This document shows, in pieces, positions 1 to 33,712 of a stretch of DNA of 33,712 nt (the stretch's first letter is position 1; every line of letters begins with the position of its first letter). Below the pieces are notes generated by a model. It had not been told where the DNA came from and searched no databases. It saw only the letters and a list, made by a program, of their open reading frames with translations. Location: NCBI RefSeq assembly GCF_003258295.1, contig NZ_QKYN01000084.1, positions 1 to 33,712 on the forward strand. Direction: 5' to 3'. This DNA comes from Streptacidiphilus pinicola. GTDB lineage: Bacteria > Actinomycetota > Actinomycetes > Streptomycetales > Streptomycetaceae. Both the position numbers and the translations under genes were made by a program.

Positions 1-166
1 CCTGCTCGACGAATGGGCCTACGCCCGGCCCTACCGCACTGAGCAGGAACGACGAGACGCCTACCCGGGCTGGCTCCACACCTACAATCACCACCGCGGA
101 CACACCGCTCTCAAGGGCCGCCCACCCGCCAGCCGCGTCCCCAACCTCACGGGACAGAACACCTAG
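1..166 (+). pseudogene. IS481-like transposase, C-terminal end
   Basis: The frame is open from the window edge and ends at TAG 164-166. It encodes the terminal ~54 residues of a DDE (rve-type) transposase, including the Y-N-x-H-R-x-H-x-A-L-x-G-x-x-P motif typical of the C-terminus of IS481-family integrase-core proteins. The catalytic residues would lie left of the window, so completeness cannot be judged. The stop is followed within 9 bases by sequence homologous to the inside of another gene (see 175-291). The IS end therefore appears to have cut that gene. Confidence 0.8.
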
Positions 167-174
167 ACCGCACC

Positions 175-291
175 GTGTGGAAGAAGCTGCGGAGCGCCGC
201 CTACCGCGGCCAGCTCCAGCCGGAGGGCTTCGCGCTCGTTGCCGAGCTCCATGACCAGCACCCCGAGTGGCGTGAGGAGTGGTGCCTGTGA
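175..291 (+). pseudogene. 5'-truncated small 'EGFALVxELHD' protein
   Basis: This short frame reads V-W-K-K-L-R then E-G-F-A-L-V-A-E-L-H-D and ends P-E-W-R-E-E-W-C-L. A clear homologue lies on the minus strand at 6157-6303 (V-W-E-R-L-R, E-G-F-A-L-V-D-E-L-H-D, P-Q-W-R-S-E-W). The similarity extends a few residues upstream of GTG 175 (L-D-R-T versus I-D-R-P), right up to the IS481 end. The true start was therefore probably lost, and GTG 175 may be only a fallback start. The stop overlaps the next start in a GTGA tetranucleotide, which suggests translational coupling. Function unknown. The family seems to be a small accessory protein of actinomycete integrative elements. Confidence 0.55.
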
Positions 292-611
292 GCACCCACT
301 TCAAGGTTCACGCGCCGTATCCAGCAGTGCCAGCGTTCGAGTGGCCCCAGCCAGGGCAGCGAACCTGGACGCCGCCGGCCGAGTCCTTCTTCGGAACGTG
401 CGATGGATCCACCAGCTGCACGAGCGGCCTGGCCTGCCCGGTTGGTGTCGTAGTCACGCTCGACACGCCCCCACACGGCTGCGACTGTCCCTGTCACGAC
501 GCGGCGCGCGAGGCGGCAGCCAAGCGGCGCACTGAGCCACGGCCGGCCGAGCCCTGGTGGAACAAGCTCCGGCAGACGCGGCCGTGTCGGGAGGGGGACG
601 GCCGGAGTTGA
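288..611 (+). CDS. Cys-rich small protein, PGQRTW family (copy 1)
   Basis: A protein of about 107 residues. I chose GTG 288 because it overlaps the preceding stop (GTGA); an in-frame ATG at 279 is the alternative. The core runs W-P-x-P-G-Q-R-T-W-x-P-P-x-E-S-F-F-G, then three Cys (G-T-C, S-C-T, A-C-P-V-G-V-V), and closes with G-C-D-C-P-C-H. That is six Cys and one His, a likely metal site (inference). The whole core is shared with the minus-strand gene at 5757-5972. That copy stops right after the CxCxCH block, whereas this one has a 35-residue charged tail. No signal peptide or membrane segment. Function unknown. Confidence 0.6.
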   Translation: MSTHFKVHAPYPAVPAFEWPQPGQRTWTPPAESFFGTCDGSTSCTSGLACPVGVVVTLDTPPHGCDCPCHDAAREAAAKRRTEPRPAEPWWNKLRQTRPCREGDGRS

Positions 612-716
612 GCTGCCTGCTCGGGGGTCCTCGCGCCGCTGTGCGCCCCGGGCGAAGACGGCTTCCGAGTCGATGCCCATCTTGACCCACAGGAGGTCGT
701 CCGCGCCCTCAAGGGC

Positions 717-989
717 ATGGACATCCTTGGACTCTGCCGCGACCTCGCCTCCATCGCTAACCCCCACGACCTTCCCTGGGGTGACCAACAGCAGCGGCCG
801 AAGGCCTCCGGCTACGCGGGCGGGCAGGACCCGCTGTTCTTCCGCGAGAACAGCAGCATGGTGTTCGCCGACGCCGAGAAGAGCGTGTCGGACATCCCGC
901 GCGCGCTCGACGCCGACGGCCGCCGCGACACAGCCTTGGACGTCCGTCAGGCGGTCGCCGGATGGCGGCGGCGACCACCGCCCCCGTGA
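717..989 (+). CDS. Hypothetical protein, start uncertain
   Basis: The frame ends at TGA 987-989, with ATG 717 as the first good start. It contains a well-formed stretch (M-D-I-L-G-L-C-R-D-L, P-L-F-F-R-E-N-S-S-M-V-F-A-D-A-E-K-S-V). Protein-like sequence (D-P-Q-E-V-V-R-A-L-K-G) continues upstream in the same frame back to the TGA of the previous gene at 609-611. The original start was therefore probably lost, or lies beyond a frameshift. It is convergent with the beta-propeller fragment. No family recognised. Confidence 0.35.
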   Translation: MDILGLCRDLASIANPHDLPWGDQQQRPKASGYAGGQDPLFFRENSSMVFADAEKSVSDIPRALDADGRRDTALDVRQAVAGWRRRPPPP

Positions 990-1038
990 GCAGCGTCCGA
1001 CGACGCGGCTCACGGGGCCGTGGTCTGCCTGGGGGCGG

Positions 1039-1632
1039 TCAGCGCACGACGACGAGCTGGGTCGGCCGGTGGCCGACCGGGATCGGCGTGCCCGCCTTGC
1101 CGGTGCCCACGGCCACCGGCGTGACGGTGTTCTGGTCGCGGTTGCTGACGTACACGGTCGCGCTGTCGGGAGTGGCGGTGAGGTACCAGGCGTCCATCGC
1201 GATGGGCGTACCGGCCTTCCGTGTCGCCACGTCCATGGGCATCAGCTCGATGCCGTTGTAGACGGCGTAGAGGGACCGGCCGTCGGGGGTCAGCAGGATC
1301 CGGACGGTCTGGTTGGCGGTCGGGATGAGGGGGTCGACGGCCCCCGTGGCGGTGGTGAATCTCTCCACCGCGAAATCCGCGGAGTCGGGCATGAAGGCGG
1401 TGCGGCCGTCCGGAGTGAAGCTGATGGCGCCCCCGGCGTCGCGGACCTGGATGGCGTTGCCGACCGCGCCGGTGGCCAGCGTGACCGGCACGACGCCGCA
1501 GCAGGACTCGCTGATGTATGCGGTGGTGCCGCTCGGGTTGATGGTCACGCCGGTCGGCACCCACAGCGGGACCCGAATCATCGTTCCGACCTTGGTAGCG
1601 CTGCCTCGAGCAGGGCCTGTTCGCTTCTGTAG
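1039..1632 (-). pseudogene. YVTN-type beta-propeller protein, 5'-truncated
   Basis: The frame is open from a TAG at 1633-1635 to the stop at 1039 (minus strand). It shows repeated beta-propeller blades of the YVTN/NHL style: V-P-T-G-V-T-I-N-P-S-G-T-T-A-Y, I-S-F-T-P-D-G-R-T-A-F, I-L-L-T-P-D-G-R-S-L-Y-A and L-T-A-T-P-D-S-A-T-V-Y-V-S-N. Four blades remain, and the last reads G-T-P-I-P-V-G-H-R-P-T. Intact family members are usually secreted and have seven or more blades. Here the signal peptide and the first blades are missing. The ATG at 1581 lies inside a blade and is not a credible natural start. Role unknown; the family often binds partners at the cell surface. Confidence 0.6.
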
Positions 1633-1987
1633 CTAGACGTGCTCTGAGCGAGGCCGCGGGGGGGGGGAACGCTCTGGTGAAGTTCATCCAGGGCTGGCCG
1701 GTGGGGCGTCGACGGAAGGCCTTGGCGTTCAGCTACCGCCTCGACGGGGCTGTGTCTCGGGTGGTGCCCCGCACCCGCAGGGGGTCGGGGCGTTGCCGTC
1801 GTCTGGGCTGTGCCTATCGGGCAAGGCGGTGGCGACCTTCAGGTCGCCGAGGCTGATGGTGACGTGGGCGGTGCGGGCGCGGGCCAGGACGCCACTGGCG
1901 GCGAACGACGAGCCGACGCCGGTCGGTAGAGGAGGCGCAGCACGGGGGTTCGCCAACTCGAGCGTCAGGTTGGGTCGGGGGCGTCCG

Positions 1988-2767
1988 GTGGCGCCCAAGG
2001 GCACGAAGTTCACGCGGCTGATCCTGGTCGTGGACGAGGAGCAGGTCGCGCTCATGTGCCCTGAAGAGGATGAGCTGAAGCGGCCGTACGGCGGCACGAA
2101 GAAGACGAGCCGCTTCTTCCGCGCCGCCCGGAAGATCAACAACCAGGGTCGGGCCGTTGACGTGCTGCTGTGGCAGGGCACGCAGGACCCGACGGACCAG
2201 AACCTGCCGAAGCTGGTCCGTGAGGGCGCGCACATCCGCGCCTCGCTGGTGGTCGGCACGGAGTCGCAGGCCCGCATGGCGCTCGGCGACAAGGCCATCG
2301 ACGGCGGCGCCGAGCCGCACAAGCTGCGCCAAGGCCTCGACAAGGGCGTTGTGGTCGTGGCCGGCGACGGCGTGAAACTCGAACCCGGGCAGGCCTCGAT
2401 CACCGTGCGCACGCACTACGTCGACACGGACCAGGCGCACGAGATCGCGGAGCGTGCGAAGGCCCGGCGGTCTGCCGTGGCGACGAAGACGCACGTGGAG
2501 CCCGTCGCGCAGGTCTATCCGCTCGCGGACATCGCGGCGGTGCTCGGCGACGTTCCGCGCATGAAGACCGTCAACGTGCTGCACCGGCTGACGGAGTTGA
2601 ACCGCGGTGAGTACGAGGACTGGACTCCGCAGGACCTGAAGGCGTTCCTCGCCGAGGTCGGCTGTGAGCCGCACAAGTCCAACGGCAACCCGGTCGTGGA
2701 CCGCGATCGGGTACTCGAAGCGATCGCCGACCGGGCTATCGACGACGTCGACGACTACGAAGAGTGA
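1988..2767 (+). pseudogene. FtsK/SpoIIIE-like conjugative transfer protein, C-terminal part
   Basis: About 260 residues of an FtsK-like DNA translocase of the Tra type used by actinomycete integrative conjugative elements. These proteins pump double-stranded DNA between hyphae. A Walker B-like strand (L-I-L-V-V-D-E-E) lies near the start. It is followed by the domain's C-terminal half (W-Q-G-T-Q-D-P-T-D, V-R-E-G-A-H-I-R-A-S-L-V-V-G-T) and a helical C-terminal region with an acidic end (D-D-V-D-D-Y-E-E). The Walker A loop and the membrane N-terminus are absent. Sequence upstream of ~1985 in the open frame is Arg-rich and unlike the family, which marks a rearrangement junction. GTG 1988 could serve for reinitiation, but an ATPase without Walker A would not work. 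Confidence 0.7.
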
Positions 2768-2979
2768 GGGGAGGCGGCCGGGGAGTTCGGGGAGTTCACC
2801 CCGACCGCCTCGCCGGCTAGCCTCCCCGGGCTTCACCTGCGCTGAACCCGCATCAGGGAGGCAGGGAGGCGCATGCGCCGGGCGCACTCAAGCAGCCGCT
2901 GAGCGCACAAAACCGGAGATGACCGCCTCCCCCCCGACCGAGCCTGATCACTATCCGTAACCACCGAAAGAAGGAAGCC

Positions 2980-3161
2980 ATGCCCCACCAGGATCGGCCG
3001 CGCCCGGACCACTACAACCTCTCCGAGTCCGTGCGAGGTCTCGACTGCTCGCCCGCGCCAGCGTGCGCATCGTCCGCGGCAAGCCCGTCGGCCGGCTAGA
3101 GCAGAAGCTCGACCGCCTCGCCGAGGAAGCCATCGAGCGCGAAGCCCAGCAGCGCAGGTAA
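2980..3161 (+). pseudogene. Small basic protein gene with frameshift
   Basis: ATG 2980 has a good ribosome site (AGAAGGA) and begins M-P-H-Q-D-R-P-R-P-D-H-Y-N-L-S-E-S-V-R-G. That frame soon becomes Cys/Ala/Ser-rich and stops at about 3099. A second frame takes over near 3035 and reads L-L-A-R-A-S-V-R-I-V-R-G-K-P-V-G-R-L-E-Q-K-L-D-R-L-A-E-E-A to TAA 3159-3161. ATG to TAA spans 182 bases, which is one base short of a 60-residue protein and so implies a single-base deletion. It lies between the tra relic and a membrane-protein gene, as is common for small accessory genes of such elements. Confidence 0.5.
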
Positions 3162-3252
3162 GTGAGCCCGGGGCGGCCCACCGGCCGTCAACCACGAGCC
3201 GCCCCGGATCCCCAAGCCCGCAAATCCCCTACGCAGACTGGAGACCCCAGTC

Positions 3253-3606
3253 ATGCCCACCAACCAGCAGCCCACACCCAACGTTCTCCCGGGGTGGCCG
3301 ACTGAGCCGCCGTACATGCCCGCCCCGCGCTCCGACAGCCCGGCGGCTTGGCAGCGGGACGCGCAAGAAGCCGCCCGCTACGCCCAGCATCCGCCGATGG
3401 TGGTGAACAACTACTACTCGGCGCCGGCCCGCCGCGGGCCGGACGTCCGTGAGGTACTCGGGTGGACCGCCGTGCTCGGCGTCGTCGCCGGCGTCCTCTT
3501 GGCCGTCGCCATGACCGCGGTAGCGCTCGGCCTGGCCGCCGTCGCCCTCGCCGTCCTCGCCGTGATCCTGCGCGGCCTCTGGCGAGACCTGCGAGGCGGA
3601 AAGTAG
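3253..3606 (+). CDS. Small membrane protein of integrative element
   Basis: 117 residues. The Pro-rich N-terminus (G-W-P-T-E-P-P-Y-M-P-A-P-R) and the segment M-V-V-N-N-Y-Y face one side. Residues ~72-108 form a long hydrophobic region, probably two closely spaced helices (V-L-G-V-V-A-G-V-L-L-A-V-A, then L-G-L-A-A-V-A-L-A-V-L-A-V-I-L), ending in a basic tail W-R-D-L-R-G-G-K. The position just after tra and before an unknown gene is typical of Streptomyces conjugative elements, where spread (spd) genes often encode small membrane proteins. The spd role is inference from position and topology only. A GGAG lies about 9 bases before ATG 3253. Confidence 0.65.
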   Translation: MPTNQQPTPNVLPGWPTEPPYMPAPRSDSPAAWQRDAQEAARYAQHPPMVVNNYYSAPARRGPDVREVLGWTAVLGVVAGVLLAVAMTAVALGLAAVALAVLAVILRGLWRDLRGGK

Positions 3607-3728
3607 CGCTCAGATGCGTCAGCGGGAGCCGAGCTTCCAGAGCCGTGGGGTACTCACCGAGGACCTTCGGCCCTTGTGCTCTCGCCCGCAGGGGGCGACC
3701 GTGAGGGGGCCACGGAGGGCGGTACGAC

Positions 3729-4034
3729 ATGGACGCCACTATGGATCGCGTGATGACCGGGTACTTCAGAGCGGCGCTTATCGAGGCCGGCGGCCCCGAG
3801 GCATCAACGCCCGCTGCGGAATACCTGCGGCAGCGGCAGTCCCTGTGGCGGGAGCGCGCGGCTATGGAGCCGTCCACTGCCGCAGAGGCCCTGCGGTGGG
3901 CAAGTCGGCGCGTCACCACGGCTGAGGACGTGACGCGACCGGAAGCCCTCGAGGACCGCAACGCCTTGGAATGTTGGATGGCCGACAGGCAGATTTATGG
4001 GTTCCGCTACATCCGACGCACGTTGCAGAGCTGA
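3729..4034 (+). CDS. Hypothetical protein, 101 aa
   Basis: Starts at ATG 3729 (M-D-A-T-M-D-R-V-M-T-G-Y-F) with GGAGG about 8 bases upstream. The product is mostly helical and mixed-charge, with no membrane segment and no recognised motif. It contains several Trp (L-W-R-E-R, L-R-W-A-S-R-R, E-C-W-M-A-D) and ends I-R-R-T-L-Q-S. A strong hairpin at 4085-4132 follows 50 bases later, so this is probably the last gene of the tra-side transcription unit. Confidence 0.5.
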   Translation: MDATMDRVMTGYFRAALIEAGGPEASTPAAEYLRQRQSLWRERAAMEPSTAAEALRWASRRVTTAEDVTRPEALEDRNALECWMADRQIYGFRYIRRTLQS

Positions 4035-4084
4035 GGCGAATCTTCAACGACCTTCTCGTGACCACAGACCTCGGAATCCGTACA

Positions 4085-4132
4085 AGCACGAGGCCCCCGC
4101 GCAGCGCACTCATGCGCGGGGGGCCTCGTGCT
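4085..4132 (+). terminator. Strong hairpin terminator
   Basis: A near-perfect 19-bp stem: the arm beginning AGCACGAGGCCCC pairs with the arm ending GGGGCCTCGTGCT, with one bulged G and a short loop. There is no U-tract, as is usual for Streptomyces terminators. It closes the unit ending at 4034 and may act in both directions. Confidence 0.8.
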
Positions 4133-4242
4133 GTCCTGGAGCTCATGGGCACGGTACTGGTGATCAGGCAGCTGTGGCGGCGGGGCCTGAGCGGGCCGCG
4201 ACGCCAACCTTCAGCACCTTGGGCATATGCCCCTCTATCAGG

Positions 4243-4260
4243 TGAACTCGTCACCGTTCA
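4243..4260. promoter_or_regulatory. Dyad TGAAC-N8-GTTCA upstream of ribbon gene
   Basis: Perfect 5-bp half-sites with an 8-bp spacer lie 70 bases before the ATG at 4331. The same dyad with the same spacing is kept upstream of the decayed homologue at 26484-26501, within an ~80-base block of clear similarity. Conservation outside the coding region suggests an operator or promoter element, but the binding protein is unknown. Confidence 0.5.
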
Positions 4261-4330
4261 GGCTGGCTTGGGCGATGTCCCTTCCTACGCTCTGCATCCA
4301 ACGGGCAGAAGCGATCGCAAAGGAGCATCG

Positions 4331-4570
4331 ATGACGTCCATCCGTACATATGAGGGCGAGATCCGGATCTGCACCCGCTGCGGGCAGCCCGCGTTCCTGG
4401 GTGGAATCAGTGAGCGCACCGGGGAGTGGTGGCTTCACTTCACCGAGCAGTACGACGGGGTTCACTGCAACCGGTTCCCGCTCGCCGGCCCGGTGAGGAA
4501 GATTCCGTGGGACTTCAAGTCCCGGCAGCACGTGAAGGAGCGATACCCCGATCTGCGCCCCCGCCGCTGA
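4331..4570 (+). CDS. Small zinc-ribbon-like protein (CTRCGQ family)
   Basis: 79 residues from ATG 4331, preceded by AAAGGAG at ideal spacing. The sequence has I-C-T-R-C-G-Q-P-A-F-L-G-G, then W-W-L-H-F-T-E-Q-Y-D-G-V-H-C-N-R-F-P-L. This gives a CxxC pair plus a later HC pair, which looks like one metal-binding knuckle. No membrane segment. A decayed homologue lies on the minus strand near 26.2-26.46 kb, and comparing the two supports the frame and start chosen here. Function unknown. It may be a small DNA- or RNA-binding accessory protein, but the sequence shows only the putative metal site. Confidence 0.65.
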   Translation: MTSIRTYEGEIRICTRCGQPAFLGGISERTGEWWLHFTEQYDGVHCNRFPLAGPVRKIPWDFKSRQHVKERYPDLRPRR

Positions 4571-4590
4571 CGCCCTGGGATCCAGGGGAG

Positions 4591-4785
4591 CTACTTCGCA
4601 AAGTCCGAGACTGGGAGCACCGCTGCGGTGTGCGCGGCCGCCCTCATGCTTTCCGCGGCGTGCCGTGCCTCCGCCTCGCTGCGCAATCCGTCCAGGCTGT
4701 AGAGCTGCTCGCCGGTGTCGTCGCGGTTCAGTGTGAGCGTCCAGTCGCCTGGGCCGTTTCTGGTGATGGTGAACGAGAGTTTCAC
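4591..4785 (-). CDS. Hypothetical protein, 64 aa
   Basis: GTG start at 4785, only 3 bases after the stop of the upstream minus-strand gene, with GGGAG about 8 bases before it. The sequence begins as paired beta strands (V-K-L-S-F-T-I-T-R-N-G-P-G-D-W-T-L-T-L-N-R) followed by an Ala/Arg-rich helix (S-E-A-E-A-R-H-A-A-E-S-M-R-A-A). No motif recognised. Probably co-transcribed and translationally coupled with 4789-5022. Confidence 0.5.
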   Translation of the reverse strand: MKLSFTITRNGPGDWTLTLNRDDTGEQLYSLDGLRSEAEARHAAESMRAAAHTAAVLPVSDFAK

Positions 4786-4788
4786 GGG

Positions 4789-5022
4789 TCACTCCCACAC
4801 GTCGGAGCCGCCGCCGATCCACTCGACCATGTCCTGCGAGTCGAGGTCGAGCTCGTCTAGGCCCGCGCGGCGGCAGAACTCGGCGACGTCCCGAAGGCTG
4901 TGTGCCTTCCCGACGGTCTCGCCGAGGATGTCCACGCGCCGGTAGGGCGGGTTGGCGTCGACAACGTGGTGCACCACGACGTGCGCGTGATGATGCCCGC
5001 TCGCGGGCGCGGGGTCGGTCAT
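4789..5022 (-). CDS. Hypothetical acidic protein, 77 aa
   Basis: First gene of a two-gene minus-strand unit. ATG 5022 gives M-T-D-P-A-P-A-S-G-H-H-H-A-H-V-V-V-H-H-V-V-D. The His-rich start is followed by a well-formed helical part (L-R-D-V-A-E-F-C-R-R-A-G-L-D-E-L-D-L-D-S) and an acidic end (D-M-V-E-W-I-G-G-G-S-D-V-W-E). A GGAGG lies just 1 base before the ATG, too close to be ideal, so a slightly later start is possible. No family recognised. Confidence 0.45.
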   Translation of the reverse strand: MTDPAPASGHHHAHVVVHHVVDANPPYRRVDILGETVGKAHSLRDVAEFCRRAGLDELDLDSQDMVEWIGGGSDVWE

Positions 5023-5128
5023 GCCTCCAAGCTGCCTCAGCTCGGCGTGTGGGGCATCCTGGGGCCGTTGTGTCGGCATGAGGGGCCACGGACGGCCTAG
5101 CTCGTCGTGCAAAGTCCGCTTGGCTGCG

Positions 5129-5638
5129 GTGAGTGATCTGGACCCGTGGAGCGGCCTCGTGAAGGGACTGATCCATGCCCTTCGCAGTGATCCCTGGGCG
5201 CAGGAAATCGCGGATGCGACCACGACCAACTGCCACGAGGCGTTCTGGGCCACCCTTGGTGGCATCGCAGCAGTAGTCGGGGTGGTCCAGGTTCTCGCTA
5301 CGGCCATGGCGCTTCGGACGTACGGGGTAGCGATGTTCCGTTTCTACAATCCCCCGGTTTTCTCTCAATTTACCGTGCTTGCCATCCTGGGCCTGACGTC
5401 GTACTACGCGCAGGGCTTCATTCTGTTCCAGTGTCTGAGGTCGCTAGCTGCCCAGGAGGAATGGAGCCCACGCTTGTTTCTGGCCGTTCTGGAAGTGATC
5501 ATCTTTGTGCTTCTGCCGGTACTGGTGATTCTCAACGACCATGTGGCGAGGGAATATAAGAGGGGACTCAAGAAGGCCGCAGCCTCTGCCTCAGCTGCGG
5601 GGGCAGCCAGGCCTGTGCCAGGCCCTGAGGACGAATAG
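5129..5638 (+). CDS. Predicted three-helix membrane protein
   Basis: 169 residues from GTG 5129; the frame is open further upstream but that part is not protein-like. Three hydrophobic segments are visible: around residues 40-60 (G-G-I-A-A-V-V-G-V-V-Q-V-L-A), 80-100 (T-V-L-A-I-L-G-L-T-S-Y-Y-A-Q-G) and 118-140 (V-L-E-V-I-I-F-V-L-L-P-V-L-V-I-L). A basic, then Ala-rich cytoplasmic tail follows. GC at third codon positions is lower than in neighbouring genes, which fits later acquisition. No family recognised. A strong hairpin starts 2 bases after the stop. Confidence 0.55.
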   Translation: MSDLDPWSGLVKGLIHALRSDPWAQEIADATTTNCHEAFWATLGGIAAVVGVVQVLATAMALRTYGVAMFRFYNPPVFSQFTVLAILGLTSYYAQGFILFQCLRSLAAQEEWSPRLFLAVLEVIIFVLLPVLVILNDHVAREYKRGLKKAAASASAAGAARPVPGPEDE

Positions 5639-5639
5639 G

Positions 5640-5672
5640 GCCCCCGATGCTCAAAGCCGGAGCATCGGGGGC
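5640..5672 (+). terminator. Hairpin terminator after membrane-protein gene
   Basis: A perfect 13-bp stem (GCCCCCGATGCTC with its complement) and a 7-base loop, starting directly after the TAG at 5636-5638. It also lies past the end of the minus-strand gene at 5757 and could serve both strands. Confidence 0.8.
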
Positions 5673-5756
5673 TCTCGTGTGTCCACAGCCCCCGACAGCC
5701 TGTGGACAGGGCCCGCCCGGGCGCTTCGGGACGCGAGGACCCCCGGGCAGGCAGTC

Positions 5757-5972
5757 CTATTTGGTGTGGCAGGCGCAGTCACAGCCGTAGGGGCCGGCGT
5801 CGAACGTCCTCACGACCCCGACGGGGCAGCCCAGACCAGTGCAGGACGGCTGACCGGTACAGGCGCCGAAGAACGACTCCTTGGGTGGCTCCCAGGTCCG
5901 CTGGCCGGGCTCGGGCCACTTCCATGCGGGCAGCGGCGGATACGCCGGCCTCGGTGCGACACGCCTGCTCAT
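5757..5972 (-). CDS. Cys-rich small protein, PGQRTW family (copy 2)
   Basis: 71 residues from ATG 5972. The core W-P-E-P-G-Q-R-T-W-E-P-P-K-E-S-F-F-G-A-C, then S-C-T-G, G-C-P-V-G-V-V and G-C-D-C-A-C-H, matches copy 1 at 288-611 almost block for block. The protein ends two residues after the CxCxCH block, so that is probably the natural family length. The start overlaps the stop of the upstream gene in an ATGA, indicating translational coupling. Metal binding is inferred from the regular Cys/His spacing; the role is unknown. Confidence 0.65.
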   Translation of the reverse strand: MSRRVAPRPAYPPLPAWKWPEPGQRTWEPPKESFFGACTGQPSCTGLGCPVGVVRTFDAGPYGCDCACHTK

Positions 5973-6163
5973 GCCAGCCGCCGTACATGGAATGCCGCGG
6001 GCGCCGGCGACACGCGCAGCCGTGCATCAGAACAGCCGGCACAGCGGACGTTCGCCCAGAATGGGGCGGAGTTCGTCTCGATCTCGGAGACCAGGACGCC
6101 GCGGACGGGAAAGCTGCCGCAGTCGGTACAGCGGCCCGTCGCCTCCTCCAGCGCGGTCACCAC
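5969..6163 (-). CDS. Small CxxC zinc-ribbon-like protein
   Basis: 64 residues. Tandem GTG codons at 6163 and 6160 are the likely starts; a GGAG lies just before them and the second is better spaced. It carries two Cys pairs, R-C-T-D-C-G-S-F and V-R-C-A-G-C-S-D, about 28 residues apart, as in a classic four-Cys zinc ribbon. The start overlaps the stop of the upstream EGFALV-type frame, and the stop overlaps the start of the PGQRTW gene, so the three are chained by overlapping codons. Copy 1 of this module at the left end of the window lacks this middle gene. Confidence 0.55.
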   Translation of the reverse strand: MVTALEEATGRCTDCGSFPVRGVLVSEIETNSAPFWANVRCAGCSDARLRVSPAPAAFHVRRLA

Positions 6164-6303
6164 TCCGACCGCCACTGCGGGTACAGGTCGTGGAGCTCGT
6201 CGACGAGCGCGAAGCCCTCGGCCTGCAGCAGGCCCTTCCGGGCAGCGAGACGAAGGCGCTCCCAGACGGGGCGGTCGATGGGTTCTGGATCTACGACGAC
6301 GCG
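6157..6303 (-). pseudogene. 'EGFALVxELHD' small protein, copy 2, no start
   Basis: The frame between a TAG (6304-6306) and the TGA at 6157-6159 reads P-V-W-E-R-L-R-L-A-A, E-G-F-A-L-V-D-E-L-H-D, Y-P-Q-W-R-S-E-W. It matches the frame at 175-291. No ATG, GTG or TTG lies between the TAG and the conserved part, so either a nonsense mutation removed the 5' end or the start lies in another frame. The stop overlaps the next gene's start. A plus-strand frame over 6278-6374 (R-Y-A-R-W-I-F-E-R-T-T-T-L-H-R-S) also looks protein-like, so this short stretch is ambiguous. Confidence 0.45.
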
Positions 6304-6374
6304 CTACGCCCGTTGGATCTTCGAGCGCACCACCACGCTGCATCGCTCCCCGCAGGACATCGAGGAGGGCGGTG

Positions 6375-6527
6375 ATGGTGGAGACGATCGGCGCGGAGCT
6401 GCGCCTGGTCGGCGTAGCCGAGATCGAGCCGTACGTGGCCGTGTGGACGGTGCTGGAGGCCGCCGCCGAGTTCGGTGCCGGTGCTCATCGTGTCCTCGCC
6501 CGCAACCGGGCGGCGCTGGGGCCGTAA
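6375..6527 (+). CDS. Hypothetical small protein, 50 aa
   Basis: ATG 6375 is preceded by GAGGAGGG at good spacing and the frame runs to TAA 6525-6527. The product reads M-V-E-T-I-G-A-E-L-R-L-V-G-V-A-E-I-E-P-Y-V-A-V-W-T-V-L-E, a compact alpha/beta-looking peptide with a basic end. No family recognised. Support is the ribosome site and clean composition only. Confidence 0.4.
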   Translation: MVETIGAELRLVGVAEIEPYVAVWTVLEAAAEFGAGAHRVLARNRAALGP

Positions 6528-6534
6528 GCGGGGG

Positions 6535-6640
6535 CTATTCCAGATCTTCCACCGGGCCCTGGACGAGCTCGACCGGACCCCAGACGGGGCAGCCGAGAAG
6601 CCGTACGGCTGTTGCGCCCAGGCCACCGGGTCCAGGCGAG
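6535..6640 (-). pseudogene. PHDLGC ribbon family, C-terminal relic
   Basis: The minus strand reads L-L-G-C-P-V-W-G-P-V-E-L-V-Q-G-P-V-E-D-L-E and then stops. This equals the end of the gene at 7245-7448 (D-L-G-C-P-V-W-G-P-A-D-L-P-G-P). Just upstream the Q-Q-P-H-D part is present but out of frame (an extra pair of bases near the TTCTCGG), and the Cys-rich N-terminal half is gone. A truncated copy. Confidence 0.5.
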
Positions 6641-6730
6641 GCCATCGAGACACCGACGAACTGAGTTCGGGGGCTTGGGATGCCTCCGTTTCGACGTCAG
6701 CGTGAGTAGATCGCGCCTAACCTCTGACAC

Positions 6731-7195
6731 GTGGACCTCTCATCTCTGGCAACCACAACGCTTGGAGCGGCGATCGGGGTCGGCGCCACTCTGATCGCTG
6801 ATAGAACCCGCTGGAAGCGTGACCACCGGAGCAAGGAGCAAGACACAAAACGGCAGGTCTACGCGGAGTACCTGACTGCGCTCTCACGCACGCGAAACGA
6901 GCTGCGTCTCGCGTCCAGGAACCCGCAGGTTCCAGCAGAAGAACGCGCTCGGATGGCGACAGAGGCGTTCAAAGCCGGCGGGGCATACGAGTTGCGCTAC
7001 CAAGTGGCGATCACGGCTCCGCCAGCAGTCGTAGAAGCCTCAACGCAAGCGTTTCGGGCGTTACGGGATCTTCGTGACCTTGTGGAAGCTGGCATCACGC
7101 ATCGAGAGCCCAGCTACCTCAGCAGCAAGGAAGCATGGGATCTTCTCTTCTCAGAACTGTGCCGTCAGATCCGAGAGGACCTTGCGGCAGGATAG
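6731..7195 (+). CDS. Hypothetical protein with N-terminal membrane anchor
   Basis: 154 residues from GTG 6731. Residues ~4-23 are hydrophobic (L-A-T-T-T-L-G-A-A-I-G-V-G-A-T-L-I-A) and are followed directly by a basic stretch (D-R-T-R-W-K-R-D-H-R-S-K-E-Q). The rest is a long charged helical region with little strong motif (Y-A-E-Y-L-T-A-L-S-R-T-R-N-E-L-R). This layout is common for small signal-anchored coiled proteins of Streptomyces. Base composition is less GC-biased than its neighbours. Function unknown. Confidence 0.6.
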   Translation: MDLSSLATTTLGAAIGVGATLIADRTRWKRDHRSKEQDTKRQVYAEYLTALSRTRNELRLASRNPQVPAEERARMATEAFKAGGAYELRYQVAITAPPAVVEASTQAFRALRDLRDLVEAGITHREPSYLSSKEAWDLLFSELCRQIREDLAAG

Positions 7196-7244
7196 CGACT
7201 CGAACTTACCTGGCCCTGCCGGAACCGGCCGGACAGGTGCCTGG

Positions 7245-7448
7245 TCAGCCGCGGATGATGTAATTCGGGCCCGGGAGATCGGCGGGCCCCCAGACGGGGC
7301 AGCCGAGGTCGTGTGGCTGCTGTCCGCCGTGGCCGCGGCAGCGCGTGCAGGCTGGCCGATTCATGCCGCTGGTGCCGGGCTCGCAGCCCCAGCCTCGGCA
7401 GTCGGGGCGGAGATCGCGGGCGGGGGCGGGGCAGTTGCAGCCGCTCAT
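7245..7448 (-). CDS. Small Cys-rich ribbon protein, PHDLGC family
   Basis: 67 residues: M-S-G-C-N-C-P, L-R-P-D-C-R-G-W-G-C-E-P-G, A-C-T-R-C-R-G-H-G-G-Q-Q-P-H-D-L-G-C-P-V-W-G-P. Multiple Cys in C-x-x-C-like spacing suggest a DnaJ-type or ribbon metal site. The first Cys of the CPDC motif seen in the 8975 copy is Arg here. Relatives in the window are the relic at 6535-6640 and the frameshifted copy at 8975-9174. No good ribosome site is obvious. Function unknown. Confidence 0.5.
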   Translation of the reverse strand: MSGCNCPAPARDLRPDCRGWGCEPGTSGMNRPACTRCRGHGGQQPHDLGCPVWGPADLPGPNYIIRG

Positions 7449-7590
7449 GTCGGTGAACGAGCCGGCGTCCGCCGGTTGCTCACCCAGGCGGGCGTCAAGT
7501 AGGGCAGGTCAATGCGCGAACTTGCAGTCAGTGCATAACGGTTCGACGGAAGCGGTCTCTCCAATTTGGCCTTCGTGGTGCGATCAGCCC

Positions 7591-8283
7591 ATGACGCGAC
7601 GATCCACGACTCTGCGCAGGCTCTGGCGCAGGTGGCTCTGGTACTTCGACGGCCCCTTGGCAGAAAAGTTGCCCGATGCGGCTGGCTTCTGGCGCCAGGA
7701 GTGGGCCCTCATGAAGCTGATGGCCTTTGCCCTGCTGCCATGCGCCGTGTTCGGCGGCGGAGGAATGCTCATCGGCGTTTCGCTCATCGACACGGACGGA
7801 GGCCACGGGAGCTTTGCTCCCGTGAGTACAACGGCCGAAGGCCTGATGATCGGTGGCTGGGTGCTGGGCTTCCTCCTCACGCTGATGTTCTTCTGGCTAG
7901 GGCGGAGAGCACGTCGCGCCGAGGAGCAGGGCCCTAGTCGCCTTGAACAGCTGAGTCAGGCGCTGCGAGAGGCCACAGATGCGAGCCGGAAAGCTCTCGG
8001 GACCGCTGAGAGTGTTTTCCAGGAGCTGCGTGAAGAGATGGACAGTCAGACCGCCGAGTTGAAACGTTTGGAGACAGATACGGCAGCGTCGCGTGACGAG
8101 GCCGAGCGGTGGAGGCGGACAGCCGCGGTCACGCGGGAGCAAGCCGAGGCTGTGGTGGACGGCCTGGGCGAGACGGTCGTGCGCCGCACCGACCGAACGA
8201 CATGGGTTGCCACCGCGGTCGCCGTCATTGCCTCCGTCATCGTCGCCATGTTCGCCGAGTATCTGGTGATCAAGCCCCGATGA
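7591..8283 (+). CDS. Membrane protein with central coiled coil
   Basis: 230 residues from ATG 7591. An amphipathic basic N-terminus leads to two membrane helices (L-M-A-F-A-L-L-P-C-A-V-F-G-G-G-G-M-L-I-G and I-G-G-W-V-L-G-F-L-L-T-L-M-F-F-W-L-G). A ~90-residue coiled-coil-like region follows, rich in Glu/Ala/Arg/Leu heptads (L-E-Q-L-S-Q-A-L-R-E-A, E-L-K-R-L-E-T-D). A third helix sits at the very C-terminus (V-A-T-A-V-A-V-I-A-S-V-I-V-A-M-F). The coil is probably cytoplasmic and held at both ends by the membrane. No known family recognised; a scaffold or phage/conjugation-related role is possible. Confidence 0.6.
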   Translation: MTRRSTTLRRLWRRWLWYFDGPLAEKLPDAAGFWRQEWALMKLMAFALLPCAVFGGGGMLIGVSLIDTDGGHGSFAPVSTTAEGLMIGGWVLGFLLTLMFFWLGRRARRAEEQGPSRLEQLSQALREATDASRKALGTAESVFQELREEMDSQTAELKRLETDTAASRDEAERWRRTAAVTREQAEAVVDGLGETVVRRTDRTTWVATAVAVIASVIVAMFAEYLVIKPR

Positions 8284-8416
8284 CGCGGCTTTGTCTGAAC
8301 TCCTCAGTCCGGTGGTGGCCGCGATCGTCACAGTCCAGCAAACGAGCCACCGGACACGGCGCGGATCTGCGAGCCTGGCGGCCCTTCACCAAACCGCCAC
8401 ATCGTTGGGAGCTCTC

Positions 8417-8962
8417 GTGGGCTTCTCCTACCGCAAGTCCTTCAAAGCCGGACCGTTCCGCGCCACCGTCTCCAAGAGCGGCGTCAGCTACAGCGCCGGC
8501 GTGAAGGGAGCCCGGGTCACGAAGCGCGCTGACGGCCGCGTCAAAACGACCTTGTCGGCGCCCGGTACGGGGCTGCGCCACACGACGACGAGCGGTGCGA
8601 GGAGCAGTCGACCTGGGCAGGCCAGTGCCGCTGGGGTGAGCCAGGGCGTGTCGCTCGTCCCGCCGGCACAGCCGCTCCGCCTCAAGGGCATGCGGAGTTG
8701 GATCACGCTGCACCCGGACCGGATCGAGATCAAGCGCAGTCGCCTTCCGGGCGGCTCTCACCTCAACCTCCCCTGGTCCGAGGTCATCGACATCGAGGCC
8801 GTCCGGCCGACGATCCTCGGCGAGGCCCGCCCGATGTTCGACGAGCAGGCACGGCGCGGCCTCATCCATCCGCTGGCGGTGGAGTGGGTCGGCGCCCAGG
8901 ACCTGACGGTCAATCCGCGCACCGGCAAGCTCGTCCGGCTCATCGACGAGCGGATGGACTGA
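8417..8962 (+). CDS. DUF4236 domain protein
   Basis: 181 residues from GTG 8417, with GGGAG 6 bases upstream. The N-terminus G-F-S-Y-R-K-S-F-K-A-G-P-F-R-A-T-V-S-K-S-G-V-S-Y-S and the following A-P-G-T-G-L are the hallmark of the DUF4236 domain, a small all-beta domain of unknown function. A low-complexity linker leads to a second globular part that looks like a PH-like fold (I-T-L-H-P-D-R-I-E-I-K-R, L-P-W-S-E-V-I-D-I-E-A-V-R). That part often occurs with this domain in actinomycetes. The biochemical role is unknown. Confidence 0.75.
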   Translation: MGFSYRKSFKAGPFRATVSKSGVSYSAGVKGARVTKRADGRVKTTLSAPGTGLRHTTTSGARSSRPGQASAAGVSQGVSLVPPAQPLRLKGMRSWITLHPDRIEIKRSRLPGGSHLNLPWSEVIDIEAVRPTILGEARPMFDEQARRGLIHPLAVEWVGAQDLTVNPRTGKLVRLIDERMD

Positions 8963-8974
8963 CTCCGACCGGGC

Positions 8975-9174
8975 TTGTCCCGTCTCCCGTTGCCGCCCGA
9001 CCGCGACCTCTGCCCCGACTGCCTCGGCTGGGGCTACCAGGTCGGCACCGTTGGCGACGACCGGCCGAAGTGCCCGCGCTGCCGGGAGAGGGCGGTCAGG
9101 TGCCGCACGACCTCGGCTGCGCAGGTTGCGGGCCGGTCGTCCTCGTCCGGGGCCCGGCGGTCGAGCCGAAGTAG
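8975..9174 (+). pseudogene. PHDLGC ribbon family, frameshifted copy
   Basis: TTG 8975 opens L-C-P-D-C-L-G-W-G-Y-Q-V-G-T, K-C-P-R-C-R-E, a clear CxxC ... CxxC zinc-ribbon layout. After about base 9087 the frame goes wrong. The expected G-G-Q-V-P-H-D-L-G-C-A-G-C-G-P continues in another frame to TAG 9172-9174. An extra AG in the GAGAGGGC run explains the shift (2-base duplication). The homologous gene at 7245-7448 keeps both halves in one frame. Either a recent mutation or a sequencing error. Confidence 0.6.
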
Positions 9175-9221
9175 CTCCCCGGTTTGGTCGGATAACCCCT
9201 CCCGGTCGTGGCCAGGACGGC

Positions 9222-9239
9222 GAGAAACTTCGAGAAATC
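9222..9239. promoter_or_regulatory. 10-bp tandem GAGAAA repeat, possible operator
   Basis: GAGAAACT and GAGAAATC occur as direct repeats exactly 10 bp apart, 20 bases before the start of the three-gene regulator cassette (9260-10848). The same motif and period recurs at its far end (10847-10864). One helical turn of spacing fits tandem protein binding. The HTH protein of the cassette is the natural candidate, by inference. Confidence 0.5.
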
Positions 9240-9259
9240 CCCAACTGCTGGAGGCTGTG

Positions 9260-9460
9260 ATGCGGCTAAGGTTCGTCGGGAGTGACAGCAAGGACGGCAA
9301 CTGCCCGAGCGTCTACGAGACGGACCGGGACACCGTGGTCATCCAGGGCTGGAAGGTCGGCACCAGCGACGAGGCCTGGGGCGACGCGCGGTTCCTCGAC
9401 CCCAACGAGACTCTCGTTGAGATCCCCCGCGCGCTGCTAAAGCACATGCCGAAGGAGTAG
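9260..9460 (+). CDS. Small protein of HTH/DUF6879 cassette
   Basis: 66 residues from ATG 9260, with GGAGG 5 bases upstream. It reads M-R-L-R-F-V-G-S-D-S-K-D-G-N-C-P-S-V-Y-E-T-D-R-D-T-V-V-I-Q-G-W-K-V and ends V-E-I-P-R-A-L-L-K-H-M-P-K-E. Such short proteins regularly precede a DUF6879 gene and an HTH/DUF5753 gene in Streptomyces. The C-terminal V-E-I-P-R-x-L-L is characteristic of the group. The stop is 3 bases before the next start. The role is unknown. By analogy with bldB/abaA-like partners of WhiJ proteins it may modulate the regulator, but that is inference. Confidence 0.65.
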   Translation: MRLRFVGSDSKDGNCPSVYETDRDTVVIQGWKVGTSDEAWGDARFLDPNETLVEIPRALLKHMPKE

Positions 9461-9463
9461 CTG

Positions 9464-10000
9464 GTGCCGGTCATCACGGACGCCTCCTGGCTCGACCTGT
9501 TCGACACCTTCGAGCGCACGGCGATCCGGCTGGAGACCCAGCCGGCCTACCTCGTTGACGCCGAGCAGGAGGAGTACCAGCGGTTCCTCGCCACGGGCAT
9601 CGTCGAGGACGACGAGCCGGACCGCCGCTGGCGCCGGCAGATGCGCGCCGCACGCGACACCGGCCGCCGGGTTGCCCGGGTTCGGTTCGTCACCGAGCCC
9701 CCCGGCGACTACCAGCGGTACCTCTTCGCCTGTAACCGGTTCAACGATGAGGACGGCGAGGACATCCGGTACCTGACATACCGGCGCGCCGCCGAACTGT
9801 GTCTGCCGCTCGCGGACTTCTGGCTGTTCGATGACGCGGTCCTGCTCAAGATGAACTTCGCCGAGCAGGGCCGGCCGCTCGACAAGGAGCTCGTCGACCG
9901 CGACCGGGCGGCGGCGGAGCAGGCGCGGGTGTGGCTCGCGCTGGCCATGAAGCACGCCACCCCGTACCGCGAGCTCGCGAGGGAGCCCTCAGCCAGTTGA
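9464..10000 (+). CDS. DUF6879 family protein
   Basis: 178 residues from GTG 9464. Typical family blocks are present: [13 protein letters not shown] near the start, [18 protein letters not shown] in the middle and [19 protein letters not shown] late. Soluble, no signal peptide. DUF6879 proteins are nearly always paired with an HTH/DUF5753 gene. Here the stop overlaps the regulator's TTG start (TTGA), so the two are translationally coupled. The pair probably forms one signalling unit of the WhiJ type. Confidence 0.75.
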
Positions 10001-10848
10001 ACACGCCCCGCGCCGTCCATGAGGCCCGCGAGGAGCTCGGTCGTCGATTGCGCGAGCTCCGCGTGGGTGCCGGGCTGACCGGCAAGGGTCTCGCAACCTT
10101 GCTTGGCTGGCCGCACAGCAAGATCAGCAAACTGGAGCTCGGCCAACAGGCCGCCACCAGCGCCGACATCACGGCTTGGTGCGCCGCCTGCTCGCGCGAG
10201 GACGCAGCCGACGCGCTTCTGGTCCTCCGGCAGGAGATGGACAGCCGATACAGCGAGTGGCGCCGCCAACTCGGCCGTGGCGTCCACCTGAGGCAGCGCC
10301 CGCTGATCGATCTCGACCGCGAGACCCGCGTCTGGCGCATCCTCGAGACCTGCGTCATCCCGGGCCTGCTCCAGACCCCGGAGTACGCCGCGGCGACGTT
10401 CCGCGAGGCCGTCCTGCTGCGCGGCATCCCGGACACGGCGGACGAGGCCGTGGCGCTACGGATGCAGCGTCAGCAGATCCTCTATGAGCCCGGGAAGCGG
10501 TTCCACTTCCTGTTGTGGGAGCCGGTGCTGCATGTCGGTGCGGCGACGGCGAGCGTGATGGTCGACCAGCTTCAGCGCCTCATCAACCTGCTGCACCTGC
10601 CGTCGGCCCGGATCGGGATCATCCCGCAGAACACCCGGCTGCCGCTCACGCCGTCGCATGGCTTCTGGCTCCGCGACGACCAGCTCGTCCTCGTTGAAAC
10701 CTTCGATGCCGAGCTGCGCCTGGCGCTGCCCGACGAGATCGCCCTCTATCGCCGCGTTTTCGACCTCCTGGCCCCGGTCGCCCGCTATGACGGGGACGCG
10801 TGCCGGCTGATCGAGCGCGGCATCAATGCCTGGCAGACCGAGCACTGA
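9997..10848 (+). CDS. HTH (XRE) regulator with DUF5753, WhiJ-like
   Basis: 283 residues from TTG 9997, which overlaps the previous stop; a longer frame start at 9931 lies inside the upstream gene. Residues ~10-70 form an XRE helix-turn-helix ([26 protein letters not shown]). A DUF5753 domain follows ([37 protein letters not shown]). Members such as WhiJ act as DNA-binding developmental repressors whose DUF5753 part takes a signal from small partners. No DUF397 gene follows. The tandem GAGAAATC repeat begins at the stop codon. Confidence 0.85.
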
Positions 10849-10864
10849 GAAATCCAGAGAAATC
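10847..10864. promoter_or_regulatory. 10-bp tandem GAGAAATC repeat at cassette end
   Basis: Two perfect GAGAAATC copies 10 bp apart, overlapping the TGA of the HTH gene. They mirror the repeat at 9222-9239 that precedes the cassette. Confidence 0.5.
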
Positions 10865-10939
10865 TCTTAGGGCGTCAGGTCGGTTCGGGGGCAATCTGGT
10901 CAGCGACCAGCCGCCCCCCTGGAAGCGAGGACCCTTCCG

Positions 10940-11104
10940 ATGAGCCATGCTTCTGCGCCTGCCGCCGCCTCTTCGCTTAGAAGCGATTCCCGAACCGATG
11001 GATACGGCTGTCGCTCGAAATTCCGCGCGCATCAGCCTCGTTCGGGTGATCGCTCCGTTGCTCGATCTCGACAGGGCGGGCTCGGTGCGGCTCAGTGCCC
11101 GTAG
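10940..11104 (+). CDS. Possible small ORF cut by repeat element
   Basis: ATG 10940 with GAGGA about 8 bases upstream reads M-S-H-A-S-A-P-A-A-A-S-S before entering the 10979-11055 repeat. After that the frame is Arg/Ser-rich and unlikely to be natural. It may be the start of a gene downstream of the HTH cassette whose remainder was replaced. Weak evidence. Confidence 0.2.
   Translation: MSHASAPAAASSLRSDSRTDGYGCRSKFRAHQPRSGDRSVARSRQGGLGAAQCP
10979..11055. repeat. ~78-bp direct repeat with inverted ends, copy 1
   Basis: 77 bases closely matching 11582-11660. Each copy opens with AGCGATTCCCGAAC (here 10982-10995) and closes with its near complement GTTCGGGTGATCGCT (11040-11054), so each is itself an imperfect palindrome. 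The block TTCCGCGCGCATCAGCCTCG inside is identical in both copies. The two copies bracket one gene (11117-11500). Confidence 0.8.
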
Positions 11105-11116
11105 GGGCGAAGACGA

Positions 11117-11500
11117 TCAAGGTCCGCTCCGGGAGATGATCAGCAGAATGACGATGATCACCAGTGGGATGGAGAAGAGCAGGGCGCAGCCGACGACACC
11201 GGGCAGATTCTTCCTGCGGAGGCGTTGATCGAGCAACTTGGCCTCGGGGGTGTCGTTCCGCCAATGCGGCTGGAGCTCCGCGGTGCCGTCGGCGATGGCC
11301 CCGGCCACCCGGGCAACGTCCGCAGGGTGGTACGTCCGCCACTTGCTCTTGCCCCAAGTGGAGTGTGACACATGGATGTTGTTGCGGACTCCGTTGGCAT
11401 TCGCGGTGGCGTGCAGACAGGCCGCCCGGATGGTCGGCCAGGCTCGGGCCAGCTGCCTCTCGGTCAACCAAACGACGCTCTCCGGATCAGTTGCCGCCAC
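11117..11500 (-). CDS. Tail-anchored membrane protein in repeat-flanked cassette
   Basis: 127 residues from GTG 11500, with GAGAGGA about 7 bases upstream. The N-terminal ~95 residues are soluble (L-T-E-R-Q-L-A-R-A-W-P-T-I-R-A-A-C, G-K-S-K-W-R-T-Y-H-P-A-D-V-A-R-V-A-G-A-I). They are followed by one C-terminal hydrophobic helix (V-V-G-C-A-L-L-F-S-I-P-L-V-I-I-V-I-L-L-I-I) and a short polar end. This is the layout of a tail-anchored protein with the bulk in the cytoplasm. No family recognised. The gene lies alone between two direct ~78-bp repeats: 62 bases separate its stop from one and 81 bases separate its start from the other. Confidence 0.6.
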   Translation of the reverse strand: MAATDPESVVWLTERQLARAWPTIRAACLHATANANGVRNNIHVSHSTWGKSKWRTYHPADVARVAGAIADGTAELQPHWRNDTPEAKLLDQRLRRKNLPGVVGCALLFSIPLVIIVILLIISRSGP

Positions 11501-11581
11501 GGGCGCATCCTCTCTCCGCTCGCCGACAGTCTCTCCCCGCTCCTACTGGACAGACAACACCCTTTCCCCGTACCTAACTTG

Positions 11582-11660
11582 AGAAGCGATTCCCGAACAG
11601 AGCGGTGGGGCTGCTGCTCGAAACTTCCGCGCGCATCAGCCTCGTTTCGGGTGATCGCTC
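11582..11660. repeat. ~78-bp direct repeat with inverted ends, copy 2
   Basis: Second copy, with left arm 11585-11598 and right arm 11644-11659. It differs from copy 1 mainly in a ~15-base variable stretch after the left arm and by two small insertions. It ends about 15 bases before the left end of the IS5-family element. Confidence 0.8.
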
Positions 11661-11680
11661 AGCGGCCAGCGCATAGGAGA

Positions 11681-11734
11681 AGGGCCTCCTGCACAGTTCG
11701 GTGATGTCGAGTCAACGAACCAGCAGGAGGCCCT
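11681..11734. repeat. Inverted repeat in IS5-family leader
   Basis: AGGGCCTCCTGC (11681-11692) is perfectly complementary to GCAGGAGGCCCT (11723-11734), which ends just before GTG 11736. In read-through transcripts this would hide the transposase ribosome site (AGGAGG lies in the second arm). That is a known way for IS elements to avoid activation from outside promoters; its use here is inferred. Confidence 0.6.
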
Positions 11735-11735
11735 C

Positions 11736-12024
11736 GTGTCCCACTGTGGAGTGCTAGCTCTGTCCGCGTCCAGCTCCGGCGTGTCGTGCGAATGCCTCGC
11801 ACACCGGCTCGGGAATGCCGCCGACCAGCCGGACCGGACCCGCCGCTACGGCTCCGACCTCACCGACGCGGAGTGGGCGATCGTGCGGCCGCTGCTGCCC
11901 GTCCCAGCCTGGCTGAACGGGCGAGGGGGCCGCCCGGAGGGCTACTGCCACCGCCAACTGATCGATGCGGTGCGCTACTTGGTCGCCGAGGGCGTGCGCT
12001 GGGCCAGCCTGCCGATCGACTTCC
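11736..12024 (+). pseudogene. IS5-family transposase, N-terminal part, interrupted
   Basis: GTG 11736 opens 96 codons with the IS5-type N-terminal block R-R-Y-G-S-D-L-T-D-A-E-W-A-I-V-R-P-L-L-P-V-P, R-G-G-R-P-E-G-Y-C-H-R-Q-L-I-D-A-V-R-Y-L-V-A and R-W-A-S-L-P-I-D-F. At 12024 the similarity stops abruptly. The missing continuation (V-Y-R-F-F-R-R-W) is found at 16107 onward, so a 4.08-kb insertion splits the gene. The ORF then runs on to 12089 with unrelated residues. Confidence 0.85.
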
Positions 12025-12034
12025 TATCAGTTAC

Positions 12035-12072
12035 GTGGAATCACGCGCCGCATGAGCCACCTCGTATCCTGC
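12035..12072. repeat. Left terminal repeat of transposon
   Basis: Reading inward: GTGGAATC (12035-12042), 11 bases, GAGCCAC (12054-12060), 5 bases, ATCCTGC (12066-12072). The two outer and inner blocks are inverted at the right end with the same spacing. Confidence 0.75.
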
Positions 12073-12095
12073 GGCGTCCCATGGGCTGAGGAGGA

Positions 12096-13169
12096 GTGTT
12101 GGGCAGCGCGGTGGTGCTGGAGGAGAAGTGGCCGGTCCTTGGTCGGCACGAGCGGGCGGCCGAGTGGCTGCGGGTGTGGACGGACCTTGGGAGGGCCCCG
12201 CGGACGATCGACGCGTACGCCCGGGGTCTGGCCGAGTACCTGCTGATTTGCGAGCGAGACGGCATCGACCCGGTGACTGCAGGCCGGCTGCACGTTGCCG
12301 CGTTCGTGAAGGACCTGTCCACGCGACCGAGCCGACGGGGAGCCAACGTGGTGGCGCTGGACTCCGGAGCGGGTTTGGCGAACGCGACACTGCAGCAGCG
12401 ACTGGTGCCGGTGCGGCTGTTCTACGACTACCTGATCGAGGAGGGGCTGAGGGAGTCGAACCCGGTCGGCCGCGGTCGCTACACTCCGGGACGGAAGTTC
12501 GGGAGCCACGAGCGCGGCTTGGTCCCGCGCCTGGTGAAGCTGCCGTGGATCCCAAGCGAACAGCAGTGGCTCGACCTGCTGGACGTCATGCGCCAGGAGC
12601 CGGTGCGGAACCGGGTGATGCTCGCCCTGGCCTACGACGCCGCATTGCGTCGAGAGGAGCTGTGCTCGCTGCGGACCGAGGACGTCGATCCGGCTCACCG
12701 GACGCTGCGGATCAGGGCGGAGACGACGAAGACCCGACGTGAGCGCGTGGTTCCGTACTCCGCGCCGACCGGCGTGCTGCTGTCCGGCTACCTCGCGCAT
12801 CGGGCCACGATCAGCCGCGCTCGCGGCCCGCTGTTCCTGTCGCAGTCGCACCGCAACCACGGGCAGCCGCTGAGTCTGTGGACCTGGTCGAAGGTGATCC
12901 GCCGGGTCGCGCTGGCCGCCGACCTGCCGCGCTTCTCGACCCATACCACCCGGCACCTTTGCCTGACCGACCTGGCCCGGATGGGGTGGGAACTGCACGC
13001 CATCGCGACGTTCGCCGGTCACCGCAGCACCGAGTCGACCATGACCTACATCCACCTGTCCGGGCGGGACCTCGCGGAGAAGTTGAACCGCGGCATGCAG
13101 CAGATCCATTCCTGGCGCGTGGACATGCTCACCCGCGTCGGCCACCCGGGCAGGGGGAACGACCAGTGA
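12096..13169 (+). CDS. Tyrosine recombinase, TnpA-like
   Basis: 357 residues from GTG 12096; nearby TTG 12099 or GTG 12111 are alternatives, since GAGGAG sits very close. An N-terminal SAM-like core-binding domain (~20-130: A-P-R-T-I-D-A-Y-A-R-G-L-A-E-Y-L, V-R-L-F-Y-D-Y-L-I-E-E-G-L) precedes the catalytic domain. The active-site set is complete: Arg in A-L-R-R-E-E-L (~185), T-H-T-T-R-H (His ~283, Arg ~286), G-H-R-S (~309) and the nucleophile Tyr in M-T-Y-I-H (~318). The enzyme should cut and rejoin the element's ends. Its stop overlaps the start of the partner recombinase (GTGA), so the two are made together. Confidence 0.9.
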   Translation: MLGSAVVLEEKWPVLGRHERAAEWLRVWTDLGRAPRTIDAYARGLAEYLLICERDGIDPVTAGRLHVAAFVKDLSTRPSRRGANVVALDSGAGLANATLQQRLVPVRLFYDYLIEEGLRESNPVGRGRYTPGRKFGSHERGLVPRLVKLPWIPSEQQWLDLLDVMRQEPVRNRVMLALAYDAALRREELCSLRTEDVDPAHRTLRIRAETTKTRRERVVPYSAPTGVLLSGYLAHRATISRARGPLFLSQSHRNHGQPLSLWTWSKVIRRVALAADLPRFSTHTTRHLCLTDLARMGWELHAIATFAGHRSTESTMTYIHLSGRDLAEKLNRGMQQIHSWRVDMLTRVGHPGRGNDQ

Positions 13170-15487
13170 CCGCGACGAACTCATCGGCCGCGTCGGACAA
13201 CGGTCGGCCTGCTGTTTGGGCCTGGCCGCTCGACCCCGCCCGCTACGACCGTCGAGCGCTCCTGACCGGTGCTGAAGCGCAAGCGCTCAAGGCCCTGGAG
13301 ATCGATCAGGTCAGGCACCTGGGACTCACATCACTGGCGGCTCCCGCTCGTCTCGTCGAGCCGCTGGCGCACGCCCGGGACTCCCTCCACTGGACGCCTG
13401 GCACGGGCCACCAGCGCCGGTTCGCCCGGGACGCGGCCGGCCTCATCCTGATCCGCTGCGGCGACCTGGGCCGCAGCTTCTGGGGCTGGTCGGACGAGGA
13501 CTGGGCTGGCTTGATCAACCGGTCGGGGACCGAGTTCCGGCGTCTGTGGGGCGGTCAGATCGGCCCCAACGTCCGCCCGTTCCTGATCGCATACGCCTAC
13601 CTCGTCGGCGGTTTCACCGCGTTCGAGCTGCTCGGACGCTTCCAGCGGCCCACGCTCGCCCGCCGAGTCTTCGGCGAGGCCGCGGTCGAGGACGCCATCG
13701 GGAAGGTCCTGACGGTCCTGGGCGACTGGGGTTACCAGCGCGGCCCCGACTGCCTCACTTCGGCCGTCTGCCAGATTCTGCTGCTGAACCGCAGTCCGCG
13801 GCTGGAGGACTTGTCGAGTTTGGCGCTGGCAGCGATCCGTGCGACGCCGGCTATGCAGGGCGGCCAGTGGGCCAGCGATCTGCACGGGATCCACCGTGCC
13901 TTGGCCGCTCTCGGTCACGCTGAGCCGCCGCCGCGTCCCCGGCACGGACCCGGGCCCACGGCGATCGAGGGCGCCCGGGGCAGTTGGGCGGAGTGGGTGG
14001 AGCGCTGGCAGGCGACCTCGACGCTGACTCCGGGGGTCCGTGCCAGTTACCGAAGCGTCCTGGCGAAGATCGGCCGCTGGCTGGCCGCCGAGCACCCAGA
14101 GGTCACGGCACCGGAGCACTGGACCCGCCAGACCTGCGCGTCCTGGGTCGCGGCGGTCGACCGCATGACGGTCGGCGACTTCTCACAGTGGACGGCGGGC
14201 ATGCGGTCTCAGGGCCGGATCGGGAAGCCGCTCACACCGGAGTCGAAGTCCGGCTATCTGAAGGTGCCCCGCGCGTTCTTCCGCGACCTGCACGAATGGG
14301 AGTGGATTCCGCGACGATTCAACCCCGCTCACGCGCTGAGGACTCCCCGCAGTGTCCGGGCCCTCATGGGTCCGGATCCCCGGGTGATCGCCAACGATAT
14401 CTGGGCGAAGCTCTTGTGGGCCGGACTGAACGTCGAGAGCGGCGACCTGCCGACCGCGGACGGCCGCACATACCCGGCCGAGCTGATCCGGGCCATCACG
14501 CTGACCTGGCTGTTCGCCGGACAACGCAGCGACGAGATCGCCCGACTCCGCGTCGGATGCATCCGCTGGCAGCACGACGGCCTGCCCATCCCCGGTGACT
14601 CCAGCGAGGTCCTTGCCCGCGACGCCATCTGCCTGCTCGACGTCCCCACCCACAAGACCGGCACCGCGTTCACCAAGCCCGTCGACCCTCTACTTGGGCA
14701 TGCGATCGAGGCCTGGCAGGCAGTCCGCCCCGACCAGCCCGCCATCCTCGACCCGAAGACCAACGAGCGCGCGAACTTCCTCTTCACCTTCCGCGCGCGC
14801 AGGGTCTCCAAGGACTACATCAACGGGACGATCATCCCGATGCTCTGCCGCAAGGCAGGTGTCCCCACCGCCGACGTCCGCGGCAACATCACCAGCCACC
14901 GGGCCCGCTCCACCATCGCCAGCCAGCTCTACAACGCCAAAGAACCCATGACCCTGTTCGAGCTCCAGGAGTGGCTCGGCCACCGGACGCCCGAAGCCAC
15001 GGCCCACTACGCGAAGATCACCCCGAACACACTGGCCAGGGCCTACAACGACGCCGGCTACTTCGCCCGCAACGTCCGCACCGTCGAAGTGCTCGTCGAC
15101 CGTGACGCCGTCGCTTCCGGGGCCGCCGCGAACGGCGAACCCTGGCAGTACTACGACCTCGGCCACGGCTGGTGCACCTACACCTTCTTCGAGCAGTGCC
15201 AGCACCGCATGGCCTGCGCCCGCTGCGACTTCTACACCCCGAAGGCCTCCAGCAAAGGCCAACTCCTGGAGGCCAAGGAGAACCTGCAGAAGATGCTCGC
15301 GGCCATCCCCCTGACCGACGACGAACGCGCCGCCGTCGACGACGGCCAAGCCGCCCTCGACCAGCTGCTGGACCGACTCACCGACGTCCCTACCCCGGCC
15401 GGCCCGACTCCCCGGCAGATCGGCATCCCCGCCCAGGCCACCCTGCTGCCGGTCATTGAGATCAACCGGAAACCGGCAGGTCAGTAG
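13166..15487 (+). CDS. Large tyrosine recombinase with Cys-rich tail, TnpB-like
   Basis: 773 residues from GTG 13166, which overlaps the tnpA-like stop; the open frame is longer but lies inside that gene. A ~270-residue N-terminal extension precedes a core-binding domain and the catalytic domain: Arg in G-Q-R-S-D-E-I-A-R-L (~454), S-H-R-A-R-S (~578), L-G-H-R-T-P-E (~605) and Tyr in A-H-Y-A-K-I (~615). After it comes a Cys/His cluster (W-C-T-Y-T-F-F-E-Q-C-Q-H-R-M-A-C-A-R-C, ~670-690), a probable zinc finger, then a helical tail. Tn554 TnpB is similarly larger than TnpA. The two probably act as a hetero-complex in which the extension recognises the ends or target. Confidence 0.9.
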   Translation: MTATNSSAASDNGRPAVWAWPLDPARYDRRALLTGAEAQALKALEIDQVRHLGLTSLAAPARLVEPLAHARDSLHWTPGTGHQRRFARDAAGLILIRCGDLGRSFWGWSDEDWAGLINRSGTEFRRLWGGQIGPNVRPFLIAYAYLVGGFTAFELLGRFQRPTLARRVFGEAAVEDAIGKVLTVLGDWGYQRGPDCLTSAVCQILLLNRSPRLEDLSSLALAAIRATPAMQGGQWASDLHGIHRALAALGHAEPPPRPRHGPGPTAIEGARGSWAEWVERWQATSTLTPGVRASYRSVLAKIGRWLAAEHPEVTAPEHWTRQTCASWVAAVDRMTVGDFSQWTAGMRSQGRIGKPLTPESKSGYLKVPRAFFRDLHEWEWIPRRFNPAHALRTPRSVRALMGPDPRVIANDIWAKLLWAGLNVESGDLPTADGRTYPAELIRAITLTWLFAGQRSDEIARLRVGCIRWQHDGLPIPGDSSEVLARDAICLLDVPTHKTGTAFTKPVDPLLGHAIEAWQAVRPDQPAILDPKTNERANFLFTFRARRVSKDYINGTIIPMLCRKAGVPTADVRGNITSHRARSTIASQLYNAKEPMTLFELQEWLGHRTPEATAHYAKITPNTLARAYNDAGYFARNVRTVEVLVDRDAVASGAAANGEPWQYYDLGHGWCTYTFFEQCQHRMACARCDFYTPKASSKGQLLEAKENLQKMLAAIPLTDDERAAVDDGQAALDQLLDRLTDVPTPAGPTPRQIGIPAQATLLPVIEINRKPAGQ

Positions 15488-15490
15488 CCT

Positions 15491-16003
15491 TCAACAGCCC
15501 AGTTGGTGCCGAACATAGTCCGGCTGGGCCTCGCCGACCTCGATGCGGTTCTCGTCGAGACCGTTGGCGATCCGCAGACGGTCCCCGGCGAAGGCGAACT
15601 CCACCGCCACCGTCCCAGCCGCCAGGTCACGGCCTGTCGGCCGCCACTCAAGGAGCGCGACCTCGCGGAGTTCTTGGCCGACGAACGGTTCGAGGCGCTC
15701 ATCGCGCTGAGACCACTGAGGCGTCAGCTCGGACCACTCCCAGCCGGCGATGTCCGCCGCGGTGTCGATCCCGTCCCAGCCGATCGAGAGCTCGTCGAGC
15801 TTCCAGTGGCAAACCTCCACCTGGATGCCGTCGAAGTCCAGCACCACAGGGCAGTCGGCGAACCATTCCCCATCCTCGGCGAAACGCACCACGGCGAAGC
15901 CCGTCAAGCGCCTGCCCGCGAGCATCGCCAGCCGTGAGCCGTGCGCCTGCCGAATCGCCTCGAATCCGACCAGAAAGGACGGCTCGAAACCAGAGATCCC
16001 CAT
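15491..16003 (-). CDS. Cargo protein of unknown function
   Basis: 170 residues from ATG 16003 (GTG 16009 is possible). It begins M-G-I-S-G-F-E-P-S-F-L-V-G-F-E-A-I-R-Q-A-H-G. It continues as alternating beta strands rich in Trp, Asp and Glu (F-A-V-V-R-F-A-E-D-G-E-W-F-A-D-C-P-V-V-L-D-F, W-K-L-D-E-L-S-I-G-W-D-G-I-D) and ends with F-A-F-A-G-D-R-L-R-I-A-N-G-L-D-E-N. No signal peptide or membrane helix. It is acidic and looks like an immunity- or binding-type all-beta protein, but no family is recognised. It converges on the recombinase gene with 3 bases between stops and lies wholly inside the transposon, so it travels with it. Confidence 0.65.
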   Translation of the reverse strand: MGISGFEPSFLVGFEAIRQAHGSRLAMLAGRRLTGFAVVRFAEDGEWFADCPVVLDFDGIQVEVCHWKLDELSIGWDGIDTAADIAGWEWSELTPQWSQRDERLEPFVGQELREVALLEWRPTGRDLAAGTVAVEFAFAGDRLRIANGLDENRIEVGEAQPDYVRHQLGC

Positions 16004-16058
16004 GTCCACAGTCCGAGTCTCTCGGCCTTGGGCCCGATCGGCCAACACATATCGACCA

Positions 16059-16096
16059 GCAGGATCTCCCGAGCCACTTGACGGATCGGATTCCAC
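16059..16096. repeat. Right terminal repeat of transposon
   Basis: On the complementary strand, reading inward: GTGGAATC (16096-16089), 11 bases, GTGGCTC (16077-16071), 5 bases, ATCCTGC (16065-16059). The middle heptamer is the reverse complement of the one at the left end, while the blocks on either side are the same. Confidence 0.75.
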
Positions 16097-16100
16097 AGAA

Positions 16101-16493
16101 CCAGATGGCGGGCCGTGTACCGGTTCTTCCGCCGCTGGCGCGACAACGACTACATCAAGGAGCTCTACGGCCGGCTGCGCAAGATGCTGCGCGAGCTGGC
16201 CGGGAAGAAGGAAGAACCAACCGCCGCAATCATCGACTCGCAGTCGGTGAAGGCCGACGCCACCGTCGGCGCGGCCACCCGCGGCTACGACGCCGGGAAG
16301 AAGATCAACGGGAGGATGCGGCACATTGCGGTGGACACCCTGGGGCTACTGCTGACCGTGCTGGTGACGGCCGCCTCGGTCAAGGACAACGACGCCGGCC
16401 GCGACCTCCTGGAACAACTGCGCGCCGAACACCACCGCATCGCCCTGGTCTGGGCCGACGGCGGCTACACCGGCTGGCTGGTCTCCCTAGCCC
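16101..16493 (+). pseudogene. IS5-family transposase, central part, 3'-truncated
   Basis: Continues the IS5 gene after the transposon: W-R-A-V-Y-R-F-F-R-R-W-R-D-N-D-Y-I, then A-A-I-I-D-S-Q-S-V-K-A-D-A (first catalytic Asp region) and G-R-M-R-H-I-A-V-D-T-L-G-L-L, then A-L-V-W-A-D-G-G-Y-T-G (second catalytic Asp). After W-L-V-S-L-A-Q (~16493) the similarity ends. The C-terminal ~90 residues with the catalytic Glu and the right IS end are missing, so the IS was already deleted or was cut by a later event. Confidence 0.85.
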
Positions 16494-16637
16494 AGCGTGG
16501 TCCGGCCAGGCGCGAGAGCTTTGCCTGCTCTTTACAGCAGGACCCCCACTTGCGTCGTCTCTTCGGGCGATCTGGAACGCAGCCCGCTGGCACCGCCCCT
16601 CAGGCAGCCCAGCGGACCGAGCAGAAAGAAGCTGTTG

Positions 16638-17093
16638 ATGCGTACAAGTGTTGTCGCCGCCGCCGCCCTGACCTTCGCCGCCGTGTTGGCGGGATCGGGG
16701 CCCGCGTTCGCCGACGCAGGGAGTGGCGGCGGGGCCGTGAACGTCAAGCCGAAGCCGATCGCCAGCGCGCCCGCAGGCGGCAGCGGTTCCGGGACTGTTC
16801 CGACGGCGACGCCGACGCGGGCCGGCGGTGGAGGCGGGGAGCCGAGCGCGGTGGCGTCTCCGGCGCCGACGCGGGCGGGCGGTTCTGGTTCGGGGGAGCC
16901 GAGTGCGGTGGCGTCGCCCGTGCCGACGCAGGTCGGGGCGGTGCCCGTGGGCGCGCCGGACACCGGGGTGGCGCCGGTCGCGGCCGGGAACGGTGGCGAA
17001 GGGGCTGCTCTGGGCGCGGGGCTGGGCGGGGCGGCGCTGGTCGCCGGGGCGGGCACCTTCGTGTTGCGCCGCCGGGCCAAGGCCCGGGGCTGA
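16638..17093 (+). CDS. Secreted Gly/Pro/Ser-rich protein with APDTG sorting-like signal
   Basis: 151 residues from ATG 16638. A signal peptide (M-R-T-S-V-V-A-A-A-A-L-T-F-A-A-V-L-A, cut after A-F-A) precedes a low-complexity region with repeats of G-E-P-S-A-V-A-S-P-x-P-T. Near the C-terminus, G-A-P-D-T-G-V is followed by a hydrophobic stretch (G-A-A-L-G-A-G-L-G-G-A-A-L-V-A-G-A-G-T-F-V-L) and R-R-R. This is the three-part layout of a sortase substrate, but with Ala in place of the usual Leu of LPxTG. The sortase gene starts 13 bases later, so the two are likely enzyme and substrate in one operon. Confidence 0.75.
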   Translation: MRTSVVAAAALTFAAVLAGSGPAFADAGSGGGAVNVKPKPIASAPAGGSGSGTVPTATPTRAGGGGGEPSAVASPAPTRAGGSGSGEPSAVASPVPTQVGAVPVGAPDTGVAPVAAGNGGEGAALGAGLGGAALVAGAGTFVLRRRAKARG

Positions 17094-17105
17094 GCCTTGC
17101 GACGG

Positions 17106-17750
17106 ATGCGTGCGGCCATGCTGACGGCGACGGTGCTGGCCTCGGTGGCGCTCAGTTCGGCGTGCGGGGGAGCCCCCGGGGCTCCGCCTGCCTCGTCGGT
17201 CGCCGTGAGCGGTACCGCTCCTGACAACCCGTCGAGGGCTTCCGGTCAGGCCGGGGCCGGAGCCGGGGCGGCTACAGGTCCGATCGCGCGGTCGACGCCC
17301 GAACGCCTGGTGATCCCCAGCATCGGGGTGGACACGGCGGTCGTGTCGCTCGGCCTGGCGCCGGACGGCACGGTCCAGGTGCCGCCGATCGAGGCGAACG
17401 CGCCGGCCGGCTGGTACCGGGGTTCACCAACGCCCGGCCAGACCGGGCCCTCGGTGATCCTGGCGCACGTGACGGTGGGCCGCTACGGGGACGGGGTCTT
17501 CCTCAACCTGTCGCGGCTCAAGCAGGGCGACCGCATCACCGCACGGCTGCAGGACGGCGCCTCCGCCGTCTTCTCGGTCGACCGAGTGCAGACCGTTGCA
17601 AAAGCGCAGTTCCCCACCCGCGCCGTCTACGGGAACGTGGACCGCCCCGAGCTGCGTCTGATCACCTGCGGCGGCCCACGCAACAGCGCTGCGGGCGGCT
17701 ACCTCGACAACGTCGTGGTCTATGCCTCCCTCGTGTCCACCGCCAGGTAA
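17106..17750 (+). CDS. Class F-like sortase
   Basis: 214 residues from ATG 17106. The N-terminal hydrophobic segment ends L-S-S-A-C-G-G, so it may be a lipoprotein signal or a membrane anchor. After a disordered linker the sortase beta-barrel begins (R-L-V-I-P-S-I-G-V-D-T-A-V). The catalytic His is in I-L-A-H-V-T and the catalytic Cys in L-R-L-I-T-C-G-G. An Arg follows in G-G-P-R; the usual third catalytic Arg position is not certain from sequence alone. The enzyme would join the preceding APDTG protein to the cell envelope or process it. Probably co-transcribed with its substrate. Confidence 0.85.
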   Translation: MRAAMLTATVLASVALSSACGGAPGAPPASSVAVSGTAPDNPSRASGQAGAGAGAATGPIARSTPERLVIPSIGVDTAVVSLGLAPDGTVQVPPIEANAPAGWYRGSPTPGQTGPSVILAHVTVGRYGDGVFLNLSRLKQGDRITARLQDGASAVFSVDRVQTVAKAQFPTRAVYGNVDRPELRLITCGGPRNSAAGGYLDNVVVYASLVSTAR

Positions 17751-17861
17751 CGCAGAGCCCGCAGTTCAGCGGCCCTGCCGCGCTGGTGGAGCGGCCCGCG
17801 AGAAAGGCCCGCAAGGGCGTCCCGAGCGAACGTCCGGATGACCCGGTCAGCATGGAGAACG

Positions 17862-18365
17862 TTGAAACGGTCCAAGCAGAGCGCAGCGTCCGAGCTGTTC
17901 GCCGCCCTTTATCCGAGCCTCGCCGGATGGTGCCGTCGTCTCGTGGACGACGACGGCACCGCCCACGAGATCGCCTCGGAGGCGTTCGCGCGCCTCTGGG
18001 CGCGCTGGGCCGCCGTGGAGGAGCCGCGCGCCTTCCTGTATGTCACGGCGGCCAACCTGGTACGCGACCAGTGGCGCAAGCTGGAGCGCGAACGCCGGGC
18101 GATGCGGCAGGTCACCGCACAGGCCGCGCTGGATGCGGACCGGCACGGCGAGAGCGCGGAAGCCGCCGTGCCGGTCCGGCTGCTGGTGCAGTCGCTGCCG
18201 GAGCGGCTGCGCACGCCTGTCCTCCTGTACTACTACGCCGATCTGCCGATCAGAGAGGTAGCGCTGCACATGGGACGCAAGGAAGGTACGGTCAGAGCCG
18301 ATCTGCACGCGGCCCGGGAGCTCCTGCGCGCGAGACTCGGGGGACACCTTGATCACACCCATTGA
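17862..18365 (+). CDS. ECF-type RNA polymerase sigma factor
   Basis: 167 residues. TTG 17862 is favoured over ATG 17838 because GGAG lies 5 bases before it. Region 2 is seen in L-F-A-A-L-Y-P-S-L-A-G-W-C-R-R-L-V and A-F-A-R-L-W-A-R-W, with A-F-L-Y-V-T-A-A-N-L-V-R-D-Q-W-R-K as region 2.4. Region 4 follows (L-P-E-R-L-R-T-P-V-L-L-Y-Y-Y-A-D-L-P-I-R-E-V-A, G-T-V-R-A-D-L-H-A-A-R-E-L-L). It directs RNA polymerase to specific promoters. The next gene overlaps it and has the layout of an anti-sigma factor. It lies just after the sortase pair and may control envelope genes. Confidence 0.85.
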   Translation: MKRSKQSAASELFAALYPSLAGWCRRLVDDDGTAHEIASEAFARLWARWAAVEEPRAFLYVTAANLVRDQWRKLERERRAMRQVTAQAALDADRHGESAEAAVPVRLLVQSLPERLRTPVLLYYYADLPIREVALHMGRKEGTVRADLHAARELLRARLGGHLDHTH

Positions 18366-18906
18366 CGCACGCGACGACGGCGACCGGGCCGACGACGAGC
18401 TCATGGTGCTGCTGCGTCGCGACGCGCTGCAACTTGCGCCACCTCCCGGCGCGTTCGAGGGCGCCATGCGCACCGGCGCCCGGCGTCGTCGCCTGCGTGC
18501 GGCGGCCGGGGGCGGGTTGACGCTCGCCGTCGCTGCCGCGATCGCGGCGCCGGTGCTGCTGACCGCCGGTCCGACCCGGTCGGTGCCCGTGGTTCCGCTC
18601 GCTCCGCCGGCGTCGACGGTGCACAGCGGGACACAGTCGCCGACGCCCGCCCCCACCTCGTCGGCCAGTCCGTCCCCATTGTCGTCGCAGGCGGGGCCTT
18701 CCGTGGCGTCGCCTTCCCCGCCGGCAACGTCGTCACGTCCGTCGAGCATCCCTACGCGTGCGTCATCCGCCGGTGCGGGCGGCGGGGGTTCGCCGACTCC
18801 GCGCCGCGGCAGCGCCACACCGTCCCCCAGCAGGGCTGCCAGCGCCTCCGGCACCGGTGGAGGCATTGGCAGCCCGATGCAGCCGACCCAGGCCCCGACC
18901 CCATAG
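18349..18906 (+). CDS. Anti-sigma-like single-span membrane protein
   Basis: 185 residues from TTG 18349, overlapping the sigma gene by 17 bases, with GGGGGA upstream. A ~50-residue cytoplasmic head (D-D-E-L-M-V-L-L-R-R-D-A-L-Q-L-A-P-P-P-G-A-F-E) and a basic stop (R-R-R-R-L-R) precede one membrane helix (L-T-L-A-V-A-A-A-I-A-A-P-V-L-L). The outside part is Ser/Pro/Thr-rich and low in complexity. Overlap and topology suggest it holds the ECF factor at the membrane. There is no recognisable HxxxCxxC zinc anti-sigma motif, so the mechanism is open. Confidence 0.65.
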   Translation: MITPIDARDDGDRADDELMVLLRRDALQLAPPPGAFEGAMRTGARRRRLRAAAGGGLTLAVAAAIAAPVLLTAGPTRSVPVVPLAPPASTVHSGTQSPTPAPTSSASPSPLSSQAGPSVASPSPPATSSRPSSIPTRASSAGAGGGGSPTPRRGSATPSPSRAASASGTGGGIGSPMQPTQAPTP

Positions 18907-18975
18907 GGGTGGCGGCTGCCGGCGTCGGGAAGCACGTCGCCCCAAAAACACCTCCTCGACCGCAGCAGCCACAAC

Positions 18976-19164
18976 GTGCAGAGCACCCTGACCCGGCTCC
19001 TGCGACGGATCACCGGCCTGGCCGCCGAGCGGGCCCGCCGCCTGGACCAGCCCTGGCAGGAGCACGCCCGGCGCAACGCCTCCACAGCGACCGCGGCGCT
19101 TCGGCGCGAGCGGGAAGGAGCAGAAGCCTGGGCCCCAGCCAGCCCCGTCCACAGGGCCCACTGA
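18976..19164 (+). CDS. Hypothetical basic helical fragment
   Basis: A frame ending at TGA 19162-19164 reads L-T-R-L-L-R-R-I-T-G-L-A-A-E-R-A-R-R-L-D-Q-P-W-Q-E-H-A-R-R. It continues upstream without a stop as H-L-L-D-R-S-S-H-N-V-Q-S. Strongly Arg/Ala-rich helices; no motif. GTG 18976 is only the first available start, and the piece may be the C-terminus of a lost gene. Confidence 0.25.
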   Translation: MQSTLTRLLRRITGLAAERARRLDQPWQEHARRNASTATAALRREREGAEAWAPASPVHRAH

Positions 19165-19253
19165 CCAGGCCACGCGATCAAAGAGCTGACATGCCAATTC
19201 GCGCAAGCCCCCGCACCCCCGCGCGGGGCAGTCGGTTGGGGCTGCTTACGCTG

Positions 19254-19658
19254 TCAGGGGTGGAGGGCGTCGGCGACCTGGGCGGTGTCCTCGGTGCCGC
19301 GGAAGTGGGTGATCAGCCCGTTCCGGAGGGTGAAGTGGTGGTGGAGGTTCATCGACAAGGTGCGGCCGCTTGCCCGGTGGCGGGTGCGGCAGCGGACCAC
19401 GGTCAGCACGTCGTCGCCGCTCGCGGCGAAGACCATGGGCGTGAAGTCATCGACCTCCATCGTGGTGCCGAACGCCTCGAAAAAGGCGCTCACCTCGGCC
19501 TTGCCCCTGCGCGGGCCATACCAGGGCGCGACGGTCGTGGTCGTCTCCACGGCCCAGTCGACGTCCTCTCCCAGGACGGCCATGATTCCCTCGGTGTCTC
19601 CCTTGAGGAACATCTCATAGCAGGACTTGATCATCTCGATGTTGCTGTCGGCGCTCAT
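19254..19658 (-). CDS. SnoaL/NTF2-like protein
   Basis: 134 residues from ATG 19658, with GGAGG 6 bases upstream. The cone-shaped SnoaL/NTF2 fold is shown by N-I-E-M-I-K-S-C-Y-E-M-F-L-K-G-D-T-E-G-I-M-A-V-L-G-E-D-V-D-W, then the Y-G-P-R-R-G-K-A-E-V-S-A-F-F loop, D-V-L-T-V-V-R-C-R-T-R-H and the last strands M-N-L-H-H-H-F-T-L-R-N-G-L-I-T-H-F-R. Family members include polyketide cyclases, isomerases and stress-related binding proteins. The pocket residues here do not decide the substrate. It stands alone, so no pathway is suggested by neighbours. Confidence 0.8.
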   Translation of the reverse strand: MSADSNIEMIKSCYEMFLKGDTEGIMAVLGEDVDWAVETTTTVAPWYGPRRGKAEVSAFFEAFGTTMEVDDFTPMVFAASGDDVLTVVRCRTRHRASGRTLSMNLHHHFTLRNGLITHFRGTEDTAQVADALHP

Positions 19659-19923
19659 CGGTACCTCCGGGCAAGAGAAAAGGGACTGACAGCGAGGGGA
19701 ACAAGCCGTCAGCGAGGTCTGCGACACCTTGGTCAGTGCGGCCGAAGACCGGCACGAAGTCCATGGGGTGTTTGGGATGCGGTGTCCTCAACGGTAGGAG
19801 TGGGCCTGGGGACAGTGACCTGGTTCGGGCGCAGGCGCGGTGCGATTCACCGGAACGGGCCAACACTTGGGGCCGCGGCTGAGCCTGCTCCGCTTTCCGC
19901 GGGCGGAGCGGTCGTTCGACCCG

Positions 19924-20043
19924 ATGGCTCTGGAGCTGTCGCTGAACCCTCACCTCTCCGACGTCAACGGCGCTTTGATCGGTGAACGATGGCGGATCGG
20001 GTCGGGTCTCGTCCTTGACGTGTCGTGCGCGCGGATCCCGTGT
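19924..20043 (+). pseudogene. MOSC-domain protein fragment
   Basis: The frame around 19924-20043 reads L-S-D-V-N-G-A-L-I-G-E-R-W-R-I-G-S-G-L-V-L-D-V-S-C-A-R-I-P-C. This matches the conserved core of MOSC (molybdenum cofactor sulfurase C-terminal) proteins, including the Cys that receives sulfur or binds the cofactor. Neither the N-terminal part nor the continuation after the Cys is recognisable, so only a scrap remains. Otherwise 19659-20095 shows nothing coding. Confidence 0.45.
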
Positions 20044-20095
20044 TACGGGGATCGCCTGCGCGGGCGAGGAGTCCTTTCGCGGCGGGCCCGGTGAG

Positions 20096-20659
20096 TCATC
20101 GAAGCGCCCATGCCGTGAGCCGTTCCACCAGCGTGAAGCTCCCGAGGGCGATAAGGGCGAGGGCAGCGAAGCGTTCCGCGTTCTCGCGCAGGCGCTCGCC
20201 GATGCGGGCGCCGAGAGCCATGCCGAGCTGAGCTGCGAGGAAGGCCTGAACCGCGATCGTGATCACGACACCGGTGATGGGCAGCCGGGCCAGGCCGAGG
20301 CTGAAGCCGATGGCGAGCTCGTCCAGACCGATAGTGATCGCGAGCCCGACGAGGGACAGCCCACGGGCGGAAAGCAGCCGTACGGCGGCCTTCTCCTCCA
20401 TGTCGTCGCCGCCGAACTGCATCCACCCACCGAGGGCGAGGAGCATCGCGGCTGCGATGTAGTCGGCGGCTCCGCCGATTGCGCGGGCGAGCGGCACGCC
20501 GGCCGCGAGGCCGATGAGCGGCATGCCGCCCTCGAAGGTCGTGAACAGCGCGGTGAGCCGCCAACACAGGGCACGGCTGACCCCAGCCGCTCCGATCAGG
20601 GCAGCCACGACCAGAGAATCCAGAGCAAGCGGCAGAGCGAAAAAGGGGAGCATCCACAC
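20096..20659 (-). CDS. mntP: MntP-family manganese efflux pump
   Basis: 187 residues from GTG 20659 (ATG 20653 is an alternative). Six membrane segments are visible, arranged as two repeats of three: L-P-F-F-A-L-P-L-A-L-D-S-L-V-V-A, P-L-I-G-L-A-A-G-V-P-L-A, Y-I-A-A-A-M-L-L-A-L-G-G-W, then L-A-I-T-I-G-L-D-E-L-A-I-G-F-S-L-G, V-V-I-T-I-A-V-Q-A-F-L-A-A-Q-L-G and A-A-L-A-L-I-A-L-G-S-F. Conserved Asp residues at the start of each half (L-A-L-D-S and G-L-D-E-L) fit the MntP/DUF204 pattern. The protein exports Mn2+ across the cytoplasmic membrane. Structured sequence upstream may be a metal-sensing leader. Confidence 0.75.
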   Translation of the reverse strand: MWMLPFFALPLALDSLVVAALIGAAGVSRALCWRLTALFTTFEGGMPLIGLAAGVPLARAIGGAADYIAAAMLLALGGWMQFGGDDMEEKAAVRLLSARGLSLVGLAITIGLDELAIGFSLGLARLPITGVVITIAVQAFLAAQLGMALGARIGERLRENAERFAALALIALGSFTLVERLTAWALR

Positions 20660-20733
20660 GCTTGGTGAGTCTGGCGAGTGCTGCGGTTCGGCCCGTCATG
20701 ACGCGCCGCTGCTCAGACTTGTTCCCCAGCTTC

Positions 20734-20791
20734 CCGCCGGCGGCCTCCTGACCCACCCTGCACGGGTGGGTCATCCGCCGGTGACCGGCGG
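20734..20791 (-). promoter_or_regulatory. Structured RNA leader of mntP (candidate riboswitch)
   Basis: 75 bases before the mntP start lie two adjacent GC-rich hairpins: 20750-20772 (perfect 9-bp stem, 5-base loop) and 20775-20791 (7-bp stem, TGA loop). A third element, CCGCCGGCGG at 20734-20743, is complementary to either arm of the second hairpin, so two mutually exclusive folds are possible. mntP genes often carry the yybP-ykoY Mn2+ riboswitch. I cannot confirm that class by eye. Confidence 0.4.
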
Positions 20792-21022
20792 GCGCACGCC
20801 GACTCCCGCGCACCGTCAGCTGGACAGGACAGGCAGGGTGATGGCCGAGATGATGAGCGCGACGCCGCTCTACGAGCCCCACAGGCTTCTTCGTGCAGTA
20901 CGCGCCCGGACGTTGCTGTCCGTGCCCGCGGTGCTCCTTCGCAGTGAGATCGCAAAGGGCAGCGGACCTCCGCTGCGGAAGTCGCCGGACCGGGGTGGGC
21001 TGCAACGCTCCCTGGGCCGTTC

Positions 21023-22318
21023 TCACTGAGGCTGGCTGGGCGTCAGGTCGCCGATCACTCCGATCCGGATGCCCAGCCACGGGTAAGTGTGGTTGAAGAA
21101 GACGTTGTCCTGCGGTTGCAGTCCGACCGCCGAGGGCCACATCTGGTAGGCCCCCGCGTTGGAGATCCCCCCGTGGAGCCGTCGCCAGACCCGTCCGGAG
21201 CTCCCGCCGGACGGGGGCGGCGTGATCGTGTCGGTCCATTCGACGGCGTTGCCGCCCTGGTCCAGTGTGCCCCACGGTGAGGGGGTCAGCGCCTGGCCGA
21301 CCGAACTGAGGCTGCCCTGGTAGAGCGCGGCATAGGCAATCGGGTCCAGTCCCAAGGGATTGACCGTTGCGCACGCGTTGCGTGACACCTGCGCCGGACA
21401 CCAACTCGGTGCAGGGCTCCGGTCGGAGTGGTAGGAGGCGAGCGGCTGGCTCGACGCGTTGGTGACGTCGCCCGTGGCGGGATTGAGGACTGTGGGTGCC
21501 GGGGCTGTCGCTTCTCCGTCGCCGAACACGCCTGGGTTCGTCGGGTATTTCCAATAGCTGTAGGTGCCGCCGCCGTGGGGGTCGTAGTAGGCCGCTTTGA
21601 TCCACTCGTCCTGGCTCGGCACGACGAACCCGGTGTCGTGGACTCGGGTCGCCTTCGGGCGGGACAGGTCGTACATCCCGTTCTCCGTGTTCTGCGACAG
21701 CCGGACGCTATAGCTGACGTACTGGAAGTCGCCGCTCCTCATGGTGCTCTTGGCGATCACGCGCCCGTTGTAGAGGGAGTTGACGAAACGTGCCGCCCGC
21801 AGAAACGTCGAGAAGCCGTAGGGTTTGTCCGACCACTGGGGATAAGCCACCGAGTAGTGTCGGCCGCGTCGGGCGTGTCCGGAGAAGTTGATCTGCCCGT
21901 ACTTGGGCCACGCGGACGAGCTCTCTGTTTCGTCGTAGAGACCGTGGGGATCGTGACCGCTCGGATCGGCAGTGTTGAGGAACGCCACCCACTGGTCGAC
22001 GGTGACCTCGAACTTCCCGATCTCGTAGGGGCGGTCGACGCGGCCGACCATCAGACAGTCGCCCGTGGGCGCGTCGGCGCACGAGCGGTAGATCGCGTCC
22101 GTGAACGGGACGATCCCTACGGCCGGATTTCCCGGCGCGCCGACCTGGGCGGTCGTCACAGTGATGACGGCACCTCCGCGGGCCACGGCGTCCGCGGAGA
22201 GGGGCGCGTCGGCGGTCGCCGGCGAGCTCGCGATGACGGAGGGAGCGAGCACGGCCGATGCCCCGCATAGGGCCATCAGGGCCCTGGCGAAGCGGGGCAT
22301 GCAAGAAGCGAACCGCAT
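21023..22318 (-). CDS. Secreted SUMF1/formylglycine-generating-enzyme-like protein
   Basis: 431 residues from ATG 22318 (AAGGGG 6 bases upstream). A signal peptide ends near P-A-T-A-D-A. The FGE-sulfatase fold is indicated by Y-E-I-G-K-F-E-V-T-V-D-Q-W-V-A-F-L-N, F-V-V-P-S-Q-D-E-W-I-K-A-A-Y-Y-D-P, W-G-T-L-D-Q-G-G-N-A-V-E-W-T and the closing L-G-I-R-I-G-V. Classical FGE uses two close Cys to oxidise sulfatase Cys to formylglycine. The Cys here (W-C-P, N-A-C-A) are elsewhere, so true FGE activity is unlikely. Such secreted variants may be binding or lectin-like proteins. No sulfatase gene is nearby. Confidence 0.7.
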   Translation of the reverse strand: MRFASCMPRFARALMALCGASAVLAPSVIASSPATADAPLSADAVARGGAVITVTTAQVGAPGNPAVGIVPFTDAIYRSCADAPTGDCLMVGRVDRPYEIGKFEVTVDQWVAFLNTADPSGHDPHGLYDETESSSAWPKYGQINFSGHARRGRHYSVAYPQWSDKPYGFSTFLRAARFVNSLYNGRVIAKSTMRSGDFQYVSYSVRLSQNTENGMYDLSRPKATRVHDTGFVVPSQDEWIKAAYYDPHGGGTYSYWKYPTNPGVFGDGEATAPAPTVLNPATGDVTNASSQPLASYHSDRSPAPSWCPAQVSRNACATVNPLGLDPIAYAALYQGSLSSVGQALTPSPWGTLDQGGNAVEWTDTITPPPSGGSSGRVWRRLHGGISNAGAYQMWPSAVGLQPQDNVFFNHTYPWLGIRIGVIGDLTPSQPQ

Positions 22319-22623
22319 GGGTACCCCTTGGAATTGAGCATGGCAAATCGTGTGCAAACCTTAGGTCGGGCGGCGCCATCGCAGCCGTCGGCTGGCGGAA
22401 GGTGCAGCGAAATTCCCCACGCCACCGACTGCGGGGGTTGCCACGGGGCGCAGCGGATGGGGGTCGGTGCCCGGCCTGGGCTCCGTAAGTTGCTGCACGG
22501 GTCCGGCGCATACCATGCTCCTGCGCCACCGCTTCTGTGCGGCAAGGCCTGGTACCTCGGCCGGCCTTTGCGGCCTACGCCACCCCGCGACCCCGCCCGT
22601 CCAGCGGGATCCCGTGAGAGGTC
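22319..22623. other. Intergenic, no gene seen
   Basis: About 300 bases upstream of the SUMF1-like gene with no convincing reading frame on either strand. It presumably contains that gene's promoter, but no clear -10/-35 pair is seen. Confidence 0.4.
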
Positions 22624-22857
22624 TCACCGCTTGTGGCGGCAACGGGCCCGCAGGATCCGGAGGCCGTTCTCGCCGACCTGCAGGACGTACTCGAGCACGG
22701 CCCCCTTGCCGCGCGGCAGCAGGTTGTAACGGACCGCCAGGAGGCGGTCGGCCGGGTCGCGGTCGGCCATGCGGTCGCGGAGTTCGCTCAAGACCGAGTA
22801 GTCGAAGCCCGGATCGTCCAGCTCCAGCGCCAGGCAGTACCCCAGTCGATTCCCCAT
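22624..22857 (-). pseudogene. IS1182-family transposase fragment
   Basis: 77 codons from ATG 22857. The part L-G-Y-C-L-A-L-E-L-D-D-P-G-F-D-Y-S-V-L-S-E-L-R-D-R-M-A-D-R-D-P-A-D-R-L-L matches the N-terminal domain of IS1182-type transposases (D-P-x-F-D-Y-S-V-L-S-E-F-R-D-R-L). After that comes a Leu/Arg-rich stretch with partial resemblance (V-G-E-N-G-L-R-I-L), consistent with internal deletions. The DDE core is absent. Confidence 0.65.
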
Positions 22858-23444
22858 CGGACCGCCTCAGCCTGTCGGTCCGTGGTCGACAATGACGGCC
22901 GCCGAGCATCACCAAGACGAGCGAAGATCACCTACAGCATCCGCAAGCGCGGGCAGAACCTTGAAATCCCCATCCCTCGCCCCGGGATGGTCCAGGCCTG
23001 CTCGCTGAAATTCCCCGCCCCAGGCATGCTCAATCTGCGGAGGAGCGTCAGAACCTTGGATTCGCCCGGTAGCCGGCCGAATCTTGGGGGCTGTACAGGG
23101 TTTGCCGTGGGCCCAGCGCGGAGTGCCGCCGCAGGCGCCCTGGACGGCGAGGAAGCTGCTCGTTGCGTCCGGTGCCCGGCGACTCCATGCCCTTGATGAC
23201 AAGTCACCCAACTGGGGAACGAAAGTGAGCCCGAAGGATCTGCTGCCACTTGCTGAGGCGGATGGCGAGATCCAGCGCGGGCTTCGGTTCGAGACCTGCC
23301 TGCGAGGGCGCTTTTGCACGCCGGATCACCAACCTCTTCGACCCGGGCGAGGAATCGCTGCGCAGTTCTCAAGACCGCCCGCAACGCCTGCAGCGCGATA
23401 TTGAGGTACCTCTGAGGCCACCCGCCGGGCGGTGCTGCTCCTGG
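22858..23444. other. Intergenic, remnant DNA
   Basis: Nearly 600 bases without a supportable gene. Open frames on both strands are Arg/Pro/Ser-rich and lack motifs. AGAACCTTG occurs twice, 95 bases apart (22955 and 23050). Probably decayed mobile DNA next to the IS1182 piece. Confidence 0.4.
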
Positions 23445-24431
23445 TCAACCAGCGGTGAGTCCGAACACGGCGATGAGCGCCACATAACCCAGGACCACGA
23501 CCGCGGCGCCCGCCACCTGGCCGCGAACGGACTGGCTTCGCTTCGGTTCGAGCCAGAATGCCAGAGCCTTGTTCACCAGGGGCATCAGGAGCCACGTGAG
23601 AATGCTGACGCTCAACACGTTGCCGATAAAGAGAGCGAGATACCCGACGACTCCCTCGGAGGTCAGTACACGGCCCACCGTCAGGTTCAGGACCATGACC
23701 GTCGGATAGAGGGCGAGCAGCACCGTCATGGCCTGCTTCCAGTTGGGCGGAACGCCTTCCGGAGTCTCCTCGCCGAAGGTGAACCAGGCGCTGAACGCCG
23801 ATCCGACCTTCCGCACCTCATAGGCGGAGAAATACTGGCGCCCCTCTTCCAGGAGCTTCCCGCGAAGCTCTGAATCCAGCCAATCATCCAGATGATCACG
23901 AGTATCGAAACGAGACACCACGACCCAGTTCTCCTGAATCCCCTCCACCGGGCGAAACAGCTCGGAGCCCATGAAGCCGGCAAATTCACGCTGCGCTTCT
24001 GTGATCTTTTCCTCCCACTGCACGAACTCCTTCTCCCGTCCGATTCTGACATCATGGGAGATGACTGCCGAAACCGCGTCCCGGGTTTTCTTTCCGCCGC
24101 TGAGCACCTCCTGTTTGGGGGCTTCCTCGAACAGTGCACCTCCCTCGCCGAGGAGATTCTGACGCGTACTCGAATTCAGCCACGCGGTCAACTGGTCGAT
24201 ACGCGAGAAGCGGAAGACCGCCACCCATTCGTTCTCCTCGCCGGGGCCCGGCGGGTACAGCTCCGTACCCTCGAACCCGTCGAAAGTGCGCGCCACTTGG
24301 TTCGTCTTCTCCTGCCAGCGCTGGTAGTCGCCCTCGTGGCCGGGTCGGATCTTCTGAGACATCACCACGGTCGCGCCGCCGCTTCCATCGGCACTGGCGC
24401 GGTCTGTGCTTCGGTTTGCACGCTCGCTCAT
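23445..24431 (-). CDS. Double ABM-domain protein with membrane C-terminus
   Basis: 328 residues from ATG 24431. Two antibiotic-biosynthesis-monooxygenase (ABM, ferredoxin-like) domains are fused: residues ~20-110 (V-V-M-S-Q-K-I-R-P-G-H-E-G-D-Y-Q-R-W, F-D-G-F-E-G-T-E-L-Y-P-P-G) and ~118-215 (A-V-I-S-H-D-V-R-I-G-R-E-K-E-F-V-Q-W, F-A-G-F-M-G-S-E-L-F-R-P-V). The last ~100 residues hold about three membrane helices (A-M-T-V-L-L-A-L-Y-P-T-V-M-V-L-N-L, Y-L-A-L-F-I-G-N-V-L-S-V-S-I-L-T-W-L-L, V-L-G-Y-V-A-L-I-A-V-F-G-L). ABM domains oxidise or bind small aromatic or haem-like molecules. It is divergent from the deaminase gene with 116 bases between starts. Confidence 0.8.
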   Translation of the reverse strand: MSERANRSTDRASADGSGGATVVMSQKIRPGHEGDYQRWQEKTNQVARTFDGFEGTELYPPGPGEENEWVAVFRFSRIDQLTAWLNSSTRQNLLGEGGALFEEAPKQEVLSGGKKTRDAVSAVISHDVRIGREKEFVQWEEKITEAQREFAGFMGSELFRPVEGIQENWVVVSRFDTRDHLDDWLDSELRGKLLEEGRQYFSAYEVRKVGSAFSAWFTFGEETPEGVPPNWKQAMTVLLALYPTVMVLNLTVGRVLTSEGVVGYLALFIGNVLSVSILTWLLMPLVNKALAFWLEPKRSQSVRGQVAGAAVVVLGYVALIAVFGLTAG

Positions 24432-24547
24432 GCGGAGTAGCGTAGATCAAAAGGGACTTATGCGGGAAATGGCAACGAGGCTCCAGAGGCACGTTCCTCG
24501 TGTCCCTCGGACAACTCCCTCGCAAATGCTGGGCGGAGGTTTGTGGC

Positions 24548-25114
24548 ATGGCGCACAAGGAATTCCTGACCGAAGCCGTACGGCTGGCCACCGAGTCTGT
24601 GGAGATGGGCTGGGGCGGCCCCTTCGGTGCCGTGATCACCTGCGACGGGGAGATCGTCGCCCGCGGACAGAATCGCGTACTCCTCACCGGCGACCCCACC
24701 GCGCACGCCGAGGTGGAGACGATCCGAAAGGCCATACAGCTCCTCAATCCTGAGGCACCGTCAATTTCGGCGCCGCATCAGGACGAGAGCACCCTGGCAT
24801 ACGTGCCACGCCCCGAGGGGTCCCCCGACCCGCTGCCGGAGCGGGCCCGTATGCTCCAAGGCTGCTCGATCTACGTCAGCGGAGCGCCCTGCCCGATGTG
24901 CATGAGTGCCATCTACTGGTCGCGCATTGACGCCGTGTACTACAGCTGCGATCTGGCTGCCACGCGCGAGATCGGCTTCGACGACGCCTTCCAGTACGAG
25001 GACTTCCAGCGGCCTCTCGACCAGCGGAGGATCCGGGTCGAGCAGATCCATCCCGAGATGGGCGCCGACGCCTACAAGGCCTGGACGGACAAGTCCGACC
25101 GGCACCCGTACTGA
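24548..25114 (+). CDS. Nucleoside/guanine deaminase family enzyme
   Basis: 188 residues from ATG 24548 (GGAGG about 9 bases upstream). The cytidine/guanine deaminase zinc site is complete: T-A-H-A-E-V (His ligand and catalytic Glu) and P-C-P-M-C (two Cys ligands), about 65 residues apart. The G-G-P-F-G-A-V-I strand before them and the C-terminal region (Y-Y-S-C-D, I-G-F-D-D-A-F-Q-Y-E-D-F) are typical of GuaD-like deaminases, which turn guanine into xanthine. The spacer between the HAE and PCxxC motifs is ~20-30 residues longer than in short family members. The substrate is not proven from sequence. Confidence 0.85.
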   Translation: MAHKEFLTEAVRLATESVEMGWGGPFGAVITCDGEIVARGQNRVLLTGDPTAHAEVETIRKAIQLLNPEAPSISAPHQDESTLAYVPRPEGSPDPLPERARMLQGCSIYVSGAPCPMCMSAIYWSRIDAVYYSCDLAATREIGFDDAFQYEDFQRPLDQRRIRVEQIHPEMGADAYKAWTDKSDRHPY

Positions 25115-25494
25115 CGGGGCCGCATCAGAGCCGTGATTGGTTCCGCCCGGCCGGGCACTCGTGCCACACCTGACGGCGTGGATGCCGATTATTTCGTCCA
25201 CACGGGTCGGGACCGCCGTGCGATCGGTTGTCTTCCAGCCGGCATGATCGCGCCTCGTGCTCATGCGCTTCGCGTCTCGAGCGCCAAGGCCACGTGCGTG
25301 GGCTTGCGTGCTGGGCCGGTTGGGGCGCTCCCTGCTTGGCCCTACCTCCGACGGGTCTGACCGGCATGCGCGAGTGCGTCCGTGCGCCGAAGCTGGGAGT
25401 GCCGGCACTCGTGAAGAAGCGGGCCACGCCCTTGCCGTGGGGGAGACGGCCCTCAACGTTGCCGGCACGGGAAGCGGAGCATGTGGAGGCCCCT
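25115..25494. other. Intergenic, no gene seen
   Basis: 380 bases between the deaminase and the NTF2-like gene. Frames on both strands are short or compositionally poor, and no hairpin or repeat stands out. Confidence 0.4.
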
Positions 25495-26055
25495 ATGACT
25501 GTCGCCGGTGATCGGGCGGAGCTGGAACGCGTCTGGGAGGAACACACCGCGGGCGAGTTCCGCACGCTTGACCTCGATGCCACCATGGCAACGATGGCGG
25601 ATGCGCCCGTGGTACTGCACGTGCCGACGGCCATGGGGGCCCGAGGCCGGGCGCCGGTGCGGGACTTCTACGCGCGCTGGTTCGTCGGGCGCAACCCTGA
25701 GGACTTCGCCATCGCGCCGCTGAGCCGGACCGTGGACGTCAGGCGCATCGTGGACGAGATGATCGTCTCGTTCACGCACGACATCGAAGTTCCCTGGATC
25801 CTCCCCGGTGTCCAACCCACCCACCTGCCCGTCAGTATCCCGGTGATCGCCGTCGTCGACTTCGACGGGAGCCTGATCGCGAGTGAGCACATCTACTGGG
25901 ACCAGGCCGCAGTCCTCGCCCAGACCGGACTCCTCGCCGCCGACCGGGAGTGGAACCTACCCATCGTGGCCGATCAGCCAGGCATTCTGATCGACGGCGC
26001 GCTCAACCAACTGGCCGAAGAGCCCCGGGCCGCCAAGGATCAGCCCGTCACCTGA
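25495..26055 (+). CDS. SnoaL/NTF2-like protein (ester-cyclase-like)
   Basis: 186 residues from ATG 25495, with GGAGG 6 bases upstream. Helical N-terminus (L-E-R-V-W-E-E-H-T-A-G-E-F) then A-T-M-A-D-A-P-V-V-L-H-V-P-T-A-M-G-A-R-G, V-R-D-F-Y-A-R-W-F-V-G, R-I-V-D-E-M-I-V-S-F-T-H-D and V-I-A-V-V-D-F-D-G-S-L-I-A-S-E-H-I-Y-W-D-Q-A-A-V-L. This is the SnoaL-like polyketide-cyclase/ester-cyclase pattern, including the late E-H-I-Y-W-D motif. The family often acts next to carboxymethylenebutenolidase-type enzymes; none is nearby. Soluble, no signal peptide. Specific substrate unknown. Confidence 0.8.
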   Translation: MTVAGDRAELERVWEEHTAGEFRTLDLDATMATMADAPVVLHVPTAMGARGRAPVRDFYARWFVGRNPEDFAIAPLSRTVDVRRIVDEMIVSFTHDIEVPWILPGVQPTHLPVSIPVIAVVDFDGSLIASEHIYWDQAAVLAQTGLLAADREWNLPIVADQPGILIDGALNQLAEEPRAAKDQPVT

Positions 26056-26057
26056 CG

Positions 26058-26092
26058 CAGGGCCAGGCGGCAGCCGGGCGGGCGTGGCCCTG
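26058..26092 (+). terminator. Hairpin after NTF2-like gene
   Basis: CAGGGCCA pairs with TGGCCCTG across a GC-rich 19-base loop, starting 3 bases after the stop. A moderate terminator candidate. Confidence 0.5.
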
Positions 26093-26201
26093 GACCAGGC
26101 AGGGTGGGACGCTCTGCTCGGCGGGCGGCCCGGTTGCGCTCCCTCTCGACCGGGTCTGAGCGCGAACAGGCGCTCACCGTGAGCGGCGCACGCAGTGGGC
26201 G

Positions 26202-26460
26202 TCAGCGGCGTTTTGGGCGCAGTACGGAGTATGGCTCCTTCAGGTCCTGCAGGACTTGTCGTCCCACGCCACCTGTGTCGCCTTCCCTGCGAGCGGGTAC
26301 CGGTTGCAGTGGATCCCGTCCCACTGCTCGGCGAAGTGGGGCCAGCAGTCTTCTGCGCCCTCTCTTGCGCCGGCCAGGAACGCGGGCTGGCCACAGCCGG
26401 TGGCAGATCCAGATCTCGTCCTCTGTGTTCGCTTCTGCTCGTTCAGGGCGGGGGCCCAAG
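26202..26460 (-). pseudogene. Decayed CTRCGQ ribbon gene (relic of 4331 family)
   Basis: The minus strand carries G-C-G-Q-P-A-F-L-A-G, W-P-H-F-A-E-Q-W-D-G-I-H-C-N-R-Y-P-L-A-G in one frame. I-W-I-C is out of frame before it, and D-L-K-E-P-Y-S-V-L-R-P-K-R-R after it. These align end to end with the intact gene at 4331-4570. The start region (ribosome site, ATG and first ~8 codons, ~30 bases) is deleted, one base is inserted in the CxxC codons and another shift lies near the end. The CTRC pair is also broken at residue level. Not functional. Confidence 0.65.
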
Positions 26461-26483
26461 AAGCCACATCACCGAAATCGGCC

Positions 26484-26501
26484 TGAACGGTGCAGAGTTC
26501 A
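26484..26501. promoter_or_regulatory. Conserved dyad TGAAC-N8-GTTCA upstream of relic
   Basis: Same half-sites and spacing as at 4243-4260, in the same position relative to the ribbon gene. The sequence shared with the other locus runs from here to the relic's coding start. Confidence 0.5.
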
Positions 26502-26525
26502 CTCGTTCGAACGGCACAAGATGGG

Positions 26526-26830
26526 TCATTGACCCGGCGGCTCCCACCCCCGCCGGGGCGGGCAGCCGTATGCCGCGAGGATCGCTGGCCGGGGTGCGGC
26601 GAGGCCGCAGCGCTGGCAGTTCGGCGCCCCCTCGTTGAACGCTTCAAGGACGGCGCGCTGTACGTGACCGACGTGTGGGAATTCCCAGGCGGACAGGGCG
26701 GGCGGCCGGTGATGGTGATGTGGTGCCAGGGCCTGTCCGGTGGGGAGGTGGTGGGGGCAGGGGGCGCCCTGCTTGATCGCTTGGAGGGCATTCCTCCCTC
26801 GCGCGCCTCCTCCCGTTCGTGCGTCACCTG
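26526..26830 (-). pseudogene. Possible small CxxC protein, disturbed frame
   Basis: One minus-strand frame reads A-I-K-Q-G-A-P-C-P-H-H-L-P-T-G-Q-A-L, then W-E-F-P-H-V-G-H-V-Q-R-A-V-L-E-A-F-N-E-G-A-P-N-C-Q-R-C-G-L-A-A-P, to a TGA at 26526. This looks like a natural protein with a CxxC. The only good start with a ribosome site (M-T-H-E-R-E-E-A-R-E-G-G, near 26827) is in another frame, so a frameshift is suspected. It lies just upstream of the relic ribbon gene on the same strand. Confidence 0.35.
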
Positions 26831-26905
26831 CTGGTGTACATGGCCGGCGGGTGACGCACGATGCGAGGGGGCGGTTGGTGCCCGCCCCTGCGCGCCTGGA
26901 GCCGC

Positions 26906-27457
26906 TCAGTCGCGGGCGCGGCAGAGCGCGTACGCGGTCATAGCCCCGTTGCTGGACTTCGCGGCCCAAGCCCCGGGGTGAACGGCCGACGGTGCATCGG
27001 CCTCGATCACATCGTTGGTCTGGTGGAGTCCGTTGTAGCCGAAGCGTGCGGCGTAACCCCCGCCGATCAGGTCGGTGTTCGCCGGACACTGCGCGTAGGA
27101 GACACCGCCACCTGTCACATGACTGCCTGCCACCGCGCTCGTGGGTGCGGACTTCTTGTCGCACAGCGCATAGGCGCGGACATACGAGTAGGTCGCCTGC
27201 GCCGCCCACATACCCGGGTGTGACATGGAGGGAGCACTGACGGTCACGGGTGCTTGCGATTCGCCGCCCAGGTAGCCTCCGCCGATCAAATGGGTGCCGG
27301 TGGGGCACTGGGCCCAGGAGGCCCCGCCCTTGGACGACTGGTCACCTACGACGGTCACCACGCTGCTCTCGGCAGCGACCGACGAGCCGGCAAGTCCTAC
27401 CAGAATCAGACTCGCCGCCGCGGCCACCGTGCTGCTCCGCGCCATGAATGTACGCAT
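26906..27457 (-). CDS. Secreted protein with two similar domains
   Basis: 183 residues from ATG 27457 (AGAGGTGG upstream); the longer open frame upstream is not protein-like. A signal peptide (S-S-T-V-A-A-A-A-S-L-I-L-V-G-L-A-G-S-S-V-A-A) is followed by two tandem ~65-residue units. Each has A-Q-C-P-x-x-T-x-L-I-G-G-G-Y near its start, H-P-G-x-W-A-A in the middle and A-Y-A-L-C at its end. The two Cys per unit probably pair after export. No known enzyme motif; a surface or extracellular binding role is likely. Confidence 0.65.
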   Translation of the reverse strand: MRTFMARSSTVAAAASLILVGLAGSSVAAESSVVTVVGDQSSKGGASWAQCPTGTHLIGGGYLGGESQAPVTVSAPSMSHPGMWAAQATYSYVRAYALCDKKSAPTSAVAGSHVTGGGVSYAQCPANTDLIGGGYAARFGYNGLHQTNDVIEADAPSAVHPGAWAAKSSNGAMTAYALCRARD

Positions 27458-27682
27458 GCGTTCCACCTCTGTCATTCCATTGCGAGATACGACAGCAGCT
27501 CCAACGATCACCGCGCTCGCGCGTGATGGCGGATCGTCGAAATCGGCCATGGCCGCTCGTCGTTCCCCACCTGGGCAATCCGTCATCAGGAGACCCAGGG
27601 CCCAACCTCGTCCCCGGGGATCCCGCCCGCGGACGGCGCAATGCCGGGCTGGGGGCACCCGGCCGTCCTAGGGTCGGCGGGG

Positions 27683-28085
27683 TGAGCGAGACAGTGCAGC
27701 GGGAGCGGCCGGGCCCGGACGCGCGGATCAGACGCCACGGTGTGACCCCGCTGACGAGCCGGATCGAGCGCGCCCAGCTGGCGCCCGCGGATGCGGACAT
27801 CCGCCTCTGGTGCACGGCCTGCGGCCACCCCCGGGGCCGCGACGGATCTGATCGCGGCCAGCCGTGAAGCCGATCAGATGTACGTGGAGTGGAAGCGGCA
27901 GCAGCGCGGCGGGATGCGCCGGCTGCAGGAGAGCGCGGCGCCGCTGTACGAGCGCACGCGGCTGTTCCGGTTCTACTCCTCCACGCAGGTGCCGGGCCTG
28001 CTGCAGACACCGGGTTACGTGCGGGCGGGCGCTGCTGTCGTCGATCGCCGCACCGCAGGCCTTCTGGCACGCCATCGGCCACTGA
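27683..28085 (+). pseudogene. HTH/DUF5753 regulator (WhiJ-like), frameshifted and truncated
   Basis: GTG 27683 begins a damaged HTH part (H-G-V-T-P-L-T-S-R-I-E-R-A-Q-L-A-P-A-D-A-D-I-R-L-W-C-T-A-C-G). Then the frame shifts near 27835 into the DUF5753 start: D-L-I-A-A-S-R-E-A-D-Q-M-Y-V-E-W-K-R-Q-Q-R-G-G-M-R-R-L-Q, L-Y-E-R-T-R-L-F-R-F-Y-S-S-T-Q-V-P-G-L-L-Q-T-P-G-Y. Similarity ends by ~28060, well before the usual ~280-residue end, and no DUF397 or DUF6879 partner is present. A second relic of the same regulator type as the intact gene at 9997. Confidence 0.7.
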
Positions 28086-28408
28086 CCGCGCAAAAGCGCA
28101 TCGCATCTCAGCCCTGGGGCCGCTGCGGCCCATCCCACGATCGCGTGGTCAGAGATCTCGTCCGCCTTGCGACCGGCACCACTGTCGTGGAGGACCCCGG
28201 GCCCGGCTCGACCGGGCGGCTTCGGTCTGGGCGGACGGTGGTGAGGACTGCGGTTGTGGCCCGGGTGGGTGACCGGTCGCCCGTTCGGGTCGCTGCCGGT
28301 GCCGCGGCAGTGGTCGGGCCGCAGGATTCGAAGGGAGTGGCCCGCGATCGAGGCTTTCGGCGCGGGCACAGTCGTGGGGGGCTTTCGAGTGTGGACGAGG
28401 AGCTTTTC
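28086..28408. other. Upstream region of oleate hydratase gene
   Basis: About 320 bases with no convincing gene, although a plus-strand frame stays open into the hydratase. A palindrome GGGCCGCTGCGGCCC lies at ~28115. The promoter of the hydratase gene should lie here but no clear consensus is seen. Confidence 0.35.
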
Positions 28409-29977
28409 ATGGCGAAGGCTTATCTGGTGGGCAGCGGTATCGCGTCGCTGTCGGCAGCGGCGCTGCTGATCCGCGAAGGGAACTTCGCGGGCTCGGACAT
28501 CGTGATCCTGGAGGAGCAGGACCGGCTCGGCGGGAGCCTGGACGCGGCAGGCTCGCCGGAGACCGGCTACACGATGCGTGGCGGGCGAATGTTCGAGATC
28601 CACTTCGAGTGCACCTACGACATGCTGTCCACCATTCCCTCGCTGGACGATCCGTCGAAGTCGGCGACCGAGGACACCTTCGCTTTCCACGAGGACTTCG
28701 CCTGGGACGACCACGCCCGGCTGGTGGACGCCGCGGGGAACATCGTGGACTCGCACTCGATGGGTTTCTCCGAACGCGACCGGCTGGAGCTGGTCAAGTG
28801 CGCCTCCACCCCGGAGCACCTGCTGGACGGCAAGCGGATCACCGACTTGTTCAGCGAGGAGTTCTTCCACACCAACTTCTGGTGGATGTGGTGCACCACT
28901 TTCGCGTTCGAGCCCTGGCACTCCGCGATCGAGTTCCGCCGCTACGTCAACCGCTTCGTCCACCTGTTCAAGACCTTCGACTCCATGTCCGGGATCTACC
29001 GCACCCGGTTCAACCAGTACGACTCGATCGTGCGCCCGCTGCTGGCCTGGCTCACCGACCAGGGCGTGACCATCCAGCAGGGCACCACCGTCACCGACAT
29101 CGCGCTCGCCGACGGCAAGGCCCTGACAGCCACCGCGATCACGTGGAACCGCGGCGGGGTGAGCGAGCAGGTCACCCTCGGCGACGGCGACCTGGTGATG
29201 GTCACCAACGGGTCGATGACCGCGAACTCCACGACCGCGACCACCGACGCAGTCCCCGCCCTGGACGCCTCCGGCTCCAGCGGCGCCTGGAAGCTGTGGG
29301 AGACGCTGGCCGCGAAGCGTCCCGGCGAGCTGGGTGACCCGAAGGTGTTCAACTCCTCGATCCCGGACTCGACCTGGGAGTCGTTCACGGTCACCACCAA
29401 GGACCCGACCTTCTTCGAGCTCATGGAGAAGTTCTCCGGCAGCGAGGCCGGCAAGGGCGGACTGATCACCTTCAAGGACTCCAGCTGGCTGCTGACGATC
29501 GTGCTCAACCACCAGCCGCACTTCCACGAGCAGCCCGAGGACACCTTCGTGTGGTGGGGCTACGCCCTGTTCCCCGACAAGGTCGGCGACTACGTCAACA
29601 AGCCCATGCGCGAGTGCACCAGCCGAGAGATCCTCCAAGAAGCGCTCGGGCACCTGCACTTCGAGCAGGGCCCGCAGATCCTGGACAACTCCGTCGTGAT
29701 CTCCGCGATGATGCCCTACATCACCAGCCAGTTCCTGGTCCGCAAGGCGGGCGACCGCCCCCAGGTCGTCCCCGAGGGCTCGACCAACCTCGCCTTCATC
29801 GGCCAGTACGCCGAAGTCCCCGACGACGTCGTCTTCACCGTCGAGTACTCCGTGCGCACCGCCTGGACCGCCGTCGCCGGGCTGCTCCACCTGGACAAGC
29901 AGCCCCCGCCCATGTTCAAGGGCCGCCACGACCCCAAGGTCCTTGTCGAAGCCCTCGCCACCATGCACCGCCGCTGA
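28409..29977 (+). CDS. ohyA: Oleate hydratase
   Basis: 522 residues from ATG 28409, with GAGGAG about 7 bases upstream; the frame is open further upstream but without family sequence. It is a flavoenzyme that adds water to the 9-cis double bond of oleate to give 10-hydroxystearate. The FAD-binding Rossmann motif G-S-G-I-A-S-L-S-A-A-A and E-E-Q-D-R-L-G-G-S-L-D are at the start. The catalytic-region block R-G-G-R-M-F-E-I-H-F-E-C-T-Y-D-M-L is intact, as are W-W-M-W-C-T-T-F-A-F-E-P-W-H-S-A-I-E-F-R-R-Y and the C-terminal F-I-G-Q-Y-A-E-V-P-D-D-V-V-F-T-V-E-Y-S-V-R-T-A. Cytoplasmic or membrane-associated. Such enzymes detoxify unsaturated fatty acids. Single-gene unit with its own terminator. Confidence 0.93.
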   Translation: MAKAYLVGSGIASLSAAALLIREGNFAGSDIVILEEQDRLGGSLDAAGSPETGYTMRGGRMFEIHFECTYDMLSTIPSLDDPSKSATEDTFAFHEDFAWDDHARLVDAAGNIVDSHSMGFSERDRLELVKCASTPEHLLDGKRITDLFSEEFFHTNFWWMWCTTFAFEPWHSAIEFRRYVNRFVHLFKTFDSMSGIYRTRFNQYDSIVRPLLAWLTDQGVTIQQGTTVTDIALADGKALTATAITWNRGGVSEQVTLGDGDLVMVTNGSMTANSTTATTDAVPALDASGSSGAWKLWETLAAKRPGELGDPKVFNSSIPDSTWESFTVTTKDPTFFELMEKFSGSEAGKGGLITFKDSSWLLTIVLNHQPHFHEQPEDTFVWWGYALFPDKVGDYVNKPMRECTSREILQEALGHLHFEQGPQILDNSVVISAMMPYITSQFLVRKAGDRPQVVPEGSTNLAFIGQYAEVPDDVVFTVEYSVRTAWTAVAGLLHLDKQPPPMFKGRHDPKVLVEALATMHRR

Positions 29978-29991
29978 CCCGCACACCGCAC

Positions 29992-30026
29992 GGGTGTCCG
30001 AGCGCGAGGCCCGCGCCCGGACACCC
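29992..30026 (+). terminator. Terminator of oleate hydratase gene
   Basis: GGGTGTCCG pairs with CGGACACCC, with AGCGCG/CGCGC extending the stem. It starts 15 bases after the stop codon. Confidence 0.75.
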
Positions 30027-30164
30027 ACCACCCGCGCCCCGCGCTCCGCGCTCGTGAGAGGCCTGTTGCAGAGCGGTCGACAGTCCGCCACCCCGAGGCC
30101 ACTGAGCAGCCCTTCGTCTCGGCATGCGTGCGTGACTCCAGCGGTTGGAGATCGTTGGCGGGGC

Positions 30165-30593
30165 ATGACCTTCACAGCCAAGCGTGTGCTTGCCGCCGTT
30201 GCCCTTGCCGCGGCTGCCCTCGCCATTGCCGGGACAGCTCCGACTGACGCCGCGGCGAACGGGGGTACCAGGCTGGCGCAGTCAGGTGCACCCTGGGCCG
30301 GCTCCGTGCGCGCTGCCATTCCGGCCCGGGCCTGGCAGACGTTGAAGTTGATCGACGCGGGCGAGTGGCCACCGAACGACGGCTCAGGCACCAAGGGCGG
30401 TGCCGTCTGGACGAATCCGGACAAGACGCTGCCGCCTGCCGACAGTGAGGACAGGCCGATCCAGTACCGGCAGTGGGACGTCAACCGCAAGAGTCCCGGA
30501 CAGGCCCGGTATCCGGAGCGCATCGTCACGGGCAGCGATGGCACCGCCTGGTACACCCCCGACCTCTTCCGCACATTCGAGCAGATGCGCTGA
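30165..30593 (+). CDS. Secreted RNase Sa/T1-like protein, catalytic residues altered
   Basis: 142 residues from ATG 30165. Signal peptide (V-L-A-A-V-A-L-A-A-A-A-L-A-I-A-G-T-A) with export after D-A-A-A. The mature part follows the bacterial guanyl-specific RNase (N1/Sa) pattern: P-A-R-A-W-Q-T-L-K-L-I-D, G-A-V-W-T-N-P-D-K-T-L-P, I-Q-Y-R-Q-W-D-V-N, Y-P-E-R-I-V-T-G-S-D-G-T-A-W-Y-T-P-D-L-F-R-T-F. In RNase Sa the catalytic set is Glu54, Arg65, Arg69 and His85. Here both Arg can be aligned, but the Glu is Gln (R-Q-W) and the His is Leu (D-L-F). The protein is probably inactive as an RNase. No barstar-like gene is adjacent. Confidence 0.75.
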   Translation: MTFTAKRVLAAVALAAAALAIAGTAPTDAAANGGTRLAQSGAPWAGSVRAAIPARAWQTLKLIDAGEWPPNDGSGTKGGAVWTNPDKTLPPADSEDRPIQYRQWDVNRKSPGQARYPERIVTGSDGTAWYTPDLFRTFEQMR

Positions 30594-30789
30594 GCCCGCT
30601 GAGCCCGCGAGGGCGGAAAGGCCGAGATGCTCGGTCATCTCTTGGTGAGCTCTGTCAGTTGTCCGCCCGCACCCGGCAGGACCGCCCCAGCGGCGTGGGC
30701 GCGGTCCATCAGCCGCTCAACGGCCTCGTCTACCACCGCTCTCGTCGGCCACCCAGGCGGCCTGTTCGCTCACGGAGTGGAGCCGGCCA

Positions 30790-30930
30790 ACGCGCTGCTG
30801 ACCTGCGACTTCTTTCAAGACACTCACTCCGGCCGGCCAACGCCAATACATCCTGGCCGCCATCGAGCGCGCCAGCCGCCGCGTCCGGGTTGCCCCAGCT
30901 GCCCATCGCGCGGCTGCCAGCTACTCAAGG
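30790..30930 (+). pseudogene. Integrase-core (rve) transposase scrap
   Basis: L-L-T-C-D-F-F-Q-D-T and, after a shift, G-Q-R-Q-Y-I-L-A-A-I-E-R-A-S-R-R-V-R-V match the conserved DFF ... rv core (first catalytic Asp and following strands) of IS481/IS3-type transposases. Nothing before or after is recognisable. The rest of 30594-30920 shows no gene. Confidence 0.5.
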
Positions 30931-31208
30931 ATGTCCTGGATTCCCCGGTCCTGTTCCCAGACAGCATTCTCGAAGGGAAGCTGATCCGGCGTCGCGGGCC
31001 GGCGGTCCCAAATCCGTACCTCAATCCGGATGGGCTGTGCCGCCGAGCTGCTTTCGGCCTGAACGACTTCCCGCCGAAGCATGAGCTCAGCGAGTTCCGT
31101 GGCTGTTCCTTCGGACTGTGTCGACGCTGTTGGCAGTGCCATCGGACGCGCGACCGTCTCGCGACCCGCTCCGTCGGTCGTGATCACCGACCAAAAAAAG
31201 TCGGTCAT
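30921..31208 (-). CDS. Hypothetical protein, 95 aa
   Basis: ATG 31208 has GAGGAGGC 6 bases upstream. The sequence has M-T-D-F-F-W-S-V-I-T-T-D-G-A-G-R-E-T at the start, a Glu/Ala-rich helix in the middle and W-D-R-R-P-A-T-P-D-Q-L-P-F-E-N-A-V-W-E-Q-D-R-G-I-Q-D-I-L-E at the end. No motif recognised. It probably follows 31290-31598 in one transcription unit, with an 81-base gap. Confidence 0.5.
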   Translation of the reverse strand: MTDFFWSVITTDGAGRETVARPMALPTASTQSEGTATELAELMLRREVVQAESSSAAQPIRIEVRIWDRRPATPDQLPFENAVWEQDRGIQDILE

Positions 31209-31289
31209 GCTCGCCTCCTCGGATTACGGGCGGCATACGCCACCGGGCCCCGACCAGCCGCTGGCGCGGCGGTGCCGATCTGTGTTCCA

Positions 31290-31598
31290 TCAGTCAGTTG
31301 AGCTGTCCGCGAGGAGCTGGTCGATGACCTGACACGTGACCAGAAAGGCGATTGAGGACATCATGGCGATGAGCTGGTCGGCTTGAGAGGTCGCTACGGG
31401 GACGGCTTCGGCATGCCGGACGCCCTGATGGGCGGCCCACTCCCGCAGCCTCTGCGCCCGAGCGCCCAGGTCGGTCCCGGGGCCCTCCTGCAGGTCGGCA
31501 GCTATGGCCTCAGCGGCGATCTCAGCCTTGACCTCGGCAATGAGTCTGTTGATGTCCTCCCGCCCCAGGATCTTGCCTTTCGGCTTGTCGGACGCCAT
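31290..31598 (-). CDS. Hypothetical protein, 102 aa
   Basis: ATG 31598 is preceded by a full AAGGAGGT ribosome site at good spacing. The sequence begins M-A-S-D-K-P-K-G-K-I-L-G-R-E-D-I-N-R-L-I-A-E-V-K-A-E-I-A-A-E-A-I-A-A. That is a long amphipathic helix, followed by R-A-Q-R-L-R-E-W-A and a mildly hydrophobic C-terminal helix (L-I-A-M-M-S-S-I-A-F-L-V-T-C-Q-V-I). No family recognised. First gene of a small two-gene unit. Confidence 0.55.
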   Translation of the reverse strand: MASDKPKGKILGREDINRLIAEVKAEIAAEAIAADLQEGPGTDLGARAQRLREWAAHQGVRHAEAVPVATSQADQLIAMMSSIAFLVTCQVIDQLLADSSTD

Positions 31599-31788
31599 CG
31601 GACCTCCTTCGTCTGTTCCAGGGGACGCCAGACCCGGAGGCGTCGCGACTTCAGTCATCCGATCAGGGCAACCACCGCGAAGGTCGCCTGCGATGTTGTC
31701 CCCGGGCGCAGACACCGCAGCACACGACCGTGATGCGCAGTTCGCCGGGCACAGTTCACGCGTCTACCACCACCAGTGGCCAGTCCGG

Positions 31789-31914
31789 ATGCACAAGTTA
31801 CGGCAGTGGTATCCGAGCTTTCGCGAACACAAGATCATCTGGCGAGGTCCGTACATCAAGGGGCCAGCCGACGCACCGATGCTCGCGATGGAGAAGATCT
31901 ACAGCGTCGAATGA
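31789..31914 (+). pseudogene. C-terminal fragment of unknown protein
   Basis: The frame up to TGA 31912-31914 ends with M-H-K-L-R-Q-W-Y-P-S-F-R-E-H-K-I-I-W-R-G-P-Y-I-K-G-P-A-D-A-P-M-L-A-M-E-K-I-Y-S-V-E, clearly protein-like, with an upstream H-H-Q-W-P-V-R. It has lower third-position GC than neighbours. Further upstream the frame loses character. No start with a ribosome site is seen, so it is probably the tail of a lost gene. Confidence 0.35.
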
Positions 31915-32026
31915 CCCGCCACGGGGCGCTGGCGGTGTCCTCGTTCAGTGCGGCGCGGCCGCGGCGCCCCTGGATTGAGAGCGGCGGCTGCGAACGCTCA
32001 CCAATCGCCGCCTCCATGTTCGTGCG

Positions 32027-32530
32027 TCACGCGAGATCGCCGAGGTACATCGGGGAGGTGGGGCCGGCGGCCAGGGCTGCGAGATAGCCGTTGAGGCCGA
32101 GCGGCAGCAGGGTGAGACTGTCCAGATCTGCCAGGGGATGCCACACCAGCGCGGTCTGCGAGCGGTCGGGCCGCCGCGGTTCGGCGGAGGCCGGGTCGGC
32201 CTGCAGATGGGCGTGGAACACCAGCTGCAACTGCTGCATCGCCGTGGTGTGGAGCGGGTGGCCGAGGTGGCGTTCGGGCAGGAACTCCCGCACCCACAGC
32301 AGGTCGCCGACCGTGACCCGCAGGCCGGTCTCCTCCCACACCTCGCGGCGCACCGCCTCGGCGGCGGTCTCCCCGATCTCCACGCGGCCGCCGGGCAACA
32401 CGTGGACGTCCCGGTCGACGGCGCGCTGACGCACCACCAGTAGGCGTTCGTCTTGATCGAGGATCACGGCGCGGGCGCTGACCCGTGGTCCGTCGTGGTG
32501 CGGGTCTTGTTCCCCCGTGTCGTTGACCAC
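32027..32530 (-). CDS. Nudix hydrolase
   Basis: 167 residues from GTG 32530, with AAGGGAG about 9 bases upstream. The Nudix box is perfect: G-R-V-E-I-G-E-T-A-A-E-A-V-R-R-E-V-W-E-E, then T-G-L (pattern GX5EX7REUXEEXGU), around residues 58-80. Before it is a standard N-terminal beta-sheet (S-A-R-A-V-I-L-D-Q-D-E-R-L-L-V-V-R-Q). The enzyme should cleave a nucleoside diphosphate linked to another group, using Mg2+. Substrate not predictable from sequence. Stand-alone gene. Confidence 0.85.
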   Translation of the reverse strand: MVNDTGEQDPHHDGPRVSARAVILDQDERLLVVRQRAVDRDVHVLPGGRVEIGETAAEAVRREVWEETGLRVTVGDLLWVREFLPERHLGHPLHTTAMQQLQLVFHAHLQADPASAEPRRPDRSQTALVWHPLADLDSLTLLPLGLNGYLAALAAGPTSPMYLGDLA

Positions 32531-32604
32531 GCTCGCGATCTCCCTTTCTGCACTTCCGCTGAGCACGGAACCCGGCTGATCACTGCGTTCATCCCGTCCG
32601 CGAT

Positions 32605-32829
32605 TCAGCCCGGTTCGGGGGTGGACTGGTCGGCTTCTTCGGGGAAGGCCTCGGCCAGCAGCCGGGCGATGACGTCCTCGGCGTCGCATGCGTCGCGTAG
32701 GGCGACGCCGACGGCCAGGACCGCGGCGACGTCAGCGAGGTCGAGGACCAGGTCCATGAACCGTTCGAGGTTGTCGTCTTCCGCTTCCTCCAGCGGCGCA
32801 GCGAGCGCGTCCAGGTCGGGGCCCAGCAC
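32605..32829 (-). CDS. Hypothetical acidic protein, start uncertain
   Basis: The frame ends at 32605 and is open far upstream, but convincing sequence begins only near GTG 32829: V-L-G-P-D-L-D-A-L-A-A-P-L-E-E-A-E-D-D-N-L-E-R-F-M-D-L-V-L-D-L-A-D-V-A-A-V-L-A-V-G-V-A-L-R-D-A. An acidic helical protein of ~74 residues with no motif. It could equally be the C-terminus of a longer damaged gene. Confidence 0.35.
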   Translation of the reverse strand: MLGPDLDALAAPLEEAEDDNLERFMDLVLDLADVAAVLAVGVALRDACDAEDVIARLLAEAFPEEADQSTPEPG

Positions 32830-32972
32830 GGCGGTGAAGACGCCGGCGACGTCGGGGGAGGTCCGAGCTGCAGGAATCCATCCGATGCCTGCACGGGATT
32901 GTTCACCGGCCCAGTGTCTACCCCGAACTGCGCCAGGGGCCGCCATTTTGCCCGTCTGGTGCGGGCCGGGGT

Positions 32973-33151
32973 CAGCAGCGCTGGTCGGCGGGGCGGCCGC
33001 GCGCGGCCAGCGCGTCGAAGACATCGCGGTACTCGTCCCGGCAGAGCCGGTCGTACAGCACCTCGACCGGGGCCGCGGCTCCGACGCAGGTGGAGCCGCG
33101 CGAGCCCTCCGACGGGTACCGGGACGGAGGCCTCCGAAGCGGTTGCCGCAC
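32973..33151 (-). CDS. Possible small ORF, ~59 aa
   Basis: A minus-strand frame reads P-V-E-V-L-Y-D-R-L-C-R-D-E-Y-R-D-V-F-D-A-L-A-A-R-G-R-P-A-D-Q-R-C to a stop near 32973, with GTG near 33151 as first start. The end is compact and helical; the first 25 residues are poor. Coordinates are approximate. Otherwise 32830-33220 has nothing recognisable. Confidence 0.25.
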
Positions 33152-33221
33152 GACAACGGAGCTGACCAGCAGGGTATCTGAGCTGCCGTAGCGTGGCTGT
33201 TTGCCTCACCGGTCGCACGGT

Positions 33222-33239
33222 CCGGGAGGCGACTCCCGG
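33222..33239 (-). terminator. Hairpin downstream of rpoA
   Basis: CCGGGAG pairs perfectly with CTCCCGG around a 4-base loop, 24 bases past the rpoA stop. Transcription probably ends here rather than running into rplQ. Confidence 0.55.
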
Positions 33240-33262
33240 CTCCGCGCAACCCGGCGCAGCGG

Positions 33263-33712
33263 TCAGTACTGTTCGGTCTCGAGGAAGCTCGCGTCCGCAT
33301 CGCCGAGGGCGGCTGCGGTCGGGTCGAATCCGGGCGGGCTGTCCTTGAAGCCCATTCCCATGTCGGCCAGCTTCGCCTTGACCTCGTCGATCGACTTCGT
33401 ACCGAAGTTGCGGATGTCGAGCAGGTCGGCCTCGGAGCGGGCGACGAGCTCACCCACGGTGTGGATGCCCTCGCGCTTGAGGCAGTTGTAGGAGCGGACG
33501 GTGAGTTCCAGCTGCTCGATCGGTAGCGCCAGATCGGCGGCGAAAGCGGTGTCCGTCGGGGAGGGGCCCATGTCGATGCCCTCGGCGTCGATGTTCAGTT
33601 CGCGCGCCAGGCCGAACAGCTCGACCAGGGTCTTGCCGGCCGACGCCATGGCGTCGCGCGGACGCATGGCCGGCTTGGTCTCGACGTCGGCGATCAGCTT
33701 GTCGAAGTCGGT
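33263..33712 (-). CDS. rpoA: RNA polymerase alpha subunit, C-terminal part (runs off window)
   Basis: 150 residues visible; the frame is open to the window edge. It includes the end of the N-terminal domain ([32 protein letters not shown]) and the whole C-terminal domain: [42 protein letters not shown]. The Arg, Asn, Cys, Lys, Ser and Glu that contact UP-element DNA in E. coli are all present. The end S-F-L-E-T-E-Q-Y is Streptomyces-like, but several positions (I-E-Q, I-H-T, F-G-T, M-G-M-G-F) differ from the usual Streptomyces sequence as I remember it. rplQ does not follow, so this may be a second rpoA. Confidence 0.9.

Follow-up and report, generated by a model that had tools for sequence, protein, structure and literature searches.

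A putative Tn554-related transposon without TnpC in an IS5-family transposase gene of Streptacidiphilus pinicola, and the clade-specific transposase-gene targets of its relatives

Extracts of two published accounts (PMC10214605; PMC3414803) describe Tn554 of Staphylococcus as carrying a short and a long tyrosine recombinase and as inserting site-specifically without target duplication, and the element described here shares these traits. The second account (PMC3414803) also treats an actinobacterial class related to Tn554, with one long and one short recombinase and in part without TnpC (Famint36/41); the gene pair, its sizes, the hosts and the lack of TnpC are the same as in our element, and the extract suggests several similar attB sites for this class and gives neither its ends, nor its target genes, nor a hexamer rule. 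Strand-biased circularizing integrative elements (SEs) have, like our element, two unequal recombinases, imperfect inverted ends and a 6-bp spacer; one of them sits in insJ of IS3, and SEs, together with Tn554-related elements according to work cited in the same extract, transfer the hexamer lying at the left flank of the donor copy to the right-hand side of the next site (PMC10214605). Like our element, the RIT elements and the GInts carry several tyrosine recombinases each, and several GInts insert at ssb genes (extract of PMC5385486); Tn554 is mentioned in the extracts of PMC8138268 and PMC5385486, which do not state a rule of targeting transposase genes.

We analysed a stretch of 33,712 nucleotides from S. 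pinicola (contig NZ_QKYN01000084.1), referred to below as the window, in which an original prediction had placed a unit of about 4.08 kb within an IS5-family transposase gene. The unit was confirmed to the base: it is an element of 4,076 bp (positions 12025-16100) that splits the transposase gene, and its removal re-establishes the transposase frame as predicted (4,076 mod 3 = 2). The anticipated gene content, two overlapping recombinases of 357 and 773 aa and one cargo gene, was likewise borne out (Table 1), the recombinase genes sharing 4 bp. All six catalytic positions (R, K, H, R, H, Y), which the prediction held to be kept, are complete in both window recombinases, and as in Tn554 a short (tnpA) and a long (tnpB) gene are adjacent and catalytically complete; among the relatives at most two of 95 full-length loci, duplicates kept in, deviate at any single position.

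Table 1. Features of the nested element and its host insertion sequence, in window coordinates.
Feature	Position	Strand	Basis
Left part of host IS5-family element; N-terminal part of transposase from 11736	11577..12024	+	Similarity to intact relatives (left edge 11577-11582); DUF4096
Left hexamer TATCAG, putatively element-owned (family pattern TANNAG)	12025..12030	+	Missing from empty sites; constant across three near-identical copies of a relative
Left terminal arm TTACGTGGAATC	12031..12042	+	Kept in relatives; single occurrence of TATCAG plus arm in the genome
Recombinase 1, 357 aa, tyrosine recombinase (XerC/XerD-like)	12096..13169	+	PF00589, 1.2e-31; catalytic residues
Recombinase 2, 773 aa, long tyrosine recombinase	13166..15487	+	PF00589, 3.6e-10; catalytic residues
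Cargo gene, 170 aa	15491..16003	-	337 homologs at E <= 0.001; no Pfam, NCBIfam or PADLOC match
Right terminal arm GATTCCACAGAA	16089..16100	+	Kept in relatives; single occurrence in window, 0 in shuffles
Hexamer CCAGAT, putatively target-derived; 6-bp overlap of the IS5 site	16101..16106	+	Comparison with empty relatives
Right part of host IS5 transposase, truncated	16101..16508	+	DDE_Tnp_1; similarity stops at 16507-16508

The original prediction also held that the empty site could be read from the split gene and that the ends were therefore unusually well defined, and this was upheld by comparison of occupied with empty sites. In 12 of the 14 related IS copies compared from other genomes (L132-L145) the two flanks adjoin directly (12024|16101), reading GAyTTCC and then the base equivalent to 16101; the other two (L140, L144) have no such empty site at the corresponding point. 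Judged against these empty copies, the insertion of 4,076 bp neither duplicated nor removed target DNA, a feature shared with Tn554. Homologous recombinase pairs in other genomes are, as the prediction required, bounded by the same ends, TTACGTGGAATC on one side and GATTCCACAGAA or ..TAA on the other, and the IS5 relatives are empty at this point. The 12-bp arms are imperfect inverted repeats of each other (10/12 bases); the 18-bp left end has one occurrence in the whole 8.4-Mb genome, and the right end was found once in the window and never in 100 shuffles. The whole element has a single full match within its own genome, the window copy itself; a second, weak match to recombinase 2 in the same genome (4.6e-4) looks generic.

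The hexamers beside the two arms differ in character. At the position of the right hexamer CCAGAT the empty relatives have CCAAGT, CCAGGT, CCCACT or similar, in contrast to the left hexamer TATCAG, which is unlike the empty-site sequence, and this comparison argues for a left hexamer belonging to the element and a right hexamer belonging to the target. The host IS is itself an IS5 remnant, in which both domains are there (DUF4096 on the left, DDE_Tnp_1 on the right) and the part beyond ~16508 is missing: the intact relative L135 encodes a 339-aa transposase continuing some 240 bp beyond the equivalent point. The right IS part has one match in its own genome.

Relatives were collected by scanning a genome collection with recombinase 2; 132 were confirmed and 80 of them retained, and Streptomyces is frequent among the relatives that have a name. 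Matches at E <= 0.001 were present in 64 of 297 genomes searched from the same family, many of them short or weak, and a class-wide search, in which 8 of 394 genomes matched at 1e-100, added little, L157 and L158 among its new loci being 98% identical to loci already in the count. After removal of loci missing one or both end motifs, those whose flank on one side or the other was shorter than 30 bp, and duplicates, 52 distinct two-ended sites were left; the distant group L013-L016 (41-49% identical), for which no right end was recognised, and L148, a distant relative on a Klebsiella plasmid for which no ends were found, stand outside the site counts.

Read from translated flanks, 45 of the 52 sites lie in transposase or integrase genes: 14 in IS3-type integrase cores, 13 in ISL3 (one of these at a different place within the gene), six each in IS5 and Tn3, and three each in IS256 and tyrosine integrases. 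The remaining seven comprise five DUF6233 genes, one YhcG nuclease gene and one unassigned site. Many of these class labels were set by eye from the translated flanks, and a Pfam tally of 46 pieces, one per site with its members unnamed, is consistent with the labels where the pieces are long enough (rve 13, DDE_Tnp_ISL3 9, DDE_Tnp_Tn3 5, DUF4096 4, Transposase_mut 2, DDE_Tnp_1 2, Phage_integrase 3, YhcG_C 1); one of the three Phage_integrase pieces, in L041, we take to be a neighbouring element's own recombinase. The IS5 target was confirmed singly for the window element, L003, L034 and L037 and via the tally for L032 and L094, the DUF6233 target for L069, L075, L104 and L119, and the YhcG target for L111; the flank pieces of L063, L066, L068, L070 and L073 gave no useful Pfam match. 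At five of the 52 sites (L041, L068, L070, L096, L109) the two flanks, by our reading of their translations, do not come from one gene, probably through later recombination between copies. Landing in transposase genes is, by these flanks, the usual pattern of the element family and not an accident of the window copy.

The seven sites outside transposase and integrase genes may mean that the rule is really one of abundant repeated genes, with transposases picked merely as the commonest repeats. Such a rule would leave the mechanism otherwise the same and overlaps the explanation that we prefer; it draws on the five sites in DUF6233 genes, presumably a multicopy family, and the three in integrase genes, and has against it that 45 of 52 sites fall within six families of transposase or integrase genes. 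We consider it possible, at somewhat less than an even chance.

For each class, the position within the target was expressed relative to an anchor in the protein. Seven classes comprise 49 sites, of which the anchors scored 46 (all but L041, L097 and L109, which belong to Tn3); every scored site falls on one nucleotide per class or, when reversed, exactly 6 bp further on. The forward and reverse positions are 7 and 13 for IS5, -8 and -2 for IS3, 13 and 19 for Tn3, 16 and 22 for IS256, 22 and 28 for the integrases, and 25 and 31 for DUF6233; within IS3, 12 of 14 sites share one position and the two reversed ones lie at +6 bp. ISL3 sites are all reversed (12/12, at 25), and L096, whose flanks come from two different ISL3 copies, gives additionally 19 on its other flank. 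Both orientations at the same 6-bp overlap are found in six classes by two-flank evidence and in the seventh by L096, and the 6-bp offset is what a predicted 6-bp crossover used in both orientations would leave. A target consensus common to all classes was looked for without success: every position stays below 0.8 bit across the 52 sites, so that specificity seems to differ by clade.

In a recombinase tree with 53 pairs the ten target labels require nine changes, the minimum possible, as against a mean of 34.2 with shuffled labels and none of 200 shuffles as low as nine, a score that is favoured by near-copies among the 53 pairs. Some of the branches are well supported (IS256 100, integrase 99, IS3 with L091 100, combined ISL3/DUF6233 100) and others weakly (the IS5 group 29%, the Tn3 group 25%), each of the latter forming a single side of a branch. 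L091 itself lies within the IS3 clade, yet is inserted in an ISL3 gene at a stretch resembling the IS3 target, and suggests how a target switch may begin.

The agreement of target with tree was then put to loci that had not been used for the labels. From 616 records with a recombinase 2 match and 1,162 with a recombinase 1 match we took 19 plasmid loci, chosen mainly from the tops of the lists with some hits (e.g., H8, H14, H16-H20, H22, H23) left out. Both ends were present in 13, one end in three (L162, L174, L177) and none in three (L169, L170, L176). In all 13 two-ended loci the class of the nearest labelled relative is the observed target, by Pfam in eight (L146, L147, L163, L164, L165, L171, L172, L175) and by translated sequence alone in five (L149, L166, L167, L168, L173); L171, L173 and L175 have one recognisable flank, and L041, the nearest relative of L171, is itself labelled by eye. 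A search with the bare left end TANNAGTTACGTGGAATC, in which no recombinase sequence was used, had 20 hits, spread over 17 of 294 genomes, and none with the reversed control. All 19 hits that have a flank (G042 is flankless) lie in transposase genes, as read from the left flank; nine were already in the set and ten are new (ISL3 7, IS5 2, Tn3 1, assigned by translation and not by Pfam). This exact pattern can miss insertions of the DUF6233 type, the arm of L119 differing by one base.

The hexamers bear on how the elements move. Were they to move exactly as Tn554 and the SEs do, the hexamer of the previous site would reappear, as a footprint, at the opposite end of the following insertion; the kind of enzyme, the 6-bp overlap and the absence of target duplication would all agree with this, and the footprint is described for SEs (extract of PMC10214605). 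Against it, the left hexamer fits TANNAG across target classes, in 77 of the 91 loci (duplicates counted) whose left end was recognised. Half of the 14 exceptions belong to the distant L013-L016 group and its duplicates, and the others are L037, L092, L094, L097, L099, L106 and L111. Three near-identical copies of a relative, together in genome G058, all have TATAAG on the left, with TCGCGA, TGGCAA and TGGCCA on the right, and these right hexamers are consistent with the frame of the gene now occupied. In L106, where the gene module is flipped with respect to the arms, the TTCTGTGGAATC arm still adjoins the target's bases and the other arm has TGATAG in its own orientation. We therefore regard movement of the Tn554 and SE kind as improbable.

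The same three copies point to recent movement of this relative. They are 100.0% identical (rounded) at lengths of 3,509-3,510 bp, and their 400-bp flanks are 49-72% identical, the random baseline being 49.7%. With such copies in a relative, activity of the window copy, which the original prediction had allowed for, is plausible as well, although this copy is the sole full match in its genome. Seven distinct contigs of 3,471-3,524 bp consist of one element each (L008 = L074, L035, L039, L040, L044, L057 and L071), starting at most 2 bases from the start of the left hexamer and ending 0-11 bases past the right arm, as would be expected of a collapsed repeat with a constant left hexamer and a varying right neighbour; the contig of L038 breaks off ahead of the right arm, and those of L058, L064 and L083 are built differently.

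These observations also weigh on a history of descent, in which one old insertion per IS family was followed by spread of the nested element through movement of the IS. IS transposases can act in trans, and descent within an IS lineage would, like targeting, make the target class track the recombinase tree. Four findings speak against it: the near-identical elements of G058 lie in three different IS3-type copies with dissimilar flanks; both orientations share an overlap in six classes and, through L096, in the seventh; the elements of the window and L003 are 87.7% identical and their IS flanks 53-59%; and the window's host IS is without its right end. We judge such hitch-hiking very unlikely. 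Transposase genes are common and dispensable, and an element landing anywhere might be seen only in such genes, but this survivor bias is hardly credible, being already contradicted by insertion at the same nucleotide in unrelated genomes (12 of 14 IS3 sites with the other two at +6 bp, and 12 of 12 ISL3 sites), by the change of target family with clade and by the 19 of 19 flanked end-motif hits assigned to transposase genes.

Relatives without cargo mostly finish about 10-50 bp past the estimated end of recombinase 2, and the remaining ones have one gene or a few in the cargo position after it. Homologs of the window cargo protein were all, as far as named among the best 120 of 337, hypothetical or uncharacterized proteins. 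A Pfam scan of ten cargo proteins gave SMI1_KNR4/SUKH (in L033), DUF4240 and DUF6193 once each and no match for seven, the window cargo included; two further cargo proteins likewise had no match, and the cargo region of L119 encodes an ABC transporter ATPase. The Pfam matches are only a hint of an immunity-protein role. A role in defence was considered and set aside, PADLOC being without a match for ten cargo proteins. Cargo crosses target clades: the window cargo family is found in the window element, L003 and L037 (IS5), L045 (Tn3) and L096 (ISL3), and a 246-aa cargo is common to L094 (IS5) and L004, L005 and L090 (ISL3).

Taken together, we interpret the element as a small transposon, autonomous and site-specific, from the TnpC-less actinobacterial class related to Tn554, with clade-specific transposase-gene targets and a hexamer of its own (probability about 0.85); the comparisons that carry this reading are those of the ends, the empty site, the 6-bp offset, the agreement of target and tree and the recent movement of a relative. 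In the proposed mechanism the ends of the element would join to give GATTCCACAGAA-TANNAG-TTACGTGGAATC, an Xer-like site with two imperfectly inverted 12-bp arms around a 6-bp overlap, on which the two tyrosine recombinases would work as an unequal pair. The joined ends would then recombine, with a 6-bp overlap and in either orientation, at a conserved stretch within a transposase gene, the target being neither duplicated nor lost; the element's own hexamer would be kept at the left arm and that of the target beside the right arm. Every clade of pairs is matched by a target gene family of its own, the target of the window's clade being the D-F-P-x-W codons of IS5-family transposases. A circular intermediate, the binding of each recombinase to a particular arm and exchange of one strand are further parts that we infer, and it would presumably be the recombinases, rather than another factor, that set the target.

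On a larger scale, we lean towards a radiation of hyperparasitic transposons, in which one lineage of recombinase pairs was re-aimed repeatedly among IS3, ISL3, IS5, Tn3, IS256 and tyrosine integrases, the overlap hexamer staying fixed and element-owned and the exchange being strand-biased. If so, they would offer a graded set of tyrosine recombinases retargeted in nature, other mobile elements would have provided plentiful, harmless landing sites that are themselves portable, and the cargo of such transposons would be exchangeable and mostly a single gene. The transposon would then be a mobile element specialised on other mobile elements, interrupting transposase genes of several families and needing no safe site among the host's own genes; landing in transposase genes may be an adaptation. 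The choice and change of target by tyrosine recombinases is a long-standing problem, mostly approached through single enzymes. Some 50 natural enzyme pairs with exact insertion points, shared ends and a tree with nine target changes would make the residues behind specificity mappable and testable.

The description "Tn554-like" in the original prediction is partly right: it fits the gene pair, with the departures that follow. Tn554 has tnpC, and the window element, judged from its gene content, has only the reverse-strand cargo gene after recombinase 2; Tn554 has one unique target site (att554, which we take to lie in radC), and the window family has a transposase gene differing by clade; the Tn554 footprint, in which the left-flank hexamer of the donor goes to the right of the new site, was not found, the left hexamer staying with the elements of the window family. 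For the missing TnpC and the different hexamer rule, Tn554 proper was set aside. SEs have four core genes (intA-tfp-intB-srap) as against two recombinase genes and one reverse-strand gene in the window, and are reported, in the extract used here, from Gammaproteobacteria with the hexamer moving from donor left to new-site right, unlike in the window family (PMC10214605). A strand-biased circle and a donor site that is not left empty are further marks of SEs. GInts and RIT elements have three recombinase-type genes, with ginD in addition in GInts, compared with two in the window element (extract of PMC5385486 for the GInts). The closest fit is the Famint36/41 class: our element has a short and a long recombinase, is without TnpC and is related to the copy on pRHL2 (NC_008270), an example given in PMC3414803, which matches at 4.0e-93 (P0002) and at best 2.2e-86 (P0001). 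These pRHL2 relatives are partial and spread over two places (recombinase 2 at 45% identity over residues 17-417, recombinase 1 at 54-74% in pieces), and neither recombinase matched the TnpC-bearing pNL1. The tie to Tn554 itself follows the class description in the extract of PMC3414803 and not the sequences of Tn554 TnpA and TnpB. In the open-access literature searched we found no description of transposase-gene targeting by the TnpC-less Tn554-related class, and what appears to be new here is the target rule, a fixed spot in transposase-gene families, for a known class of recombinase pairs.

Insertions into DUF6233 genes, a target class that includes L069, L075, L104 and L119, fall at a single nucleotide position, with the reversed ones displaced by +6 bp. 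A distant sister group of elements (L128, L129, L130 and L016), in which recombinase 2 shares 41-49% identity, has a similar end arm; the left hexamers there are GATGCC, TCGGTA and GCAGCC, and no right ends were recognised in these four loci. The sister group may follow a different hexamer rule.

Features of related elements and of the surroundings of the host IS5 gene
Locus	Coordinates	Feature	
L106	4878-8350	element with recombinase genes inverted relative to both end arms	
L041	4800-11700	complete element adjoining a second, inverted and rearranged element	
L173	5568-9186	element	
Window	11000-11061	IS-related segment	
Window	16638-17750	short-protein gene and class F sortase gene, immediately 3' of the truncated IS5	

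The host gene at L106, assigned by sequence, is an ISL3-type transposase gene. At L041 the left flank reads as a Tn3-type transposase gene, and the right one as recombinase 2 of the second element. At L173 the roles are reversed, an IS3-family transposase gene interrupting the element's own recombinase 2 gene.

Around the host IS5 in the window, the segment some 600 bp upstream of the IS has 88.7% identity over 62 bp to L139, a related IS copy, and matches the same left-end portion of it as does the window's IS; judged by this similarity, part of the IS left end is present here in a second copy. On the 3' side, the class F sortase gives a domain match of 191.7 bits, and the short protein beside it a weak match, below cut-off, to the GVDTG sorting domain.

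Two further elements, L147 and L172, lie on a single Streptomyces plasmid and have identical recombinase accessions. Since they have the right flank and downstream genes in common but differ in their IS5 left flanks, this pattern suggests recombination between copies.
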